This document shows positions 1-64,000 of a stretch of 64,000 bases of DNA, one piece after another. The stretch comes from Flaviflexus salsibiostraticola (lineage in GTDB: Bacteria; Actinomycetota; Actinomycetes; Actinomycetales; Actinomycetaceae), in contig NZ_CP034438.1 of the NCBI RefSeq assembly GCF_003952265.1, forward strand, positions 2,232,001 to 2,296,000, given 5' to 3'. Below the pieces are notes generated by a model that worked only from the letters and a program-made list of their open reading frames with translations, did not search any database and had not been told where the DNA came from. A program made the position numbers and the translations under genes. Position 1 is the first letter of the stretch. Each line of letters begins with the position of its first letter.

Positions 1-1190
1 TCCTCCGGCGGCCAATAGAAGTTGACCGGCCGCAGCTGGAGGAGCCAATCCCAGGGCTGGGACATGTACGTGTGCTCGGAGTCGAGCCCCGTGTGGAAGC
101 CCCACATCTGCCGGTGGTAGGAGATGAACTCGGCGATCGTGTCCCCGAACTGCTCGAAGGGGACCTCCTCGCCGATCGTTCTCCTCATCTCCGCCCAGCC
201 CCGCCGGTAGCCGCGCGGGTCGAGGAACCACGAGAGCCAGGCGAGGAGATAGGTGGGGATGGCGATGGGGACGAGATTGACGAAGGCCGGAGCGCCGCCG
301 GTGAGGACCCCGGAGGTGAACCACCGCCTGACTCCGATGGCCCTCTTCGCGGCGGTGTCCCAGACGAAGACGAGGATCCCGAAGACGGCGAGGGCATAGA
401 TCGCCGACCATTTCACTCCGCAGCCGAGGCCGATGAGAACACCGGCGGCAAGCAGCCAGGGCCGGAACAGGATGATGGGGCCGAGGGCCGCCAGTGGGCG
501 GCCCTCCCGGTCAACGGGCCCGTGCGCCACCCGCCTGGCGAGGCGGCGGCGGGTCCAGTCCCGATCGTGGAGGACCGCCCAGAATCCGGCGAGGACGAAG
601 ACCGCCAGGAGCGAGTCGAGGATCCCCGTGCGGGAGAGGACGATGCCGACGCCGTCGAGGGCCATGAACGCACCGGCCGCGAAGGCGAGGGGGACGGAGC
701 GGAACAGGTGGAGGGCGATGCGGGTGATGAGGATGACGGAGATGATGCCGGCGAGTGCTGTGGCGAATCTCCAACCGAAGCCGTTGTCGGTGCCGAAGAG
801 CGCCTGTCCGAAGCCGATGAGCCACTTGCCGAGGGGAGGATGGACGACGTAGTCACCGATGGTGTCGGCCGCCGCATCCAAACCCTGGACGAACATCTCG
901 TCGGCGTCCGACCCCACCCAGTCGCGCTCGTAGCCGTAGGTGATGAGGGAGTAGCCGCCCTTGACGTAGTAGGTCTCGTCGAACACCATCTGGTGCGGAT
1001 GGGTGAGGCCCGTCAGGCGGGTGACGGCGGCGAGGAGGGCGGCGATCGCCGTGACGATCCAGCCCCACAGGCGGATCTGGGCGGGCAGTGTCGAGACGAG
1101 TCCGAGCCGGCCGCGGAGCTCGATCTCCCACGCCGCCGATTCACGTTCGCTGAGCTCGCGGGTCTTCGGGCCGCTGTCCTGGTCGATCAC
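1..1190 (-). CDS. Protein O-mannosyltransferase (PMT/GT39), N-terminal part
   Basis: The minus strand reads openly from a GTG at 1190 to the window edge, so about 396 N-terminal residues are present and the C-terminus is missing. The protein is a polytopic membrane glycosyltransferase of the dolichyl/polyprenyl-phosphate-mannose:protein mannosyltransferase family, which mannosylates exported proteins at the outer face of the membrane. The acidic pair of the first outer loop, expected for catalysis in this family, is seen as [10 protein letters not shown] (D71, E72) just after the first membrane helix. Several further hydrophobic helices follow, with the loop motif VVHPPLGKW between them. It is divergent from rsmI, the same arrangement as pmt-rsmI in mycobacteria. 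The start is chosen because it is the only reasonable one ahead of the first helix; no strong ribosome binding site is visible. Confidence 0.9.
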
Positions 1191-1247
1191 ATGACGAGTG
1201 TACGGGCGGGGATGACGGGGCGGTGCACCATGGGAGATAGTGGGAGC

Positions 1248-2087
1248 GTGAGCGACGGAAAGATCTACCTGGCAGCGACCCCCATCGGCGACCCGAACGA
1301 TGCGACGCCGCGGCTGCGCACCCTGCTGGAGACGGCGGATGTCATCGGCGCCGAGGACACGCGTCGGCTCCTCAACCTCGCCGGGCGGATCGGCGTCACC
1401 CCGGCGGGACGGATCCTCGCCTTCCACGACCACAACGAGGCGGAGCGGACCGGTGAGCTGCTCGACGCGGCCCGGGCCGGGCAGACCGTGCTCGTCGTCT
1501 CGGACGCGGGGATGCCGACGGTGTCCGATCCGGGGTACCGCCTCGTCCGCCGCGCCCACGACGAGAACGTGCCCGTCACCGTCGTTCCCGGCGCCTCGGC
1601 GGTCCTCACCGCCCTCGCGATCTCAGGCCTCGCCACCGATCGCTTCAGCTTCGAGGGGTTCGCACCCCGCAAGGATGGCGAGCGCTCACGCGTATTCGCC
1701 GAGCTTGCCCGGGAGAGGCGGACGATGGTGTTCTTCGATTCTCCGCACCGAACGGCCGACACTCTCGCGGCTATGGCCGAGCACTTCGGTGAGGACCGCG
1801 AGGCGGCCGTCTGCCGGGAGCTGACGAAGACCTACGAAGAGGTGAAGAGAGGACCGCTCGGGGAGCTGGCCGGATGGGCGCAGGAGGGCGTGCGCGGCGA
1901 GATCACCCTCGTCGTCAGCGGCGCGGTCGATGCCGAGCCGAGTGCCGATGACTTCGTCGCCGAGGTCAATATGCTCGCCGATTCAGGCATGCGCCTCAAG
2001 GCTGCCGCCGCGTACGTGTCCGAGCGGACAGGGGTGCGCAAGAAGGAGCTGTACGAGGCGGCCCTCAGGGTGAGGGACGAGGAATAA
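1248..2087 (+). CDS. rsmI: 16S rRNA (cytidine1402-2'-O)-methyltransferase RsmI
   Basis: This SAM-dependent methylase (tetrapyrrole-methylase fold) 2'-O-methylates C1402 in the decoding centre of 16S rRNA. The N-terminal signature [18 protein letters not shown], the segment [11 protein letters not shown], the glycine-rich [14 protein letters not shown] and [16 protein letters not shown] are all present in order. From GTG 1248 the product is 279 residues, normal for the family. A GGGAGA sequence at 1232-1237 lies 10 bases upstream. An in-frame ATG at 1230 would add six residues and is a possible alternative. Long open frames running further upstream on this strand are only the shadow of the divergent mannosyltransferase gene. 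A hairpin cluster at 2231-2293 lies downstream. Confidence 0.93.
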
Positions 2088-2230
2088 CGGCCCTTCAGTC
2101 CCATCAGTGCTGGCAGGAGCCGTCTTCTGTGGTCAAGTCGATAGGGATATTCCGTGGAAACAGCCAAATTTATGAAGCGGCGCCAAAGTCCATCAAGTTA
2201 GACTGAGCGGGCTCGATACGTCGAGCATGT

Positions 2231-2293
2231 TCCCTGCACGGTGTGGCCCAGCGGCAGGGAACCGGTGGGGAGCATGCCTGGCATGCTCCCCAC
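2231..2293. terminator. Pair of hairpins between rsmI and a convergent membrane-protein gene
   Basis: Two inverted repeats lie between the convergent genes. The first pairs TCCCTGC at 2231-2237 with GCAGGGA at 2254-2260. The second is a 29-base perfect palindrome at 2265-2293 with arms GTGGGGAGCATGCC and GGCATGCTCCCCAC around one central T. Neither is followed by a good T-run, so they are inferred as bidirectional transcription barriers rather than proven terminators. Confidence 0.55.
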
Positions 2294-2312
2294 TGCTCGC
2301 GTTGAGGTGGAC

Positions 2313-2807
2313 CTATGCGTGGCCGCTCGGGGTGGCGGAGCGTGAGGGACGCAGGGAGCGGACCAGATCGACTGCGCTCACGTCATGCGGCTTCGTCGAC
2401 AGGTAGGCGAGCCCTGCGGCCATGATCGGGTTCGGTAGGGTCCACACGCCCAGGGGAGTTATGAGGAGAAGGAAGGCCGCTCCGCCGAGGAGCCCCAGGG
2501 CCGCGCGGCGCCCCGTCGACAGCATGAGGAGACCGAGCAGGATCTCGACGATGCCGGCAAGGATCCCCACCAGCTGCGGCGCGCGGGCGACGATGTCGGT
2601 GAAGATCCATTCGTAGAAACGCAGCAGGGGAGCATCCTCCCCGAGGCCGACGAAGAGATCGGGGCTGACGAGCGCCAGCGCCCGATTGACCGCCACCGCC
2701 ATGATGATGAAGAAGATCCCGGCGAACATACGGGCCGCGGTCGGCTTCCACAGGGCGAGGGCGAGAAAGAGTAGACAGAAGACAAGCCAGGGAATCATCT
2801 GCTCCAT
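2313..2807 (-). CDS. Conserved integral membrane protein, function unknown (DoxX-like layout)
   Basis: The 164-residue product begins at an ATG at 2807 preceded by AAGGAG with about 7 bases spacing. A longer open frame extends upstream but the ribosome binding site supports this start. It has about four hydrophobic helices, a cytoplasmic tail rich in Arg and Ser, and no cysteine or clear catalytic motif. The arrangement resembles small DoxX-like membrane proteins, but I do not recognise a specific family member. It is a single-gene unit, convergent with rsmI and upstream of pncA on the same strand. Function cannot be assigned. Confidence 0.7.
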   Translation of the reverse strand: MEQMIPWLVFCLLFLALALWKPTAARMFAGIFFIIMAVAVNRALALVSPDLFVGLGEDAPLLRFYEWIFTDIVARAPQLVGILAGIVEILLGLLMLSTGRRAALGLLGGAAFLLLITPLGVWTLPNPIMAAGLAYLSTKPHDVSAVDLVRSLRPSRSATPSGHA

Positions 2808-3008
2808 CGTGACTCCTTCACTATGTGGAGCATGGTGTCGGAGCGACGGCGTCGTCCGTTCGCGAGGCGCGCTGACACGCACCCGATCACCTCAGGCTAT
2901 TCCTGTACGCAGACCTCTGACCAGGGCCGATAGGCCCGGCTGGACATGGTTCACTGGTCGGCAGAGTCATCGCCGACGAGACCCCGCCGGCGATGGAGGG
3001 GAGCTCTG

Positions 3009-3647
3009 TCAGAGCCAGGCGTTCTTCGACTCGAGCTGGATGATGCCGGCGCCGTCCATGATCGTGCGCGCCTTCTCACCGAGCTCCTCGCTCACGGGGG
3101 CAGTGAGGTCGGAGAAGACCCTGACCTCCTCGACAAACGAGCGGGCATCGAGCGCCGTGTCCTTGACACAGTGCGACTCGGCGAGGCCGACGACGTCGAC
3201 GGAGGTGATCTCGTAGTCCTTGAGGATGTCCTGGAGCATGCGGCCGTCCTCGGTCGTGCCCTCGAAACCCGAGTACGCCGCTGCGTACTGGCCCTTCTTC
3301 ACCGACTCGTCGGGCAGGGCGGAGACTGCGGGATGCAGCTCGGCCTCCTCGGTGCCGGCGACGCCGTGCGGCGGCCACGTGTCGACATAATCAGGCTCAT
3401 CCGAGAAATGGTCGCCGGGCTCGATGTGCCAGTCCTGGGTGGAGATGACGACCCCGTAGTTCCCGCGGCTGGTCTCGACGAACTCGGCGATCCTCCGCGC
3501 GACGGCGTTGCCGCCCTCGACGGCGAGCGCGCCGCCCTCGCAGAAGGTGGGCTGAACGTCGACCATGATGAGGGCCCGGTGCGGCTTGACGAGTAGCTCG
3601 GCCAGCGTCTCTTCGGGCTCATTGCCTTCCATGAATGTGTCGCTCAT
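3009..3647 (-). CDS. pncA: Nicotinamidase (isochorismatase family)
   Basis: This enzyme hydrolyses nicotinamide to nicotinate for NAD salvage; in mycobacteria the same family activates pyrazinamide. All signature residues are visible: the catalytic triad D30 (MVDVQPTF), K118 (VKKGQYAAAYSGFEG) and C160 (ESHCVKDTA), and the metal ligands D72, H74 and H80 in TQDWHIEPGDHF plus H94 in WPPHG. Length (212 residues) is slightly above the usual 186-200 because of an N-terminal extension of about 20 residues. An internal Met at position 6 is a possible alternative start. An AGGA sequence about 9 bases upstream of ATG 3647 supports the longer form. It is divergent from metG. Confidence 0.93.
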   Translation of the reverse strand: MSDTFMEGNEPEETLAELLVKPHRALIMVDVQPTFCEGGALAVEGGNAVARRIAEFVETSRGNYGVVISTQDWHIEPGDHFSDEPDYVDTWPPHGVAGTEEAELHPAVSALPDESVKKGQYAAAYSGFEGTTEDGRMLQDILKDYEITSVDVVGLAESHCVKDTALDARSFVEEVRVFSDLTAPVSEELGEKARTIMDGAGIIQLESKNAWL

Positions 3648-3708
3648 GCCGCAATCCTAACGGAGCGTGATGTTCGCGGCGAGATTCCTCCCTGAGCGCA
3701 CGAAGCAT

Positions 3709-3714
3709 TAACCT
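3709..3714 (+). promoter_or_regulatory. Putative -10 element of a leaderless metG transcript
   Basis: TAACCT lies 7 bases before the metG ATG at 3722, and no Shine-Dalgarno sequence is present between them. This spacing places the transcription start at or next to the start codon. A matching -35 box is not obvious. Confidence 0.4.
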
Positions 3715-3721
3715 TAGTGTT

Positions 3722-5512
3722 ATGTCTCGAGTGCTCTCCGCTGTCGCCTGGCCCTACGCCAACGGCCCCCGCCATATCGGCCACGTCGCCGGGTTCGGGG
3801 TGCCGTCCGATGTCTTCTCCCGCTACATGCGCATGGTGGGGCACGACGTCCTCATGGTGTCGGGGACCGATGAGCATGGCACCCCCATCCTCGTCGCCGC
3901 CGAGCAGGAGGGGATCGAGCCGAAGGCGCTCGCGGATCGAAACAACCGGATCATCGTCGAGGACCTCGTCGCCCTCGGCCTGTCGTACGACCTCTTCACC
4001 CGGACGACGACCCGGAACCACTACGCCGTCGTCCAGTCGATGTTCGAGACCGTGCGGGACAACGGCTACATGCTCGTCGAGACGACGTCGGGTGCCGTCT
4101 CCCCAAGCACGGGCCGCACGCTGCCCGACCGCTACATTGAGGGCACGTGCCCGCATTGCGGCTATGACGGGGCCCGCGGCGACCAGTGCGACAACTGCGG
4201 CGTCCAGCTCGACCCGGTCGAGCTCATCGACCCCCGGTCGAAGGTCAATGGCGAGACCCCCGAGTTCGTCGAGACGGACCACTACTTCCTCGACCTGCCC
4301 GCGCTGGCCGGCGAGCTGTCGCGCTGGCTCGACCAGCGTGAGGGATCAGGCCTGTGGCGTCCCAACGTCATCAAGTTCTCCCAGCACATCCTCGACGAGA
4401 TCCGCCCGCGGGCGATGACCCGCGACATCGACTGGGGCATCCCCGTCCCCGGCTGGGAGGACAAGCCGAACAAGCGGCTCTACGTGTGGTTCGACGCGGT
4501 GGTCGGCTACCTGTCCGCCTCGATCGAGTGGGCCCGCCGCATCGGCGAGCCGGAGCGCTGGCGCGACTGGTGGAACGACCCGGAGGCCCTCTCCTACTAC
4601 TTCATGGGCAAGGACAACATCGTCTTCCACAGCCAGATCTGGCCGGCGGAGATGCTCGGCTACAACGGCCGGGGAGATAAGGGTGGGGAGCCCGGCACGT
4701 TCGGCGAGCTCAACCTGCCGACCCAGGTCGTCGCCTCCGAGTTTCTCACGATGGAGGGGAAGAAGTTCTCCTCCTCGAAGAAGATCGTCATCTACGTCCG
4801 GGACGTGCTCGCCCGGTACCAGCCCGATGCGCTGCGCTACTTCATCTCGATCGCCGGCCCCGAGACATCCGACTCGGACTTCACGTGGGCCGAGTTCGTG
4901 CGCCGCAACAACTCCGAGTTGGTCGCCGGCTGGGGCAACCTCGTCAACCGGACTGCGGCGATGATCGCAAAGAACTTCGGCGAGATCCCCGAGGCGGGAC
5001 CGCTCGAGGATATTGACCGCGAGCTCCTCGACGAGGTCGAGGCCGGCTTCGAGCGGGTCGGTTCCCTCATCGAAAACCACCACCAGCGCTCGGCGCTCGC
5101 CGAGGTCATGCGGATCATCGGCGTCGCCAACTCGTATGTGTCCCGGACCGAGCCGTTCAAGCTCAAGGCACCGGAGGAGCGGGAGCGGCTCGCGACGATC
5201 CTCAACACGCTCATTCAGGCCGTCTCCGATCTCAACACGATGATGTCGGTCTTCCTTCCGCACTCCTCGAACGCGATCGATCTCATCCTCGGCGGGGCGG
5301 GCGATCTCGCGCCCATGCCCCGCATTGACGAGGCCGAGGATCTGGACGGGGGAGATCCGTACCCGATCATCACCGGCGACTACACGGACCTGCGCCCGTG
5401 GTCGCGAATTACTGTCATCGCCGGCACCCCGATCGAGAAGCCGAGCCCCGTCTTCGTCAAGCTCGACCCCGAGGTCGTCGACGAGGAGCTCGCCCGCCTC
5501 GCAGACGCGTGA
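3722..5512 (+). CDS. metG: Methionyl-tRNA synthetase
   Basis: This class I aminoacyl-tRNA synthetase charges tRNA-Met in the cytoplasm. The HIGH motif ([10 protein letters not shown], residues 17-26) and the KMSKS equivalent KFSSSKK near residues 347-353 frame the Rossmann catalytic domain. A zinc knuckle CPHC-(10)-CDNC lies in the connective peptide. The C-terminal anticodon-binding helical domain is complete, and no tRNA-binding EMAP-like tail is present; 596 residues is normal for this type. The gene appears to be transcribed without a leader. Its stop codon overlaps the GTG start of tatD (GTGA), indicating translational coupling. Confidence 0.97.
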
Positions 5513-6444
5513 GTAAGAAGAAGGGACGCTCCGCGCTCCCTCCGATCCCGGAGCCGCTCCCCATCCCGGTCATCGACAACCACACGCACGTGGGCACCGA
5601 CCGGCCGGGGCAGGTGCAGAACCTCGACGACGATGGCAACCCCGGCCATCCTCTCCTCATCGAGGGGCAGCTGCGGGCGATGAGGCAGGCGGGGGTCAGC
5701 CGCGCCATCACCGTCGGCTGCGAGGTCCCGGACCTGCGCGACGTCATCGACCTCGCCCGCGCCCACCCGGAATTCTCGGCCGCGATCGCCATCCACCCGA
5801 ACGAGGCACCCATGCACGCCGGGGTTGTCGAGATCGCGCCCGATGGTCTTGAACCCCAGGTCGAGGACCACCATCGGCAGTACGATCTGGACGAGGCGAT
5901 CGACATGGTGGCCGACCTTGCCCGCGAGCCCGAGATCGTTGCCATCGGCGAGACGGGACTCGACTACTTCCGGACGGGCGATGCGGGCAGGAGCGCCCAG
6001 CAGGAGTCCTTCCGCGCCCACATCCGGCTGGCGAAGGAGCTCGGCCTGCCCCTGCAGATCCACGATCGCGAGGCGCACGAGGACACCGTGCGGATCCTCC
6101 TCGAGGACGGGGCGCCCGAACGGACTGTCTTCCACTGCTTCTCAGGCGACCGGCATCTGGCCGAGATCCTCGCGGAGAACGGCTGGTACGCCTCCTTCGC
6201 CGGGACCGTCACCTTTCCCCGGAATGGGGGCCTGCGGGAGGCGCTGAGAGCCCTCCCCGCCGAGCTCATCCTCGTCGAGACCGATGCCCCCTACCTGACC
6301 GCGCACCCGCATCGGGGCCGCCCCAACGCTCCCTACCTCGTCACTCTCACAGTGCGGGCCATGGCAGAGATCCGCGGTGTGCCGCTCGACACAGTGTGCG
6401 AGGAGCTGGTCGAAGCGACTGAAATGGCGTATTTCCGCCGTTGA
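5509..6444 (+). CDS. tatD: TatD-family metal-dependent DNase
   Basis: This TIM-barrel metallohydrolase family acts as a 3'-5' exonuclease on DNA in characterised members. The metal-binding motif VIDNHTHVG is near the N-terminus, GETGLDYF follows in the middle, then [19 protein letters not shown] and [15 protein letters not shown] in the expected order. The GTG at 5509 overlaps the metG stop, giving 311 residues. The N-terminal KKKGR segment precedes the barrel. In actinobacteria metG-tatD-rpfB-rsmA-ispE is a conserved run, which fits here. Confidence 0.92.
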
Positions 6445-6530
6445 CCTGGGTTTTCGGCCAGTCGGTCCGTCGTGGCCGTGCGGTGCTCCTGTGTGCAGGC
6501 GCGGATTGGGGCTGGCGCACTAGATCACGT

Positions 6531-6565
6531 TTTGATTACAATCGAGCAACATTTGATTACACTCG
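6531..6565 (+). promoter_or_regulatory. Tandem direct repeats upstream of the G5/transglycosylase gene
   Basis: TTTGATTACA(A/C)TCG occurs at 6531-6544 and 6552-6565, offset by exactly 21 bases, two helical turns. Each copy contains a -10-like hexamer (TACAAT at 6537-6542, TACACT at 6558-6563). The pair could be a tandem operator or two alternative promoters for the gene at 6605. This is read directly from sequence; the regulator is unknown. Confidence 0.45.
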
Positions 6566-6604
6566 GTCAAGTATTCGACACAGACAGACTGACGAGGTTA
6601 CTTC

Positions 6605-7681
6605 ATGGGACGTCACTCCCGCAGACCAGACCAGGCTCCCGCCATTGTCCAGGCCCCGGAGGGCAGCGCCTTCCGGGCGAAGGCCGCATGGTCGACCGAA
6701 TCCCCAGCTATCCCGATGAGCTCCCGTCGCTACGGCGCGGTCGCAGCTCTCGCCGCCGCCACCGCGCTCTCCGCCGTCGCCGTCTCGACGGAATCGACTG
6801 CCCCTGCCTATGCCGTCGCCGGCGCCTTCGGCGCACCTCTCCAGATCGTTACGGATCTCCCGGACCTCAGCCGTGCCTTCACGGTCGAGGTCGACGGTGA
6901 GACCCAGGAGGTCACGACCACGGCCGAGACCTGGGGCCGTGCCCTGTCCGAGGCCGGCATTCGCGTTGGCCACGATGATCGCGTCAACGTCGATCTCGCG
7001 AGCGCCGTCGAGGATGGTGCTGCTGTCACGATCGAGCGCGTGTCCTACGAGACTGTCGTCGACGAGCAGGTCGATGAGTTCGAGACCATCCGCCGTGAGG
7101 ACCCGACCCTCGAGAAGGGCACCGAGACGGTGACGACAGAGGGGCGCAGCGGCGTCACCCGCGTCACCCATCGCGTCACCCTCGTCAACGGCGAGGAGGA
7201 GTCCCGCGAGCAGACCATCGTCGTCCGCAAGGCCGACAGGGTCGATGAGGTCATCTCCGTCGGCACGAAGGAGCCCGAGGCCGCTCCGGAGCCCGCACCC
7301 GCCCCCGCAACCGAGGCTCCGGCCCCTGCCGCAGCCGCGGCACCCGCGCCCGCCCCGGCACAGCCGGTCGTCGTCAGCGCAGGCGGCGCCAAGGGCATCG
7401 CCCAGCAGATGGTCGCCGGCAAGGGCTGGTCGAACTCGGAGTTCCAGTGCCTCGAGACGCTCTGGGAGCGCGAGTCGAACTGGAACCACCTCGCCCAGAA
7501 CCCGTCCTCGGGCGCCTACGGCATCCCGCAGGCCCTCCCGGGCGGCAAGATGGCATCGCACGGCGCCGACTGGCGCACGAACCCCGCCACCCAGATCGCG
7601 TGGGGCCTCGACTACATCCAGGGCCGCTACGGCACGCCCTGCGGTGCACTCAACCACTCGTACGCGCGTGGCTGGTACTGA
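6605..7681 (+). CDS. Exported G5-domain protein with lytic-transglycosylase-like C-terminal domain (rpfB position)
   Basis: The 358-residue protein has a basic N-terminus, a hydrophobic segment around residues 44-65 that fits a signal or anchor, one DUF348-like repeat (FTVEVDGETQEVTTTAETWG), and a G5 domain ending near the KADRVDEVISVGTKEPE segment. A long Ala/Pro linker follows, then a C-terminal domain containing LETLWERESNWNHLAQN and GAYGIPQALPGGKMASHG. That end resembles transglycosylase/aggregation-promoting-factor domains that cleave peptidoglycan, with the Glu in ERESNW as likely catalytic acid, rather than the canonical Rpf fold. The gene sits exactly where rpfB lies in mycobacteria. 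A GAGG sequence precedes the ATG, and tandem repeats lie upstream. Its end overlaps the rsmA start. Confidence 0.85.
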   Translation: MGRHSRRPDQAPAIVQAPEGSAFRAKAAWSTESPAIPMSSRRYGAVAALAAATALSAVAVSTESTAPAYAVAGAFGAPLQIVTDLPDLSRAFTVEVDGETQEVTTTAETWGRALSEAGIRVGHDDRVNVDLASAVEDGAAVTIERVSYETVVDEQVDEFETIRREDPTLEKGTETVTTEGRSGVTRVTHRVTLVNGEEESREQTIVVRKADRVDEVISVGTKEPEAAPEPAPAPATEAPAPAAAAAPAPAPAQPVVVSAGGAKGIAQQMVAGKGWSNSEFQCLETLWERESNWNHLAQNPSSGAYGIPQALPGGKMASHGADWRTNPATQIAWGLDYIQGRYGTPCGALNHSYARGWY

Positions 7682-8531
7682 CCTTCTCACCCCGAGCGAC
7701 ATCCGGGAGCTGAGCAGCGGGCTCGGCATACGCCCCACAAAGACGCTCGGACAGAACTTTGTCGGCGATGGGGGCACGGTCCGCAGGATCGTGTCCCACG
7801 CCGGTGTCTCCGAGGGCGATCACGTCCTCGAGATCGGGCCCGGACTCGGCTCGCTCACGCTCGCCCTTCTCGAGGCGGGCGCGTACGTGTCTGCGGTCGA
7901 GATCGATCCGGTGCTCGCGGCGGCCCTTCCGGAGACGGTCAACGCACGCCATGACCGCCCCGAGCGGTTCGCTGTCGCCCAGTTCGACGCGCTCAAGCTG
8001 GCCCACCACGAGCTCGCGGTCCCGCCCGCCCTCGGCTATTTCATGCCGACGTTCCTCGTGGCGAACCTGCCGTACAACGTTGCCGTGCCCGCGCTCCTCA
8101 CGGCACTCGAGCTCCTGCCCTCCCTCAAGGTCATCGACGTCATGGTCCAGCTCGAGGTGGCGGAGCGGCTCGCCGCGCCGCCGGGATCACGTGTCTATGG
8201 CGTCCCCTCGGTGAAGACGGCGTGGTACGCGGAGGCGACCCGTGGCCCCCTCATCTCCCGCAGCGTGTTCTGGCCGGTCCCCAACGTCGACTCAGCACTG
8301 GTCCGCTTCGAGAGGCGACCGGCCCCGGATGCGGAGAGGTCAGAGGTCTTCGCGATCATCGATGCCGCCTTCTCGCAGCGCCGCAAGACCCTCCGGCAGG
8401 CGCTGGCAGGGTGGGCGGGCAGTCCGGCCCGTGCCGAGGAGATTCTGCGCGCCGCCGACATCGACCCGAGCCGACGCGGTGAGACGCTGACGATCGAGGA
8501 CTTCGTCGCCATCGCGCACGCGCGGGTCTGA
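7668..8531 (+). CDS. rsmA: 16S rRNA (A1518/A1519-N6) dimethyltransferase RsmA/KsgA
   Basis: This enzyme dimethylates two adjacent adenines in helix 45 of 16S rRNA. The signature TKTLGQNFVGD precedes the SAM site VLEIGPGLGSLT, the acidic AVEIDPVLA and the catalytic VANLPYNVA. VFWPVPNVDSALV and the C-terminal helical region AFSQRRKTLRQAL complete the family pattern. The GTG at 7668 gives 287 residues and overlaps the preceding gene by 14 bases; no closer in-frame start conserves the N-terminal helix. The open frame extends further upstream only as a shadow of the preceding gene. Confidence 0.94.
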   Translation: MAGTDLLTPSDIRELSSGLGIRPTKTLGQNFVGDGGTVRRIVSHAGVSEGDHVLEIGPGLGSLTLALLEAGAYVSAVEIDPVLAAALPETVNARHDRPERFAVAQFDALKLAHHELAVPPALGYFMPTFLVANLPYNVAVPALLTALELLPSLKVIDVMVQLEVAERLAAPPGSRVYGVPSVKTAWYAEATRGPLISRSVFWPVPNVDSALVRFERRPAPDAERSEVFAIIDAAFSQRRKTLRQALAGWAGSPARAEEILRAADIDPSRRGETLTIEDFVAIAHARV

Positions 8532-8583
8532 GTCGAAGACCTCAGCCAGCCGCGATCGTGCGGATGTGGGGCCTGAAACGGCG

Positions 8584-8589
8584 TATCCT
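8584..8589 (+). promoter_or_regulatory. Putative -10 element of a leaderless ispE transcript
   Basis: TATCCT lies 6 bases before the GTG start of ispE at 8596. No ribosome binding site is visible, so the transcript probably begins at the start codon. Confidence 0.4.
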
Positions 8590-8595
8590 TGCGTC

Positions 8596-9476
8596 GTGCA
8601 TATCGTCTACGCTCAGGCCCCCGCGAAGATCAATCTGGCTCTCCGAGTGGGCGGTGCGCGCCCCGACGGATTCCACCCCCTGCAGACGGTGTTCTGCGCG
8701 CTGGACCTGTGGGATGAGATCGTCGTCGAGGCGGCCGAGGACCTGTCTCTGACGATCACCGGAATCGAGCTTGAGATCGATGACGACAACCTGGCGCTCA
8801 GGGCGGCACGCGCCCTCCAGCGGCACACGGGCACCGGCCGCGGCGCCCGCATCGCCATCCATAAGGGCATCCCCGTCGCGGGCGGCCTGGCCGGGGGAGT
8901 GCAGATGCGGCGGGCACCCTCGTTGCCCTCAATGCTCTGTGGGACCTCAATCTGCCGCCGTCGGAGCTGCATGCCCTCGCCGCCGACCTCGGATCCGATG
9001 TTCCGTTCCTCCTCAGGGGAGGGCTCGCGCTCGGCACCTCCCGGGGGGAGGACCTCGAGCCGATCACGCCGGGGGCCTTCCAGTCGTGGGTGCTCGTGCT
9101 CGATGACGAGGGTCTGTCGACCCCGGCGGTGTTCCGCCGTTACGACGAGCTCCACCCCGAGCCGCACGATCCGGCCCCGGTCGAGGAGCTCATCAACGCG
9201 CTCGGCTCACAGGTCCTCGGTGACCTGTCCGGGCTCTTCGTCAACGACCTCGCCGAGCCCGCCTTCACGCTCCGGACCGACCTCGCGGAGCGCTTCAATC
9301 GGCTGGATGGGGCGGGCATTGCCACGGTCCTTTCAGGTTCCGGGCCTACGATCGGTGTGCTGTGCGAGAGCGTGGAGGCGGCCGATGCTCTCGCGGGGCA
9401 GCTGTCGAAGGAAGGCCTGCGCGCGGTGAGGGCCGACGGCCCGGTCGCCGGCGCACATATCGTGAGGAGCAGCTGA
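8596..9476 (+). CDS. ispE: 4-diphosphocytidyl-2-C-methyl-D-erythritol kinase, frameshifted as read
   Basis: This GHMP kinase phosphorylates CDP-methylerythritol in the MEP isoprenoid pathway. The N-terminal AQAPAKINLALRVG and the start of the ATP loop (IPVAGGLAGG) read from GTG 8596, but the frame is lost at a run of five G at 8893-8897. Adding one G restores GGLAGGSADAAGTLVALNAL and the rest of the protein, including GSDVPFLLRGG and VLSGSGPTIGVL, through the stop at 9474-9476. The restored length is 293 residues. The gene is normally essential and its two halves show no other damage. A sequencing or assembly error in the G-run is therefore the simplest explanation; a true frameshift mutation is possible. 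The stop overlaps the next start. Confidence 0.88.
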
Positions 9477-11278
9477 TGGCGCACCTGCTGTCGATGGAGG
9501 ATGTCGGAATCACTCTCGGGTCCCGCCCGATCCTCGGCGATATCACCCTGGGATTGGATGACGGCGCGAGGGTCGGCGTGGTCGGTCCGAACGGCGGCGG
9601 CAAGTCGACCCTTCTCCGGCTCATCACAGGCGAGCTCGAGGCCGATAACGGTCGGGTGACCCGCACCGGCGGGCTGCGTGCAGCAGTCCTCTCGCAGCGG
9701 GACGAGCTGGCCGACACGACGGTGCGCGCCGCGATCCACGGCACAGCCTCCGAACACGAATGGGCATCAGAGCGGGCGATCCGCGAGCTCCACGCCGGCC
9801 TCATCCCCGATGTCGATCTCGACCGGGGTGTCAACGAGCTCTCCGGTGGTCAGCGGCGCAGGGTTGCGCTCTGCTCCGTCCTGACGGCCGACGCCGACCT
9901 CATCATCCTCGACGAGCCGACGAACCACCTCGACGTCGACGGTGTCGACTACCTCCACCGCTATCTCACCGAGCGCTTCTCCCGCGGCCGAGGCGCGCTC
10001 GTCACGGTCACCCATGATCGCTGGTTCCTCGACGCCGTCTGTGAGCGCATGTGGGAGGTCGTGCCCGGGAACGACGGGGCCGGTGGCCGCAGCCCCCAGC
10101 CCGGCCGGGTCGAGCAGTACGAGGGCGGCTACGCCGCCTACGTGCTCGCACGCGCCGAGCGTGAGCGCCAGCGCACCCAGGCGGAATCGAAGCGGGCCAA
10201 CCTCCTGCGCAAGGAGCTGGCCTGGCTGCGTCGGGGAGCGCCCGCACGGACCTCGAAGCCGAAGTTCCGGATCGAGGCCGCCAATGAGCTCATCGCCGAC
10301 GAGCCGGCGCCCCGCGACCGGGTCGAGCTGACGAAGATGGCGACGGCCCGGCTGGGCAAGGACGTCATCGACCTCGAGGACGTGTCATTCTCCTACGGCG
10401 AGCGGTCGATCCTCGAGGGAACGACCCTGCGGCTCGGCCCCGGGGAGCGGCTCGGCATCGTCGGCGCCAACGGGTCGGGCAAGTCCACCCTGCTCGGCCT
10501 CATCGCCGGCAGGCTCCAGCCGACGGGCGGGCGCGTCAAGCGCGGCAAGACCGTCCAGCTCGCCGAGCTGTCGCAGCACACGTCCGAATTGGATGCGGTG
10601 GGCGACATGAGGGTCGTCGAATCGGTCAGCTCGATCGCCACCTCCATCGACGTCGGTGGAAAGGAGATGACGGCGAGCCAGCTCGTCGAGCGTCTAGGCT
10701 TCACCCGGGAGCGGGCGTGGACCGAGGTGAGCCGCCTGTCCGGCGGCGAGCGGCGCCGCCTCCAGCTCATCAGGCTCCTCATGGCGAGCCCGAACGTCCT
10801 CCTCATGGACGAGCCGACGAACGACCTCGACACCGATACGCTGTCGGCGATCGAGGACCTGCTCGACGACTGGCCGGGCACCCTCGTCGTCATCTCCCAT
10901 GACCGGTACCTGCTCGAGAGGATCACCGACCATCAGGTTGCGGTCATGGAGGGGCAGGTGCGTCACCTGCCGGGCGGGATCGACGAGTACCTGACGCTCC
11001 GGGCCGCCCAGGAGGTCATCGACGACATCGTCGAGAGCGGGCCCGAGCCGACCGTCTCTGATGCTGCGATTGCCCGGACCGCGAGGAAGACGATGGCGAG
11101 GGTCGAGCGGCAGCTCACCCGCGAGCGTGAGGCGCTCGCCAAGATCCAGGACGAGCAGGTTGTCGCCGCGCTCGACTTCGAGCGCCTCGCGAAGCTCACC
11201 GATGAGGCTGCCCGCATCCAGCAGCGCATCGACGACCTCGAAGAGGAGTGGCTGTGGGCGGCCGAGCAGGCCGACTGA
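9476..11278 (+). CDS. ABC-F family ATPase (Uup/EttA-like)
   Basis: This soluble protein has two ABC ATPase domains and no membrane segment, the layout of ABC-F translation factors that act on the ribosome. Walker A motifs are GPNGGGKST (about residue 40) and GANGSGKST (about residue 327). The signatures LSGGQRRRVAL and LSGGERRRLQL and the Walker B motifs LIILDEPTNHLD and LLMDEPTNDLD are intact. A linker rich in Arg, Lys and Glu separates the domains, and a C-terminal coiled coil (about residues 530-595) resembles that of Uup. The ATG overlaps the ispE stop (TGATG). No antibiotic-resistance subtype can be assigned. Confidence 0.9.
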   Translation: MAHLLSMEDVGITLGSRPILGDITLGLDDGARVGVVGPNGGGKSTLLRLITGELEADNGRVTRTGGLRAAVLSQRDELADTTVRAAIHGTASEHEWASERAIRELHAGLIPDVDLDRGVNELSGGQRRRVALCSVLTADADLIILDEPTNHLDVDGVDYLHRYLTERFSRGRGALVTVTHDRWFLDAVCERMWEVVPGNDGAGGRSPQPGRVEQYEGGYAAYVLARAERERQRTQAESKRANLLRKELAWLRRGAPARTSKPKFRIEAANELIADEPAPRDRVELTKMATARLGKDVIDLEDVSFSYGERSILEGTTLRLGPGERLGIVGANGSGKSTLLGLIAGRLQPTGGRVKRGKTVQLAELSQHTSELDAVGDMRVVESVSSIATSIDVGGKEMTASQLVERLGFTRERAWTEVSRLSGGERRRLQLIRLLMASPNVLLMDEPTNDLDTDTLSAIEDLLDDWPGTLVVISHDRYLLERITDHQVAVMEGQVRHLPGGIDEYLTLRAAQEVIDDIVESGPEPTVSDAAIARTARKTMARVERQLTREREALAKIQDEQVVAALDFERLAKLTDEAARIQQRIDDLEEEWLWAAEQAD

Positions 11279-11282
11279 GTGC

Positions 11283-12386
11283 CTAGGGAGCGGGTGCCTC
11301 CGAGGGCTGCTCGGGAACGGCGGCGAGCAGATAGCCGCCATCAGGCCCGAAAAGCAGCGCTGCACCCTGGGGCGTGACGTGGGCGGGAACGAGGACCGTC
11401 CCCTCACCGTCCGCATAATAGGCCTGAGCAATCGCCCCGGTCAGGACGTTGTGGACCCTGATCGCATCCCCCTCGCGCAGGTAGGCGAAGATACCGCCCA
11501 CGCTGACCAGCTCCGTCTCGGGGCCAACGGTGATCGACCAGAGGGCCTCTCCCTCGCCGTAGGCATGGAGCGCCGATGCATCGCGGACGACGAGCGTGCC
11601 GGTCGCGGGATCGACGCCCGCGCTCTGAGCCGACTCGGCGACGGTCTGTCCAGTTGCGACGTCGATGATGCGACCACGGTCGCCCTCCCTCAGCAGGGCG
11701 TACTCGCCGTCCATCCCCACCCACTCGGTGCTCGTCGGCTCGCCGGCGTCGACCGACCACAGAGTCGTGCCCGACGGGTCGACTGCACTGAGCACCTCCT
11801 CCTCTGCGGCGAGCAGGGTGCCGGAGTACTCGGCGAGGTAGGGTCCGGTGATCATGGTGCCGTCGTCGGGGTCGAGGGTGAAGCGCTCGCCCTCATCGGA
11901 GAAGATGAGCCCCGGCCCCTCGAAGGAACCAGGAACATCGACCGGCCCCCAGAGGCTCTCACCCGTCCGCAGGTCATAGGCCTGCGCCGAGAGGCTGGTC
12001 GACTCCCCGTCATCGAGCAGGACAGCCACGGGCATGCCGTCGCTCGTCGACGTCACGGCGAAGTCGGTGAAGGAGGAGGGTCGCTGCGTTGACCAGAGAA
12101 CCTCGCCGAATATCGTCATCGCCTCGAAGGTGAGAACGTCATCCAGGCTGGCGGAGAGATAGATGCCGTCCGCGAACTGCGGCGGCAGATCCCACCCCGG
12201 GTCCAGCACCTCGAGTCCGTCGAGGGCGATCGGCACGTTCATGTCCGAGGTGTCGACGATGGTCGGCTCGGCATGCTCCGTCTTCACCTCTCGATCGATG
12301 TCAGGCTGTGAGCCGCAGGCGGCGAGGAGCAGGGCGCCTGCGGCTACCAGTGCAGCGCCCCTCCGATGCGGAGTGCGAGAAGTCAC
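11283..12386 (-). CDS. Exported lipoprotein with beta-propeller-like repeats
   Basis: The 367-residue product starts at GTG 12386 with GAGGGAG upstream. It carries a lipoprotein signal ending LLLAACGSQP. The body has repeated blocks with Trp-rich motifs (LWSTQRP, LWGPVDVPG, LWSVDAGE, LWSITVGPE) typical of PQQ-like/WD-type propellers. No enzymatic motif is visible. It is the third gene of a unit with a DsbA-like and a CcdA-like protein and overlaps the ccdA-like gene by 4 bases. A role in envelope protein folding or sensing is inferred only from that context. Confidence 0.75.
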   Translation of the reverse strand: MTSRTPHRRGAALVAAGALLLAACGSQPDIDREVKTEHAEPTIVDTSDMNVPIALDGLEVLDPGWDLPPQFADGIYLSASLDDVLTFEAMTIFGEVLWSTQRPSSFTDFAVTSTSDGMPVAVLLDDGESTSLSAQAYDLRTGESLWGPVDVPGSFEGPGLIFSDEGERFTLDPDDGTMITGPYLAEYSGTLLAAEEEVLSAVDPSGTTLWSVDAGEPTSTEWVGMDGEYALLREGDRGRIIDVATGQTVAESAQSAGVDPATGTLVVRDASALHAYGEGEALWSITVGPETELVSVGGIFAYLREGDAIRVHNVLTGAIAQAYYADGEGTVLVPAHVTPQGAALLFGPDGGYLLAAVPEQPSEAPAP

Positions 12387-13318
12387 GGTATCTCCCTCGG
12401 TGTGATGATGTTGCCGCCCGGTTGAGGCGTCGTGCCGCCGAACGGCGGGTGGTCGCCCTCCCCGGCGGACTGCGATGGCTCTGGTTCAGTCGGCGCGGCC
12501 GGGGTCCGGCGCGCGTACCAGATGGCGGTGATGAGGGCGGCGACCGCGACGATGGCGGCGATGTCGACGATGGGATTCGAGAGGAATCCCGCGCCCTCCT
12601 GGAGGTTGGCCTGGGTTGAGGCCGAGACGACCTCCGGCATGCCCACCAGTCCGTTGGTGGCCCAGAAGAGCACGCCGGTGGCGGTGATCAGCGCACCGGT
12701 CAGGACCGAGGTCGTGTGGAACCGGAAGCCCGCCACTGTGAAGCCCCGCCCGCGGAGCAGAGAGCGGCCGCGCCCGCCCAGCGGGCGCCAGAGGGCGACG
12801 ATGAGGAGAAGGGGGACCACCATGCCGGCGCCGTAGACGGCCAGAAGGAGACCGGCCGTCACACTGTCGCCGCTCGCCGCGGCGACGGTGAGCACCGCGC
12901 CGAGGATGGGGCCGGCACAGAACCCGGCGACCCCGCTCGTCGTCCCCAGCAGGAAGGTCTTGACCAACCCGGTGGCGGATGCCGCGCGGCCACGGGCCGC
13001 GGACTGCCCGGGGAGGATCGACGACGGGTCGAACCCGAGACCGAAGATCTGGGCGATTCCGAGCGTAATGAGGAGCAGCGAGGAGACGGTGATCAGCTCG
13101 GTCCTGTGCGTGAGGAACAGCGACCCGAAGGCGCCCGCCCCGACGCCGAGCGGCACGAGGATGATGAGCAGGCCGCCGTAGAACACGCCCGCGTGGAGCA
13201 GGAGCCGCGGCCCCGAACCGACCGTCGAGGCGAAGAACGAGGGCAGCAGAAGCGCAGCGCACGGTGAGAGCAGGGCGAGGATTCCGCCGAGGAAGGCGGT
13301 GACGAAGCCGACGTCCAC
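12383..13318 (-). CDS. CcdA/DsbD-type membrane thiol-disulfide electron carrier
   Basis: This polytopic membrane protein belongs to the DsbD/CcdA transmembrane family, which passes electrons from cytoplasmic thioredoxin to extracytoplasmic thiol proteins. The paired redox cysteines are seen at C20 (ALLSPCAALLLP) and C134 (SGVAGFCAGPILG) in the expected first and fourth helices. About six to seven helices are predicted, and the last 45 residues form a Pro/Glu-rich cytoplasmic or external tail. It lies 2 bases after the DsbA-like gene and overlaps the lipoprotein gene. The three therefore form one operon with electron donor, carrier and a possible client. Confidence 0.87.
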   Translation of the reverse strand: MDVGFVTAFLGGILALLSPCAALLLPSFFASTVGSGPRLLLHAGVFYGGLLIILVPLGVGAGAFGSLFLTHRTELITVSSLLLITLGIAQIFGLGFDPSSILPGQSAARGRAASATGLVKTFLLGTTSGVAGFCAGPILGAVLTVAAASGDSVTAGLLLAVYGAGMVVPLLLIVALWRPLGGRGRSLLRGRGFTVAGFRFHTTSVLTGALITATGVLFWATNGLVGMPEVVSASTQANLQEGAGFLSNPIVDIAAIVAVAALITAIWYARRTPAAPTEPEPSQSAGEGDHPPFGGTTPQPGGNIITPREIP

Positions 13319-13320
13319 GG

Positions 13321-14031
13321 CTACTCCGCGAGGGCCGTGTCGACCGCGCCCGTGAACACCTCGGTCGGCTGGGCTCCGACGACCGGCTGTCCGTTGATGA
13401 AGAACACGGGTGTGGAGTACACGCCGAGGTCGATGCCGAGCTGCTGGTTCTCGGCCACCGCTCGGGCAGTCTCCGGTGAGGACAGATCCTCGGTGAACTG
13501 CGCGACGTCAAGGCCGAGTTCGCCGGCGACACCGGTCAGTGCAGCCTCGGTCAGGTCGGAGGAGACCTGCCCATCGACGAACAGGGCGTCGTGGAACTCC
13601 CAGAACGCGCCCTGCTGCCCGGCTGCGTGCGCCGCGAGGGCGGCCCGCTCGGAATCCTCGCCGAAGACCGTGAGGTCCCGCCATTCGATTCTGAGCTCGC
13701 CCGCGTCGACATAGTCGAGCATGCTCGGCAGGGTCTGCTCGGTCCACCGAGCGCAGAACGGGCACTGGTAGTCAGAGAAGGCGACCATGACGACTGGCGC
13801 GTCGACCGGGCCGATCGCCAGCGGGTCGCCCTCCTGTCGTCGCTCGGCCGTCGAGTAGTCGGGTGTTGAGGGCCCCTGGACCTGGGTCGGGGCGGAGACC
13901 CTCGCCACTCCGGAGGCGTCGGATTCCTCGCCCCCGCCGCGCGCGAGAACGGCGACGATGAGTGCGGCGGCGATGATGAGAATGGCGAGGGGGACGAGCA
14001 CAGCAGGCCGCGCGGCAGTCCGGTTGGGCAT
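13321..14031 (-). CDS. Membrane-anchored DsbA-like thioredoxin-fold protein
   Basis: An N-terminal membrane anchor (residues about 10-30) is followed by a DsbA-type thioredoxin domain. The active site CPFC is at C90-C93 in FSDYQCPFCARW, and the cis-proline loop is YSTPVFFINGQP. Such proteins oxidise or isomerise disulfides in exported proteins, or act as reductants when paired with CcdA. The ATG at 14031 is preceded by GGAGA and gives 236 residues; an in-frame ATG at 14070 would overlap the operator. It heads the operon with the CcdA-like carrier and is divergent from the BlaI-controlled unit. Confidence 0.87.
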   Translation of the reverse strand: MPNRTAARPAVLVPLAILIIAAALIVAVLARGGGEESDASGVARVSAPTQVQGPSTPDYSTAERRQEGDPLAIGPVDAPVVMVAFSDYQCPFCARWTEQTLPSMLDYVDAGELRIEWRDLTVFGEDSERAALAAHAAGQQGAFWEFHDALFVDGQVSSDLTEAALTGVAGELGLDVAQFTEDLSSPETARAVAENQQLGIDLGVYSTPVFFINGQPVVGAQPTEVFTGAVDTALAE

Positions 14032-14051
14032 GGGGTCTCCGTTCGGTTGAC

Positions 14052-14087
14052 GACTATCCAGCATAGTCAACTATCGACGATAGTCGA
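14052..14087. promoter_or_regulatory. Double BlaI-type operator between divergent operons
   Basis: Two dyads share the half-site ACTAT-N5-ATAGT: GACTAT-CCAGC-ATAGTC at 14052-14068 and ACTATCGACGATAGT at 14070-14084, the latter extending imperfectly to 14067-14087. Their centres are 17 bases apart. BlaI/MecI repressors bind related ACTAC/GTAGT dyads, and a BlaI-family gene is the second gene of the rightward operon. The site overlaps the likely promoters of both operons, so co-regulation is inferred. Confidence 0.65.
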
Positions 14088-14107
14088 GAGTGTGACAGAA
14101 TCACAGC

Positions 14108-14608
14108 ATGACGCCTGCAGATCAGCTCCTAGCACATCGCGGAACGGGCAGCCCGGTGGTAACCGCCCTGCGGGGGTGGACCGGCCGGCAGGTCGCGGTG
14201 GCGGCCGCTGCCAGCATCGCCATCGCGCTTGTCATCGGAATCGCGACCGTTCTCATTCCCAATCCGATCTTCGGTCGAGACATACCGCCCGTCTGGTGGA
14301 ACTACCCGGTCTGGATCCTCACCTCGATCCTCTCCGGCATGCTCCTCGCCACGTACATCGCTGGCGAGGACGACGGATCGCCGAGGACCCGTCGGTTCGG
14401 AATAGTCGGCACCGCCCTCGCGTGGTTCGCTGTGGGCTGTCCCGTCTGCAACAAGATCGCACTCCTCGCCCTCGGCTACTCGGGCGCCATCACCTGGTTC
14501 GCTCCGCTCCAGCCCGTCCTCGCCATCGGCGCGCTCGCCCTCACCGGCATCGCCCTCGTGTGGCGCCTGCGCGGGCAGGTCGCCTGCCGGACGGGAGTCG
14601 GGCGATGA
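14108..14608 (+). CDS. Small membrane protein with a CPVC motif, function unknown
   Basis: The 166-residue protein has about four hydrophobic helices (roughly 26-50, 66-85, 98-121 and 124-153). A vicinal pair C111-C114 sits in FAVGCPVCNKIALLALG at a helix boundary, with another cysteine near the C-terminus (C160). I do not recognise a named family. The motif and its place opposite DsbA/CcdA-like genes suggest participation in thiol-disulfide or metal chemistry at the membrane. It is the first gene of the BlaI-M56 operon, immediately behind the double operator, and overlaps blaI by ATGA. Confidence 0.65.
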   Translation: MTPADQLLAHRGTGSPVVTALRGWTGRQVAVAAAASIAIALVIGIATVLIPNPIFGRDIPPVWWNYPVWILTSILSGMLLATYIAGEDDGSPRTRRFGIVGTALAWFAVGCPVCNKIALLALGYSGAITWFAPLQPVLAIGALALTGIALVWRLRGQVACRTGVGR

Positions 14609-14976
14609 CTGAGTTCGAGGAGCCGATCCGCCTCGGCGCGCTGGAGGCGCAGGTCATGGACGTCCTGTGGGACGTGGGGCCGGGCACCGTTCGCGACATC
14701 ATCTCCCACATCGCCTCCAATCCTGCCTACACGACGATCGCGACCGTCCTCGCCAATCTCGACCGGAAGGGAATGGTCGAGATCTCCCGCTCGAGGCGGT
14801 CGACGACGTACTCGGCTGGCATGAGCCGCGCCGAATACGAGGCGAATCAGATGGCGTGCGTGCTGCGAGGCAGCCGCGACCGAGCCTCGTCGATCCTCCA
14901 TTTCGTCGAGTCGATGTCGGAGACAGACAGAGTCCTGCTGCGCGACTTCCTCACGTCGAAGGCGGCTGAGCGGTGA
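14605..14976 (+). CDS. BlaI/MecI-family transcriptional repressor
   Basis: This 123-residue winged-helix protein matches the BlaI/MecI/CopY penicillinase-repressor family. LGALEAQVMDVLWDVGPGTVRDI forms the first helices, here split by the wing segment, and YTTIATVLANLDRKGMVEI is the recognition helix region. The C-terminal dimerisation helix carries ACVLRGSRDRASSILHF. Family members bind short dyads and are inactivated by proteolysis via an M56 membrane peptidase. That partner is encoded directly downstream with a 4-base overlap. The double dyad at 14052-14087 is the likely operator, implying autoregulation. Confidence 0.9.
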   Translation: MTEFEEPIRLGALEAQVMDVLWDVGPGTVRDIISHIASNPAYTTIATVLANLDRKGMVEISRSRRSTTYSAGMSRAEYEANQMACVLRGSRDRASSILHFVESMSETDRVLLRDFLTSKAAER

Positions 14977-15932
14977 GCGTGGTGGCGCTCGCCTCGGCTT
15001 TCGCGCTCGCGGTCGTCCTCGCCGCGATTGTCGGACCGCTGCTGCTGCGCCGCTCGGCACCGCTGCTCGTCCGACTGCCGCGCCTCGCAATCGCCGTGCT
15101 CGCCGGCACGATCCTCCTGTGGCCGGCCGCGCTGCTGAGCATCGGTCCCCTCGCCGCGTGGCTCCTGTCCGGGCCGACGATTCTCCCCGAGGGCGCCGCC
15201 GAGGTCTGCCAGCGCTGCATCAGCGCAGCCAACCCCTTCGGCGCAGAGATCGGGTCGGGTCCCGTTCCGTCGATCCTCCTTCTTGCGCTGCCGGCCGCCG
15301 CCGCAGTGGTGCTCGGGGCGGCGGTCGCGGTACGGCTCCGATCGAACGTGGGGGAGCTGGTGAAAGCCGCAGAGAGCGTGAGCGGCCAGAGCCGGGTCAT
15401 TGCCGGACACAGGGTGACGGTGGTGGCGGACGATCGACTGCTGGCCTACTCCCTTCCCGGCGCCCGCGGCGGGATCGTGCTATCGACCGGGGCACTCGCG
15501 GCTCTCGAGCGGGCGGAGTTGGCCGCAGTGCTCGCGCACGAGCGTGCCCACGTGAGGCAGCGCCACCACTGGGTCATGGCCCTCACCGACTCCATCTCAA
15601 CCGTCCTCACCGCCGTGCCCCTCATCCGGGAGGCCAGGCGCATGCTTCCTGCCTATCTCGAGATCGCCGCAGACCGGGCGGCACAGAAGGCCGCGGGGAC
15701 GACCGCCGTAGTCAGCGCCCTCCTCACGCTCGGCGAGCGCAGCGCGGTCAGAGAGGGTGCGCTGCACATGGCGGGTCCGGAGCGTGTGCGCCAGCTGGTC
15801 GCCCCGGCCCGCGGCCGGGCAGGGGCCCTGCCGACCGCGGTCATGATCTCGCTCGTCGTGGTTCTCGCCGCCGTGACGGCGCTTGTGTTCGCGCCCTACT
15901 CCGCCGCGCTCGCGGTGGGATGTGCCCTATGA
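14973..15932 (+). CDS. BlaR1/MecR1-like M56 membrane metallopeptidase
   Basis: The 319-residue protein has two N-terminal hydrophobic helices, a third near residues 99-120 and a C-terminal one near 287-315. The zinc motif HERAH (H189, E190, H193) and the downstream EIAADRAA ligand motif define an M56-type gluzincin. It lacks the C-terminal penicillin-binding sensor of BlaR1. Instead the predicted loop between helices 2 and 3 holds a CxxC pair (C79-QR-C82). By family knowledge it should cleave the BlaI-like repressor on activation. Sensing of envelope redox state by the CxxC loop is my inference from the thiol-disulfide context. Confidence 0.85.
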   Translation: MSVVALASAFALAVVLAAIVGPLLLRRSAPLLVRLPRLAIAVLAGTILLWPAALLSIGPLAAWLLSGPTILPEGAAEVCQRCISAANPFGAEIGSGPVPSILLLALPAAAAVVLGAAVAVRLRSNVGELVKAAESVSGQSRVIAGHRVTVVADDRLLAYSLPGARGGIVLSTGALAALERAELAAVLAHERAHVRQRHHWVMALTDSISTVLTAVPLIREARRMLPAYLEIAADRAAQKAAGTTAVVSALLTLGERSAVREGALHMAGPERVRQLVAPARGRAGALPTAVMISLVVVLAAVTALVFAPYSAALAVGCAL

Positions 15933-15963
15933 CGGACACCATCCACGCCCGGGGGCAGGGCTC

Positions 15964-16821
15964 ATGAGCGTCGTCGCGGGGCTGATCATGGCCGGGTTGC
16001 TTCTCGCCCAGGGAGCCCAGGTCGATGCAGTCGCCATCGGCGACTCCTACTCCTCCGGCCACGGCGCAGGGCAGTACAGCGACGAGCTGTGCCTCCGCTC
16101 CGAACAGGCATCGATCGAACGTGTTGCGGACTTCTTCGGCGGCACGGCCGTCAACGCGGCCTGCAGCGGCGCGAAGGTCGCCGACCTGACCGAGCCCCGC
16201 ATCATCTCCCAGACGCGGGCCGACGGTACGGAGTGCGCGACAGACATGACGGGGGCGACTGCGACGCTCGAGGATGGCATCTGCACCATCACCCTCGACC
16301 CGCAGATCGAGGCAGCCGCCGGTGCGACCGACGTGTTCATCATGATCGGCGGCAACGATATCGGCTTCCTCCCGATCGCAGGCGCCTGCCTTTTCCAGGG
16401 AAACCCAGAGCAGTGCGAGATCGCCGTCGACAGCGCACGGCAGTCGGTCGGCACCGTCATTGACAGGCAGCGTGATGCCCTCATCGCCCTGCGGGAGATC
16501 GCCCCGCAGGCCCGCCTCCACCTCGTGCCCTACCCCCGACTCATCGAGGGAGGGCCCGCGGGGGAGATCCCGGTCGATGCGGCCGGGTTCCAGCAGGAGT
16601 GGGAGGACAGTCTGCGCGAGCTGGCGGCTGAGATGTCGGCCGAGATCGGCGACGTCTATTACGTCGAGACGCTCACTCCGATCTGGGAGGGGCATGGCCT
16701 GGGCGCGGCCAACAGCTGGATCCACACGGATGGCAGCATCCGCGACCTGCTCCACCCCACGGACGCGGGATGGCGGGCGGGCGGCTCGGCCCTCATCGCC
16801 CACCTCGGCCTCGTCCTGTGA
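15964..16821 (+). CDS. Secreted SGNH-family esterase/lipase-like hydrolase
   Basis: A short hydrophobic N-terminus is followed by the GDSL block AVAIGDSYSSGHGAG with nucleophile S28. The oxyanion block is MIGGNDIGF, and the C-terminal DLLHPTDAGW supplies the Asp/His pair. Multiple cysteines (C45-type pairs, for example SDELCLRS and VNAACSG) suggest disulfide bonds typical of secreted actinobacterial SGNH hydrolases. Length is 285 residues from ATG 15964. It is the last gene of the BlaI-M56 unit, 31 bases after the peptidase gene. A disulfide-containing secreted enzyme beside a Dsb-type system fits as a client, though that is inference. Confidence 0.82.
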   Translation: MSVVAGLIMAGLLLAQGAQVDAVAIGDSYSSGHGAGQYSDELCLRSEQASIERVADFFGGTAVNAACSGAKVADLTEPRIISQTRADGTECATDMTGATATLEDGICTITLDPQIEAAAGATDVFIMIGGNDIGFLPIAGACLFQGNPEQCEIAVDSARQSVGTVIDRQRDALIALREIAPQARLHLVPYPRLIEGGPAGEIPVDAAGFQQEWEDSLRELAAEMSAEIGDVYYVETLTPIWEGHGLGAANSWIHTDGSIRDLLHPTDAGWRAGGSALIAHLGLVL

Positions 16822-16842
16822 CAGCGGTCTGCGGCCATAGTC

Positions 16843-16872
16843 TTTGACGCGCGAATAAATCTCGATATCGAG
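16843..16872 (+). promoter_or_regulatory. marR promoter with overlapping palindromic operator
   Basis: TTGACG at 16843-16848 and TATCGA at 16866-16871 are spaced by 17 bases. The perfect 12-base palindrome CTCGATATCGAG at 16861-16872 covers the -10 region. The dyad is a likely autoregulatory MarR site. Confidence 0.5.
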
Positions 16873-16884
16873 TATTCTTTCGCT

Positions 16885-17403
16885 ATGAGTACGGGGGAGT
16901 ACCGATCCGATGAGGTCGATGAGATTGTCGCGGCGTGGCGGCGAGAGCGTGGTGACCTCGATTCGTCGCCGCTCGAGATCTTCTCCCGCCTGCTCCGCCT
17001 CAACCGCCACCTCGAGAAATTCCGGAGGGAGGCCTTTGCCGCCCACGGGCTCGACGTATGGGAGTTCGAGATGCTGTCGCTCCTGCGCAGGCAGGGGGAG
17101 CCGTTCCAGGCCCAGCCCTCGCAGTTCATGAACCAGCTCCTCGTCCCCTCAGGGACCCTCACCCACCGCATCAACTCGATGGTCGAGCGCGGGCATGCGA
17201 AACGGCTGCAGGACGAGCGGGACCGTCGCATCAAGTACGTTCAGGCGACCGATCTCGGCATCGCCAAGTCTGACCGGGCGATGGAGGACCTGCTCCGCAG
17301 CGAGGCGGCGATGCTCGCCCACATCTCCGACGAGGACAAGGCCACCGTCAGCCGGATTCTTCGGGAGATGCTGCTCCCGTTCAGCGGGGCGGACGACCGA
17401 TAG
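16885..17403 (+). CDS. MarR-family transcriptional regulator
   Basis: The 172-residue protein has the MarR winged-helix layout. LDVWEFEMLSLLRR leads into the DNA-binding helices, PSGTLTHRINSMVERG is the recognition helix region, and the wing is KRLQDERDRRIKYVQAT. An N-terminal helix of about 30 residues and a C-terminal helix should form the dimer. No ligand can be predicted. A palindrome over its own promoter suggests autorepression. The ABC exporter downstream is on the opposite strand and convergent, so it is not evidently in the same unit. Confidence 0.88.
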   Translation: MSTGEYRSDEVDEIVAAWRRERGDLDSSPLEIFSRLLRLNRHLEKFRREAFAAHGLDVWEFEMLSLLRRQGEPFQAQPSQFMNQLLVPSGTLTHRINSMVERGHAKRLQDERDRRIKYVQATDLGIAKSDRAMEDLLRSEAAMLAHISDEDKATVSRILREMLLPFSGADDR

Positions 17404-17455
17404 ATCTGCTGCACTCCGAGTGAACGATCGGCAGCCGATCAGACGGAGACATAAC

Positions 17456-17483
17456 AGGCGCCTCCCCGGTCGGGGAGGCGCCT
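17456..17483. terminator. Bidirectional hairpin terminator between marR and ABC exporter genes
   Basis: AGGCGCCTCCCC at 17456-17467 and GGGGAGGCGCCT at 17472-17483 form a 12-bp stem with a GGTC loop between convergent genes. There is no strong T-run. Confidence 0.6.
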
Positions 17484-17506
17484 CGTCTGTCACCTGCGTG
17501 GCGGGG

Positions 17507-17555
17507 TGTCATCACCTGCTTCGCAGGGTCTGTCATCACCTACTTCGGAGGGCGT
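17507..17555. repeat. Tandem imperfect repeats at the end of the ABC permease gene
   Basis: Two consecutive copies of about 24 bases beginning GTCATCACCTnCTTCGnAGG occur around 17509-17555, and a shorter third relative (GTCACCTGCGTGGC) lies just before. The copy at 17532-17555 contains the permease stop codon. Read on the coding strand, each unit would end a protein with LRSR and a stop, so the gene's 3' end looks duplicated. Confidence 0.45.
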
Positions 17556-18726
17556 CCTTGAGCTTCATGCGCGTTCCTGTGTGGAGGATTGAGCGCTCGT
17601 AGATCTTTCCTGCGAGGGCGGCGAGGATTGGGATGGCGGCGAGACAGATGGCGATGGCGATGACGACGTCCATGACCGGCACATCGGTGAAGGCCGCCCT
17701 GACTGGGAGGACGAACGGGCTGAAGAACGGAACGAATCCTACGATCTGGGTGACGGTCGAGTCCGGGTTCTCGGGTACGTAGAACATCGCGAAGTAGAAC
17801 GGGATGAGGGACAGGAACACCATCGGGCCGGTGATCGCGCCGATGTCCTCCTGCCGGGAGACGGTCGCGGCGAGGCCGCCCGTGACGGAGGCATAGATGA
17901 TGTAGCCGAGCAGCACCCAGACGATGAGCATGGGGATGTAGCGGCCGATGTTGATCTCGGGCAGGAGACCCGCGATCGCGGCCGCCGCGACCATCGCCAG
18001 GACATAGGTGGCGACCATGGCGAGGATGGCGGCGCCGATGCCGAGGAACTTGCCGAGCAGCAGATTCCGGGGCTTGATCGTCGCGAGGAGGATCTCGACG
18101 ACGCGGCTCGACTTCTCCTCGACGACGCCGGTGGCGAGCATGGCGATGCCGAAGGCGATGACACCGTAGACGATCGCGGCCGTCAGGGTGCCGACCGTGA
18201 AGAGCACAGGATCGAACTCGGTGCCGCCGACGATCTCGGGCATGATCTGCTGCGCCTCGCTCATCGCCTCGAGCACGCCGGGTGCGGCCTCGTCGCCGAG
18301 CTGATCGCTGACGACGACGGTGGTCGCGGCCGATTGGGTGATCGATGTGATGACGTCGAGATTCTCCGCGCCCTCGAGCGCGAAGATCTGGGGGCTCTGG
18401 GGAGTGCCGTCGATGAGGGCGCTGACGTCCTCGTTCTCCTCGAGGACCGTCTCGGGGTCGCCGTCGAGGGGGACAACGGTGAGACCGGCGGCGCTCAGGG
18501 TGTCGGACAGCGGCATCGCCGTCTCGGTCACGCCGACGGTCGCGTCCAGCTCCACCACATCGGTGGCCGAACCCCCGCCCTCGACCCCCTCATCGTCCAG
18601 CAGGAAGCGACCGAGGACGCCAGCGGCGAGGATGAGGATGGTGAGGACGATCGTTGAGATGATGAGGGACTTCGAGCGCAGCTGGGCCTGGAGCTCGCGG
18701 CGCGCCACAAGAATCGTCGAGTTCAT
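17536..18726 (-). CDS. ABC-2 type exporter permease (NatB-like)
   Basis: The 396-residue membrane protein has one N-terminal helix (about residues 22-43), a large extracytoplasmic domain (about 44-165), and a cluster of five to six C-terminal helices. This is the layout of NatB/YhaP-type ABC-2 permeases, which export sodium or small amphipathic compounds in characterised cases. The cytoplasmic motif VEEKSSRVVEILLATIKPRNLLLGK precedes the membrane cluster, here named by its parts. The start overlaps the stop of the ATPase gene by 4 bases, confirming a two-gene transporter. The substrate is unknown. Confidence 0.87.
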   Translation of the reverse strand: MNSTILVARRELQAQLRSKSLIISTIVLTILILAAGVLGRFLLDDEGVEGGGSATDVVELDATVGVTETAMPLSDTLSAAGLTVVPLDGDPETVLEENEDVSALIDGTPQSPQIFALEGAENLDVITSITQSAATTVVVSDQLGDEAAPGVLEAMSEAQQIMPEIVGGTEFDPVLFTVGTLTAAIVYGVIAFGIAMLATGVVEEKSSRVVEILLATIKPRNLLLGKFLGIGAAILAMVATYVLAMVAAAAIAGLLPEINIGRYIPMLIVWVLLGYIIYASVTGGLAATVSRQEDIGAITGPMVFLSLIPFYFAMFYVPENPDSTVTQIVGFVPFFSPFVLPVRAAFTDVPVMDVVIAIAICLAAIPILAALAGKIYERSILHTGTRMKLKDALRSR

Positions 18727-19640
18727 CGGGTCTCCTTCGACTGGGTGGTGACAACGCCGCGGAACAGCTCTTCAAGGTGCGGCCTGCGGCGATAGAACTC
18801 GTAGACAGGGCCGTGGGCGAGGGCAGATTTGAGGATCTGCTGCTCATCGAAATCCGGTCGCGGTGCCACCAGCCTTCGCAGCACCCGTTCGCCCCGCTGC
18901 TCCTGCAGCGCGGTTGCCAGCCCAAGATGCTCGAAGGAGGCGGTCGATCCGGCGTCGGTGACGATCTCGTACTCCGGCTGGTCGGTCTGCCGCAGCTCGT
19001 CGATCTCGCCGACGGTCACCATGGCGCCCTCGGAGATGATGCCGACGCGGTCGCAGAGATTCTCGACCAGGCTGAGCTGGTGCGAGGAGAAGATGACGGG
19101 CACGCCCTCGCGGGTCTTCTCCCGCAGGACATCGCTCATGACGTCGACGGCGACCGGGTCGAGGCCGGAGAACGGCTCATCGAGGACCATGATCGTCGGA
19201 TCCGAGACGAGGGCCGCGGCGAGCTGGACGCGCTGCTGGTTGCCGAGCGACAGGGTCTGGACCAGGTCGTCCCGGCGGTGGGCGATGTCGAGCTTTTCGG
19301 TCCACCGCTCCATGGCATCCGCCGCCTCATCGGCGGAGAGTCCGTGGAGCCGGGCCAGATAGATGAGCTGCTCGCCGACCTTCATCCGCGGGTACAGCCC
19401 GCGCTCCTCGGGCATGTAACCGATGTCGCGCCGGATGTCGTGGTCGAGCGGCTGGCCCTGCCAGGTGACGCGGCCGGAATCGGCGGCGAGCACGCCGAGG
19501 ATGATGCGCATGGCGGTGGTCTTGCCCGCGCCGTTCGAGCCGACGAATCCGAACAGCTCACCGGGGTTGACGTGGAAGGACAGCCCGTTGAGGGCGGTGA
19601 CAGAGCCGTACGATTTGTACAGTTCCTCGATCGAGAGCAT
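18723..19640 (-). CDS. ABC transporter ATP-binding protein (NatA-like)
   Basis: This 305-residue ATPase energises the adjacent ABC-2 permease. Walker A is VGSNGAGKTTA, the signature is LSLGNQQRVQLAAAL, Walker B is IMVLDEPFSGLDP, and the switch His is in FSSHQLS. The C-terminal 90 residues form the DUF4162-type extension seen in NatA/YhaQ homologues, with EYEIVTDAG and FDEQQILKSAL. It is transcribed first, and the permease follows with ATGA overlap. The Gln-rich signature (LSLGNQQR) is typical of this subgroup. Confidence 0.9.
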   Translation of the reverse strand: MLSIEELYKSYGSVTALNGLSFHVNPGELFGFVGSNGAGKTTAMRIILGVLAADSGRVTWQGQPLDHDIRRDIGYMPEERGLYPRMKVGEQLIYLARLHGLSADEAADAMERWTEKLDIAHRRDDLVQTLSLGNQQRVQLAAALVSDPTIMVLDEPFSGLDPVAVDVMSDVLREKTREGVPVIFSSHQLSLVENLCDRVGIISEGAMVTVGEIDELRQTDQPEYEIVTDAGSTASFEHLGLATALQEQRGERVLRRLVAPRPDFDEQQILKSALAHGPVYEFYRRRPHLEELFRGVVTTQSKETR

Positions 19641-19810
19641 GAAGCACCTTCAGGGTGAGAGGGTCATTGTGACGAGCGCGGTTCACTGTGACCTGCGCGA
19701 TTGCCACGAATAATCTATCCCACGGCGAAAATGGATTCAGCACACAGCAGTGATCGTGGCGCCCCTCACACGACCGTCTCGGTCGAATGCGCGTCAGCCG
19801 GCCGCGATTC

Positions 19811-20506
19811 TCAGCTGCTCCGCGGGTTGAGCCTCTCGTCCGTATCCGGCGTGCCGATCGGCTTCGGGTCGAGTTCGAGGCGGTGGAGGCCGTTCCACAG
19901 GAGATTGACGGTGTGGGCCGCGATCTCCTCCTTCGAGCGCGGCTGGACGGGCTCGCCCGCGTCGGCGGCCTCGCGCTCGGCGATCCACCAGATGCCGACC
20001 TGGGCGACGGCTCCGCCGAGGAGCTGCCCGTAGACGGGAAGGCTCAGCGGGTCGAAGCCCTGGCGCTCGAACAGGGCGGCCATGAGGACCGTCAGGTGCT
20101 CGGTCACCTCGCCGATGACGGGGGAGAAGACACCGGTCGATACGCCTGCCGGCGACTGGTGGGCGAGAAGGCGGTAGCCGTCCGGGTTCGTCTCGAGATA
20201 GTCGAGGAGGCCGACAATGGTGAGCTCGAGGGCCTTGCGCGGGGAGGACGCCTGCGGGAGGGACTCGGTGAGCATGGAGACGAGCAGGTTGATCTCCCGG
20301 TCGACGATGACCTGGTAGAGACCCTCCTTGCCGCCGAAGTGCTCGTAGAGGACAGGCTTCGACACCCCGGCCGCCTGGGTGATCTCCTCGATCGAGGTCG
20401 CGTCGTAGCCGCGTTGGGCGAAGCTGGCGCGGGCGATGCCGATGAGCTGGAGCCTCCGCTCGGACCGGGACATGCGCACTTTCCTCGCGGGAACCTGATC
20501 ATTCAT
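19811..20506 (-). CDS. TetR-family transcriptional regulator
   Basis: The N-terminal helix-turn-helix reads RRLQLIGIARASFAQRGYDA, then TSIEEITQAAGVSKPVLYEHFGGKEGLYQ, a textbook TetR DNA-binding domain presented here in two pieces. The C-terminal ligand domain (about residues 75-231) resembles TetR_C regulators of lipid or efflux genes, without a specific match I can name. Start at ATG 20506 gives 231 residues; a longer open frame through the tRNA region is not credible. An internal Met at 20473 is an alternative. It stands alone, upstream of the ABC exporter operon on the same strand, and could control it. Confidence 0.88.
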   Translation of the reverse strand: MNDQVPARKVRMSRSERRLQLIGIARASFAQRGYDATSIEEITQAAGVSKPVLYEHFGGKEGLYQVIVDREINLLVSMLTESLPQASSPRKALELTIVGLLDYLETNPDGYRLLAHQSPAGVSTGVFSPVIGEVTEHLTVLMAALFERQGFDPLSLPVYGQLLGGAVAQVGIWWIAEREAADAGEPVQPRSKEEIAAHTVNLLWNGLHRLELDPKPIGTPDTDERLNPRSS

Positions 20507-20584
20507 GTGACCAGTATTCCACGCGGAACCGGCCAGAGGCTTTGGCTCGCCCCCGTCCCAGCTGGCAGACTGAAGGGTGTGCGT

Positions 20585-20658
20585 TCCGCCCTGGTGTAAT
20601 GGCAGCACAGAGGCCTTTGAAGCCTTTAGTTCAGGTTCGAACCCTGAGGGCGGAGCCA
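20585..20658 (+). tRNA. tRNA-Gln (TTG)
   Basis: A complete cloverleaf is seen. The acceptor stem is TCCGCCC (20585-20591) with GGGCGGA (20648-20654). The anticodon stem GAGGC/GCCTT encloses the loop CTTTGAA with anticodon TTG at 20617-20619. The T arm TCAGG-TTCGAAC-CCTGA is canonical. The discriminator G and an encoded CCA end at 20658. It lies between tetR and glmU. Confidence 0.95.
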
Positions 20659-20712
20659 CAGATCGGGATCCGGCGCACAGAGTCGGCATTCCCACGTAGT
20701 GTTGGGATCGTG

Positions 20713-21726
20713 ATGAGAGAGACGACCATGCCCCGCCCGACGGTCATTGTTCTGGCCGCGGGTGCGGGGACACGGATGAAATCTGCAACCCCGAAAGTCC
20801 TGCATGACGTGTGCGGACGATCCCTCGTCGGCCACGTTCTTCACGCCGCCTCGGCGGTTGACCCAGACCGCCTCGTCGTCGTCGTGCGCCACGAGCGCGA
20901 CCTCGTCGCGGCCCACATCTCCGCCATCGCCCCGCACGCCATCATCGCCGACCAGGATGAGGTGCCGGGAACCGGTCGGGCCGTCTGGTGCGGCCTGCAG
21001 GCGCTCCCCGAGGATCTCGAGGGACCCGTTCTTGTGACGGCCGCCGACACCCCGCTCCTCGACGGCGACACCCTTGTTGCCCTCATGGCTGCGCACACGG
21101 GCAACGACATCACCGTCCTCACGACCCACGTTCCCGACCCGACCGGTTACGGCCGGATCGTCCGGGACGAGAACGGCATCATCTCCTCGATCGTCGAGCA
21201 TCGCGACGCGACGCCGGAGCAGCTCGAGATCGACGAGATCAACTCCTCCATGTACGTCTTCGACGCCGCGATTCTGCGGAGCATGCTCGGCGGCCTCGGT
21301 ACGGACAACGCCCAGGGGGAGATGTACCTGACGGACGTCATCTCCGGCGGCTACGGCCAGGGCCTGCGGATCGGCTCCTATATCGGCGATCCGCTGTGCG
21401 TCGAAGGGGTCAACGACCGTGTCCAGCTCGCCAATCTCCGCGCCATCATGAACCGGCGCCTGCTTGAGGACGCGATGCGGGCGGGTACGACGGTCGAAGA
21501 CCCGTCCTCGACCTGGGTCGAAGTCGGCGTCACCTTCGAACCCGATTCACTCGTTCGGCCCGGCAGCTACCTCACCGGCACCACGTCCATCGCCTCCGGC
21601 GCGGCGATCGGACCCCACGTCTATCTCGACTCCGTCGAGGTCGGCCCCGGGGTCGACGTCTCATTCGCGCGCCACGCACACACTTCTCTCTCAGTCGACG
21701 CTACGCAGAAGGACGGACAGTCATGA
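20713..21726 (+). CDS. glmU: UDP-GlcNAc pyrophosphorylase, C-terminally shortened GlmU
   Basis: The N-terminal uridyltransferase domain is complete: VIVLAAGAGTRMKS at residues about 11-24, QDEVPGTGRAVWCGL, VTAADTPLL, and the Mg-binding region CVEGVNDRVQLANL. The left-handed beta-helix that carries glucosamine-1-phosphate acetyltransferase activity only begins (STWVEVGVTFEPDSLVRPG, then ASGAAIGPHVYLDSV). The protein stops at 337 residues instead of about 460-490. The stop overlaps the prs start (ATGA) and no continuation is seen in another frame, so the truncation looks natural. The acetyltransferase step must then be done elsewhere. Starts at 20710 (GTG, with TAGTGT 7 bases upstream) and 20728 (ATG) are alternatives. 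Confidence 0.88.
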   Translation: MRETTMPRPTVIVLAAGAGTRMKSATPKVLHDVCGRSLVGHVLHAASAVDPDRLVVVVRHERDLVAAHISAIAPHAIIADQDEVPGTGRAVWCGLQALPEDLEGPVLVTAADTPLLDGDTLVALMAAHTGNDITVLTTHVPDPTGYGRIVRDENGIISSIVEHRDATPEQLEIDEINSSMYVFDAAILRSMLGGLGTDNAQGEMYLTDVISGGYGQGLRIGSYIGDPLCVEGVNDRVQLANLRAIMNRRLLEDAMRAGTTVEDPSSTWVEVGVTFEPDSLVRPGSYLTGTTSIASGAAIGPHVYLDSVEVGPGVDVSFARHAHTSLSVDATQKDGQS

Positions 21727-22703
21727 CCGGTATCCACTCCACCGGAGCCAAGCACCTCGTCATATCCAGTGGACGATCGCATTCAGCGCTCGCGTCCGAG
21801 GTGGCGGACTACCTCGAGATCGACCTCCTCCCGACGACGATCTATGACTTCGCCAACGGCGAGATTTACGTCCGGTTCGAGGAGTCGGTGCGCGGGGCAG
21901 ACGCCTTCATCATCCAGACGCACACCCCGCCGGTGAACAAGTGGCTCATGGAGAGCCTCATCATGGTCGATGCCCTCAAGAGGGCCTCCGCCAAGCGCAT
22001 CACCGTCGTCGCACCGTTCTACCCCTACGCCCGCCAGGATAAGAAGCACAAGGGTCGCGAGCCGATCTCGGCCCGCCTCGTCTCGGACCTGTTCAAGCAG
22101 GCCGGCGCGGACAGGATCATGAGCGTCGACCTGCATGCCGCCCAGACCCAGGGCTTCTTCGATGGCCCGGTCGACCACCTGTGGGCCATGCCCACCCTTG
22201 TTGAATATGTCCGCACGAGGATCGACCCGCAGAAGACCGCGGTCGTCTCGCCCGACGCCGGCCGCATTCGTGTCGCCGAGCAGTGGGCGGACCGCCTCGG
22301 CGGCACCCCCCTTGCCTTCGTCCACAAGACCCGCGACATCTCCCGCCCCAACCAGGCGGTCGCGAACCGCGTCGTCGGTGACGTCGCGGGCCGCACCTGC
22401 GTCCTCGTCGATGACCTCATCGATACCGGCGGGACGATCTGCGAAGCGGTCCGTGTCCTCCTGGAGGCAGGCGCGGCGGACGTCATCGTCGCCGCCACCC
22501 ACGGCGTCCTGTCGGACCCGGCGGTCAAGCGCCTCGCCGAGTCCGGTGCCCGCGAAGTCGTCGTCACCGACACGGTCCCGATCGAGCGGGAGAAGCGTTT
22601 CAAGGAGCTGACGGTCCTGCCGATCGCGCCGGTTCTGGGTCGAGCGATCCATGAGGTCTTCGACGACGGATCGGTCACGAGCCTATTCGAGGGCGCGCAC
22701 TAG
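21723..22703 (+). CDS. prs: Ribose-phosphate pyrophosphokinase
   Basis: This enzyme makes PRPP from ribose-5-phosphate and ATP for nucleotide, His and Trp synthesis. Family landmarks are in order: the flexible-loop region YPYARQDKKHKGREP, the dimer segment MSVDLHAAQTQGFFD, the catalytic histidines, VVSPDAGRIRVAEQW, and the PRPP loop VLVDDLIDTGGTI. Length is 326 residues. The ATG overlaps the glmU stop by 4 bases, so both are likely translated together, as in other actinobacteria. A strong terminator follows. Confidence 0.96.
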   Translation: MTGIHSTGAKHLVISSGRSHSALASEVADYLEIDLLPTTIYDFANGEIYVRFEESVRGADAFIIQTHTPPVNKWLMESLIMVDALKRASAKRITVVAPFYPYARQDKKHKGREPISARLVSDLFKQAGADRIMSVDLHAAQTQGFFDGPVDHLWAMPTLVEYVRTRIDPQKTAVVSPDAGRIRVAEQWADRLGGTPLAFVHKTRDISRPNQAVANRVVGDVAGRTCVLVDDLIDTGGTICEAVRVLLEAGAADVIVAATHGVLSDPAVKRLAESGAREVVVTDTVPIEREKRFKELTVLPIAPVLGRAIHEVFDDGSVTSLFEGAH

Positions 22704-22776
22704 GAGCGCTGTTCCTGCGGGCCGGACGGTTCGTTCCAGTCGGCGGGGGAGTCCTCACCCTGGTGAGTATGTGAGT

Positions 22777-22799
22777 GAGAGGGGCCATAGGCCCCTCTC
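22777..22799 (+). terminator. Rho-independent terminator after glmU-prs
   Basis: GAGAGGGGCC (22777-22786) and GGCCCCTCTC (22790-22799) form a 10-bp stem around an ATA loop, followed by TT. Confidence 0.75.
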
Positions 22800-22822
22800 T
22801 TCGCACGTCCGAGAGTCTGCGC

Positions 22823-22828
22823 TAGGAT
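22823..22828 (+). promoter_or_regulatory. Putative -10 element of rplY
   Basis: TAGGAT at 22823-22828 lies between the prs terminator and rplY and would give a leader of roughly 115 bases before the ATG at 22952. A clear -35 box is not seen. Confidence 0.35.
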
Positions 22829-22951
22829 ATGTGAGTTGCCTCGGCGAGGGAGGCGGTTCTGCCGCACTCCGTTATCGACGCGGTCCAAGTGTCACCCGGC
22901 ACGTGGCCTACGAGGCTCATGCACGAAAGTGCCGATATAGAAGGAGACACT

Positions 22952-23572
22952 ATGGTTGAATCCGTCAAGCTGACGAACACCGTCCGCGAAGATTTCGGCA
23001 AGGGCGCCGCACGTCGCCTCCGCCGCGCAGGTCAGATCCCCGCCGTCGTCTACGGACACGGCGCCGAGACCACTCACATCGCACTGGATGCGCACGAGAC
23101 GTTCCTCGCCGTGCGCTACAACCAGAACGCCCTCGTCACCGTCACGATCAACGGTACGGACCAGCTGGCCCTCGTGAGGGACATCCAGCGCCACCCGATG
23201 ACGTGGGACATCGAGCACGTCGACCTCATCGGCGTCCGCGCCGGTGAGCAGGTCGAGGTCACCGTCCCGATCACCGTCGTCGGCGAGCCCGCCCCCGGAA
23301 CCGCCGTCACGACGGATCTTCTCACCGTCACGATCCTCGCCGACGCGACGATGATCCCCGAGTCGATCGAGGTCGATGTCGAGGGCAAGCCCGCGGGCAC
23401 GCAGTTCCGCATCGCCGACCTCCCGCTCGGCGAGGGTGTCTCGACGGAGATGGATCCCGAGGACCTCGTTGTCTCGGTCATCGTCCCGCAGGGCGATACC
23501 GCTCTCGAGGAGGCCGACGCTGAGGCAGCCGAGGCCGCCGCAGCCGAGGGCGCCGCAGAGGACACTGAGTAA
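22952..23572 (+). CDS. rplY: 50S ribosomal protein L25/general stress protein Ctc
   Basis: The N-terminal L25 domain (KLTNTVREDFGKGAARRLRR, then GQIPAVVYGHG) binds 5S rRNA. The TL5/Ctc C-terminal beta domain follows, with VTVPITVVGEPAPGTA and IPESIEVDVEGKPAG. The last 25 residues are Ala/Glu-rich and disordered (EEADAEAAEAAAAEGAAED). A perfect AAGGAG at 22941-22946 fixes the start at ATG 22952, giving 206 residues; upstream in-frame starts are not used. It is followed by a terminator and then pth, the usual actinobacterial order. Confidence 0.95.
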   Translation: MVESVKLTNTVREDFGKGAARRLRRAGQIPAVVYGHGAETTHIALDAHETFLAVRYNQNALVTVTINGTDQLALVRDIQRHPMTWDIEHVDLIGVRAGEQVEVTVPITVVGEPAPGTAVTTDLLTVTILADATMIPESIEVDVEGKPAGTQFRIADLPLGEGVSTEMDPEDLVVSVIVPQGDTALEEADAEAAEAAAAEGAAEDTE

Positions 23573-23582
23573 TTGAACAGAG

Positions 23583-23609
23583 GAGCGCCCGGGCCACGCC
23601 CGGGCGCTC
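23583..23609 (+). terminator. Hairpin terminator between rplY and pth
   Basis: GAGCGCCCGGGC (23583-23594) and GCCCGGGCGCTC (23598-23609) pair perfectly around CAC, followed by TT. The pth ribosome binding site begins 5 bases later, so the hairpin could also modulate read-through into pth. Confidence 0.65.
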
Positions 23610-23623
23610 TTCATGGGAGTGGT

Positions 23624-24202
23624 ATGAGAGCAGTAGTTGGACTCGGCAACCCGGGCCCGAAGTACGCGAATACACGGCACAACGTCGGTCACATGGTGAT
23701 CGACGAGCTCGTGCGCCGCGCCGGCGGGAAGCTGACGGCACACCGCTCTCGCACCTTCCTCATGACGGGTCGGATGACGGCCGCCCCCATCGACGAGGGC
23801 GGCTTCGTCCTCGCGGTGTGCGACAGCTACATGAACGTCTCCGGCGGGCCCGTCAACGCACTGCTCAAATACTTCAAGATTGAGCCGTCGGAGCTCCTCG
23901 TCATCCACGATGATCTCGACCTGCCCGCCCACACGCTTCGCCTCAAGGACGGCGGCGGCGAGGGCGGGCACAACGGCCTCAAGTCGATCACGAACGCGAT
24001 CGGGACGAAGAACTACCAGCGGCTGCGGATCGGTCTCGGGCGACCGCCCGGCTCGCAGGATGCTGCCGACTTCGTGCTGAGCCCCCTCAAGGGCGCAGCC
24101 CAGACCGAGTACCAGGTGACCGTCGCAAAGGCGGCCGACGCAGTCGATGACGTGCTGACGATGGGCTTCGTCGCCGCCCAGGCACGCCTGCACGCGGGCT
24201 GA
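23624..24202 (+). CDS. pth: Peptidyl-tRNA hydrolase
   Basis: Pth cleaves the ester bond of peptidyl-tRNAs released from stalled ribosomes. The conserved VVGLGNPGPKYANTRHNVGH holds the catalytic His, YMNVSGGPV and VIHDDLDLP supply Asn and Asp residues of the active site, and GGGEGGHNGLKSI completes the signature. Length from ATG 23624 is 192 residues, as usual, with GGGAG just upstream. The stop overlaps the mfd start by one base (TGATG). Frames extending upstream are shadows over the terminator. Confidence 0.96.
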   Translation: MRAVVGLGNPGPKYANTRHNVGHMVIDELVRRAGGKLTAHRSRTFLMTGRMTAAPIDEGGFVLAVCDSYMNVSGGPVNALLKYFKIEPSELLVIHDDLDLPAHTLRLKDGGGEGGHNGLKSITNAIGTKNYQRLRIGLGRPPGSQDAADFVLSPLKGAAQTEYQVTVAKAADAVDDVLTMGFVAAQARLHAG

Positions 24203-27200
24203 TGGAAGCCGTCCTCGGCAGGCTCCGCAACGAGCCGACACTCTCCGAGCTCCCGCTCTCCCGGGATAAGCGCCTTGATGTGGCCATGCCACTCGGCCTC
24301 ATCCCCGGTGCCCTCGCCCTGCTCGCGAAGGACGGGGACCGCCCGACGGTCGTCGTCACCCCGACCGGTCGGGACGGCGACGAGCTGTTGGGCGCCCTCG
24401 CGGCGTACCTGCCCCGCGAGGAGCTCGACATCCTCCCCTCGTGGGAGACGCTCCCGCACGAGCGACTGTCGCCCCGCGCCGACACCGTCGCGACAAGGCT
24501 GTCCGTCATGCGGCGGCTCGCCCACCCTGAGGAGTTCGGCAGGCTCTCTGTCCTTATCGTCCCCATCAGGTCTCTCCTGCAGCCCGTCGTCAAGGGCCTG
24601 GGTGACATGGTGCCCGTCCGCGTCCGCACGGGCGAGGAGATGGAGCTCGAAGCACTGGCGACCGCGCTCGTCGACGCCGCCTACGTCCGTGTCGATATGG
24701 TCGAGTCGAGGGGACAGTTCGCGATCCGCGGCGGCATCCTCGACGTCTTCCCCCCGACGGAACCGCACCCGCTGCGCGTCGAGTTCTTCGGCGATGAGAT
24801 CGACGAGATCAGGTCCTTCTCGGTTGCCGACCAGCGCTCACTCGAGGTCGTCGACGAGGTCTATGCGCCGCCCTGCCGGGAGATCCTCATCGATGAGGCC
24901 GTCCGCGAGCGTGCCCGCCGGGCTGCAGACAGCCTGCCGGGTGCCCGGGACATGCTCGAGAAGATCGCGCAGGGCATCGCCGTCGAGGGGATGGAATCGC
25001 TCGCGCCCGTCCTCACCGAGGGCATGCACCCGATCCACGAGCTCTTCGACCCCGCCTCACGCGTCGTCGTCGTCCAGCCCGAGCGGGTCTTCTCCCGCAG
25101 CCAGGATCTTGTCGCGACGACGGAGGAGTTCCTGGCGGCCGCGTGGTCGTCGGCCGCCGCCGGCGGCGACGTCCCCCTCACCGTCTCGGACGCGTCCTTC
25201 CTCGAGATCGAGGATGTCGGGCGGGCGATTCGGGGCCGGGGTATGGCGTGGTGGAGCTTCGGCGGCTTCACCGGTGATCAGGAGCTCGACAGCACGAAGC
25301 GGGCTGTCGAGGCGCAGGAGCCGAAGCCGTTCCACGGCGACGTTGATGCCGCGCTGAGTGAGATGGGGATGCTGGCCGCGCAGGGCTGGTGGCCGACCAT
25401 CGTCGTCGAGGGCGGCGGCCTCGGCCGCCGCATCGCCTCCGAGCTCAATAAGCAGGATATTCCGGCTGAGTTCGTCACCGAGCTCGAGGAGATCCCCGGC
25501 GTCGTGACGATCACGGCGGCCCCGATCTCGACCGGCTTCATCATCCCCGGCGTCAGGCTCGCCGTCCTTGCGGCCTCGGATATCACCGGCCGCGGCGGCT
25601 CCTCGACGAAGGACATGAGGAAGATGCCGTCGCGCAGGCGCGCGACCGTCGATCCGCTTCAGCTCAAGCCCGGTGACTACATTGTCCACGACCGTCACGG
25701 TGTGGGCCGCTTCCTGCGGATGGACTCGCGTCCGATCGACGGCACCGATGGTGCGATGCGCGAGTACCTCGTTGTCGAATATGCGCCCTCGAAGCGTGGC
25801 ATGCCCGGCGATCAGCTGTGGATCCCGACGGACTCCCTCGATCTCGTGTCCCGCTACTCCGGTTCCGAGGCGCCCCAGGTGTCGAAGATGGGCGGGGCGG
25901 ACTGGGCCAAGGCGAAGGCGAAGGCCCGGAAGGCGACCGAGCAGATCGCGGGCGAGCTCGTCCGCCTCTACGCGACGAGGAAGGCGACGAAGGGTTTCCA
26001 GTTCTCGCCGGACACCCCGTGGCAGCGCGAGCTCGAGGATGCGTTTGCGTATGTCGAGACGCCCGACCAGCTCGTCACGATCGACGAGGTCAAGCGGGAC
26101 ATGGAATCCCCGACCCCGATGGATCGGCTCATCTCCGGCGATGTCGGCTACGGAAAGACCGAGATCGCGATCCGGGCCGCCTTCAAGGCCGTCCAGGACT
26201 CGAAGCAGGTCGCCGTCCTCGTGCCGACCACACTGCTCGTCTCTCAGCACCTCGAGACCTTCCAAGAGCGCTACGCGGGATTCCCGGTCACGGTGGCGGG
26301 ACTGTCCCGCTTCCAGTCCGAGGAGGAATCCGAGAAGGTCAAGGCCGGGATCAAGGATGGCTCGATCGATGTCGTCGTCGGCACCCACCGGCTGCTGACC
26401 GGCTCGATCTCCTTCAAGGACCTCGGCCTTGTCATCATCGACGAGGAGCAGCGCTTCGGCGTCGAGCACAAGGAGACCCTCACCCAGCTTCGCGCGAACG
26501 TCGACGTCCTGTCGATGTCGGCCACCCCGATCCCGAGGACGTTGGAGATGGCGGTGACAGGCATCCGCGAGATGTCGACACTGGCGACTCCGCCTGAGGA
26601 GCGCCACCCCATCCTCACCTACGTGGGCCCCTACGAGGAGAAGCAGGTCAGCGCCGCGATCCGCAGGGAGCTCCTGCGCGACGGGCAGGTCTTCTACGTC
26701 CACAACCGGGTCCAGTCGATTCGGGCCCAGGCGAAGAAGGTTGAGGAGCTCGTCCCCGAGGCCCGCGTCGCGGTCGCCCACGGCAAGATGAGCGAGAAGC
26801 AGCTCGAGACCGTCATCCAACAGTTCTGGGACCGCGAGGTCGACGTGCTCGTCTGCACGACGATCATTGAGACGGGCCTCGACATCTCCAACGCCAACAC
26901 CCTCATCGTCGACAACGCCGAGCGCCTCGGACTGTCCCAGCTCCATCAGCTGCGCGGCAGGGTCGGGCGCGGCCGCGAACGCGCCTACGCCTACTTCCTC
27001 TACCCGCCGGACAAGGCGATGACGGAGACCGCGGTGGCCCGCCTGCGGACCATCTCCTCGCACACCCAGCTCGGCTCCGGCATCCAGGTCGCCATGAAGG
27101 ACCTCGAGATCCGCGGGGCGGGCAACCTCCTCGGCGGGGAGCAGTCCGGCCACATCGCCGGAGTCGGCTTCGACCTGTACGTGCGGATGATCGCCGAACA

Positions 27201-27768
27201 GGTGGAGGCCATGCAGGCGATGCTGACCGGCGGCCGGAAGGACGAGCCCGAGCCGCCGCCCATCAAGCTCGATCTGCCGATCGAGGCGACCGTGCCCGAC
27301 TCGTACGTGCCGCAGGAGGGCCTGCGCCTCGACATCTACTCGAAGGTCGCCAACTCCTCGACCGAGGAGGAGCGCGACCAGATCCGCGCCGAGCTCGTCG
27401 ACCGGTATGGTCCGATCCCGCCCGCGGTTGAGCGCATGTTCCTCGTCGCCCAGATCCGGGAGACGATGCGGGCTGCAAAGCTCGAGGATGCGGTCGTCCA
27501 GGGCGAGTACCTGCGGCTCTACCCGGTCGCCCTGCCCGATTCGAGGCAGATGAGGCTCAAGCGCCTCCATCCCCGCGCCGTCGTGAAGCCTGCCGTGCGC
27601 TCCGTCCTCGTCCCCCTGCCGGTCACGGGCAAAGGCAGGCTCGGCTCAGCTCCCGAGCCGGTCATGAACGAGGACTTCGGCGACTGGTTCGCGGACCTCA
27701 TGAGGGCCGTGTTCCTGCCCGACGCGGAGGGCCGGGGTGGCAACAGCCCCGACGCCGCGGTCGGCTGA
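24202..27768 (+). CDS. mfd: Transcription-repair coupling factor Mfd
   Basis: Mfd removes RNA polymerase stalled at lesions and recruits UvrA. The 1188-residue protein shows the UvrB-like N-terminal module, the RNA-polymerase interaction domain (KPGDYIVHDRHGVGRFLR near residue 490), then the RecG-like translocase. Walker A is ISGDVGYGKTEIA and the DEEQ box is VIIDEEQRFGVEHKE. SMSATPIPRTLEM and GRVGRGRERAYAYF mark later helicase motifs, and a C-terminal TRCF D7 domain follows. Full length is normal. It starts at the pth stop and is followed by a lipoprotein gene and eno, as in mycobacteria. Confidence 0.97.
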   Translation: MEAVLGRLRNEPTLSELPLSRDKRLDVAMPLGLIPGALALLAKDGDRPTVVVTPTGRDGDELLGALAAYLPREELDILPSWETLPHERLSPRADTVATRLSVMRRLAHPEEFGRLSVLIVPIRSLLQPVVKGLGDMVPVRVRTGEEMELEALATALVDAAYVRVDMVESRGQFAIRGGILDVFPPTEPHPLRVEFFGDEIDEIRSFSVADQRSLEVVDEVYAPPCREILIDEAVRERARRAADSLPGARDMLEKIAQGIAVEGMESLAPVLTEGMHPIHELFDPASRVVVVQPERVFSRSQDLVATTEEFLAAAWSSAAAGGDVPLTVSDASFLEIEDVGRAIRGRGMAWWSFGGFTGDQELDSTKRAVEAQEPKPFHGDVDAALSEMGMLAAQGWWPTIVVEGGGLGRRIASELNKQDIPAEFVTELEEIPGVVTITAAPISTGFIIPGVRLAVLAASDITGRGGSSTKDMRKMPSRRRATVDPLQLKPGDYIVHDRHGVGRFLRMDSRPIDGTDGAMREYLVVEYAPSKRGMPGDQLWIPTDSLDLVSRYSGSEAPQVSKMGGADWAKAKAKARKATEQIAGELVRLYATRKATKGFQFSPDTPWQRELEDAFAYVETPDQLVTIDEVKRDMESPTPMDRLISGDVGYGKTEIAIRAAFKAVQDSKQVAVLVPTTLLVSQHLETFQERYAGFPVTVAGLSRFQSEEESEKVKAGIKDGSIDVVVGTHRLLTGSISFKDLGLVIIDEEQRFGVEHKETLTQLRANVDVLSMSATPIPRTLEMAVTGIREMSTLATPPEERHPILTYVGPYEEKQVSAAIRRELLRDGQVFYVHNRVQSIRAQAKKVEELVPEARVAVAHGKMSEKQLETVIQQFWDREVDVLVCTTIIETGLDISNANTLIVDNAERLGLSQLHQLRGRVGRGRERAYAYFLYPPDKAMTETAVARLRTISSHTQLGSGIQVAMKDLEIRGAGNLLGGEQSGHIAGVGFDLYVRMIAEQVEAMQAMLTGGRKDEPEPPPIKLDLPIEATVPDSYVPQEGLRLDIYSKVANSSTEEERDQIRAELVDRYGPIPPAVERMFLVAQIRETMRAAKLEDAVVQGEYLRLYPVALPDSRQMRLKRLHPRAVVKPAVRSVLVPLPVTGKGRLGSAPEPVMNEDFGDWFADLMRAVFLPDAEGRGGNSPDAAVG

Positions 27769-27817
27769 CACCATCTCGAGGGCCTATCATGGCCTCAGTC
27801 GAAAACTTGGAGGAACA

Positions 27818-28330
27818 GTGAAGAAGCTCGTCGCACTCGCCGCAGCAGGCCTGCTCATGGCCGGATGCTCGACGGATCCGTCAACGGCCGCGACCGTCAA
27901 CGGCTCGGAGATCAGCATCGACGATCTCGCGCAGGTCCAGGCGGACTTCCGTGAGCAGGGCGTCAACACCCTGGCGGACGGCGTGCTCAACATGATGATC
28001 AATGGCGAGATCGCCAACGACGTCATCGCGAGTGAGGGACTGGAGATGACGGGCGAGGGCCGCGAGGCCGTGTTCGGTCAGCTCGGTCTCAACCCGGCAG
28101 GCGACTACTCGGAGCCGACGGACGCGATGATCGACTTCCTCGCCTTCACCCTCCTGACCGACGCGGGGCTGTACACCCCAGACGACATCCGCCCGGTGCT
28201 CGATGCGCTCGGCGAGGCCGACGTCGAGGTCAATCCGCGCTTCGGTGAATGGGATGCGGAGAACTTCGCGATCGCACGCCCGGATCGCAGCTACCTCACC
28301 TCGGAGGAGACGACCGGCTTCGGTTTCTGA
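27818..28330 (+). CDS. Small exported lipoprotein, SurA/PpiC-N-like
   Basis: The 170-residue product begins at GTG 27818 with GGAGG 5 bases upstream. The signal ends with the lipobox LLMAGCSTDP. The segment ATVNGSEISIDDLAQVQADF resembles the N-terminal helix-strand of SurA-like chaperones and foldases, but no prolyl isomerase domain follows. It lies between mfd and eno, where mycobacteria also keep a lipoprotein gene (lpqU), though the two are not obviously homologous. The function is unknown. Confidence 0.72.
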   Translation: MKKLVALAAAGLLMAGCSTDPSTAATVNGSEISIDDLAQVQADFREQGVNTLADGVLNMMINGEIANDVIASEGLEMTGEGREAVFGQLGLNPAGDYSEPTDAMIDFLAFTLLTDAGLYTPDDIRPVLDALGEADVEVNPRFGEWDAENFAIARPDRSYLTSEETTGFGF

Positions 28331-28339
28331 GGCGGTTCA

Positions 28340-28362
28340 GCACGCCACGACCGCTGGCGTGC
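28340..28362 (+). terminator. Hairpin after the mfd-lipoprotein unit
   Basis: GCACGCCA (28340-28347) pairs with TGGCGTGC (28355-28362) around a 7-base loop, 10 bases after the lipoprotein stop, followed by a T-containing stretch (ACTTTCGTT). Confidence 0.5.
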
Positions 28363-28434
28363 ACTTTCGTTCACGCTTCGGTGAATTTGGCCTCTTGGAT
28401 GACAAGTCCCGGGTGAAAACCGGGCGGGCGGGAC

Positions 28435-28440
28435 TAGACT
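28435..28440 (+). promoter_or_regulatory. Putative -10 element of eno
   Basis: TAGACT at 28435-28440 lies about 46 bases before the eno GTG and fits an actinobacterial housekeeping -10. The -35 region is weak. Confidence 0.4.
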
Positions 28441-28453
28441 GGGCGGTGGTTAA

Positions 28454-29767
<1,314 letters not shown>

Positions 29768-29830
29768 TCGCGTCTGAGGACGACATAGTTCGACGGCACG
29801 TGTAGAAGACACGGTCGGCCGACGACACAG

Positions 29831-29866
29831 AGACCGGCCCTGCAGGACATCCTGCGGGGCCGGTCT
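29831..29866 (+). terminator. Rho-independent terminator of eno
   Basis: AGACCGGCCC plus GCAGG (29831-29846) pairs with CCTGC plus GGGCCGGTCT (29851-29866), a stem of about 16 bp with one wobble and an ACAT loop. Confidence 0.75.
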
Positions 29867-29871
29867 ACTAT
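29866..29871 (+). promoter_or_regulatory. Putative -10 of a leaderless ftsB-like transcript
   Basis: TACTAT at 29866-29871 lies 7 bases before ATG 29879 and directly after the eno terminator. No ribosome binding site is present. Confidence 0.4.
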
Positions 29872-29878
29872 TGACCAT

Positions 29879-30478
29879 ATGAATTCTCGACGCCCAGGCT
29901 CGTCCCGCGGCCCGACACGGCCGGGTGCGATCAGACGCACCCAGAGGAGTTCGGAGACGCCGCCGGCCGTCGAGGAGGAGCCGCGCCTCAAGAAGGAGCG
30001 CACGCGTCGGTCGCTCGTCATCGGTGCGGACAGGCCGCGGGCGTTCTCGCTGCGCCTCCTCGCGATCGTCCTGACGGCGATGCTGGCCGTCATCATCATC
30101 GCCCCGACGCTGTCGAACTACCTCGACCAGCAGCAGCGCCTCCGGGAGCTCAACACCTCGGTTGAGGAGGCCCGCGCCCGGGTCCGCACCCTCGAGGCTG
30201 AGGTCATCCTCTGGAATGATGACGACTACGTCCGCGCCCAGGCGCGCGAGCGGCTCGGCTACGTCAAGCCGGGGGAGGTGCTCTACGTCGTCAACGACCC
30301 CGAGGAGGGGACTCCCGAGGATCATCGCCGGGCGTTGGAGATGGAGCTCGAATACAACCGCAGGGCGGCAACGCCCTGGTTCACGACCATGTGGGATTCG
30401 CTCTCGGTGACGGGATACAGCGACAGAGATGCGGCCGAATCGGCCGACGAATCAGACCAGGAAGAGGGCACGGAGTGA
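29879..30478 (+). CDS. Septum formation initiator (DivIC/FtsB-like) protein
   Basis: The 199-residue bitopic protein has a basic cytoplasmic N-terminus (about 55 residues), one membrane helix (about 57-78), a short coiled coil (LDQQQRLRELNTSVEEARAR) and the conserved DDYVRAQARERLGYVKPGE block. This is the DivIC/FtsB architecture of the divisome FtsB-FtsL-FtsQ complex. A charged, disordered C-terminus is longer than usual. It follows eno and precedes DUF501 and ppx/gppA, matching the mycobacterial order. The stop overlaps the next GTG start. Confidence 0.88.
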   Translation: MNSRRPGSSRGPTRPGAIRRTQRSSETPPAVEEEPRLKKERTRRSLVIGADRPRAFSLRLLAIVLTAMLAVIIIAPTLSNYLDQQQRLRELNTSVEEARARVRTLEAEVILWNDDDYVRAQARERLGYVKPGEVLYVVNDPEEGTPEDHRRALEMELEYNRRAATPWFTTMWDSLSVTGYSDRDAAESADESDQEEGTE

Positions 30479-30978
30479 CCGTCTCAGATAAGGACATCGC
30501 CTCGCTCGAGCGGCAGCTGGGGCGTGTGCCCCGTGGCGTCATCGCCATCGCCGCACGCTGCGGCTGCGGGGAGCCGACCGTCGTCGAGACGGCCCCCCGC
30601 CTCGAGGACGGCACGCCGTTCCCGACTCTCTACTACCTGACCCACCCCCAGATCGTCCTCGAGGTGTCTCGCCTCGAAGGCAGCCACATCATGGCCGAGC
30701 TGACGGAGCGTCTCGAGACCGACGAGCAGCTCGCCGAGCAGTACCGCGCCGCCCACGAGGATTACCTCGCCCGCCGCCGTACCCACGGCATTGTCGATGA
30801 GATCGAGGGAGTCTCGGCCGGCGGCATGCCGAACCGCGTCAAGTGCCTCCATGCCCTCGTCGGCCACAGCCTCGCAGTCGGTCCCGGCATCAACCCCATC
30901 GGCGACCTCGCACTCGACATGATCGAGTGGACGGTCGAGGGCTGCACATGCAGCCGAGACGAGGCCCCGTCCTCCTAG
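30475..30978 (+). CDS. DUF501 family protein
   Basis: The 167-residue soluble protein starts at GTG 30475, overlapping the previous stop (GTGA). It contains the DUF501 landmarks RCGCGEPTVVETAPRL, FPTLYYLTHP, SRLEGSHIM and GGMPNRVKCLHALVGHSLA, ending in a Cys-containing WTVEGCTC. Several conserved Cys and His residues (C24-C26 region, KCLHALVGH, C-terminal CTC) suggest a metal site, which is inference. The family is widespread in actinobacteria between the DivIC-like gene and ppx and has no established function. Confidence 0.88.
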   Translation: MTVSDKDIASLERQLGRVPRGVIAIAARCGCGEPTVVETAPRLEDGTPFPTLYYLTHPQIVLEVSRLEGSHIMAELTERLETDEQLAEQYRAAHEDYLARRRTHGIVDEIEGVSAGGMPNRVKCLHALVGHSLAVGPGINPIGDLALDMIEWTVEGCTCSRDEAPSS

Positions 30979-31124
30979 ACAGGACCGGCGGGACAGGCGC
31001 GTCGACCGGGACGCTACGCGGGCGGCAGGCCGGCGAGGCGGCCGCCGTGCAGATTCCTGCCGCCTCAGAGAAATGTCACCGTTTGGGACTCGAAACCGCC
31101 TCCGGTTCGTGGCAGTCTTGAACG

Positions 31125-32066
31125 GTGAAAGTTGCGGGAATCGACTGCGGAACGAACTCTATCCGCCTCCTCATCGCCGACATCGAACCGGGCAGGCCGC
31201 TGCGGGACCTTGAGCGGACGATGCAGATCGTCAGGCTCGGCCAGGGCGTCGACCGGACGGGCAGATTCGCGGAGGATGCGCTGGAGCGCACCTTCGCCTC
31301 GGCCGAATACTATGCGGAGCTGTGCCGCCAGCATGAGGTCGAGGACATCAGGTTCGTCGCCACCTCGGCCACGCGCGACGCGGAGAACCGCGATGTCTTC
31401 ATCACCGGCATCGAGCAGCGCCTCGGCGTGACCCCCCAGGTCATCTCCGGCCAGCGTGAGGCCCAGCTGTCCTTCGCGGGGGCCACCTCCGTCATCGACG
31501 CCACCGATCCTGTCGCCGTCGTCGACCTGGGCGGAGGGTCGACCGAGATCGTCGTCGGCACTGCCGCGGAGGGTGTCACCGGCTCGTACTCGATGAACAT
31601 CGGCTGTGTACGGATGCAGGAGCGGCACTTCACAGCCGACCCGCCCACGCCTGAGCAGATCGAATCGGCCCGCCGCGACATTCGGGCCGCCCTCGACCAG
31701 GCCCTCGAGCGGGTTGATATCTCCCGGGCGACGAACGTCGTCGGCCTCGCCGGCACCGTGACAACTTTGACGGCTCGAGCTCTCGGACTCTCCACCTATG
31801 ACCCCGCCGCCATTGATGGCGCCCGCCTCACGCTCGACCAGGTGTACGAAGCCTGTGACTGGCTCATGACAGCAGGCAGGGATGAGCGGGCAGCCGAGGG
31901 CTACATGCATCCGGGCCGGATCGACGTCATCGCGGCGGGGGCGCTCGTCTGGTCCGAGGTGGTGAGGCGATGCGCGGAGGAGATGCCGGGACTCACCTCC
32001 GTGACGGCCTCCGAGCACGACATCCTCGACGGCATCGCCCTGTGGGCGGCCGGCCTCATCGCCTAG
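31125..32066 (+). CDS. Exopolyphosphatase / pppGpp phosphohydrolase (Ppx/GppA family)
   Basis: This actin-like ATPase-fold protein of 313 residues has VAGIDCGTNSIRLLIADI at the N-terminus (phosphate 1), ATSATRDAENRD, the catalytic Glu region ISGQREAQLSFAGA, and VVDLGGGSTEIVVG (phosphate 2). The family hydrolyses polyphosphate or pppGpp. Actinobacterial short forms without the C-terminal HD domain, like this one, have been reported with exopolyphosphatase activity. A PPK2 gene elsewhere in the window makes polyphosphate metabolism a plausible theme. The GTG start at 31125 follows a 146-base gap without other features. Confidence 0.9.
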   Translation: MKVAGIDCGTNSIRLLIADIEPGRPLRDLERTMQIVRLGQGVDRTGRFAEDALERTFASAEYYAELCRQHEVEDIRFVATSATRDAENRDVFITGIEQRLGVTPQVISGQREAQLSFAGATSVIDATDPVAVVDLGGGSTEIVVGTAAEGVTGSYSMNIGCVRMQERHFTADPPTPEQIESARRDIRAALDQALERVDISRATNVVGLAGTVTTLTARALGLSTYDPAAIDGARLTLDQVYEACDWLMTAGRDERAAEGYMHPGRIDVIAAGALVWSEVVRRCAEEMPGLTSVTASEHDILDGIALWAAGLIA

Positions 32067-32143
32067 TACCGCAGCCTTCCCTCGCAGAGCGGGACACGGT
32101 TTACAGATAGAACCATGGATCGCTATATTCGGTGCTCGTCGGG

Positions 32144-33490
32144 TTAGTCACGCGGCTCGTCGATGTTGGGCCTGCCGTCGAGACGGATCTCGTCGTCGGT
32201 CGCGTCGCCGTCCTCGTCGATGTCGATGTTCGGGCGGCCGTCGAGGCGGATCTTGTCTTCGGTGGCGTCGTGGAGAGGTGCCGGTCCGCGGCTGCGGCTG
32301 TGGGCCCGCATCCGCAGGGCGATTGCGCCGAGGACGGCGGCGATGACGGAGCCGAGGATGACGGCGATGCGAGCAAAGCCCGCGTACGGATGGTCCGGCT
32401 CGAAGGAGAGTGAGGCGATAAGGAGGGACACGGTGAAGCCGACCCCGGAGACGAGAGAGACGGCTGCGATGTCGGCAAGGTAGAGGTGCTTGCCGAGCTT
32501 CAGCCCGAAGACCTTCGTGATGAGGGCGGTGCCGCCCCAGATTCCGAGGAACTTGCCCAGTGGCAGAGCAAGGAAGATACCGATGGCGACGGGGTTCGTC
32601 AGCATCGCGACGAAGCCGCCGGAGTCGACGATATTCACGCCGGCCGCAAAGAACGCGAAGATCGGCAGGACGATGCCGGCGGACCAGAACTCGAACCGCT
32701 CACCGAAGTGCTCTGTCAGCGGCCTGTCCTCGCCGGCCCGCGCGAGGGCCGGGACGCTGAGTCCCATGAGCACGCCGGCGATCGTGGCGTGGATGCCGGC
32801 GGAGTGCATGGCGGCCCAGGCGATAATCGCGAGCGGCCAGAGCAGCCACCAGGAGGTGAGGCCCCGGCGGAGCAGCACGGCGAAGATGGCGATGGCGGCG
32901 AAGGAGGCGGCGAGCCAGGGAAGCGAGATGTGATCGGTGAAGAAGACGGCGATGATCGTGATGCCGAGGAGGTCGTCGACGACCGCGAGGGTGAGGAGGA
33001 AGATCCGGGCGGCGGTGGGCAGTCCTTTTCCGAAGAGCCCGAGCACCGCGAGCGCGAAGGCGATATCCGTCGCCACGGGGATCGCCCATCCGTCATAGAC
33101 TCCCGAGCCGGAGATCGCGATGATCGAGACGTAGACGAGCACGGGCCCTGCCATGCCGCAGACGGCCGCGATCATGGGGACGAGCGCCTGGCGCATGTCT
33201 CGCAGGCTTCCCGTCACGAACTCAGTCTTGAGCTCGAGTCCGACGACGAAGAAGAAGATGGCGAGGAGACCGTCCGACGCCCACGAGGAGATCGACAGGT
33301 CGAGGTGGAGGGACGAGGGCCCGACGATTGTGTTCGACAGGGTCGCGTAACCCTCCCGCAGCGGCGAATTGGCCCAGATAAGGGCAATGGCGGCTCCGAG
33401 CAGAAGGATCCCGCCGGCGAAGGTCTCCGAATGCAGCTTGTCTCGATACCATGCGACCGGGTTTGTGGCCGTGCTCAATGCGCTCTCCAT
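32144..33490 (-). CDS. nhaA: Na+/H+ antiporter NhaA
   Basis: This inner-membrane antiporter exchanges two protons for one sodium ion. The paired Asp of the transport site are in LTLAVVDDLLGITIIAVFF. Eleven to twelve helices cover residues about 20-390, with PVATDIAFALAVLGL and GVGFTVSLLIASLSF present. The unusual cytoplasmic tail holds two copies of DATxDxIRLDGRPNID in the last 45 residues. Length, 448 residues, exceeds E. coli NhaA (388) mainly because of this tail. It stands alone and is convergent with ppx/gppA. Confidence 0.95.
   Translation of the reverse strand: MESALSTATNPVAWYRDKLHSETFAGGILLLGAAIALIWANSPLREGYATLSNTIVGPSSLHLDLSISSWASDGLLAIFFFVVGLELKTEFVTGSLRDMRQALVPMIAAVCGMAGPVLVYVSIIAISGSGVYDGWAIPVATDIAFALAVLGLFGKGLPTAARIFLLTLAVVDDLLGITIIAVFFTDHISLPWLAASFAAIAIFAVLLRRGLTSWWLLWPLAIIAWAAMHSAGIHATIAGVLMGLSVPALARAGEDRPLTEHFGERFEFWSAGIVLPIFAFFAAGVNIVDSGGFVAMLTNPVAIGIFLALPLGKFLGIWGGTALITKVFGLKLGKHLYLADIAAVSLVSGVGFTVSLLIASLSFEPDHPYAGFARIAVILGSVIAAVLGAIALRMRAHSRSRGPAPLHDATEDKIRLDGRPNIDIDEDGDATDDEIRLDGRPNIDEPRD
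32155..32270 (-). repeat. In-frame duplication encoding the acidic/basic tail of NhaA
   Basis: Two related coding units, each specifying DAT-D-IRLDGRPNID with spacing of about 20 codons, lie at roughly 32157-32203 and 32226-32271. The unit is separated by DIDEDG. The DNA copies are similar but diverged by several silent changes. Confidence 0.55.
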
Positions 33491-33584
33491 TCTGGTACTG
33501 ATGTCATCTCACTCTAGATCTCTTCGGTCCCACTGGGCCGCAGATTCCAGGAACGGAGCACTCGTTGGGCATAATGTCCATGTT

Positions 33585-33658
33585 GCCCCCGTAGCCCAAT
33601 CGGCAGAGGCAGTCGACTTAAAATCGACTCAGTGAGGGTTCGAGTCCCTCCGGGGGTA
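33585..33658 (+). tRNA. tRNA with TAA anticodon (Leu) and short variable region
   Basis: The acceptor arms are GCCCCCG (33585-33591) and CGGGGGT (33651-33657) with a G1-U72 wobble. The anticodon stem GTCGA/TCGAC encloses CTTAAAA with anticodon TAA at 33619-33621. The T arm is GAGGG-TTCGAGT-CCCTC. The variable region is only TCAGT (33629-33633), whereas bacterial tRNA-Leu normally has a long variable arm. Discriminator is A33658; CCA is not encoded (CGA follows). The reading of UUA is clear from the anticodon; leucine identity is assumed. Confidence 0.85.
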
Positions 33659-33667
33659 CGAGTTGAT

Positions 33668-34330
33668 TCAGCAGGCTGTGGGATCGGATTCCCAGCAGTG
33701 TTGGACGAGCTCGGCGAGGACGTCGAGGTCGATGTCCTCCAGCCTGTTGACGTACACGCAGCTGACGGCTCGCATGTGCTTGCCGAGCCTGGCGAGGAGC
33801 TCATCGCTGCGCGGCGACGACTGGAGCCCATAGAGGCTGATCGACGCCTTCCGAGGGCTGAAGCCCAGATGGAAGGTATCGCCCTCCCGGCCAGTCGCAT
33901 ACCGATAGTGCACCTGGCCGTAGCCGACCATGCTCGGCCCCCACATGACGGGCTCCTCCCCGGTCACCGCTGTGAAGATCTCCAGCAGTGTTCTGCCCTG
34001 CTCGATCCTCGCAGGCCAGGGGAGCGACGCGATCCAGTCGGCTGGGCTCTCACCTGTCGGGGCCGTCTTGATGTCGGGAGCGCTCTGGCCAGTGGCCCCG
34101 CGGGTATAAACCGGCTCCTTCGCCTGCGGTATCGCCCCCGTCAGGCCCATGCCCCTCTCCTGCAGCGCGGCATGCACGCGGAGCAGCCCCGCCCTGCCGG
34201 CGCCGTGGAGCGAAAGAAGGTCGGCGAAGTCCGCTCCATCGAGCGACTCCAGGTCGGTGTAGCCCGCGCCGGCAACGGCATCACGCAGCGGCCTCGACAG
34301 TCCAGGTAGTGATTCCAGTGGCGTTCCCAT
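33668..34330 (-). CDS. DUF1801 domain protein with N-terminal helix-hairpin-helix-like segment
   Basis: The 220-residue protein has an N-terminal helical segment LPGLSRPLRDAVAGAGY typical of short helix-hairpin-helix folds (residues 8-60). It is followed by a DUF1801/YdhG-like domain: SPADWIASLPWPARIEQG, then EEPVMWGPSMVGYGQVHYRY and FHLGFSPRKASISLYG. DUF1801 proteins are related to frataxin-like folds and are mostly uncharacterised. No neighbours suggest a role; a tRNA gene lies 9 bases beyond its stop. Confidence 0.78.
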   Translation of the reverse strand: MGTPLESLPGLSRPLRDAVAGAGYTDLESLDGADFADLLSLHGAGRAGLLRVHAALQERGMGLTGAIPQAKEPVYTRGATGQSAPDIKTAPTGESPADWIASLPWPARIEQGRTLLEIFTAVTGEEPVMWGPSMVGYGQVHYRYATGREGDTFHLGFSPRKASISLYGLQSSPRSDELLARLGKHMRAVSCVYVNRLEDIDLDVLAELVQHCWESDPTAC

Positions 34331-34435
34331 AGGTCACAAACTAGCGCAGGCCGCGCACGCCGTCACCAGGATCGACGAGCGTCGTCAGTCCGACGCCGTG
34401 ACGGCCACTGAATCGGCTCCGGAGAGGCGAACCGG

Positions 34436-35629
34436 TCAGGACAGGAGCGTCTCGCCGATGTAGCCGCCCTCCGCGCATCCCGGCGGGATCGCGAACACGG
34501 CCGAGCCGATCGGCTCGGTCCATTGGTTGAGCAGGTCGAGTTCCGCGAGCCGCGTCTGGATCGGCACGTATTGCCTGTCGACGTCGGCCTGGAACGACGT
34601 GAAGATCTGTCCCGCGTTCGACACGTCGCTGCTCGGCGGGGTGTCATCGTAGTTGTAGGCGCGCCGAAAGATCCGCTCCTCGGGATTGTCGGATCGTGCG
34701 CGGCGCATGTGGGCATACTCGGCGATGACGGGCAGGCCAAGACTCGTCACGGCTTCGAAGTCGGGTTCGTCGTGCTCGTTCGTGCCGGTGAGCGGGGCAC
34801 CGCTGTCCTGGAAGCGGCCCACGGACTGTTCACGGCCGGGCCGATCGACCTCATCCCATGTCTCGAGGTTCATGTCGATGCGGCGGATGACGATGCTCGT
34901 GCCGTTCGCGAGCCAGCCGTCCGTCGACCATACGAGCCTGTTGAACTCGTCCGTGCCGGGCCGAGGGTTGACGGTCCCATCCAGCTGGCCGAAGAGGTTC
35001 CGCATCGTCGCGTTCTCCGGCATCGAACCCGCCGCCCGGCGGAATCCCTTCTGGAGCCAGCGCAGCGACGCGAAGCTCCGCGTGTCCTTGAGGATCATGC
35101 GGGCTGCGTGCGAGACGGTGACGGGATCATCGGCGGCGATCTGGATGAGGAGGTCGCCCTCGCTCCAGGCGGGGTCGAGGTTGTCGATCTCGAAGGCGGG
35201 AAGCGGGCCGAGCCAGTTCGGGACCGCCGCCGGGTCGGCTCTCCGCACGAACTCCCGGCCGAAGCCGAACGTGATGGTGAGCCGCGCGGGGACGAGGGCG
35301 AGCTCAGGCTCGGAGTCGGCCAGTGCCGGCCGGCCGGCAGTCAGCCTCTCGGCGTCGTCCGTCAGGAGCCTCATGAGCTTCCTCAGCCCGTCACGGTCGA
35401 CCCCATCCTTGAGGTCGAACGCATAGAAGGAGCCGTACGCCTGCGGGATCATGGCGATCCCCGCCTGGTGGGCCCCATGGAAGGGTATGGTCTGCTCGCC
35501 CTGGGTGGCCTGCTCGGATTGGGATGCGACGGCGCGGTCGATGCCGATGGCCGCCACGGCGCCCAATCCTGCACCCGCTCCGAGGAGAAGACCCCGCCGG
35601 GTCAGGGCCCCGTCACTCTGCTCGCTCAT
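34436..35629 (-). CDS. Tat-exported DyP-type haem peroxidase (EfeB-like)
   Basis: A twin-arginine signal (LTRRGLLLGAGAGLGAVAA) precedes a 350-residue peroxidase domain. The DyP fingerprint GxxDG is present as FGQLDGTVNP, and the proximal haem His is likely in GLPVIAEYAHMRRA. The C-terminal IFTSFQADVDRQYVPIQTRL and ENATMRNLFG blocks match the EfeB/YcdB subgroup, which acts on haem or dyes and with EfeUO in iron uptake. EfeU and EfeO are absent here. The start overlaps the upstream copper chaperone gene by 4 bases. Confidence 0.9.
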   Translation of the reverse strand: MSEQSDGALTRRGLLLGAGAGLGAVAAIGIDRAVASQSEQATQGEQTIPFHGAHQAGIAMIPQAYGSFYAFDLKDGVDRDGLRKLMRLLTDDAERLTAGRPALADSEPELALVPARLTITFGFGREFVRRADPAAVPNWLGPLPAFEIDNLDPAWSEGDLLIQIAADDPVTVSHAARMILKDTRSFASLRWLQKGFRRAAGSMPENATMRNLFGQLDGTVNPRPGTDEFNRLVWSTDGWLANGTSIVIRRIDMNLETWDEVDRPGREQSVGRFQDSGAPLTGTNEHDEPDFEAVTSLGLPVIAEYAHMRRARSDNPEERIFRRAYNYDDTPPSSDVSNAGQIFTSFQADVDRQYVPIQTRLAELDLLNQWTEPIGSAVFAIPPGCAEGGYIGETLLS

Positions 35630-36114
35630 TCGCTGTCGTGGTAGCTCTCGTTCGCGCCGGCGTACTCCTTCGCCGTCGCCTCAAACGTGAACGTGTCCCC
35701 GCTGTCGAGCGTTGCGGCAAACGTGATGACATCGCCGGGTTCGATCGGCTGGATCAGTCCCATGAGCATGAGATGGTTGCCGCCGGGTTCGAGGAGAAGC
35801 TCCCCGCCGGCCTCGATAGAGAACCCGCCGGACATCTCCTGCATGATCATCTGCCCGTCCTCGCCCATGACGGTCTCATGGAGTTCGACGCGGTCCGCCG
35901 CCGTCGACGTGACGGAGGTGATCGCAATGGGCTCGTCACCGTCGTAGGAGAGCGTTCCGAACGCGCTCGTCATCGCCTCGTCCGAGGCCTTGACCCAGGC
36001 ATCCCCAATCGAGATCTCTGCCGAGGGAGCGTCAGGCTCCTCATCCGAGCAGGCCGCCAGGGCTATGAGTGCCGCAGCTGCGACAGCCGCACCACGCGTA
36101 TACGTCCGCATCAT
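35626..36114 (-). CDS. PCu(A)C-type copper chaperone lipoprotein
   Basis: The 162-residue lipoprotein has a signal ending IALAACSDEE. The PCu(A)C copper motif follows: ELHETVMGEDGQMIMQEM and GGNHLMLMGL give the H-x(n)-M ... H-x-M set. Such proteins deliver Cu(I) to oxidases outside the membrane. The ATG at 36114 is taken as start (GAAG upstream); 36111 is an equal alternative. It is cotranscribed with, and precedes, the DyP peroxidase. That combination suggests a combined copper/haem oxidative function, which is inference. Confidence 0.85.
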   Translation of the reverse strand: MMRTYTRGAAVAAAALIALAACSDEEPDAPSAEISIGDAWVKASDEAMTSAFGTLSYDGDEPIAITSVTSTAADRVELHETVMGEDGQMIMQEMSGGFSIEAGGELLLEPGGNHLMLMGLIQPIEPGDVITFAATLDSGDTFTFEATAKEYAGANESYHDSE

Positions 36115-36279
36115 TTCTTCTTTCGCGATCGTCGATCGGAGGAACTCCATTGTCCCGCCGTCCTTGCACAATTCAGCATACACAAGGCCTTGAAGGCGAC
36201 GTTTGACGCGGTATGACTGTGTTCGATAACCGGGCTGTGGGCGTGGGACTGATGCTCGTTCGCTGAGCGTTGAATCGTC

Positions 36280-36462
36280 GCGTCTCGGTGTCCAGCTTCT
36301 GTACTCTGCTGAGACGTGGCCCGACCGGCGTACCGGCCGGGGTTGGAGAGCGTTCTTCTCCTGTCCTGCCTGATCGCCGTGTGACCAGCGAGGAGAACGA
36401 CCGTGCGTGAACGACAGCGTCCCCCCGCCGACTCGCCGTGCGCAGGCGGGGGAGCCGCATGA
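36280..36462 (+). promoter_or_regulatory. Structured mRNA leader of the mrp operon
   Basis: The 344 bases between the copper-chaperone gene and mnhA hold several hairpins: CGTCTC/GAGACG (36280-36285 with 36311-36316), CCCG-A-CCGG with CCGG-C-CGGG (36320-36341) and GGAGA/TCTCC (36345-36361). An 8-bp stem CCCCCGCC/GGCGGGGG (36422-36429 with 36445-36452) overlaps the ribosome binding site GGGGGAG of mnhA. A short leader reading frame runs through it. The region could act as a translational switch; the ligand or signal is unknown. I saw nothing coding in the first half (36115-36279). Confidence 0.45.
36403..36462 (+). CDS. Putative 19-residue leader peptide upstream of mnhA
   Basis: A GTG at 36403 has AGGAG at 36391-36395 with 7-base spacing, and its frame (MRERQRPPADSPCAGGGAA) ends in a TGA that overlaps the mnhA ATG (ATGA). 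Translating it would open the hairpin that covers the mnhA ribosome binding site. It is Arg/Pro-rich and has no recognised homologue. The strong ribosome binding site and stop/start overlap support it, but no protein evidence exists. Confidence 0.4.
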   Translation: MRERQRPPADSPCAGGGAA

Positions 36463-39233
36463 GTCTTGTCCTCATCCTCGCCGCCACCTGGGCGCTCGTC
36501 GCACTCACGCCTCTCCTGTCTCGGTTCCTCGGCCGGGCCGTCGGCTGGCCGCTCGCCGCCGGTCTTCTCGCCGTCGCCGCACTCCTTGCCGCGCGCCGAC
36601 CGGAGGGTGACATCACCGAGGCCGTGCAGTGGATCCCGGCCCTTGACGTCGCGTTCGGGCTGCGGCTGAACGGACTCGGGTTCCTCTTCGCGGGACTGGT
36701 CCTCATCATCGGCGCGATCGTCCTCATCTACTCCGCGAGCTATAAGTCGGCGAGGGCCACGGGTTTCTTCACGACAATGATGGCGTTCGCGGCGGCCATG
36801 CTCACCCTCGTTCTCGCCGATGATCTCGTCGTCCTCTTCGTCGCCTGGGAGCTCACGACGATCGCGTCGTTCCTGCTGATCCTCGGCTCTGGCGAGAGCG
36901 GCCGGAGGCCGGCGACCCGCACCCTTCTCGTGACGGCAGTGGGAGGTCAGGCTCTGCTCGCCGCGGTCATCCTCATTGCCGTGAGGACCGGCACGACGGA
37001 GCTGACCGCAGCGCTGGGGCACGATGCCTGGAATGACACCGGGTTCACCTCTGCGGTGGCGGTGCTGATCGCGGTCGCGGCGATGACGAAGTCGGCGCAG
37101 TTCCCGTTCCACTCATGGTTGCCCGATGCCATGGTGGCGCCCGCCCCGGTGAGTGCTTACCTCCATGCCGCCGCCATGGTCAAAGCCGGCATCTTCCTCC
37201 TCATGGTGTTCTCACCCGCCGTCTCGGCAGCCGTCGTGTGGCCGATCCTCCTCATCACCGTCGGCGTCATCACCACCATCATGGGAGCGGTCTTCGCGCT
37301 GCGGACGAAGGACATCAAGCAGCTCTTCGCCTACTCAACCGTGAGCCAGCTCGGCCTGCTCGTCGCCGTCATCGGGATCGGCACGCCGCTTGCGATGAAG
37401 GCGGCGTCGATCCACGTCCTCGCCCACGGGCTGTTCAAGGCCGCCGGGTTCATGGCCGTCGGGCTGATCGAGAAACGTGCCGGCACGCGCGATGTGCGGG
37501 AGCTGCGGGGACTGCGTCGGTCCATGCCCTGGGACACGGCCATGCTGGTTCTCGCCGCTGCCTCGATGGCGGGTCTGCCGCCCCTCCTCGGCTTCATCTC
37601 GAAGGAGGCGATCCTCGATGCCATGATCTCCGCGCCGTTTGGGTTGGGATGGATCGCCGCGGCCGGCGTCGTCCTCGGTGCGGCCCTCACCGTCGCCTAC
37701 TCCCTGCGCCTCGTCCTGCCACTCCTCACCGGCAGGCCGTTCGCGGTCGCCCCGTGGAGGGAGACCTGGCCGATGTCGGGCGCCGTCACCGTCACAGCGT
37801 CGGCAGGCCTCCTCCTCGGACTCGTCGTGCCCGTACTCGATCGGCTCGTCGTCCCTGCTGCGGCCGAGGCGGCCCGTGTCCCCGCGTCAAAGGTGCCCGG
37901 ACTGGCGCTCTGGCATGGCATTGGACCGCCGCTCCTCGCATCGGTACTCGCCATCGCGGTCGGAGCCGTCATCGCCGTCCTCTACCTCCGCTCGGAGCAC
38001 GCAGAGGCCGATGCGGAGGAGCGCGCGTTCACCGCGGTCGGCGCAGTGCAGGCGACGCTCGATAGCATCATCGCGGCCGGCAGGCGGGTCGGTGACCTGA
38101 CCCGGTCCGACACTCCCGCCGGGAACCTCGCCGTCCCTCTCGTCCTCATCGCCGCATCCGCCTTCGCCCTTCCCGGCCTATGGCGGGGAATGCCGGAGCA
38201 CGTCGCTGACATCCAGCTGGTCGACAGTCTGCTCCTGGCGATGACGGGCCTCGGCACCTTCGCCATGATGAGGGCCCGGTCGAGGCTGGCCGCGCTCGTC
38301 CTGCTGACCGTCGTCGGCTTCGCCTTGGTCCTCTGGTTCTTCGCTCTCGGGGCCTCCGATGTGGCTCTGACCCAGCTGCTCGTCGAGATTCTCACTGTTG
38401 TCGTCATCGTTCTCGTCCTCAAGCGCCTGCCGCGCGAATTCGACCGGGAGTCGCGTCGCCGTCGGGCCGTAGCCGTGCCCATCGCGCTTCTGAGCGGCGT
38501 GGCGGCCACAGCCGCGGTCCTCACCTTCTCAGGTCACCGGGATCTGGCCGAGGCCGGCCGCTTCTTCCTCGAGGAGGCCGAGGGCCTGACCGGCGGCACG
38601 AACGTCGTCAATACGATTCTCGTCGACTTCAGGGCGCTCGATACGCTTGGTGAGCTGGTCGTCCTCGCGCTCACCGCCGTCGCGATTGTCGCTCTGCTCG
38701 ACGCCCGGCCGCTCGCGAGCCGGAGGATCACCCCTGTTGCGACGAGTGTTGTCGAGGACCCGCAGAGGAATGCGCTGTTCATGCGCGACAGCGGCTGGAT
38801 CCTCATCCCGCTCATGGGAATCATCTCCGTCTATGCGCTGATGCGGGGCCACAATGCGCCGGGCGGCGGCTTCATCTCCGCGCTCATCGGTGCCGCCGCG
38901 ATCATTCTCATCTACCTCGCCTCCCACAATGATCGGGTTCCCTCACTCGAGCGCCCCTACCTCGCGATCTCGGGAGCGGGCATCCTCATCGCCGTCGTCA
39001 TGGGCCTGGTGGGACTGGCCGAGGGCGCTTTCCTCAATCCCATCCACGGCGAGGTCCTCGGTGTCCACGTGTCGACCGCGATCATCTTCGATGTCGGTGT
39101 CTACCTCGCGGTCTTCGGCGTCATTCTCACCGCGATCAACAGGCTCGGCATGACCAGGACAGGCGAGGTGACGCCCGCCGTCATCGTGGAGCCGCCCGCC
39201 GAGTCCGTCGCGAACCAGGAGGGTCCCCGATGA
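36459..39233 (+). CDS. mnhA: Mrp/Mnh Na+/H+ antiporter subunit A fused to subunit B
   Basis: This 924-residue polytopic protein is the large MrpA subunit, related to complex I NuoL. GFFTTMMAFAAAMLTLVLADD, in parts, and KSAQFPFHSWLPDAM (the conserved Lys/His proton-path segment) define the antiporter-like domain. The C-terminal third adds MrpA-specific helices, then a MnhB-like domain (ALMRGHNAPGGGFISALIGA and GLAEGAFLNPIHGEV). Separate mnhB is absent, so A and B are fused. The start at ATG 36459 follows GGGGGAG. It begins a six-gene, tightly overlapping operon. Confidence 0.95.
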   Translation: MSLVLILAATWALVALTPLLSRFLGRAVGWPLAAGLLAVAALLAARRPEGDITEAVQWIPALDVAFGLRLNGLGFLFAGLVLIIGAIVLIYSASYKSARATGFFTTMMAFAAAMLTLVLADDLVVLFVAWELTTIASFLLILGSGESGRRPATRTLLVTAVGGQALLAAVILIAVRTGTTELTAALGHDAWNDTGFTSAVAVLIAVAAMTKSAQFPFHSWLPDAMVAPAPVSAYLHAAAMVKAGIFLLMVFSPAVSAAVVWPILLITVGVITTIMGAVFALRTKDIKQLFAYSTVSQLGLLVAVIGIGTPLAMKAASIHVLAHGLFKAAGFMAVGLIEKRAGTRDVRELRGLRRSMPWDTAMLVLAAASMAGLPPLLGFISKEAILDAMISAPFGLGWIAAAGVVLGAALTVAYSLRLVLPLLTGRPFAVAPWRETWPMSGAVTVTASAGLLLGLVVPVLDRLVVPAAAEAARVPASKVPGLALWHGIGPPLLASVLAIAVGAVIAVLYLRSEHAEADAEERAFTAVGAVQATLDSIIAAGRRVGDLTRSDTPAGNLAVPLVLIAASAFALPGLWRGMPEHVADIQLVDSLLLAMTGLGTFAMMRARSRLAALVLLTVVGFALVLWFFALGASDVALTQLLVEILTVVVIVLVLKRLPREFDRESRRRRAVAVPIALLSGVAATAAVLTFSGHRDLAEAGRFFLEEAEGLTGGTNVVNTILVDFRALDTLGELVVLALTAVAIVALLDARPLASRRITPVATSVVEDPQRNALFMRDSGWILIPLMGIISVYALMRGHNAPGGGFISALIGAAAIILIYLASHNDRVPSLERPYLAISGAGILIAVVMGLVGLAEGAFLNPIHGEVLGVHVSTAIIFDVGVYLAVFGVILTAINRLGMTRTGEVTPAVIVEPPAESVANQEGPR

Positions 39234-39577
39234 TGCTCGCTCTCACCGTCGGCGTCCTCATCGCCGGCGCAGCCTTCCTCCTCCTGCAGCAGGATCGATT
39301 CCGAGTCATCCTCGGCTTCATCCTGCTTTCCCACGGCGTCAACCTGGCGATCATCAGCTCGGGCGGCAGTGACCGGCGTGACGAGGCGCTCGTCAGCGGC
39401 CCCGATATCGCGACCACCGCAGATCCCCTCCCGCAGGCCTTCGTCCTCACCGCGATCGTCATCGCATTCGCGATCACGATCTACCTCATCGTCCTCGCGG
39501 TGACGGGGGACGATGACGACACGACGACCGAGTCGCACGTGGGACCGGATGCCGACCGGGCCGAGGAGGCGCCGTGA
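39230..39577 (+). CDS. mnhC: Mrp/Mnh antiporter subunit C
   Basis: The 115-residue membrane protein is a NuoK homologue with three helices. It carries RVILGFILLSHGVNLAIIS in the second helix and DPLPQAFVLTAIVIAFAIT in the third, the MnhC signature. A hydrophilic acidic tail follows (DDDDTTTESHVGPDADRAEE). It overlaps mnhA and mnhD by 4 bases each, fixing both ends. It is required together with MnhD and MnhA for complex assembly in studied systems. Confidence 0.93.
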   Translation: MMLALTVGVLIAGAAFLLLQQDRFRVILGFILLSHGVNLAIISSGGSDRRDEALVSGPDIATTADPLPQAFVLTAIVIAFAITIYLIVLAVTGDDDDTTTESHVGPDADRAEEAP

Positions 39578-41085
39578 TCGACCAACTCCTCACCATGTTC
39601 GTCGCCCTGCCTCTGTTGGGGGCCGGGATCAGCGCCGTGCTCTCACGCCGGCCGCGGGCGACGCTCACGCTGCTCATCTCGGTGTTGGTACTCAACGCCG
39701 TGGGCGGGATCCTCCTCGTCTCGGGCACGGCGGGCGGCGAGGTCTATGCGCCGCGTGTGGGCGACTGGCCGGCCGGGATCTCCATCCCCTTCATCCTCGA
39801 TGCGTTCTCGGCGCTCATGATCATGGTCTCCGGTGGTCTCATCCTCATCGCCGTCGTTTTCGCCCTCCTGTCGGGCACGGGCAGGCACCGGCTGTTCCCG
39901 ACCCTCATCTTCGCGCTGACCGCGGGTGTCAACGGCGCCCTGTTGACAGGTGACCTGTTCAACCTCTTCATCTTCATCGAGGTCATGCTCATCCCCTCCT
40001 ACGGGCTGCTTGTGCTGGCGAGGAGGGACAAGGGGACGTCCCGCTCGGTGACGGGATCCCGGATCTACGTCTCGTTCAACCTCTTCGCCTCGAGCCTTCT
40101 CCTGGCAGGGATCGGGTTCGTCTACGGGACAGCGGGAAGCGTCCACCTCGGTGAGCTCGCGGGCGCCGCGCAGGAGTCCCCGCACGTCGCGGCGGCCACG
40201 GCGCTGTGCCTGGCGGCGCTGTCGATGAAGGCGGCGGTCGTGCCCGTCCACGGCTGGCTCTCCCGCTCGTACCCGACAACATCGCCGGCGATGACGGCGC
40301 TGTTCTCGGCACTCCACACGAAGATCGCCATCTACGGGATCTACCGGCTCTACGCCGTCGTCTACGACGGGGACACGAGGCACCTGTGGATCGGGATCGT
40401 CGTCTTCAGTGCGACGATGCTCGTCGGCGTTCTCGGCGCCGTGGGTGAGGACCGGATGCGATCGATCCTTGCCTTCCACATGGTGAGCCAGATCGGCTAC
40501 ATCCTCATCGGCCTCGCCCTGTTCACGCCGCTGGGCCTCGCCGCCGGCATCTTCTACCTCATTCACAACATGATCGTGAAGATGTCGCTCTTCCTCAGTG
40601 CCGGTGCGATTGAGAGCAGATTCGGGACGGACCGCCTCGACGATCTGCGCGGTCGGATCGGCCGGGAGCCCGTTCTCGCTGTCGCCTTCGGCGTCGCAGC
40701 CTTCTCGCTCGCGGGACTGCCGCCGTTCTCCGGCTTCGCGGCGAAGCTCTCCCTCGTGTGGGCCGCTGTCGACCAGGCACAGTGGGCCGTCGTCGCCATC
40801 GCCCTCGTCACGAGCCTCCTCACCCTCATGTCGATGCTCAAGATCTTCAACGCGGTCTTCGCACCGACATTCACCGGCGCCGACCCACAGGAGCCGCTGG
40901 GCGATGGGGGAGCCGCAGTCCGCGTCTATCGGCCCACGTCTCTCGGCCTCGCAGCCCCCGCCGTCGTCCTGGCGGCCGCCACGCTCGTCCTGGGCCTCGG
41001 TGCCCAGGCGCTCCTCGGGCTGGCCGAGGTGGCGGCTGACGGGCTCGTCGATACCACCCGCTATGTAGAGGCGCTGATGCGATGA
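39574..41085 (+). CDS. mnhD: Mrp/Mnh antiporter subunit D
   Basis: This 503-residue NuoM/NuoN-like antiporter subunit has about 14 helices. Conserved proton-path residues lie in LFIFIEVMLIPSYGLLVLAR, AALSMKAAVVPVHGWL and IGLALFTPLGLAAGIFYLIHN, quoted in parts. It starts at GTG 39574 overlapping mnhC and ends overlapping mnhE, so its boundaries are well fixed. It forms the second ion-translocating module of the Mrp complex. Confidence 0.95.
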   Translation: MIDQLLTMFVALPLLGAGISAVLSRRPRATLTLLISVLVLNAVGGILLVSGTAGGEVYAPRVGDWPAGISIPFILDAFSALMIMVSGGLILIAVVFALLSGTGRHRLFPTLIFALTAGVNGALLTGDLFNLFIFIEVMLIPSYGLLVLARRDKGTSRSVTGSRIYVSFNLFASSLLLAGIGFVYGTAGSVHLGELAGAAQESPHVAAATALCLAALSMKAAVVPVHGWLSRSYPTTSPAMTALFSALHTKIAIYGIYRLYAVVYDGDTRHLWIGIVVFSATMLVGVLGAVGEDRMRSILAFHMVSQIGYILIGLALFTPLGLAAGIFYLIHNMIVKMSLFLSAGAIESRFGTDRLDDLRGRIGREPVLAVAFGVAAFSLAGLPPFSGFAAKLSLVWAAVDQAQWAVVAIALVTSLLTLMSMLKIFNAVFAPTFTGADPQEPLGDGGAAVRVYRPTSLGLAAPAVVLAAATLVLGLGAQALLGLAEVAADGLVDTTRYVEALMR

Positions 41086-41450
41086 TCCTCGACCTTCTCA
41101 CGCTCCTGCCCCGGCTCGTCTGGTTCACCCTGTGGTTCATCCAGCAGATCTTCCGCTCAGCGGGCCGCACCATCCTCCACGTCATCATGCCGACCGACAG
41201 GTCGACGCCCCGCGTCGTCCGCCTCCACCTCGGTGACATCGGCAGCGTCCACGCGGCAGTCACGTCGATCCTCATCACCATCACGCCCGGAACAGTCGTT
41301 CTCGGGGTTGTGGGCGAGGATGACGATGTCACGCTCCTCATCCACACCCTCTACTACGCCGATGCCGACGAGGCTCACCGTGACCTCATCCAGGTCGACC
41401 GACGAATGATGAAAGCCGTTCGCGTGGGAGGTGCCGATGCTCGTCATTGA
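41082..41450 (+). CDS. mnhE: Mrp/Mnh antiporter subunit E
   Basis: The 122-residue protein has one or two N-terminal helices and a soluble domain. RVVRLHLGDIGSVHAAVTSI and ITITPGTVVLGVVGEDD are the MnhE signature (ITLTPGT-like). The cytoplasmic HTLYYADADEA segment follows. It is shorter than many MnhE proteins (about 160 residues), mainly missing one N-terminal helix. It overlaps mnhD by 4 bases and mnhF by 14. Confidence 0.9.
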   Translation: MILDLLTLLPRLVWFTLWFIQQIFRSAGRTILHVIMPTDRSTPRVVRLHLGDIGSVHAAVTSILITITPGTVVLGVVGEDDDVTLLIHTLYYADADEAHRDLIQVDRRMMKAVRVGGADARH

Positions 41451-41694
41451 TCTGGCCATTGTGGTCATCAGCGCAACGATCCTTCTGGCGGTGTGGCGGA
41501 TCCGAACCAGCTCCATCCCCGCCGACCAGGTGATCGCGGCCGACCTCCTGACGTTCAGCGTTGTCGCGCTCATCGCCCTCATCGGCGTGCGCTCCGCGCG
41601 GATCGGCACCTTCGACCTCATCGTCATCGCCACCCTCGTCGCGTTCCTCGCGGCCGTGTCTCTGTCGCGTGCCATGACGGGAGGGAGAAGATGA
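41437..41694 (+). CDS. mnhF: Mrp/Mnh antiporter subunit F
   Basis: The 85-residue membrane protein has three helices with the conserved ADQVIAADLLTFSVVALIAL segment. GGGAGG at 41426-41431 supports the ATG at 41437 over the in-frame GTG at 41431. Its start lies within mnhE and its end overlaps mnhG (ATGA). MnhF is a small structural subunit of the antiporter. Confidence 0.9.
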   Translation: MLVIDLAIVVISATILLAVWRIRTSSIPADQVIAADLLTFSVVALIALIGVRSARIGTFDLIVIATLVAFLAAVSLSRAMTGGRR

Positions 41695-42014
41695 TGGGCA
41701 TCATCGGACAGATCCTCGTCGGCCTCGGCGCCGGCATCTTCCTCCTTGCGGGCGTCGGGCTCTTCCGGTTCAAGGATCCCTACTCTCGCATCTCCGCAGT
41801 CGCAACGGCCTCGGGCGTCGGCCTCGTCCTCGTGACAGCGGGAGTTCTCCTCATCAACCCGGAGCCGGGGAACATCGTCAAAGGGATCATCGCGATCATC
41901 CTTCAGCTCATCACGGCGTCGATCGCCTCGATCGTCATCGCCCGTTCGACGCTGATATCCGGCTATCCCTTCAGTGAGAACACCGATACCGAGGAGCTCG
42001 AGGACTTTGGATAG
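41691..42014 (+). CDS. mnhG: Mrp/Mnh antiporter subunit G
   Basis: The 107-residue protein has three helices; LVGLGAGIFLLAGVGLFRFK and DPYSRISAVATASGVGLVLV match the MnhG family. GGGAGGGAG upstream supports ATG 41691, which overlaps the mnhF stop. It is the last gene of the operon mnhA(B)CDEFG. About 200 bases without genes follow, containing promoter-like sequence for the next gene. Confidence 0.92.
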   Translation: MMGIIGQILVGLGAGIFLLAGVGLFRFKDPYSRISAVATASGVGLVLVTAGVLLINPEPGNIVKGIIAIILQLITASIASIVIARSTLISGYPFSENTDTEELEDFG

Positions 42015-42213
42015 GGGAGGGTGAGGCCTCCGCTCCGGATGGCAGAGAGAGGTGGCCGCGCGCAGGGCGTGTGGCGCGCGTCACCGCCAAACTGAAGACC
42101 GGCTGAATCGCTCGTACGCCCAGGCAGGAATCGGGACACTGTGTCTGGTTAGGCTTTGTCCGTTTGTATAGACTGCAACCAGTGTCCCAAGAGAGTGTGG
42201 AGGAATTGCGAAG

Positions 42214-43155
42214 ATGAGCAATCCTATTATGTCGCGCAACCCGTACTTCACGGAGCAGCGCACCCCCGCCGGCTACCCGGCGATGCCGGGTTACCAGCCC
42301 GGCCGCGGCGACCAGCCGCAGCAGCCCGGCATCCAGCAGGCCTATGGTCAGCAGGGCTACGATCAGCAGGCGTACGGCCAGCAGCCCTTCGGCCAGCAGG
42401 ACCAGCGCTACGACGCACCGGTCTTCGGTGATCGTGCGGCGAACGGCGAGCCCGCGCTGACCTATGACGACATCATGATGAAGACGGGCATCCTCCTCGG
42501 TGTCACCGTCCTCACCGGCATCCTCTCCTGGATGCTGTTCGTCCCCGACAACACGGCGGCAGCCAATTTCGGTACGGCCTTCACGATCGCGATCGTCGCG
42601 TCGCTCGCGGCCTTCGGAGTCGGCCTCGTCATGGCGTTCAAGCGCCAGCTCGGCCCCGGCCTCACCATCTCCTATGCCGCCCTCCAGGGTGTCGCGCTCG
42701 GCACCCTGACCGGCGTTCTTGAGCTCATGTACGAGGGCATCGCCCTTCAGGCCGTTCTCGCAACCGCCTCGGTTGTGGCGGTCGCCTGGTTCCTCCACAC
42801 GTCCGGTCTCGTTCGGACGACCCCCAAGGGTATGAAGATCGTCCTCACGATCATGATCGCCGCGATCGTCTTCTCGCTCGCCAACCTCTTCCTGTCCTGG
42901 ACCGGCGTCATCGATGCCCCCTGGGGCATGAGGTCGGCTGAGGTCATGGGCATTCCCCTCGGCGTCATCCTCGGCGTCGTCATGATCGTCGTTGCCTCCT
43001 ACATGCTCATCAACGACTTCGAGGTCGCGAAGATCGCCGTCGCCAACCGTGCGCCGAGGTCGTTCGCCTGGACTGCCGCCATCGGCATCGTCATGACGAT
43101 CCTGTGGATCTACCTCGAGGTCCTGCGCCTCATCGCCATCCTCAACCAGGATTGA
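42214..43155 (+). CDS. Bax inhibitor-1/YccA family membrane protein
   Basis: A hydrophilic N-terminus of about 85 residues rich in Gln, Tyr, Gly and Pro (repeats such as QQGYDQQAYGQQPFGQQ) precedes seven helices of the BI-1 fold. Landmarks include DIMMKTGILLGVTVLTGILS, ISYAALQGVALGTLTGV and the C-terminal SYMLINDFEVAKIAV with the pair of acidic residues used as a pH-sensing/Ca2+-leak site in studied members. This actinobacterial subgroup often carries such low-complexity N-termini. The physiological role in bacteria is unclear. It is followed by a strong terminator. Confidence 0.9.
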   Translation: MSNPIMSRNPYFTEQRTPAGYPAMPGYQPGRGDQPQQPGIQQAYGQQGYDQQAYGQQPFGQQDQRYDAPVFGDRAANGEPALTYDDIMMKTGILLGVTVLTGILSWMLFVPDNTAAANFGTAFTIAIVASLAAFGVGLVMAFKRQLGPGLTISYAALQGVALGTLTGVLELMYEGIALQAVLATASVVAVAWFLHTSGLVRTTPKGMKIVLTIMIAAIVFSLANLFLSWTGVIDAPWGMRSAEVMGIPLGVILGVVMIVVASYMLINDFEVAKIAVANRAPRSFAWTAAIGIVMTILWIYLEVLRLIAILNQD

Positions 43156-43180
43156 TCACGCAGTCCCGATAGGGACAGAA

Positions 43181-43217
43181 GAATGCGGCCCGGTTCAATC
43201 TGAACCGGGCCGCATTC
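43181..43217. terminator. Bidirectional terminator between BI-1 and FKBP genes
   Basis: A 17-bp perfect stem runs from GAATGCGGCCCGG (from 43181) to its complement ending 43217, with an ATC loop at 43198-43200. The genes on both sides are convergent. Confidence 0.8.
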
Positions 43218-43235
43218 GTCGTGGTCGAGACGTCG

Positions 43236-43640
43236 TCACTTCACCCCGACGATGTCGACGACGAAGACGAGGGTATCGGTGCCACCGATGCCGGCCTGGG
43301 GCACGCCGCGCGCGCCGTAGCCCTTCTCTGGCGGGATGGAGATGAGGACGCGCGAGCCGACGGTCTTGCCGACGAGCGCCTCGTCCCATCCGGCGATGAC
43401 AGTGCCGACTCCGATCGGGAAGCTCGTGGTGCTGCCGCGCTTGTAGGAGGAGTCGAAGAGTCCGCCGTTCCAGATCTGGCCGTGGTAGTTCACCTCGATC
43501 TGGCGACCGCGGTTGACGACCGGTCCGGTGCCCTCCTCGAGGACGGAGATGTGGAGGCCGGCGGGAGCCTGGTCCGTCGGGAATTCCAGGACGGGCTCGT
43601 CGCCGAAGGAGCCGGTGGCCGTGGGTAGTTCGACTGCCAT
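43236..43640 (-). CDS. FKBP-type peptidyl-prolyl cis-trans isomerase
   Basis: The 134-residue cytoplasmic protein is a single FKBP domain. VNYHGQIWNGGLFDSSYKRG, VIAGWDEALVGKTVGSRVLI and IPPEKGYGARG supply the active-site aromatic and Asp residues. AAAGG upstream supports ATG 43640, and longer frames upstream are not needed. It is a stand-alone gene bounded by a terminator downstream. Confidence 0.93.
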   Translation of the reverse strand: MAVELPTATGSFGDEPVLEFPTDQAPAGLHISVLEEGTGPVVNRGRQIEVNYHGQIWNGGLFDSSYKRGSTTSFPIGVGTVIAGWDEALVGKTVGSRVLISIPPEKGYGARGVPQAGIGGTDTLVFVVDIVGVK

Positions 43641-43830
43641 GGTGAACCTTTCTATCGAAATGCTGACCGGTTCAGTCTGGCACACCTCGCGTCCTCCACT
43701 CCGGCTTGGGTGCAGCAGATCCGCCCTCGGCGAGATCCGTGAGGCGGCGGAGCTGTGCGCCCGCCGGCCGACCCGAGACTGCCGCCTGTACGAGGCCGCG
43801 TCCGGCGGCGTCCAGTCCCGGACACGAATG

Positions 43831-43854
43831 AGCGGCACCCGTCTGGGTGCCGCT
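43831..43854. terminator. Hairpin terminator downstream of msrA
   Basis: AGCGGCACCC (43831-43840) and GGGTGCCGCT (43845-43854) pair perfectly around GTCT, 13 bases past the msrA stop. The rest of the 227-base gap up to the FKBP start holds no gene. Confidence 0.65.
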
Positions 43855-43867
43855 CAGGTATCGAGTC

Positions 43868-44512
43868 TCAGGCCACCGGGCAGGCCAGCCCCGTCCGAGC
43901 ATGACAGTTGTAGCCGCCCGGGTTCTTGTCGAGGTACTGCTGATGATCGTCCTCGGCGTAGTAGAAGGTCTGGCCGGGCTCGTGCACCTCGGTGACGATC
44001 GCGTCCCTGCCGGCCTCGTCGAGGACGGTCTGATAGAGGTCGCGGATCTTGAGGGCCGTCTCGTACTGCTCGTCGGTGGTGGCGAAGACGGCGGAGCGGT
44101 ACTGGGTGCCGCGGTCGTTGCCCTGCCTGTTGAGCGTCGTCGGGTCGTGCGATTCGAAGAAGGCCTGGAGGATCTGGGCGTAGGAGATCTTCTCCGGGTC
44201 GAAGACGACTCGGACGGTTTCGGTATGCCCGGTGAGTCCGGTGCACACCTCCATGTACGTGGGGTTCTTTGTGTAGCCGCCCATGAAACCGACGGCCGTC
44301 GTCTCGGCACCGAGCTCCCAGAAGATTTTCTCAGCGCCCCAGTAGCAGCCGAGCGCGAGGTAGGCCTCCTCCTGACCCTCCGCCGGCGGTGCATCGATCG
44401 CGGTGCCGAGGACGGTGTGCGGGCGGGGGTGGGGGAGGACCGGGATGTCGCGGCCGCGCAGCGCGGTATCGGCCGTGACGACAGGCGGCCTGCTGAACTG
44501 TAGAAAACCCAT
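43868..44512 (-). CDS. msrA: Peptide methionine (S)-S-oxide reductase MsrA
   Basis: MsrA repairs the S-epimer of methionine sulfoxide using thioredoxin. The catalytic motif GCYWGAEKIFWEL has its nucleophile at C56. GGYTKNPTYMEVCTGLTGH, VVFDPEKISY and NDRGTQYRS are the usual downstream blocks. The C-terminal segment GGYNCHARTGLACPVA supplies resolving cysteines. The 45-residue N-terminus before the domain is longer than minimal MsrA proteins. It is monocistronic. Confidence 0.94.
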   Translation of the reverse strand: MGFLQFSRPPVVTADTALRGRDIPVLPHPRPHTVLGTAIDAPPAEGQEEAYLALGCYWGAEKIFWELGAETTAVGFMGGYTKNPTYMEVCTGLTGHTETVRVVFDPEKISYAQILQAFFESHDPTTLNRQGNDRGTQYRSAVFATTDEQYETALKIRDLYQTVLDEAGRDAIVTEVHEPGQTFYYAEDDHQQYLDKNPGGYNCHARTGLACPVA

Positions 44513-44659
44513 GTCTGAATTGTCTACCCCACGACCGTGCGGTTCAAGGGGTCTCGCCCGACGGTGAAATCATTCGCCGCAGGGTGCTTGAACCGTTCTC
44601 GCGCTGAGGAAAGCCGATCGGCGACCTAGACTGGTGACCAGTGCGACCGAGAGGAAGTT

Positions 44660-46012
44660 ATGTCACCGTCACCTGAGGACGAGAAGCGATCGATCAGGCA
44701 GCGAGCCAGCGACCGGAGGGAGCGGCTCGCGCAGGGTCCAGTCGTACGGACCGATGAGGCCTACCAGGAGCGGATGAGGGGTCGGGAGCAGAGGGAGGAA
44801 TCGGCCGTACCCGGTGCGCTGCGAATCGCCGCAAGCTGGTCCTGGCGTCTCATCCTCGTCGGCGTCGCCGCCTACTTCATCGGCCAGTTCCTCACGTTCT
44901 TCTCGACGATCCTGCTTGCGATCCTCGTCGCTATGCTCCTCACGGTCCTCATGGAGCCGATCCTCGGCTTCTACCGGTCGAGGCTGCGGATGCCGAGGAC
45001 GCTCGCGGCCGCGGTTGCTCTCATCACCTTCCTCCTCATCGTCGTCGGGCTTGTCGGCGGTGCCGGCGCTTCGATCATCGGGGGCTTCGCCAACCTCTCG
45101 GACAAGGCCTCGGACGGTTTCGATCAGCTCCTCGCCTGGCTTGCGGACAGCCCTCTCGGGATTGGCTCCGACCAGCTTCAGCAGTATGTCGACCGCGCGC
45201 AGGAGCAGCTCGGCGACAACGCCGGTAACATCGCCGGCGGCGTGCTGAGCGCGACCGGCTCGCTCGTCTCCTTCTTCACCGGCCTCATCCTCGCGCTGTT
45301 CACGATGTTCTTCCTCATGCGGGATGGTCGGAGCATGTGGTTCTTCGTCGTCCGCATGTTCCCCGAGCGGGCTCGTCGCGACGTCAACGAGTCCGGGATC
45401 CGGGCCTGGTACACGCTCGGTGCCTACACCCGGACGCAGATCCAGGTCGCCGCCATCGACGCCGTCGGCATCGCCGCCGTCGCCGCAGCACTCGGAGTAT
45501 CGCTCTGGTTCCCCATCGGCGTGCTCGTCTTCGTCGGCTCCTTCGTCCCCATCGTCGGTGCGTTCGTCACCGGTGCGATCGCGACCCTCGTCGCGCTGGT
45601 CGATCAGGGTCCGACTGACGCGATCCTCATGCTCGTCGGTGTGCTTGCCGTCCAGCAGATCGAAGGCAATGTTCTGCAGCCCTACCTCCAGGGGAACAAT
45701 CTGTCGCTCCATCCGGTCGTCGTCGTCGTCGCCGTCACCGCCGGCTCGATCCTCGCAGGAATCTTCGGCGCGCTCTTCGCCGTCCCGTTCGTCGCCGCCC
45801 TCAACGTCGTCATCAACTACCTGGTCGGTCGCGACATGTATCCGGAGATGAACTACGACCCGAATAGGCGCGGCGGCCCACCCGAGGCGTTCGACGAGTA
45901 CGTTCGATCGGGCGAGGAGATGTTCGCGAAGAAGGCCGAGGCCGCCGAGGCCAAGCGGATTCCCGGCTCCGAGCCTGCTCCCGACGGGCCGCGCGAGTCC
46001 GAGGAAGTCTGA
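44660..46012 (+). CDS. AI-2E family transporter (PerM-like)
   Basis: The 450-residue membrane protein has a charged N-terminal cytoplasmic segment (about 55 residues), then eight helices with the PerM/AI-2E layout. Landmarks are LRMPRTLAAAVALITFLLIV, a soluble loop around residues 140-190, and FVPIVGAFVTGAIATLVALV followed by VQQIEGNVLQPYLQGNNLSL. Members export diverse small molecules or act as Na+/H+ antiporters in some species. GAGAGGAAG precedes the ATG. The C-terminal tail is acidic and disordered. The following gene starts 10 bases later and may be cotranscribed. Confidence 0.9.
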   Translation: MSPSPEDEKRSIRQRASDRRERLAQGPVVRTDEAYQERMRGREQREESAVPGALRIAASWSWRLILVGVAAYFIGQFLTFFSTILLAILVAMLLTVLMEPILGFYRSRLRMPRTLAAAVALITFLLIVVGLVGGAGASIIGGFANLSDKASDGFDQLLAWLADSPLGIGSDQLQQYVDRAQEQLGDNAGNIAGGVLSATGSLVSFFTGLILALFTMFFLMRDGRSMWFFVVRMFPERARRDVNESGIRAWYTLGAYTRTQIQVAAIDAVGIAAVAAALGVSLWFPIGVLVFVGSFVPIVGAFVTGAIATLVALVDQGPTDAILMLVGVLAVQQIEGNVLQPYLQGNNLSLHPVVVVVAVTAGSILAGIFGALFAVPFVAALNVVINYLVGRDMYPEMNYDPNRRGGPPEAFDEYVRSGEEMFAKKAEAAEAKRIPGSEPAPDGPRESEEV

Positions 46013-46022
46013 GCGAGCGATA

Positions 46023-46964
46023 GTGGCACACGAGACCCGGCGGTGGGCCGCGGCTGGCGCACTCCTCATCATGCCGGCAGCATTCATGATCCTGTGGATC
46101 ATGTGGGGAGCGGATCTGCCGGATCGGGTGCCGACCCACTTCGACGCCTCCGGAACGGCCGACCAATTCGTCGCCGCGGTCACCTACACGGTGACAGTCG
46201 CCGTTGTCCTGGCAATCGCCACCATCCTCGGTCTCATCGCCATCGCCGCGTCTTGGACGGGCGAACGGTTCTGGCTCGCGGGCGCGGGGATGATGCAGGG
46301 GATACTCGTCTCCGCATGGCTCGTTTCGGCCGTCGTTGCCCGCACCGGCACCGAGGATCTCGGCGGTTGGGTCGCCCTCATTCTCGTCAGCGCAGCCTGG
46401 GGAGCCGTCCCCGCGTTCATCCATCCCCAGGGCCGGCCTCGGCGCATGCACGCATCCGACGGCGCTGCGGTGCCTTCGGACCCAGCGGTTCCCGCCGAAC
46501 CGTGGAGCGACACCGTCACCTCGCCCCTCATTGCAGCGATCGCGGTCATGACCGCCGTCGTTCTGGCGGTCATGCTCATCCTCATTCCGGGCGAGGGCGC
46601 CGTCATGCTCATCGCCGCCCTCCTCCTCGCGCCCGTCATCCTCATCCTCGTCGGGCTCGCCAAGTACCGGGTATCCATCGACGAACGTGGCCTGCGGATC
46701 AGCTCCGTCTACGTGGGATTCCCGCTCCGCACCTTCCCGCTCGAGGACATCGCACGCGCGTCGGCAGGTGAGCTCGTTCCCGCGCAATGGGGAGGATGGG
46801 GCTGGCGCTTCCTCCCGGGACGCTCCGCCATCGTCATCCGCCGAGGGCCCGCCCTCATGATCGAGCGGGCCAGCGGCTCCGAGTTCGCGGTCTCGCTGCC
46901 GTCAGCGGACGACGCCGCACCGGTCCTCCGCGCCTACATGGCGGGACGCGTGAGCGGCGCGTAG
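46023..46964 (+). CDS. DUF1648 domain membrane protein
   Basis: The 313-residue protein starts at GTG 46023. The N-terminal helix is followed by ADLPDRVPTHFDASGTADQFV, the DUF1648 (YhdP/SdpI-like) signature, then two or three helices, a hydrophilic linker, and another pair of helices near residues 168-220. The C-terminal 90 residues form a soluble domain with IDERGLRISSVYVGFPLRTF. The family occurs in actinobacteria and firmicutes without a defined role. It probably shares an operon with the PerM-like gene. Confidence 0.8.
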   Translation: MAHETRRWAAAGALLIMPAAFMILWIMWGADLPDRVPTHFDASGTADQFVAAVTYTVTVAVVLAIATILGLIAIAASWTGERFWLAGAGMMQGILVSAWLVSAVVARTGTEDLGGWVALILVSAAWGAVPAFIHPQGRPRRMHASDGAAVPSDPAVPAEPWSDTVTSPLIAAIAVMTAVVLAVMLILIPGEGAVMLIAALLLAPVILILVGLAKYRVSIDERGLRISSVYVGFPLRTFPLEDIARASAGELVPAQWGGWGWRFLPGRSAIVIRRGPALMIERASGSEFAVSLPSADDAAPVLRAYMAGRVSGA

Positions 46965-46998
46965 GCCCTGTCGGCCTGTCCGTGAGCGTGGAGCCGGC

Positions 46999-47619
46999 TC
47001 AGACGAAGACGACCTGGGCGCCCTCGGCGATCTCGATGAAGTCGGCCGCGCTGATGACGCCCTCGACGCCCTCGTGGAGGTCGGCTTCGAGCAGCTTCAT
47101 CATGTCGAACGTGAGGCGGCACGCGTACATGTGTGCGCCCGAGGCCTGCAGGAGATCGAGGAAGTCGGGGATCGTGGGGATCTCCAAATCCTCCATCTGC
47201 TGATTCATCATTCGCGTGGCGAAGCTCGTCATGCCGGGGATATTGCCGAGAGCCTGCGGCATCGACACATGCTCAAGTCCCGGCTTGATCCTGCCGAGTG
47301 CCGGCATGTGCATGGCCGTGTTGCCCGACAGCGTGAACTTGAGGCTGTCGTAGGTCTTCGTGTTGATGATGTCGAGGCCCCAGAAGGTGAAGAAGATATG
47401 GACTTCGACGCCCTCGCCGAGCGCGGCGTTGCCCATGATGAGGGCCGGGTACGCCATGTCCAGGTTGCCCTTGGAGCAGATGAAGGCCATCTTCCGCGGC
47501 CCGCCGGTTGAGGCCGGACCGATGTAGTCGGTGCGTGCCTCGCTCGTCGGGGCGGCACTCCGGGTCGTGGCGCCGAAGTCGGGGATGATGAAGCCCTCGG
47601 GGATGGGGGTGGTGCTCAT
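46999..47619 (-). CDS. DsrE/DsrE2-family sulfur-transfer protein
   Basis: The 206-residue protein has a flexible N-terminus of about 40 residues and a DsrE/F/H-like domain. KMAFICSKGNLDMAYPALIM holds the conserved Cys of DsrE2/peroxiredoxin-like sulfur carriers (C49). HIFFTFWGLDIINTK and SGAHMYACRLTFDMMKLLEA are the remaining blocks, the latter with a second Cys. Such proteins relay persulfide sulfur. It is the last gene of the unit with sqr and a TusE-like gene. Confidence 0.87.
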   Translation of the reverse strand: MSTTPIPEGFIIPDFGATTRSAAPTSEARTDYIGPASTGGPRKMAFICSKGNLDMAYPALIMGNAALGEGVEVHIFFTFWGLDIINTKTYDSLKFTLSGNTAMHMPALGRIKPGLEHVSMPQALGNIPGMTSFATRMMNQQMEDLEIPTIPDFLDLLQASGAHMYACRLTFDMMKLLEADLHEGVEGVISAADFIEIAEGAQVVFV

Positions 47620-47640
47620 GTGTTTCTCCTCCTCGGCTGC

Positions 47641-47955
47641 TCAGACGCACCCGACGGGCTTGGGAAGGCCCGCCAGCCATGCCATCTTCTTCGCGGGCTT
47701 GCCGGGGTATAGCGCGAAGAGAGTCTTGATATCGAAGCCGCCGACGGTCTGCATGCGGCGCAGGGTGGGCGTGACGCCCGTGACGGCCGAGTCCTCCCGC
47801 ATGAAGCGGAGGGTCGCCAGGTGCTGCTCGGTCAGCTCGATCCCGATCAGTGAGGCGAGGTCGGATGCAAGCTCCTCGCTCCACTCATCGCGGCGGGTCA
47901 GGAATCCCTCCTGATCCACCTCGAACGTCCAGTCGTTCAGGGTATTGGTGGGCAT
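47641..47955 (-). CDS. TusE/DsrC-like sulfur carrier
   Basis: The 104-residue protein has the DsrC/TusE fold: FEVDQEGFLTRRDEWSEELA at the start and the C-terminal arm ending GLPKPVGCV with the near-terminal Cys (C103). The second arm Cys of true DsrC, eleven residues earlier, is replaced by Ala, so it is of the TusE/RspA type that carries persulfide but cannot form the DsrC trisulfide. It lies between sqr and a dsrE-like gene with gaps of 6 and 21 bases, forming a sulfide/persulfide-handling operon. Confidence 0.88.
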   Translation of the reverse strand: MPTNTLNDWTFEVDQEGFLTRRDEWSEELASDLASLIGIELTEQHLATLRFMREDSAVTGVTPTLRRMQTVGGFDIKTLFALYPGKPAKKMAWLAGLPKPVGCV

Positions 47956-47961
47956 CGACGT

Positions 47962-49197
47962 CTACTCCTTCGGCTTGTGCTTGCCAGCCATCGTCATGTG
48001 GCTTGAGATGGGGATCGGGCGGCCAGGAAGCAGCATCTGCCAATAGATCTGCTCGAAGGCGAGCTTGCCCAGATGGTTGAGCCGCGTCGGCTTGAGGAGG
48101 CGCAGAGGTCCGGCATACGGCACCGGGAAGGTGCCCAACAGGGGCTCGGTCTCGTAGTTGAAGTCGAGCAGGAGGGCCTGGCCGCGGCCGGACTCGACGA
48201 AGCAGTTGGCGTGCCCATCGAATGCGTTCGGCAGTGGCCGATCCTCGATCGCGGCGAGGAAGTTGTCGATGAACTCCTCGGTGGCGAAGTGTGCAACGGA
48301 GCCCGCCTTTGATGTCGGAATATCGCTCGCGTCGCCGAGGACGAAGATTCTGTCATCGTCCAGTGCGCGCAGCGTGTGCTTGTCGACTGGCACGAAGCCG
48401 GCGTCGTTCCCCAGGCCGGAGTCCATGATGAACTGCTGTCCGACGTTCGGGGGCACGGTGACGAGAAGATCGAAGGGGAGCTCACGGCCGTCGTAGGAGA
48501 CGAGCCGCTGGCTGTCATTGTCGATCCTTTCAACCGCGAAATCTGCTGCGAGGCGGATGCTGCGATCCCTGAGGAGACCGCCGAGCTCCTTGGAGGCGAC
48601 AGGCTTGGTGAAGGCGCCATCGAGCGGCGTGACATAGGTGATGTCGACCTTGTGCCTGATCCCCTTCTTGCGGAAGTGGTCCTCGACAAGGAAGGCGAAC
48701 TCGAGCGGCGCCACCGGGCACTTGATCGGCATCTCAGAGATATGGACGAGGATTCGTCCACCCGTGAAGTCCGCAAGGGCCTTCTTCAGCGCGACCGATC
48801 CCTCGAGGGTGTAGAACTCGTGGACCCTGTCCCGCCACAGCGCACCATCGGCCATCCCCTCGACGAGGGACGGATCAGGGCGTGTGCCGGAGGCGATGAT
48901 GAGCCAGTCGTAGGCGAGCAGGCGCCCGCCGATCAGCTCAACCTCGCGGCGCTCGCGGTGGATCAGGGAGACTCCGGCCTCGACGAACTCGATTCCGGCA
49001 TGCAGCATGCTGCGTCGGCTCTTCTTCACCCGTTCAGGTTTCATCCAGAACGGAATGAAGAGGTAGCCCGGCTGATAGTGGTGCTCGTCGTCCCGGTCGA
49101 CGACGGTGATCGACCAGGATTCATCGAGAGCGCCACGCAGGTGATTCGCGGCCATTGTTCCGGCCGTTCCGGCTCCCAGGATCAGGACTCTGTTCAT
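47962..49197 (-). CDS. Sulfide:quinone oxidoreductase-like flavoprotein
   Basis: The 411-residue protein has an N-terminal FAD-binding Rossmann motif VLILGAGTAGTMAANHL, a central SEMPIKCPVAPLEFAF block with C160, and the C-terminal FAD motif DRIFVLGDASDIPTSKAGS. KCPxAP is characteristic of SQR-related enzymes that oxidise sulfide at the membrane and reduce quinone. The second redox Cys of classical type I SQR is not obvious at its usual place. It heads the operon with TusE-like and DsrE-like genes, and a CsoR/CstR-type dyad lies 9 bases before its start. Confidence 0.87.
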   Translation of the reverse strand: MNRVLILGAGTAGTMAANHLRGALDESWSITVVDRDDEHHYQPGYLFIPFWMKPERVKKSRRSMLHAGIEFVEAGVSLIHRERREVELIGGRLLAYDWLIIASGTRPDPSLVEGMADGALWRDRVHEFYTLEGSVALKKALADFTGGRILVHISEMPIKCPVAPLEFAFLVEDHFRKKGIRHKVDITYVTPLDGAFTKPVASKELGGLLRDRSIRLAADFAVERIDNDSQRLVSYDGRELPFDLLVTVPPNVGQQFIMDSGLGNDAGFVPVDKHTLRALDDDRIFVLGDASDIPTSKAGSVAHFATEEFIDNFLAAIEDRPLPNAFDGHANCFVESGRGQALLLDFNYETEPLLGTFPVPYAGPLRLLKPTRLNHLGKLAFEQIYWQMLLPGRPIPISSHMTMAGKHKPKE

Positions 49198-49206
49198 GGT
49201 TCAAAA

Positions 49207-49222
49207 ATACCCCCATGGGTAT
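49207..49222. promoter_or_regulatory. CstR/CsoR-type operator upstream of sqr
   Basis: ATACCC (49207-49212) and GGGTAT (49217-49222) form a dyad around CCAT, 9 bases upstream of the sqr ATG on the minus strand. This matches the published CstR-like TACCC-N-GGGTA class of persulfide-sensor operators. The regulator gene is not in the window. Confidence 0.6.
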
Positions 49223-49342
49223 CATGCCGTAAATGAAATTGGGAGTGACCTGGAACACATATTAGAAGCGGGGATCGCGCTTGCGCCCCTCGGCTGGCAG
49301 GACGGGGATCCCAGTGGGAGACTGTCGTCGAAAGGAGCTCCC

Positions 49343-49654
49343 ATGGCCTCAGATGTTCTTGTTTTCTTCGTTCCCGCGGATGACACGTCGGATGTCATCG
49401 AATCCGTGTGCGCGGTTGGCGCCGGGAAGGTCGGCGACTATGTGGAGTGTGCTTTCATTGCGCCCGGCATCGGACAGTTCCGGCCGGTTGGCGACGCGGA
49501 TCCAGCGATCGGTGAGGTCGGTGGGTTGACGAGGGTCGAGGAGAACCGCGTCGAGATTATGTTTCCCCGCGACATTCGCGACCGTGTACTCACGGCGCTC
49601 ATGGAGGCTCACCCGTACGAGGAGCCGGTCTTCCACATCATCCGCAACGACTGA
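49343..49654 (+). CDS. CutA-like/NIF3 C-terminal-type domain protein (YqfO family)
   Basis: The 103-residue protein starts at ATG 49343 with AAAGGAG upstream. VLVFFVPADDTSDVIESVCA, IGQFRPVGDADPAIG and ALMEAHPYEEPVFHII match the ferredoxin-like insert of NIF3/YqgI-YqfO proteins, found here as a free-standing domain. Proteins of this kind may bind metal through HPYEEP, but the biochemical role is not established. It is divergent from sqr and could share the dyad region, which lies 120 bases upstream. Confidence 0.82.
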   Translation: MASDVLVFFVPADDTSDVIESVCAVGAGKVGDYVECAFIAPGIGQFRPVGDADPAIGEVGGLTRVEENRVEIMFPRDIRDRVLTALMEAHPYEEPVFHIIRND

Positions 49655-49762
49655 CTCGAAGGGCTGGCGTCGCGCCCGCTCCCCGGCGCGAGCCCCACTC
49701 CCACCACCGCACGAGGCAGTGCTGCGGGCGTGTCCGACGGCGAGGTGCGTCTGGATATGAAA

Positions 49763-49790
49763 AGTCGGGAGCGCCGCAGCGCTCCCGACT
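49763..49790 (-). terminator. Rho-independent terminator of greA
   Basis: On the minus strand AGTCGGGAGCGC (49790-49779) pairs with GCGCTCCCGACT (49774-49763) around a 4-base loop, followed by TTTTC. It lies 10 bases beyond the greA stop. Confidence 0.8.
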
Positions 49791-49799
49791 CACCATCGC

Positions 49800-50282
49800 T
49801 CAGCGAAGTGCTTCGAGCCCGAGAATCTTGACGGAGATGTCCTTGCCATTCGGAGCCTTGTAGGACCGCTCCTCGCCGACAGTCGCACCCATGATCGAGG
49901 CGCCCAACGGGGCCGCCTCGGGGTAGACGTTGATATTGAGGTCGGCGGCCGCCTGGCGGGAGCCGAGCAGGAACTTCTGCTCCTTGCCGTTGATCTCAGC
50001 CGTGACGACGACGCCGGGGCCGACCTTCGAGGTGTCGACGTCGCCTTCGCCCACCTGGGCGTGGCGGAGAAGATACTGGAGCTCGACGATCCGGCCCTCC
50101 ATCTTCGACTGCTCTTCGCGTGCGGCCTGGTAGCCGCCGTTCTCGCGCAGATCGCCTTCGGAGCGGGCGGCTTCAATGCGTTCGGCAACTTCCTCGCGAC
50201 CGCGTGTTTCGAGGTCGCGAAGCTCCGCGGACAGGCGGTCGAAGCTTTCCTGCGACAGCCACGTAGTCTGCGATTCAGCCAT
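49800..50282 (-). CDS. greA: Transcription elongation factor GreA
   Basis: GreA rescues backtracked RNA polymerase by stimulating transcript cleavage. The N-terminal coiled coil (LSQESFDRLSAELRDLETRG, then EAARSEGDLRENGGYQAARE with the acidic tip) and the C-terminal FKBP-like domain (VVVTAEINGKEQKFLLGS, EAAPLGASIMG) are complete at 160 residues. An insertion sequence lies immediately before its ATG at 50282, separating it from the native ribosome binding site at 51634-51639. An in-frame ATG at 50300 inside the IS end would add six residues (MSYKPT). Expression is therefore doubtful although the coding region is intact. Confidence 0.95.
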   Translation of the reverse strand: MAESQTTWLSQESFDRLSAELRDLETRGREEVAERIEAARSEGDLRENGGYQAAREEQSKMEGRIVELQYLLRHAQVGEGDVDTSKVGPGVVVTAEINGKEQKFLLGSRQAAADLNINVYPEAAPLGASIMGATVGEERSYKAPNGKDISVKILGLEALR

Positions 50283-50286
50283 AGTG
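50279..50286. repeat. Target-site duplication, copy adjacent to greA
   Basis: CCATAGTG at 50279-50286 is repeated exactly at 51624-51631, on the other side of the insertion sequence. It includes the complement of the greA start codon. Confidence 0.85.
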
Positions 50287-50332
50287 GGCTTATAGGACAT
50301 AACGTGTTGCTGGTGGGGTTGGAGGTTCGGGG

Positions 50333-51445
50333 TCAGTAGTCCTGTTGGAAGGGGCTGCTGTGGTGGAGGTCGGTCCAGTTGACGGCAGTGCCCCACCGGT
50401 TGATCTCGTGTTGGGCATGGGCTCGGTGATCTGCGGCGGTGAACAGCGCAGTGATCTGCTGATCGGTTGGCGTGGCGGTAAGGATCTGCGCTGGCGTCAA
50501 GGGATATTCGGTGCGTGCGTACAGCCACCAGCACACGGACTTGATCTGGTGGGTCAGTCCCATTCCGCGGTGGTGGCGCAGCAGGTCACGGATACGACTG
50601 TTGAGCCCTTCGATCCGATTCGTCGTCGCGGGCACATCCAGGCCCGCGAGGTCCTCGCGCAGGTAGGTGAACAGGGTGCCACGCCGGGCGAGAGTGTTCA
50701 GCGAGTTCTTCGCTCGCACGAGCCGGTCATGGGTGTTGACATAGCTGCCGTCGGGCAGACGCGTCTTCTGCGCGAGGAAGCCCTTCCACCGGGCGTTCCA
50801 CGCCGTGAGCTCGACCAGCCAGGCCAGGGATTCCTCGCGGGTGCGGATCGCCAACAGGCCCCTGGCGAGCTCATAGAGCTCCACTCCGGCCTGGGTACGC
50901 GGCCGGCTGGTGGTGTAGCGCTTGACCACGCTGAACGCGTGGAACGTGCAGCGCTGAACGTGGGTGGTGGGCCACTGCTGGGCAAGGGCCGAGACAATGC
51001 CGCTGCCCCCGTCGCACACGACCACATCAGGGGCGGCAATCCGGGAGAACAGTGCCGCCCACGCGTCCGTGCGCTCGGTGCGGGCCACGTACCAGCCCAC
51101 TACGTGCGTGGGCGTGCACGCGATCAGGATCGCGGCCCGCCGGTGCAGATAGATCGCGTCCACGAACACGACCGGGTGAACCTCGTCCACCAGTGGCGAT
51201 AACGGCCACAGGCTCCAGAACGGGGCGAATCGTCGTCGGGCCTGCCGTCCACCTCCGGGCAGGTCGAGGTAGGTGCCCGTGCCGGTGACAAACCTCAAGA
51301 ACGCAGCGAAATCACGGGCCCGCGTGTCGAGTCGTCTTGTGCCTGTGGCCGAGCAGGCCTTGCATCGGAAACGTTGTCGGCCTGAGGCGGTTTTGCCGTG
51401 ACGGATCATGACCCGGCCGCACAAGCCGCATGAAGGATTGCCCAT
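50333..51445 (-). CDS. IS1249-type transposase (IS256 family)
   Basis: The 370-residue protein has an N-terminal zinc-finger-like region with CGLCGRVMIRHG and FRCKACSATG. The DDE catalytic core follows: FVDAIYLHRRAAIL (first Asp), VVCDGGSGIVSALAQQWP (second Asp) with VQRCTFHAFSVVKRY (conserved C/H region), and the Glu in TTNRIEGLNSRIRDLL. This arrangement matches the IS1249 subgroup. The gene fills the element. The ATG lies 178 bases inside the right end. Confidence 0.92.
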   Translation of the reverse strand: MGNPSCGLCGRVMIRHGKTASGRQRFRCKACSATGTRRLDTRARDFAAFLRFVTGTGTYLDLPGGGRQARRRFAPFWSLWPLSPLVDEVHPVVFVDAIYLHRRAAILIACTPTHVVGWYVARTERTDAWAALFSRIAAPDVVVCDGGSGIVSALAQQWPTTHVQRCTFHAFSVVKRYTTSRPRTQAGVELYELARGLLAIRTREESLAWLVELTAWNARWKGFLAQKTRLPDGSYVNTHDRLVRAKNSLNTLARRGTLFTYLREDLAGLDVPATTNRIEGLNSRIRDLLRHHRGMGLTHQIKSVCWWLYARTEYPLTPAQILTATPTDQQITALFTAADHRAHAQHEINRWGTAVNWTDLHHSSPFQQDY

Positions 51446-51508
51446 CCCTCAATTCAAACCGACTCCGACACCGACCTTTCCGCATCACACCAGGCAAAAA
51501 TGGGTCTT

Positions 51509-51527
51509 CCAGCAACACGAAATGTCC
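51509..51527. repeat. Subterminal copy of the IS end sequence
   Basis: CCAGCAACACGAAATGTCC at 51509-51527 repeats the inner part of the right inverted repeat (51597-51615), 88 bases apart. It is a likely second transposase binding site. Confidence 0.6.
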
Positions 51528-51623
51528 AACCAAGAACTCAGGCCAAACCGACTCCGAGCACCGAAAACCGCGCCACCACAACGAAAAACCCGGATCCCAG
51601 CAACACGAAATGTCCTATAAGCC

Positions 51624-51631
51624 CCATAGTG
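51624..51631. repeat. Target-site duplication, copy distal to greA
   Basis: CCATAGTG at 51624-51631 matches the copy at 50279-50286 exactly and marks the original insertion point. Confidence 0.85.
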
Positions 51632-51633
51632 GT

Positions 51634-51639
51634 CTCCTT
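51634..51639 (-). promoter_or_regulatory. Displaced ribosome binding site of greA
   Basis: On the minus strand AAGGAG at 51639-51634 would have stood 7 bases before the greA ATG (AAGGAGACCACTATGG) before insertion. It is now 1.35 kb away. Confidence 0.75.
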
Positions 51640-51647
51640 GGATGGGT

Positions 51648-51672
51648 AAAAAAGATGCCGCGCTGACGCGGC
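51648..51672 (-). terminator. Intrinsic terminator in the greA leader
   Basis: On the minus strand GCCGCG-TCAG-CGCGGC (51672-51657) is followed, after ATC, by six T (51653-51648). It ends the DUF4307 transcript 60 bases after that stop codon. It lies only 8 bases before the native greA ribosome binding site, so greA must be read through it. Confidence 0.7.
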
Positions 51673-51731
51673 CTAAAGGCATATGATACCAGGCAACGGC
51701 ATCCTGTCACCTGGGAACGCCGTGGATGCGA

Positions 51732-52124
51732 CTACTTGACGACTGCGCAGTATTCGATCGATCCGGCCGCGGCGCGCTCGGAGGTCTGGAGCATGAGGAC
51801 ATCCGAGACGGAATCCTCCTCCATCGTCCACGTCCATGTCTTCGCGCCGATCTGGGCGAAGTTGTCGTTGACCGCCGTCGCCGAGCATTCGAGCTCGAGG
51901 CCTTCCCGGCCATGGACGGTGTACGTGATCCGAACCTCGGAGTCGGAGACGGGCGTGTGGCCGGTGTTGACGAGCTGAATCGTCGGATCACGGCCGATGA
52001 GCTGGGAGGCGCCGATGATCGCTGCAATGAGAACCGCCAGCGCAACGAGAAGATATCCGATTCTTCTGGAAGGATGTCGATCCAAGCCGTAGCGGTCGCG
52101 CAGCTCGGGAGGGATGTCCGTCAT
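51732..52124 (-). CDS. DUF4307 family membrane protein
   Basis: The 130-residue protein has a short cytoplasmic N-terminus containing LRDRYGLDR, a membrane helix (about 21-43), and an extracytoplasmic beta-rich domain with a Cys pair (LECSATAV and SIEYCAVVK). DUF4307 is an actinobacterial family placed between greA and mca, exactly as seen here. Its function is unknown. It is divergent from mca and upstream of greA on the same strand. Confidence 0.88.
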   Translation of the reverse strand: MTDIPPELRDRYGLDRHPSRRIGYLLVALAVLIAAIIGASQLIGRDPTIQLVNTGHTPVSDSEVRITYTVHGREGLELECSATAVNDNFAQIGAKTWTWTMEEDSVSDVLMLQTSERAAAGSIEYCAVVK

Positions 52125-52215
52125 GCGTTTACGCCTTTCGAAAAGAGATTGGTGTTGCCGTCGAGTATCTCAGTACTATCTGAGAACAGCATACTTGTGG
52201 AGGGATGAGAGATCA

Positions 52216-53079
52216 GTGACGCGTGAACCACGACTGATGGCCGTCCATGCCCATCCGGACGACGAGTCGTCGAAGGGCGCGGCAACCATGGCGCACTACG
52301 CCACGATCGGCCGGGTCCGGGTTGTCACCTGCACCGGGGGCGAGCGGGGCTCGATCCTCAACCCTCGGCTTGTGGGCCGGACCGACATCGAAGAGAACAT
52401 GCCCGCCATTCGCCAGCAGGAGATGACGGCCGCGGCCGAGGCCCTCGGCATCGAGCACACGTGGCTCGGCTTCGTCGATTCTGGCCTCCCCGAAGGGGAG
52501 CCGCTGCCCCCGCTTCCCGATGACTGCTTCGCCTCGATCCCGCTCGAAGAGCCGGTCGGGAGGCTCGTCGCCGAGATCCGGGAGTTCAAGCCCCAGGTGC
52601 TCACCACGTACAACGAGCTCGGTGGGTATCCGCACCCCGACCACATCCGCGTGCACGAGGTCTCGATGGCCGCGGTCGAAGCGGCATCCGACCCCACCAG
52701 GTTCCCCGAGGCCGGCGATCCCTGGACAGTGTCGAAGGTCTACTACGACGTCTCCTTCAGCCCCGACCGGATCCAGGCCTTCCACGAGGTCCTCATCGCC
52801 GAAGGCCTGGAATCTCCGTTCGCGGAGTGGATGGAACGCCGCGGCAAGACCCCGACCCGCAGGGTCGACGCACGGCTCGAGGTGAGCGAATTCTTCCCGC
52901 AGCGCGACCAGGCACTGCTCGCACACGCCACCCAGATCGACCCGGACGGATTCTTCATGGCCGTCCCGAGGGACATCGAAGCACGGGTCTGGCCGTGGGA
53001 GGAGTTCGAGCTCGCCCACTCCGTCGTCGGGTATCCCGACGAAATTGAGACCGACCTGTTCGCACGGATCGAGGAATGA
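52216..53079 (+). CDS. mca: Mycothiol S-conjugate amidase
   Basis: Mca cleaves mycothiol S-conjugates to release mercapturic acids for export, a detoxification pathway specific to mycothiol-producing actinobacteria. The zinc site appears as HAHPDDE (H13, D16) and GGYPHPDHIRVH (H143 region), characteristic of the LmbE-like deacetylase family. The Mca-type loop TCTGGERGSILNPRL is present. GTG 52216 gives 287 residues. It is convergent to the PPK2 gene and overlaps the next small gene by ATGA. MshB has a similar fold, but the neighbours (greA, DUF4307) favour Mca. Confidence 0.92.
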   Translation: MTREPRLMAVHAHPDDESSKGAATMAHYATIGRVRVVTCTGGERGSILNPRLVGRTDIEENMPAIRQQEMTAAAEALGIEHTWLGFVDSGLPEGEPLPPLPDDCFASIPLEEPVGRLVAEIREFKPQVLTTYNELGGYPHPDHIRVHEVSMAAVEAASDPTRFPEAGDPWTVSKVYYDVSFSPDRIQAFHEVLIAEGLESPFAEWMERRGKTPTRRVDARLEVSEFFPQRDQALLAHATQIDPDGFFMAVPRDIEARVWPWEEFELAHSVVGYPDEIETDLFARIEE

Positions 53080-53366
53080 TGTTCCCCTTCACGACGCCCA
53101 GCCCGTCGCCGACCGACATTCCGACGGAGCCCTGGGAGGCGACCCCCGGCGTTGAGGGCTTTCTCCTTGGATTCTTCTTCCTTGGAATCGTGCTCGCATT
53201 CCTCATGTGGGCGATGAACCGACAGCTGCGGCGCATCAAGCACTCAGCCGCTGCCGAGCAGCGGCGCGCCGCCGAAGCCCAGCGAGCGAAAGAGTCAACC
53301 GCCCCGCGGCCCGAGAAGGCCGCTGAGGAGCCTCCGGCAGAGCCCGGGAACCCCACGGACTCGTAG
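53076..53366 (+). CDS. Small single-pass membrane protein downstream of mca
   Basis: The 96-residue protein has a Pro/Thr-rich N-terminus, one membrane helix (about 28-48: GFLLGFFFLGIVLAFLMWAM) and an Arg/Ala/Glu-rich cytoplasmic tail likely to be coiled. It overlaps the mca stop by 4 bases. Mycobacteria also have a small protein gene at this position. No function can be assigned, but coupling to mca suggests a shared role. Confidence 0.75.
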   Translation: MMFPFTTPSPSPTDIPTEPWEATPGVEGFLLGFFFLGIVLAFLMWAMNRQLRRIKHSAAAEQRRAAEAQRAKESTAPRPEKAAEEPPAEPGNPTDS

Positions 53367-53376
53367 CGGGAGCCGG

Positions 53377-54548
53377 TCACTTCTTCGACTTCTTGGCCTT
53401 CTTCGACTTAGCCTTGCGCTTCTTCTTCGATGACTTCTTTGACTTCTTCGACGGCTCGTCGCTGACCTGCTGAGTCTCCTTCGGCTCTGCCGCGCCCTGG
53501 GTGTTGCCGTTCGGTGCCTGAGGAATGCCCACGCCCGGCCCCCATTGCCATTGATCGACGGGGCGCGGTGGCCGTTGTCGCGGTGGCGAAGCTCTGCGAC
53601 GCGGGCCTTCTCTGCGAGGAAGTCGCCGTGCTCGGCCTTCGCATCCTTGAGCTGCTCTTCAACCGCTTCGACGAGGTCGTCGACGAGTGCCGGATCGACC
53701 GTCTCGAGCAGGCGACGGCGCTGAACCTCGGGCTTCCAGCGGGGCTTGGGCCACTGCGGGTCGATGTCGATGAGGGCCTGGGTGAGAAGTTCGGTGACTG
53801 CTACTCGTGCGTACCACTTCTTGTCGCCTGGAATGACGTACCACGGGGCGTGCTCGGTTGAGGTCAGCCGGAACACATCCTGGTAGGCCTCCTGGTAGTC
53901 ATCCCATTTCGCTCGCGTATCGAGGTCGCTCGGGCTGAGCTTCCAGCGCTTGTCGGGGCGCTCGATCCGCTCGAGGAGGCGGCCCGCCTGCTCCTCCTTC
54001 GAGTGCATGAGCGCGATCTTGATGATGGTGGTGCCCGAGTCGACGATCTCCTTCTCGAAGGCGTTGATCTCGTCGTAGCGCTCGCGCCACACCTCCTCCT
54101 CGACGAGCCCTTCGACCCGGACGACGAGGACGTCTTCGTAGTGGGAGCGGTCGAAGACGCCGATCTTGCCGGGCTGGGGGAGCTTCTTTTTGATGCGCCA
54201 CAGGTAATGGTTGGCGAGCTCCTCCTCGGTCGGCGCGACGAAGCTTGCGAGTGCGACGCCCTGCGGGTCGACCATGCCCATGACGTGGCGGACGATGCCG
54301 CCCTTGCCCGCCGTGTCGAGGCCCTGAAGGATGAGGAGAACGGAGCGGGTGCCGCCGTGCCTGCTGTGTGCGAAGAGCCGCTCCTGCAGCTCGCTCAGCA
54401 GATCGGCACGCTCATCGAGCCGGGCCTTGCCGTCCGACTTCGAGCCGGTGAAGCCTGGGGTGCTCGATCGGTCGAGTGCCGCGAGGTCGAAGTCGCTGCC
54501 TGCCCGGAGCGCCAGGTGGGGGCTCGTCTCCCACAGTTGATTCGCCAC
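53377..54548 (-). CDS. Polyphosphate kinase 2 family protein, frameshifted as read
   Basis: PPK2 enzymes transfer phosphate between polyphosphate and nucleotides. Walker A is LQGLDTAGKGG (residues about 74-84), the lid and Walker B blocks are GVFDRSHYEDVLVVRV and IKIALMHSKEEQAGRL, and KRWKLSPSDLDTRAKWDDY and HAPWYVIPGDKKWYARV follow. The catalytic domain reads intact from GTG 54548 (GGGAG upstream). Near 53539-53543 the frame is lost at five C (G on the coding strand). Adding one G restores a Pro/Gly/Gln linker and a Lys/Ser tail (SKKSKKSSKKKRKAKSKKAK) ending at 53377, total 390 residues. The uncorrected frame instead runs on into an implausible Arg/Ser tail overlapping the neighbour. Confidence 0.87.
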
Positions 54549-54654
54549 AATGTGCTCCCGCCGTCGATATGTCAGATCTGTTCGAGCATAACGGATTGAG
54601 AGCGGCGTCACATGGAGACGGGCGTAACCTTCGGATTGACGAGAGCCCTGTGCC

Positions 54655-55365
54655 TCAGTGCGACCCGTACGCGAGTGCGATGGCGATGGCGTGGCACGCA
54701 TAGGCGAGGACCGTGCACAGGTGGAAGAACTCGTGGAATCCGAAATGGCGGGGCCACGGGTTGGGCCACTTCGTCGCGTAGAAGACCGCACCGATTGTAT
54801 AGATGACACCGCCGCCGGCGATGAGGAGCACGATCGCGGGGGTGCCGGCCTGCCAGATGTCGGGCAGGTACCAGACCGCCACCCATCCGACGACGACGTA
54901 GAGGCTGACGTACAGCCAGCGGGGGAAGTCCACCCACGACATGTGCATGGCCGAGCCGATGATCGCACCGCCCCAGACGATCGACAGGATGATGGCGAGA
55001 GTGCTGCCCTCGAGCAGTGAGAGGGTGATCGGCGTGTAGGTGCCGGCGATGAGGACGAAGATGTTCGCGTGGTCGATCTTCCGCATGATGCCGAGCACCT
55101 TCGGCGACCAGTTGCCGAGGTGATAGAGCGCCGAGAAGCCGAACAGCAGGAGCGAGGCGACGAGGAAGACGACCGCGCCCACGACCTCGGACGGGGTCTC
55201 TGAGACGGCGATGAGAACGAGGCAGAAGGCCACCGCAAGAGGTGTCGCGATGAGGTGAAGGACCCCTCGTCCAGCGGGCTTGCCAGCCCGTTCTCTGCGC
55301 TCGCGGTACCCGAGTCGGGCGGCATCGTCGCCGATGGCGGTGCTCATGTCATGGATCGAACTCAT
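54655..55365 (-). CDS. Hemolysin III / TrhA family membrane protein
   Basis: The 236-residue protein has seven helices of the PAQR/hemolysin III family. The metal-binding residues are seen in FGFSALYHLGNWSPK and KIDHANIFVLIAGTYTPI, plus the late FGFHEFFHLCTVLAYACH. TrhA-type proteins modulate membrane fluidity homeostasis in studied bacteria; haemolysis is not implied. The start at ATG 55365 is preferred over a later Met at 55347. Mycobacteria carry the same gene divergent from uppS, as here. Confidence 0.88.
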   Translation of the reverse strand: MSSIHDMSTAIGDDAARLGYRERRERAGKPAGRGVLHLIATPLAVAFCLVLIAVSETPSEVVGAVVFLVASLLLFGFSALYHLGNWSPKVLGIMRKIDHANIFVLIAGTYTPITLSLLEGSTLAIILSIVWGGAIIGSAMHMSWVDFPRWLYVSLYVVVGWVAVWYLPDIWQAGTPAIVLLIAGGGVIYTIGAVFYATKWPNPWPRHFGFHEFFHLCTVLAYACHAIAIALAYGSH

Positions 55366-55428
55366 GGTTGGAAGCCTACTCGGAACTTTCGGCGGTAATC
55401 TATGTGTAGCCGCTGAAGGAGCCGCCCA

Positions 55429-56190
55429 GTGTCGATGAAAGACGCCATCTATCAGCTCTACGAGAATCGTGTGTCGAGATCTCTGGAGCGCAGCCGACTG
55501 CCCCGCCATGTGGGCGTCATCCTCGACGGCAATCGCCGATGGGCGAGGATGATCGGTGAGAGCGCGGCCCACGGGCACCGCGCGGGCGCCGACAAGATCA
55601 GTGAGTTCCTCACGTGGTGCGATGAGGCGGGGATCGAGCTCGTCACCCTGTGGCTGCTCTCAACCGAGAACATGTCGCGCGACGAATCGGAGATCAAGGA
55701 GCTCGTCGACATCATTGTCTCGACGGTTGAGCGTCTCGCCCACGTCGGCCATTGGCGCCTTCACCACGTCGGCGATCTCAAGGTCCTCGATGAGGAGAAC
55801 CGGGAACGGCTCCTCAAGGCCATCGACTTCACGAAGGACAGTGACGGACCCCTCGTCAACGTCGCGGTCGGCTACAGCGGACGCTCGGAGATCACGGAGG
55901 CCGTGCGTGCCCTCATCCTCCAGAAGGCTGGGGAGGGAATGACCCCGCAGGAGATCGCCGACACAGTGTGCGACGAGGAGATCGAGGCTCATCTCTACAC
56001 CCGCGGTCAGCCCGACCCCGACCTCGTCATCAGGACGTCGGGGGAGCAGCGCCTGTCGGGTTTCATGCCCTGGCAGACCGTCCACTCCGAGTACTACTTC
56101 TGCGAAGCGTATTGGCCTGATTTCCGCCGCACGGACTTCCTGCGGGCGCTGAGGTCGTACGAGATGCGCGATCGCAGGCACGGCAGGTAG
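55429..56190 (+). CDS. uppS: Isoprenyl (undecaprenyl/decaprenyl) diphosphate synthase
   Basis: This cis-prenyltransferase makes the polyprenyl carrier lipid of cell-wall synthesis. VGVILDGNRRWAR holds the catalytic Asp (D33), LWLLSTENMSRDE the second block, and DPDLVIRTSGEQRLSGFMPW with SEYYFCEAYWPDF the C-terminal signature. AAGGAG precedes GTG 55429, giving 253 residues. Whether the product is short or long chain cannot be told from sequence; the mycobacterial gene at this locus makes short Z-farnesyl diphosphate. Confidence 0.93.
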   Translation: MSMKDAIYQLYENRVSRSLERSRLPRHVGVILDGNRRWARMIGESAAHGHRAGADKISEFLTWCDEAGIELVTLWLLSTENMSRDESEIKELVDIIVSTVERLAHVGHWRLHHVGDLKVLDEENRERLLKAIDFTKDSDGPLVNVAVGYSGRSEITEAVRALILQKAGEGMTPQEIADTVCDEEIEAHLYTRGQPDPDLVIRTSGEQRLSGFMPWQTVHSEYYFCEAYWPDFRRTDFLRALRSYEMRDRRHGR

Positions 56191-56293
56191 CGCGGCAAGC
56201 AGCCGGGACGAGGCTCCGATGTGCCGAGATCGACGATGGAATCAGACCGTTGGGTCGGAGACCTACGCTCAATCGACTGAGAATGGCGAGCGT

Positions 56294-57250
56294 CTAGACC
56301 TCGACGACCGAGAATGAGGACACGAAGCTGAGCAGCTCGTCCTTCGTCGGTGGGACGGCGCCGCGCCGGGAGACCGCGACCGCACCTCCGGCATTCGCAT
56401 AGCCCGCGATCGAACGGAGCTGACGCTCCGAGAGCATTCGGCGTGACTCTGCGGTGCCCTCGCCGAGCATGCTCGTCCTGCCCAGGGCATCGATGAGGGC
56501 GGACATGAACGCGTCGCCCGCACCCACCCGGTCGACGACGTCGACCTTCGGGGTCTTTGACTGGACACGGATATTCTCCGTCGCAACAACGGCGCCGTTC
56601 TCCCCGCCGGTCAAGGCGACGATCTGCGGACCCATGCTCAACCACTTGGTGATGACGGCGCTTTCGGACATACCCGGGTACATGCGCTGGATGTCGTCCC
56701 TCGACGCTTTCACCACATCCGAGAGTGCGATAAACTCCTCCGTGCGGGCCAGGACCTCATCATGCGGGCCGAGACCGTCCCTGAAGTTCGGATCGTAGGT
56801 GATGGTCGCGACCTGAGAGAGGGCATCGATCCAGGCACGGATCGTGTCGGGGGCGAGATGGACGGCAAGAGAGCCGGTGCGGAACGTGTGGGGTGAGAGC
56901 TTGATGAGGTGAGCAGCCGCGTCCGTCCCGGGGGCCGGCGGCATCGGCGGGTTGAAGTGCAGGTCGAATTCGTAGGTTGCCGTGCCGTCGGGATGCACGT
57001 GCGCGCGGGCGATCGATGTGGGGGAGTCGCTCGTCGAGCCCGGCCAGAGTACGACGCCCGACCGCTCGAGGGTCGATGCGAGCATGTCGGCGCGGGGTCC
57101 AGTGCCCAGATCCGTGGCGAAGTGGACGCGCCGGCCGAGCAGGCCCAATCCGCGGGCGACATTGAAGGCGGAGCCGCCCGGAAGTTCGACTGGACCATCC
57201 TCCGTCTCGAAGATGTCGACGAGAGCCTCGCCGACAACCATGGTCGTCAC
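56294..57250 (-). CDS. PfkB-family carbohydrate kinase
   Basis: The 318-residue ribokinase-like sugar kinase has the N-terminal glycine pair motif VELPGGSAFNVARGLGLLG and the C-terminal ATP/anion-hole motif DRVGAGDAFMSALI with its catalytic Asp. ALTGGENGAVV lies between them. A fructokinase-like specificity is possible (MVVGEALVDIFE at the start is common in fructokinases) but not certain. Its GTG start at 57250 overlaps the xseB stop. It is cotranscribed behind xseA and xseB, an unusual pairing with no obvious logic. Confidence 0.88.
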   Translation of the reverse strand: MTTMVVGEALVDIFETEDGPVELPGGSAFNVARGLGLLGRRVHFATDLGTGPRADMLASTLERSGVVLWPGSTSDSPTSIARAHVHPDGTATYEFDLHFNPPMPPAPGTDAAAHLIKLSPHTFRTGSLAVHLAPDTIRAWIDALSQVATITYDPNFRDGLGPHDEVLARTEEFIALSDVVKASRDDIQRMYPGMSESAVITKWLSMGPQIVALTGGENGAVVATENIRVQSKTPKVDVVDRVGAGDAFMSALIDALGRTSMLGEGTAESRRMLSERQLRSIAGYANAGGAVAVSRRGAVPPTKDELLSFVSSFSVVEV

Positions 57251-57483
57251 TGCTCCTCCTCAGACGCTGGTCGGCCCAGCTGAGCCGACTGCAGGCGCAC
57301 ACGAGCCCCATCGAGCCACTGCTGGCAGCGGCGGGCGAGTGCCTCGCCCCGCTCCCAGGCGGCGATGGACTCCTCGAGGGTACCGGTGCCCTGCTCGAGT
57401 GCGGCGACGATGTCGACGAGCTGTCGCCGGGCCTCTTCGTAGCTCAGGCCGGCAATATCGTCATGATTCTTCTCGGTCATCAC
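57247..57483 (-). CDS. xseB: Exodeoxyribonuclease VII small subunit
   Basis: The 78-residue helical protein has the XseB signature LSYEEARRQLVDIVAALEQG, TGTLEESIAAWERGEALARR, and a C-terminal CQQWLDGARVRL. It assembles in multiple copies on XseA. The start lies within the end of xseA (overlap 23 bases) and its stop overlaps the PfkB gene. Two Met residues at the start make the exact initiation ambiguous by one codon. Confidence 0.93.
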   Translation of the reverse strand: MMTEKNHDDIAGLSYEEARRQLVDIVAALEQGTGTLEESIAAWERGEALARRCQQWLDGARVRLQSAQLGRPASEEEQ

Positions 57484-58726
57484 CGCTCCTTGCTGCTGTC
57501 ACTGTCAGTTCGAGTCGACCCGCCGCGAGCAGCGCCTCGAGGTGGGTGCCGACCTCGACGTCATCCGCACTGCGTACAACGGCGTCCGGGGTCCGCAGGA
57601 CAGCGTACCCACGGTCCAGGACCGCCTGTGGGGAGAGGGAGCGCAGATGCCGGCGCAGGGCATCGAGCGCGCTCCCCGCATCGAAAAGGCCCCGCTCGAC
57701 GAGTTCGGTCAGCCGTGCTGCCGTCCGGGTGAGCTCCTCTTCCCGTGTCTCAACAAGGGTGAGGGGGTAGGCGAGGACGGGCCGGGTGAGGACGGTATCG
57801 AGGTCGGACTGTGCCTGGGTGAGGCGCCGGTCGATCGCCATGCGGCCCCGCTTGAGGCCTTCTTGGAGAATACGCCGCTCCTCTTGGACATCGGGAACGA
57901 TCCGCTTCGCCGCATCGGTCGGTGTTGACGCGCGGTAGTCCGCCGCATCATCGACGATCGGGCGGTCACCCTCGTGGCCGATCGCGGTCACGACAGGAGT
58001 GCGGGCGGCGACGACTGCACGGACGAGTCCCTCGTCGGAGAAGGGGAGAAGGTCTTCGACAGACCCGCCGCCGCGGGCGATGACGATGACATCGACGTCT
58101 TCCATGGCATCGAGCTCGGCCAGCGCCGCCATCACCTGACCGGCACTCGCGGGGCCCTGGACCTTGACCTCGCGCATCTCGAAGTCGACCTCGGGCCAGC
58201 GCGCCTGCGCATTGACGATGACATCGTCCTTCGCCTTCGCGTTCGAGCCGCAGATGAGGCCGATGCGGCGTGGCAGGAAGGGCAGGGGCAGCTTGCGGGA
58301 GGGAGCGAACAGCCCCTCCTCGCCGAGCCGCCTGCGGAGCATCTCAAGGCGGGCAAGCACATCGCCGACGCCGGCGAAGCGGATCTCGGCGACCTGAAGG
58401 GAGAGCGAGCCGTTGCCGACCCAGAAGTCCGGCTTGACGCGGAGGACGACGCGGGAGCCCTCCGCGAATTCGGCCGGGATGATGTTCGACCAGGCCTTGC
58501 AGTTGATCGAGAACTGCTCATCGAGGTCGCGGAGGGTGAAGAACTGTGCGCGCGAGCTTCCCCGCGGCGTGAACTGGAGGACCTCGCCCTCGACCCACAT
58601 GGGAGACATACGGCCGACGTACTCGGCGATCTTCTTCGAGAGCAGGCGGAGGGGCCACGGCCGGTCCGCAGTCGTCTCAGCGGCCAGCTGCGGCAGATCA
58701 GGGGGGATGATCACCTGCGAGCTCAT
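57461..58726 (-). CDS. xseA: Exodeoxyribonuclease VII large subunit
   Basis: The 421-residue catalytic subunit degrades single-stranded DNA from both ends. The N-terminal OB fold has YVGRMSPMWVEGEVLQFTPR. The central nuclease domain holds IGLICGSNAKAKDDVI, VDVIVIARGGGSVEDLLPFSDE and TAIGHEGDRPIVDDAADYRA, all family landmarks. A helical segment and a C-terminal QAVLDRGYAVLR follow. ATG 58726 is chosen because it aligns with the family N-terminus; a frame extension of 96 codons upstream overlaps the ispH region and is unlikely. No ribosome binding site is visible. Confidence 0.94.
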   Translation of the reverse strand: MSSQVIIPPDLPQLAAETTADRPWPLRLLSKKIAEYVGRMSPMWVEGEVLQFTPRGSSRAQFFTLRDLDEQFSINCKAWSNIIPAEFAEGSRVVLRVKPDFWVGNGSLSLQVAEIRFAGVGDVLARLEMLRRRLGEEGLFAPSRKLPLPFLPRRIGLICGSNAKAKDDVIVNAQARWPEVDFEMREVKVQGPASAGQVMAALAELDAMEDVDVIVIARGGGSVEDLLPFSDEGLVRAVVAARTPVVTAIGHEGDRPIVDDAADYRASTPTDAAKRIVPDVQEERRILQEGLKRGRMAIDRRLTQAQSDLDTVLTRPVLAYPLTLVETREEELTRTAARLTELVERGLFDAGSALDALRRHLRSLSPQAVLDRGYAVLRTPDAVVRSADDVEVGTHLEALLAAGRLELTVTAARSGDDREES

Positions 58727-58892
58727 GCTCGGTATTTTCGCATGCAGAAATGCACGAAAACGCCTAATAGGTCCTACGCCACTGGGATTCCGCCCCAAAT
58801 CTCTCGGATAGCTGAAGGGCTGGGCGCGGACCGAGTTCACAGTGTATTCGGGCATTTCAGACAGCTGTGCCTGCCGCCGTGAGAGGGGCATC

Positions 58893-59996
58893 ATGGCCTC
58901 CCCGCGGCCGCTCGCGTACCCTGTCACTGTGAGCACCTCTACACCACCTGTCTCCCTCGCCGGCATCTCCGCCTTCCCGGGCGAGGTGTCGTCCACGCCG
59001 AGCCCGGACGGCAAGAAGGTCCTCCTCGCGGCCCCCCGTGGCTATTGCGCGGGCGTCGACCGCGCGGTCGACGCTGTCGAGAAGGCGCTCGAGCTCTATG
59101 GAGCCCCTGTCTACGTCCGCAAGGAGATCGTCCACAACAGGTTCGTTGTCGAGACCCTGAGCGCTCGCGGCGCGATATTCGTCGACGAGACCGACGAGGT
59201 GCCCGAGGGTGCACGCGTTGTCTTCTCCGCTCACGGCGTCTCGCCCGCCGTCCATGCGGCCGCCGCCACCCGCAGCCTCCAGACGATCGACGCGACATGC
59301 CCGCTCGTCACGAAGGTCCACAAGGAGGCCGTCCGCTTCGCGGCCGACGACTACGAGATCCTCCTCATCGGCCACGACGGCCACGAAGAGGTTGAGGGAA
59401 CCTACGGTGAGGCCCCCGACCACATCCAGATCGTCAACGGTCCGGAAGAGGTTGCGGCCCTCGAGGTGAAGAACCCCGACCGGCTCATCTGGCTCTCCCA
59501 GACGACGCTGTCCGTCGACGAGACGATGGAGACGGTCAACCTTCTGCGCGAACGCTTCCCCAACCTTCAGGATCCGCCCTCGGATGACATCTGCTACGCG
59601 ACCCAGAACCGCCAGGGCGCGGTCAAGGAGATGGCACCGGGCTCTGATGTCGTCATCGTCGTCGGCTCCGCCAACTCCTCGAACTCCGTCCGCCTCGTCG
59701 AGGTCGCCCTTGAATACGGGGCCCGCGCGGCCTACCGCGTCGACAAGGCGGACCAGGTCGACCTGGCCTGGCTGGAGGGAGCCAGGACTGTCGGCCTCAC
59801 CTCCGGCGCCTCAGTCCCGGAGATCCTCGTCCGTGACGTTCTGCAGCTTCTCGCCGACCAGGGTTACACCGAGGTCCAGACGATCACGACCGCGGTCGAG
59901 AACGTCGCCTTCTCGCTGCCGAAGAACCTGCGCGGCGATCTCAAGGCCGCGGGCCGCCTCGAGGAGGCGCCCCGCAGGGCTCGTCGCCAGGCCTGA
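58893..59996 (+). CDS. ispH: 4-hydroxy-3-methylbut-2-enyl diphosphate reductase
   Basis: IspH is the iron-sulfur enzyme of the last MEP-pathway step, giving IPP and DMAPP. The cluster cysteines are in [20 protein letters not shown], quoted as one block, [12 protein letters not shown] and [23 protein letters not shown] and [16 protein letters not shown] complete the signature. ATG 58893 has GAGAGGGG upstream and gives 367 residues with a 45-residue extension before the core. GTG 58929 with TACCCT 6 bases upstream (58917-58922) is a leaderless alternative. It is divergent from xseA and convergent with rmuC. Confidence 0.95.
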
Positions 59997-59999
59997 TCT

Positions 60000-61160
60000 C
60001 TAGTCCGCGACGAGTTCGCTGCGCGTGATCGTGCGCACCTGGGCCGCCTCATAATCCAGCTCCTTGACGTCGAGCCCGTCGCTGGAGAGGGAGTCGAAGC
60101 CGCGCGCGGTGACGAGCAGGCGGTTCTCGAGGGTGCCGATCGACGAATTGTAGGCCTTGACCGCGCCCGAAAGACGAGTGCCGAGCACCGTGAGGTGCTT
60201 GGAGAGATCCCCCAGACGCTGAACAAGCTCACGGCCGAGGGCCAGAACTTCAGCTGCCTCGTCGGTCACGCGTGAACTCGACCAGGTGGCGGCCACGGCC
60301 CGCAGGAGGGCGAGCAGCGAGGACGGCGAGGTGATGGCGACGCCGAGTCGTGCCGCCTCATCGAGCAGGCCGGGATTCGTCCGGACAGCCTCCGATAGGA
60401 GGGACTCGGACGGCATGAACATGACGGTGAGCTGGGGTGAATGCTCGAACTGGGCCGGGTAGTTCCGCTTCGCGAGAGCCAGCACGTGGGCGCGCACGGC
60501 CTTCGCATGTTCGGCCAGCAGCTGGTCCCGGCGGGCGCGTTCGCCTGGATCATCGGCGGAGATCTCAGCAGCCTCGAGGTAGGCCGTCAGCGGCACCTTC
60601 GAGTCGACCGCGAGCGTGCCATCCCCGGGAAGGTGGACGAGCATGTCGGGCCGCTGCCTGCCGCCGCTCGCCGATTCGACGCTCGCCTGGGTCTCGAAGT
60701 GGACGTGGGGGAGCATCCCGGCTGCGGTGACGATCCGCTCCAGCTCAGCCTCGCCCCACGACCCGCGGGCGCTCGTCGACGTCAGTGCGCTGCGCAGCGA
60801 GCTCGTCACCTCGTAGAGATCCTTCGACGCCTCGTGTGCGGTCGACAGCTGCTGGTGGAGGCGAGCGGAGGCGGCTGCCTGCGACTTCTCGAGCTCCCCG
60901 ACCTTCGACGTCATCGTGGCGAGGTTGGAGGTGATGGGAGCGAGGGCCCGGAGGACGGCCTGGTCGGCCTGCGACTTCTCGATGAGCGAGTCATTCTCCT
61001 CCTCGAGCCGCCCCGCACGCGCCTCCAGGCGCGCCATCTCCAGACGCGCATCGGCCTGTGCGGCGCGTACGCGCGATGTGCCGGCGAGCCAGCCGAGTGC
61101 GGCGCCCACGGCGAGGAAGAGCAGAAGGGCGAGTAGGGCGAGGGGGATTGAGATCTCCAT
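60000..61160 (-). CDS. rmuC: DNA recombination protein RmuC
   Basis: The 386-residue protein has an N-terminal membrane helix (about 4-26), a coiled coil (about 30-130), and the RmuC nuclease-like domain. That domain shows ARGSWGEAELERIVTAAGML, PDMLVHLPGDGTLAVDSKVPL and VMFMPSESLLSEAV. The family limits inversions between short repeats in E. coli and resembles restriction-type nucleases. It is convergent to ispH with only 3 bases between stops. A gap of 144 bases with promoter-like sequence separates it from ychF. Confidence 0.92.
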   Translation of the reverse strand: MEISIPLALLALLLFLAVGAALGWLAGTSRVRAAQADARLEMARLEARAGRLEEENDSLIEKSQADQAVLRALAPITSNLATMTSKVGELEKSQAAASARLHQQLSTAHEASKDLYEVTSSLRSALTSTSARGSWGEAELERIVTAAGMLPHVHFETQASVESASGGRQRPDMLVHLPGDGTLAVDSKVPLTAYLEAAEISADDPGERARRDQLLAEHAKAVRAHVLALAKRNYPAQFEHSPQLTVMFMPSESLLSEAVRTNPGLLDEAARLGVAITSPSSLLALLRAVAATWSSSRVTDEAAEVLALGRELVQRLGDLSKHLTVLGTRLSGAVKAYNSSIGTLENRLLVTARGFDSLSSDGLDVKELDYEAAQVRTITRSELVAD

Positions 61161-61290
61161 GGGTCCACTGTGCCAAAGGTTTCGGGCAGATCCGCGAAGT
61201 GGAATCGGCCCTGTGGGGCATAGTCCTCGGCCGTTCTCTCGGCCGCTGACCTGTGAGCAGTCACGTACCCGGCCGACAGCGGTGATCGAC

Positions 61291-61296
61291 TAGACT
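61291..61296 (+). promoter_or_regulatory. Putative -10 element of a leaderless ychF transcript
   Basis: TAGACT at 61291-61296 lies 8 bases before GTG 61305, with no ribosome binding site in between. Confidence 0.4.
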
Positions 61297-61304
61297 GATC
61301 TACC

Positions 61305-62402
61305 GTGGCATTGACTATTGGTATCGCCGGACTTCCTAATGTCGGCAAATCGACCCTGTTCAACGCGCTGACCCGCGCGACCGTCCTCGCGGCGAACTAT
61401 CCGTTCGCAACGATCGAGCCGAACATCGGTGTCGTCCCGCTGCCCGATGAGCGCCTGCAGGTCCTCTCCGAGATCTTCGATGCTCGCAAGATCATCCCGG
61501 CGACCGTCTCCTTCGTCGACATCGCCGGCATCGTCCGCGGCGCCTCCGAAGGGGAGGGCCTAGGTAACCAGTTCCTCGCCAACATCCGCGAGGCGGATGC
61601 GATCTGCCAGGTGACCCGTGCGTTCTCGGACCCCGACGTCACCCACGTCGACGGCAGGGTCGACCCCGCCTCCGACATCGAGACCATCACGACGGAGCTT
61701 CTGCTGGCCGACATGCAGACGCTCGAGAAGCAGATCGCCCGCCTCGAGAAAGAGGTGAAGGGCAAGAAGGCGCCGAAGGAATACCTCGACACCGCCCAAG
61801 AGGCGCTCACAGTTCTTGAAGAGGGCACGACCATCAACTCGGTCATGGACCGCTTCGACCCGGAGATCATCCGGTCTTTCCAGCTCATGACCGCCAAGCC
61901 CTTCATTTACGTATTCAATACGGACGATGATGGCCTGGCCGATGAGGCGATGCAGGCGGAGCTGCGCGAGCTCGTCGCCCCCAATGAGGCGATCTTCCTC
62001 GACGCCAAGTTCGAGGCCGAGCTCGTCGAGCTCACTGAGGAAGAGGCGCAGGAGATGCTCGAATCCACCGGTCAGGAGGAATCGGGCCTCAACAAGCTCG
62101 CACGCGTCGGCTTCGACACCCTCGGACTGCAGACCTACCTCACCGCTGGTGAGAAGGAGACTCGCGCCTGGACCATCAAGAAGGGCTGGACCGCCCCGCA
62201 GGCGGCCGGGGTCATCCACACCGACTTTGAGCGCGGCTTCATCAAGGCCGAGATCGTCTCGTACGACGATCTGGTCGAGCTCGGCGGCATGCAGCAGGCC
62301 AAGGCCGCGGGCAAGGTCCGCATGGAGGGCAAGGACTACGTCATGCAGGATGGCGACGTCGTGGAGTTCCGCAGCGGACTACAGTCTGGGAGTAAGAAAT
62401 GA
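61305..62402 (+). CDS. ychF: Redox-regulated ATPase/GTPase YchF (OLA1 family)
   Basis: YchF is a ribosome-associated P-loop ATPase. G1 is GIAGLPNVGKSTLFNALTRA, quoted in full at 20 residues, followed by PFATIEPNIGVVPLPDERL (G2/G3 region), FVDIAGIVRGASEGEGLGN, and the C-terminal TGS domain with TAGEKETRAWTI and GKDYVMQDGDVVEF. The last residues read RSGLQSGSKK, whereas the family normally ends close to FRFNV, so the final codons appear replaced. The stop overlaps the following foreign-looking gene (ATGA). Length is 365 residues. Confidence 0.96.
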   Translation: MALTIGIAGLPNVGKSTLFNALTRATVLAANYPFATIEPNIGVVPLPDERLQVLSEIFDARKIIPATVSFVDIAGIVRGASEGEGLGNQFLANIREADAICQVTRAFSDPDVTHVDGRVDPASDIETITTELLLADMQTLEKQIARLEKEVKGKKAPKEYLDTAQEALTVLEEGTTINSVMDRFDPEIIRSFQLMTAKPFIYVFNTDDDGLADEAMQAELRELVAPNEAIFLDAKFEAELVELTEEEAQEMLESTGQEESGLNKLARVGFDTLGLQTYLTAGEKETRAWTIKKGWTAPQAAGVIHTDFERGFIKAEIVSYDDLVELGGMQQAKAAGKVRMEGKDYVMQDGDVVEFRSGLQSGSKK

Positions 62403-63283
62403 CGATATATCAGAAACCTAAGAAACGTGCCCACAAGGGTTTCTTCTACCTCAATGATGAGGTAGTTATCAATTCGCTGTCTGCCTTGGAATCAGGGAAA
62501 GTTGACGAAATCGTCTCGAAGACAGTGGTTGCGAGAGAAGGTGGATTCAGCGGCGAACTCAAAGGAGGCGTGCCAGGTATTGGTGCTTCGGTGGGTGGAG
62601 GGAAAAAGGCAACCTCTGAAGTCGAAGAGGAGATGGTTAGAACACGTACCAGATTCTCGATATTCGATGCATGGTATGCCCTCCTTCAGCAAGAAAAGGC
62701 CATTGGCACCTTTGAAGGATGGGGGACTGAAGCTTTGGCCGGTGTTTCGGCTGGAGATACGGTGGAATTAAGGGCAGGTCTTTCGTTGGGTCCCCTGCAG
62801 ACCGTCATGAGACTGTTCCTATGGTTTGCCGACCAAGCTGCGAAGCCAGGTACCGCGTTCTCACAAAAGGGTGAAGAAGCTAAAGCGACAAAACAGGGTG
62901 CCCAAATGATGCGGACGTTAATGGGTATTGATAATGGCGTAGAAGACGAAATTCCCTTAGTGGCTGTTCCCCTAGGAGACGAAGGCCCCCAGGTGATTCT
63001 GGGGATCTCTCCGAAGTGGATGATCGGAAAGTTGGGTCAGTTGGGTGGAGACTTTGGGATTGTGGCGCAGGTCGCCAGAGTAATTCCAAGAGATGAAGAG
63101 TATCCAATACTTCGCCTTACTAAAGATGTAACACCCACCCCTATGGAAATCGATACCCTTAAAACAGTGGTATCTGGCTACATTGCTCCGGCAAAGGAAC
63201 TCGGAGTCGAGGTTGACCCAGAAGAGTCTGTTGTAAAAGGGCCAGCACTGGTCTTAAACCCAATTGAATCGCTCTGGGTTTGA
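62399..63283 (+). CDS. Uncharacterised protein, DUF6414-like, in AT-richer DNA
   Basis: The 294-residue soluble protein starts at an ATG overlapping the ychF stop. Its N-terminus KGFFYLNDEVVINSLSALESG, shown here in parts, then a Gly-rich stretch (GGVPGIGASVGGGKKATSE) and EEMVRTRTRFSIFDAWYALL, recall the DUF6414 family of unknown function; I rate that match moderate. The second half has repeating hydrophobic strands and ends IESLWV. A hand count gives 27 G+C in 60 bases at 62461-62520 against 37 in 60 at 61681-61740 in ychF. It uses at least four TTA codons (62768, 62918, 62957, 63254). Both suggest recent transfer. Confidence 0.75.
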   Translation: MTIYQKPKKRAHKGFFYLNDEVVINSLSALESGKVDEIVSKTVVAREGGFSGELKGGVPGIGASVGGGKKATSEVEEEMVRTRTRFSIFDAWYALLQQEKAIGTFEGWGTEALAGVSAGDTVELRAGLSLGPLQTVMRLFLWFADQAAKPGTAFSQKGEEAKATKQGAQMMRTLMGIDNGVEDEIPLVAVPLGDEGPQVILGISPKWMIGKLGQLGGDFGIVAQVARVIPRDEEYPILRLTKDVTPTPMEIDTLKTVVSGYIAPAKELGVEVDPEESVVKGPALVLNPIESLWV

Positions 63284-63318
63284 TGGAGATTCCTGAGCTT
63301 GGAAACAAGGATGGAATA

Positions 63319-63663
63319 ATGTCAGTTATGAACAATCCCGGACGCGCCTCGCAGCGGCGGTATTCACCAGAGGAAAAGGCGGCAGCGGTGCGCATGGTGC
63401 GCGCCTTACGTAAAGAGCTGGGCACGAAGAACGGCACGGTCAAAAGAGTTGCCGATCAGCTCGGATACGGCCCAGAATCGGTACGCACCTGGGTGCGTCA
63501 GGCCGATATCGACGATGGCCACCTCCCTGGTGTGAGCACTGATGAGGCCCGCCGTCTGCTCGAGCTTGAGCAGGAGAACCGCGAGCTGCGCCGGGCCAAC
63601 GAGATCCTCAAACGCGCAGCGTCTTTCTTCGGGGCGGAACTCGACCGCCAACACAAGAAATAG
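63319..63663 (+). CDS. IS3-family transposase OrfA
   Basis: The 114-residue protein has the HTH_Tnp_1 region QRRYSPEEKAAAVRMVRALR, then VADQLGYGPESVRTWVRQAD, and a C-terminal leucine zipper (EARRLLELEQENRELRRANE) used for OrfA/OrfAB multimerisation. Start is ATG 63319 or 63328. It ends in TAG at 63661-63663, where OrfB begins in the -1 frame. Confidence 0.88.
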   Translation: MSVMNNPGRASQRRYSPEEKAAAVRMVRALRKELGTKNGTVKRVADQLGYGPESVRTWVRQADIDDGHLPGVSTDEARRLLELEQENRELRRANEILKRAASFFGAELDRQHKK

Positions 63664-64000
63664 TGGCCTTCATCGACTTAAATAGGGACGATATTGTGGC
63701 CGGGCGCCGTCTTGGAGTCGAGTCCATCTGCAGGGTATTGCAGGTGGCTCCAAGCACGTACTACGCCGCGAAGAAACGTGGCCCCTCTGCTCGTGCGATC
63801 CGGGACGCGGAGCTGATTCCCCAGCTGTTTGAGCTGTGGGAAGCGAACTACAGCGTCTATGGAGTGCGGAAGCTGTGGAAGGCTGCACGCCGTGCGGGAA
63901 TCGATATCGGCCGCGATCAGACCGCCCGTCTTATGCGAGCAGCAGGGATCGAAGGGGCACGACGGACCAAGAAAGTCCGAACCACTCACCGTGATGCGAC
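63663..64000 (+). CDS. IS3-family transposase OrfB, partial
   Basis: The frame from GTG 63663 shows the HTH_21 region: GRRLGVESICRVLQVAPSTY, then ANYSVYGVRKLWKAARRAGI and DQTARLMRAAGIEGARRTKK, directly preceding the DDE core, which lies beyond the window. It is in the -1 frame relative to OrfA, as needed for programmed frameshifting. I do not see an A6G slippery site at the junction, so how OrfAB is made is unclear. Confidence 0.85.
   Translation, partial: MAFIDLNRDDIVAGRRLGVESICRVLQVAPSTYYAAKKRGPSARAIRDAELIPQLFELWEANYSVYGVRKLWKAARRAGIDIGRDQTARLMRAAGIEGARRTKKVRTTHRDA

What the first reader, a model, noticed from the sequence alone, without database searches (positions are those of the whole stretch)
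12383..16821. Candidate undescribed system: BlaI/M56-controlled extracytoplasmic thiol-disulfide regulon
Two divergent operons (DsbA-like, CcdA-like, lipoprotein; CPVC membrane protein, BlaI repressor, M56 peptidase, SGNH hydrolase) share one double operator. The M56 protein lacks the penicillin-sensor domain of BlaR1 and instead has a CQRC pair (C79-C82) in a predicted loop between helices. Together this suggests a two-component repressor/peptidase switch sensing envelope thiol or disulfide stress rather than beta-lactams. The genes and motifs are seen directly; BlaI/BlaR1 proteolytic signalling is established for beta-lactam systems; the redox-sensing role is inference.
Basis: partly seen in the sequence, partly recalled or inferred. 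Interest (0 to 1): 0.8.

Follow-up and report, generated by a model that had tools for sequence, protein, structure and literature searches.

The report
BlaI/M56 switch controlling envelope thiol genes
A small gene set in this actinobacterium, and in the same layout in many relatives, appears to use a membrane protease with three cysteines predicted to face outward to switch on envelope thiol-disulfide (possibly sulfur-detoxifying) proteins, instead of sensing antibiotics as its well-known cousin BlaR1 does.

Summary
Observation confirmed: the genes, the CQRC pair in the M56 protein and the double operator are there. It is a conserved module: of 43 loci with a CxxC-type M56, 43 have BlaI, 42 DsbA and CcdA, 39 the CPVC membrane protein, 36 the lipoprotein. 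The SGNH gene is not part (shared only with a same-genus locus).

Co-regulation is well supported: operator ACTAT-N5-ATAGT has 94 sites in module promoters against 3 elsewhere in 719 kb. In 7 of 8 loci with a dsbA operon lying apart, both operons carry it (4 of 9 for the extra Brevibacterium dsbA operon).

New here: the M56 protein's only cysteines (79, 82, 317) are predicted outside, in the loop that signals in BlaR1 and in the tail. C82 and C317 are shared with the wider family; C79 is the addition. A related group adds a tail cysteine (CxC) instead.

The signal is not shown. CPVC relatives often sit in sulfane-sulfur islands, some in metal islands. Thiol/disulfide or persulfide stress is my best guess, copper the main rival. 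No structure model could be obtained. New variant of BlaI-BlaR1 signalling.

The parts
11283..12386 (-). lipoprotein with a beta-propeller-like (PQQ_2) stretch, last gene of the left operon; found in 36 of 43 module loci
   Evidence: (PF13360 E 7e-6, 26.3 bits, just under the cut-off of 27.6)
12383..13318 (-). CcdA/DsbD_TM membrane protein with both redox cysteines, C20 and C134
   Evidence: PF02683; both in 41 of 41
13321..14031 (-). DsbA-like thiol-disulfide oxidoreductase with a hydrophobic N-terminal stretch, CPFC (C90, C93); nearest solved relative TsdA/DsbA of C. diphtheriae
14053..14067 (.). operator copy 1, ACTATCCAGCATAGT
14070..14084 (.). operator copy 2, ACTATCGACGATAGT (perfect dyad), 17 bp from copy 1
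14108..14608 (+). CPVC membrane protein, about four predicted membrane helices; C111-P-V-C114 and C160 invariant in 30 aligned sequences; no Pfam family over cut-off
14605..14976 (+). BlaI-family winged-helix repressor; no conserved cysteine column; cleavage-type Phe (SSILH/F100) in 42 of 43
14973..15932 (+). M56 (BlaR1-type) zinc protease without a sensor domain
15162..15266 (+). predicted extracytoplasmic loop between helices 2 and 3 of the M56 protein (position of BlaR1 EL1), residues 64-98, with C79-Q-R-C82 at 15207-15218
   Evidence: PMC9834060 section 6 for BlaR1
15921..15923 (+). codon of C317 in the C-terminal tail (predicted outward), third residue from the end

Best explanation
It is a self-contained repressor/protease switch for an envelope thiol system. 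BlaI dimers sit on the double operator between the two operons and repress both (inferred from operator conservation). The M56 protease, made from the same operon, exposes its first outer loop (C79, C82) and its tail (C317) outside the membrane. In the wider family a loop cysteine and a tail cysteine mostly come and go together, so they probably form a disulfide that ties the signalling loop to the last helix. The extra C79 turns this into a three-thiol exchange site (C82-C317 versus C79-C82). When outside chemistry changes - oxidised or mixed disulfides, or sulfane sulfur (persulfide/polysulfide) - the bond swaps or is modified, the loop moves helix 3 as proposed for EL1 of BlaR1, the cytoplasmic zinc site cleaves BlaI before F100, and the operons are expressed. 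The products then act on the same chemistry: CcdA passes electrons from the cytoplasm to the DsbA-like protein, and the CPVC membrane protein and beta-propeller-like lipoprotein assist. Shown here: the parts, their conservation, the operator code, the cysteine pattern. Inferred: topology (by hydropathy and homology), cleavage, sensing, the chemistry of the signal.
For: Conserved module, 42 of 43 CxxC-M56 loci with BlaI, DsbA and CcdA. Operator at up to one mismatch: 94 sites in promoters against 3 outside in 719 kb. Both operons carry it in 7 of 8 loci with a dsbA operon lying apart (L018, L143, L145, L154-L157; exception L160). Hydropathy and charges put the three M56 cysteines outside. BlaR1 is proposed to signal through the same loop (EL1) and helix 3 (PMC9834060, sections 6 and 9 read). 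Among 85 M56 rows not linked to dsbA-ccdA, 42 have one loop and one tail cysteine, 23 none, 10 on one side only, 10 more than two with both sides. A third cysteine (CxxC in the loop or CxC at the tail end) is in 45 of 48 dsbA+ccdA-linked M56 rows against 2 of 77 others. BlaI keeps the P1' Phe in 42 of 43 (that this Phe is almost invariant in BlaI cleavage sites: passage). The own genome has a separate CcdA beside ResB, so this CcdA is free for another job. CPVC relatives lie within 6 kb of PDO, TauE or CstR-like genes in 9 of 22 other chromosomal loci and 6 of 17 opened plasmid loci against 2 of 73 control loci (p 2e-5 and 4e-4).
Against: No structure model could be made (25 tries, machine busy), so that loop and tail cysteines meet in space is untested. 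The three-cysteine M56 proteins are one branch of the tree, so the link between a third cysteine and dsbA-ccdA rests on one origin and is not statistically independent. Mycobacterial loci L024-L026 have dsbA, ccdA, blaI and M56 together yet only one loop and one tail cysteine. One CxxC-M56 locus (L129) has no dsbA, ccdA, CPVC or operator nearby. Within the CxxC modules sulfur genes are near in only 4 of 42 (p 0.19), and CPVC relatives on plasmids are near metal genes about as often as near sulfur genes (7 and 8 of 17). The extra dsbA operon of nine Brevibacterium-type loci has an operator at this stringency in only 4.
Confidence: 0.6

Rival explanations
1. The three outward cysteines bind copper(I) or another thiol-loving metal, and the regulon protects envelope thiols from it (the M56/BlaI pair as a metal sensor).
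For: The wider M56/BlaI family is near metal genes in 18 of 73 control loci, and CPVC relatives on plasmids in 7 of 17 opened. BlaI is related to CopY (TIGR02698 E 1.1e-6, far under its cut-off). In one relative (G219) a second double operator lies between a second ccdA and a dsbA followed by a CopD/CtaG-like gene, named by eye. CxxC plus C, and C plus CxC, are typical soft-metal ligand sets (recalled).
Against: CxxC modules are near metal genes in only 1 of 42 loci, fewer than controls (p 0.0014). The conserved module holds thiol-disulfide proteins and no recognised pump, metal chaperone or metal oxidase.
Confidence: 0.2
2. It still senses beta-lactams or cell-wall damage, as BlaR1 does, through another protein; DsbA/CcdA keep wall enzymes folded.
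For: BlaI/M56 pairs are named after this role, and M. tuberculosis BlaI is linked to beta-lactam response (search listing; passages).
Against: No penicillin-binding domain; no beta-lactamase or PBP recognised among the gene clusters that recur in the loci; 45 of 50 exact operator sites in 37 genomes lie at the module.
Confidence: 0.08
3. The cysteines only hold the fold together; the real signal comes from a partner such as the CPVC protein or the lipoprotein.
For: CPVC is near BlaI-M56 in 39 of 43 loci and has its own CxxC plus C set; a loop-tail cysteine pair exists in relatives with no dsbA nearby.
Against: A purely structural pair needs two cysteines; C79 and C82 are invariant in all 48 aligned sequences and C317 in at least 90%.
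Confidence: 0.12

Closest known systems
BlaR1-BlaI / MecR1-MecI beta-lactam switch (Staphylococcus aureus)
   Same: BlaI winged-helix repressor, M56 membrane zinc protease with HEXXH and E-xxx-D, similar predicted helix order, divergent operons sharing one operator region (recalled for bla), conserved P1' Phe in BlaI
   Different: no penicillin sensor domain; three cysteines in the EL1-position loop and tail instead; regulon is DsbA, CcdA, CPVC protein, lipoprotein
Mycobacterial BlaI (Rv1846c) and its M56 partner Rv1845c
   Same: short actinobacterial M56 next to BlaI (pairing recalled; fetched Mycobacterium/Mycolicibacterium M56 loci include ones with one loop and one tail cysteine)
   Different: published targets that I saw concern beta-lactam response, ATP synthase and division genes (search listing, passages), not thiol genes
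CsoR-like (CstR-type) sulfane-sulfur circuit with PDO, TauE and rhodanese (Streptomyces coelicolor, PMC7533328; passages seen)
   Same: the DsbA-CcdA-CPVC set lies inside such islands on six opened plasmids
   Different: sensor is a soluble CsoR-like protein; the window locus has none of these genes within 6 kb, and the own genome keeps such a circuit elsewhere
TsdA/MdbA thiol-disulfide oxidoreductases of actinobacteria (PMC9974433; passages seen)
   Same: the DsbA-like protein is closest in the PDB to TsdA (4PWO, 4PWP, 7UNN, 7UNO), a heat-induced oxidoreductase
   Different: the words BlaI and CcdA do not occur in the main text of that paper

Membership tests
BlaR1/MecR1 sensor-transducers | M56 gluzincin zinc site (HEXXH ... 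E-xxx-D) in the membrane protease part | tested here: met
   H189, E190, H193, E230 invariant in 48 aligned sequences, D234 at least 90%
BlaR1/MecR1 sensor-transducers | C-terminal penicillin-binding sensor domain | tested here: not met
   protein ends 12 residues after the last predicted helix; no such Pfam domain
BlaR1/MecR1 sensor-transducers | repressor cleaved by the protease | not testable with these tools
   only the conserved P1' Phe of BlaI was seen, 42 of 43
BlaI/MecI/CopY repressors | Penicillinase_R domain over cut-off | tested here: met
   PF03965 83.8 bits, cut-off 22.6
CopY copper repressors | equivalog model over cut-off and C-terminal cysteine cluster (cluster recalled) | tested here: not met
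   TIGR02698 28.9 bits against 121.95; no column with cysteine in 30% or more of 43 BlaI rows
CcdA/DsbD electron carriers | two redox cysteines in the membrane part | tested here: met
   C20 and C134 in 41 of 41; PF02683 over cut-off
DsbA/TsdA oxidoreductases | CxxC in a thioredoxin-like fold | tested here: met
   the two cysteines in 50 and 51 of 52 rows; PDB sequence matches 4PWO, 7UNN; fold itself not modelled
CstR-type sulfane-sulfur circuit | CsoR-like sensor with PDO/TauE/rhodanese in the locus | tested here: not met
   none within 6 kb in the window locus; 4 of 42 CxxC modules have them
Cytochrome c maturation (ResBC-CcdA) | ResB beside CcdA | tested here: not met
   the one ResB match lies at G000:C1:1364140, next to another CcdA

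The most novel reading that the evidence does not exclude
The M56 protein is a new kind of one-protein membrane sensor: a BlaR1-type protease that reads reactive sulfane sulfur (persulfide/polysulfide) or disulfides outside the cell through a three-cysteine loop-tail switch, and drives an envelope counterpart (DsbA-CcdA-CPVC) of the cytoplasmic CstR circuit, with the CPVC protein as an undescribed membrane thiol or sulfur relay.
Probability: 0.3. Interest if true: 0.8.

Novelty: new variant of a known kind. Interest (0 to 1): 0.62.

Why it matters
What BlaI/M56 pairs of actinobacteria sense outside beta-lactam systems is, as far as I know, mostly unknown (recalled). This locus gives a testable answer: three cysteines predicted outward, one short and very specific operator, and a small closed regulon of about six genes. 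It would also point to a role for the CPVC membrane family (1678 database relatives; no Pfam family over cut-off for the window's protein), which recurs in sulfane-sulfur and metal islands on plasmids.

Tried and rejected
SGNH hydrolase and MarR gene as module members: of the 46 loci they are seen only in the same-genus locus L126; rejected. Cytochrome c maturation as the job of this CcdA: rejected, another CcdA sits by ResB. Wider regulon in the own genome: of the five extra one-mismatch operator sites four were looked at; all are single copies and none heads an obvious thiol gene in my rough gene calls; the fifth (G000:C1:2233227) was not looked at. Sigma-70-like promoter at the operator: none found by the simple scan, which says little for actinobacteria. 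Phylogenetic independence of third cysteine and dsbA linkage: attempted, too few informative pairs, so no statistical claim is made. First sulfur/metal counts used seed proteins taken partly from CPVC loci, a circularity; the sulfur count was repeated with seeds from an own-genome circuit away from CPVC: the CPVC result held, the CxxC-module result stayed non-significant. The metal count was not repeated with fresh seeds.

Rows left out: one search skipped M56 pieces under 240 residues; one search dropped 10 rows with broken, cut or misaligned loop or tail (L054, L068, L069, L072, L090, L091, L163, L165, L236, L237) and three loci on duplicate contigs (L019, L021, L033). The 43 loci are those with a CxxC-type M56; L134, L164 (no CxxC), L163 and L165 (broken or cut) were left out beforehand. 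Plasmids: 17 of 49 records were opened, chosen by me to spread over groups, so those fractions are not a random sample. CPVC in chromosomes: 30 of the 43 places were fetched with wide flanks; of the other 13, two (window, G166) were known already and 11 were not opened. PDB sequence search with the CPVC profile: nothing believable. Literature: the listings of searches showed no paper joining BlaI/M56 to DsbA/CcdA; the library holds only openly licensed papers, and listings are capped.
Full report
What is there. The window is part of a 2.6 Mb one-contig genome. Its same-genus relative G093 holds a contig of 59362 bases, the length given for a contig of Flaviflexus huanghaiensis, so the window is probably a Flaviflexus or close kin (inference). 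Leftwards run a DsbA-like protein, a CcdA-like protein and a lipoprotein; rightwards a CPVC membrane protein, BlaI, an M56 protease, then an SGNH hydrolase and a MarR gene. Between them lie two 15-bp dyads.

Conservation. A search with the 48-row M56 alignment over 396 genomes of the order gave 33 with E <= 1e-30. With loci, 43 loci with a CxxC-type M56 were examined: BlaI in 43, DsbA and CcdA in 42, CPVC in 39, lipoprotein in 36. The one without DsbA and CcdA is L129. L163 (broken M56) and L164 (no CxxC), also hits, are not among the 43. The set includes Corynebacterium, Isoptericola, Leucobacter and Brevibacterium records and genomes of nine family codes (f1, f5, f6, f8, f9, f11, f13, f22, f38). 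The nearest dsbA is upstream and divergent in 35 loci, downstream and convergent in 7. The module is accessory: in the family 12 of 101 genomes have an M56 match at E <= 1e-3, and the three same-genus genomes listed without one show that close kin lack it. In nine Brevibacterium-type loci the lipoprotein and dsbA are doubled. SGNH and MarR are shared only with the same-genus locus L126.

Operator. The site reads ACTAT-S-NNN-S-ATAGT in most copies; there are one to three copies, mostly 16-17 bp apart. At up to one mismatch, 94 sites fall in module promoters and 3 elsewhere in 719 kb (48 loci). Of the 43 CxxC loci 42 have at least one such site (not L129). Eight loci have a dsbA operon apart from CPVC-blaI-M56 (L018 as an extra copy, L143, L145, L154-L157, L160): seven carry sites at both operons, L160 only at dsbA. 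Of the nine extra dsbA operons of Brevibacterium-type loci, four have a site at one mismatch, three more a looser one, two none. In 37 genomes 45 of 50 exact sites are at the module. The other five: a double site in G219 between a second ccdA and a dsbA followed by a gene that I read as CopD/CtaG-like (by eye); a double site in G426 before a small protein that I take for sortase-like (by eye); and a single site in G271 inside what looks like a coding region. Seven of the 37 genomes have no exact site. The regulon is thus almost wholly local, and the operator follows the dsbA-ccdA genes when they move.

Cysteines. In 48 aligned sequences (window and 47 closest homologues) C79 and C82 are invariant and C317 at least 90%; the wider M56 alignment lacks the pair. 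In 138 aligned M56 rows, of the 85 not linked to dsbA-ccdA 42 have one loop cysteine and one tail cysteine, 23 neither, 10 on one side only and 10 more than two with both sides; of the 53 linked rows 48 have three or more. The third is either C79, giving CxxC, or, in a Nocardiopsis-like group (L033/L240, L234, L238, L245), a CxC at the tail end. After removing bad rows and counting only CxxC or terminal CxC, 45 of 48 linked rows have it against 2 of 77 unlinked (L022, L129). On a quick tree without loop and tail columns the three-cysteine proteins are one branch: one origin, two positions of the third cysteine. The mycobacterial loci L024-L026 are linked but have two cysteines; gene order dsbA-ccdA-blaI-M56 was seen for L024 and L026. 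Hydropathy and charges put loop and tail outside, as in the cryo-EM topology of BlaR1 (PMC9834060: passages, sections 6 and 9). There, EL1 displacement is proposed to move helix 3 and favour BlaI cleavage. BlaI has no conserved cysteine column but keeps the cleavage Phe in 42 of 43.

What the effectors suggest. The DsbA-like protein is nearest in the PDB to TsdA of C. diphtheriae (passages of PMC9974433), a heat-induced oxidoreductase. CcdA keeps both redox cysteines. The own genome has four DsbD_TM stretches, one of them below cut-off; the one beside ResB serves cytochrome c by position. The CPVC protein has 1678 relatives, occurs in 42 of 394 genomes of the class at E <= 1e-20, and keeps CPVC plus C160 in 30 of 30 aligned.

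CPVC contexts. With seeds from an own-genome circuit away from CPVC, PDO, TauE or CstR-like genes lie within 6 kb in 9 of 22 other chromosomal CPVC loci (two of these 22 have a two-cysteine M56) and in 6 of 17 opened plasmid loci, against 2 of 73 control M56 loci (p 2e-5, 4e-4). All 6 of those plasmid loci also carry dsbA and ccdA; L273 carries BlaI and M56 too. Plasmids pA58H2, pA40H2, pLDW-10, pAD51 and those of Microbacterium and Streptomyces NBC_01197 show this plainly. The CsoR-like regulators looked at there have two cysteines 29 apart without the His of copper CsoR between (five of five plasmid ones; His rule recalled), like the sulfane-sulfur sensor ScCsoR with Cys37 and Cys66 (passages of PMC7533328). 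Of two regulators in metal islands one has the His, the other Tyr, so the rule is not clean. Other plasmid CPVC genes sit in metal islands (7 of 17, 2 of them with sulfur genes too), and some in neither (for example). CxxC modules themselves have sulfur genes in 4 of 42 (p 0.19) and metal genes in 1 of 42, fewer than the control's 18 of 73 (p 0.0014). The own genome holds a CstR-type circuit elsewhere (L293).

Verdict. The module, its co-regulation and its cysteine signature are well supported by comparison; protease signalling by homology; the nature of the signal is inference. I put thiol/disulfide or sulfane-sulfur stress first, copper second. It works like BlaR1-BlaI but is not a BlaR1, since the defining sensor domain is absent. 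The listings of searches showed no description of it in the held library.

Noticed in passing
window 8566-9476: An ispE-like kinase gene lies in two frames: the relative's protein (L126) aligns at 82% in one frame and then 78% in another. A frameshift or an assembly error; the relative's copy is open throughout.
   Followed up: partly
L198 (G426:C2) 5108-5726: A double operator of the module type lies just before a small protein that looks sortase-like by eye, beside genes that look like a mobile element.
   Followed up: partly
L197 (G219:C1) 7104-11081: Second ccdA // dsbA plus CopD/CtaG-like gene (by eye) with its own double operator, a possible link to copper or oxidase assembly.
   Followed up: partly
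L024-L026: Mycobacterium/Mycolicibacterium records with dsbA, ccdA, blaI and a two-cysteine M56 together.
   Followed up: partly
L287 (Mycolicibacterium chubuense plasmid pMYCCH.01): CPVC, TlpA-like, and two BlaI-M56 pairs in a row beside a multicopper oxidase: a likely metal-linked branch of the same family.
   Followed up: no
L265, L266 (own genome): Two further CcdA-like genes each paired with a redoxin; one lies beside a gene with a histidine-rich start that looks like a metal-transport ATPase (by eye).
   Followed up: partly
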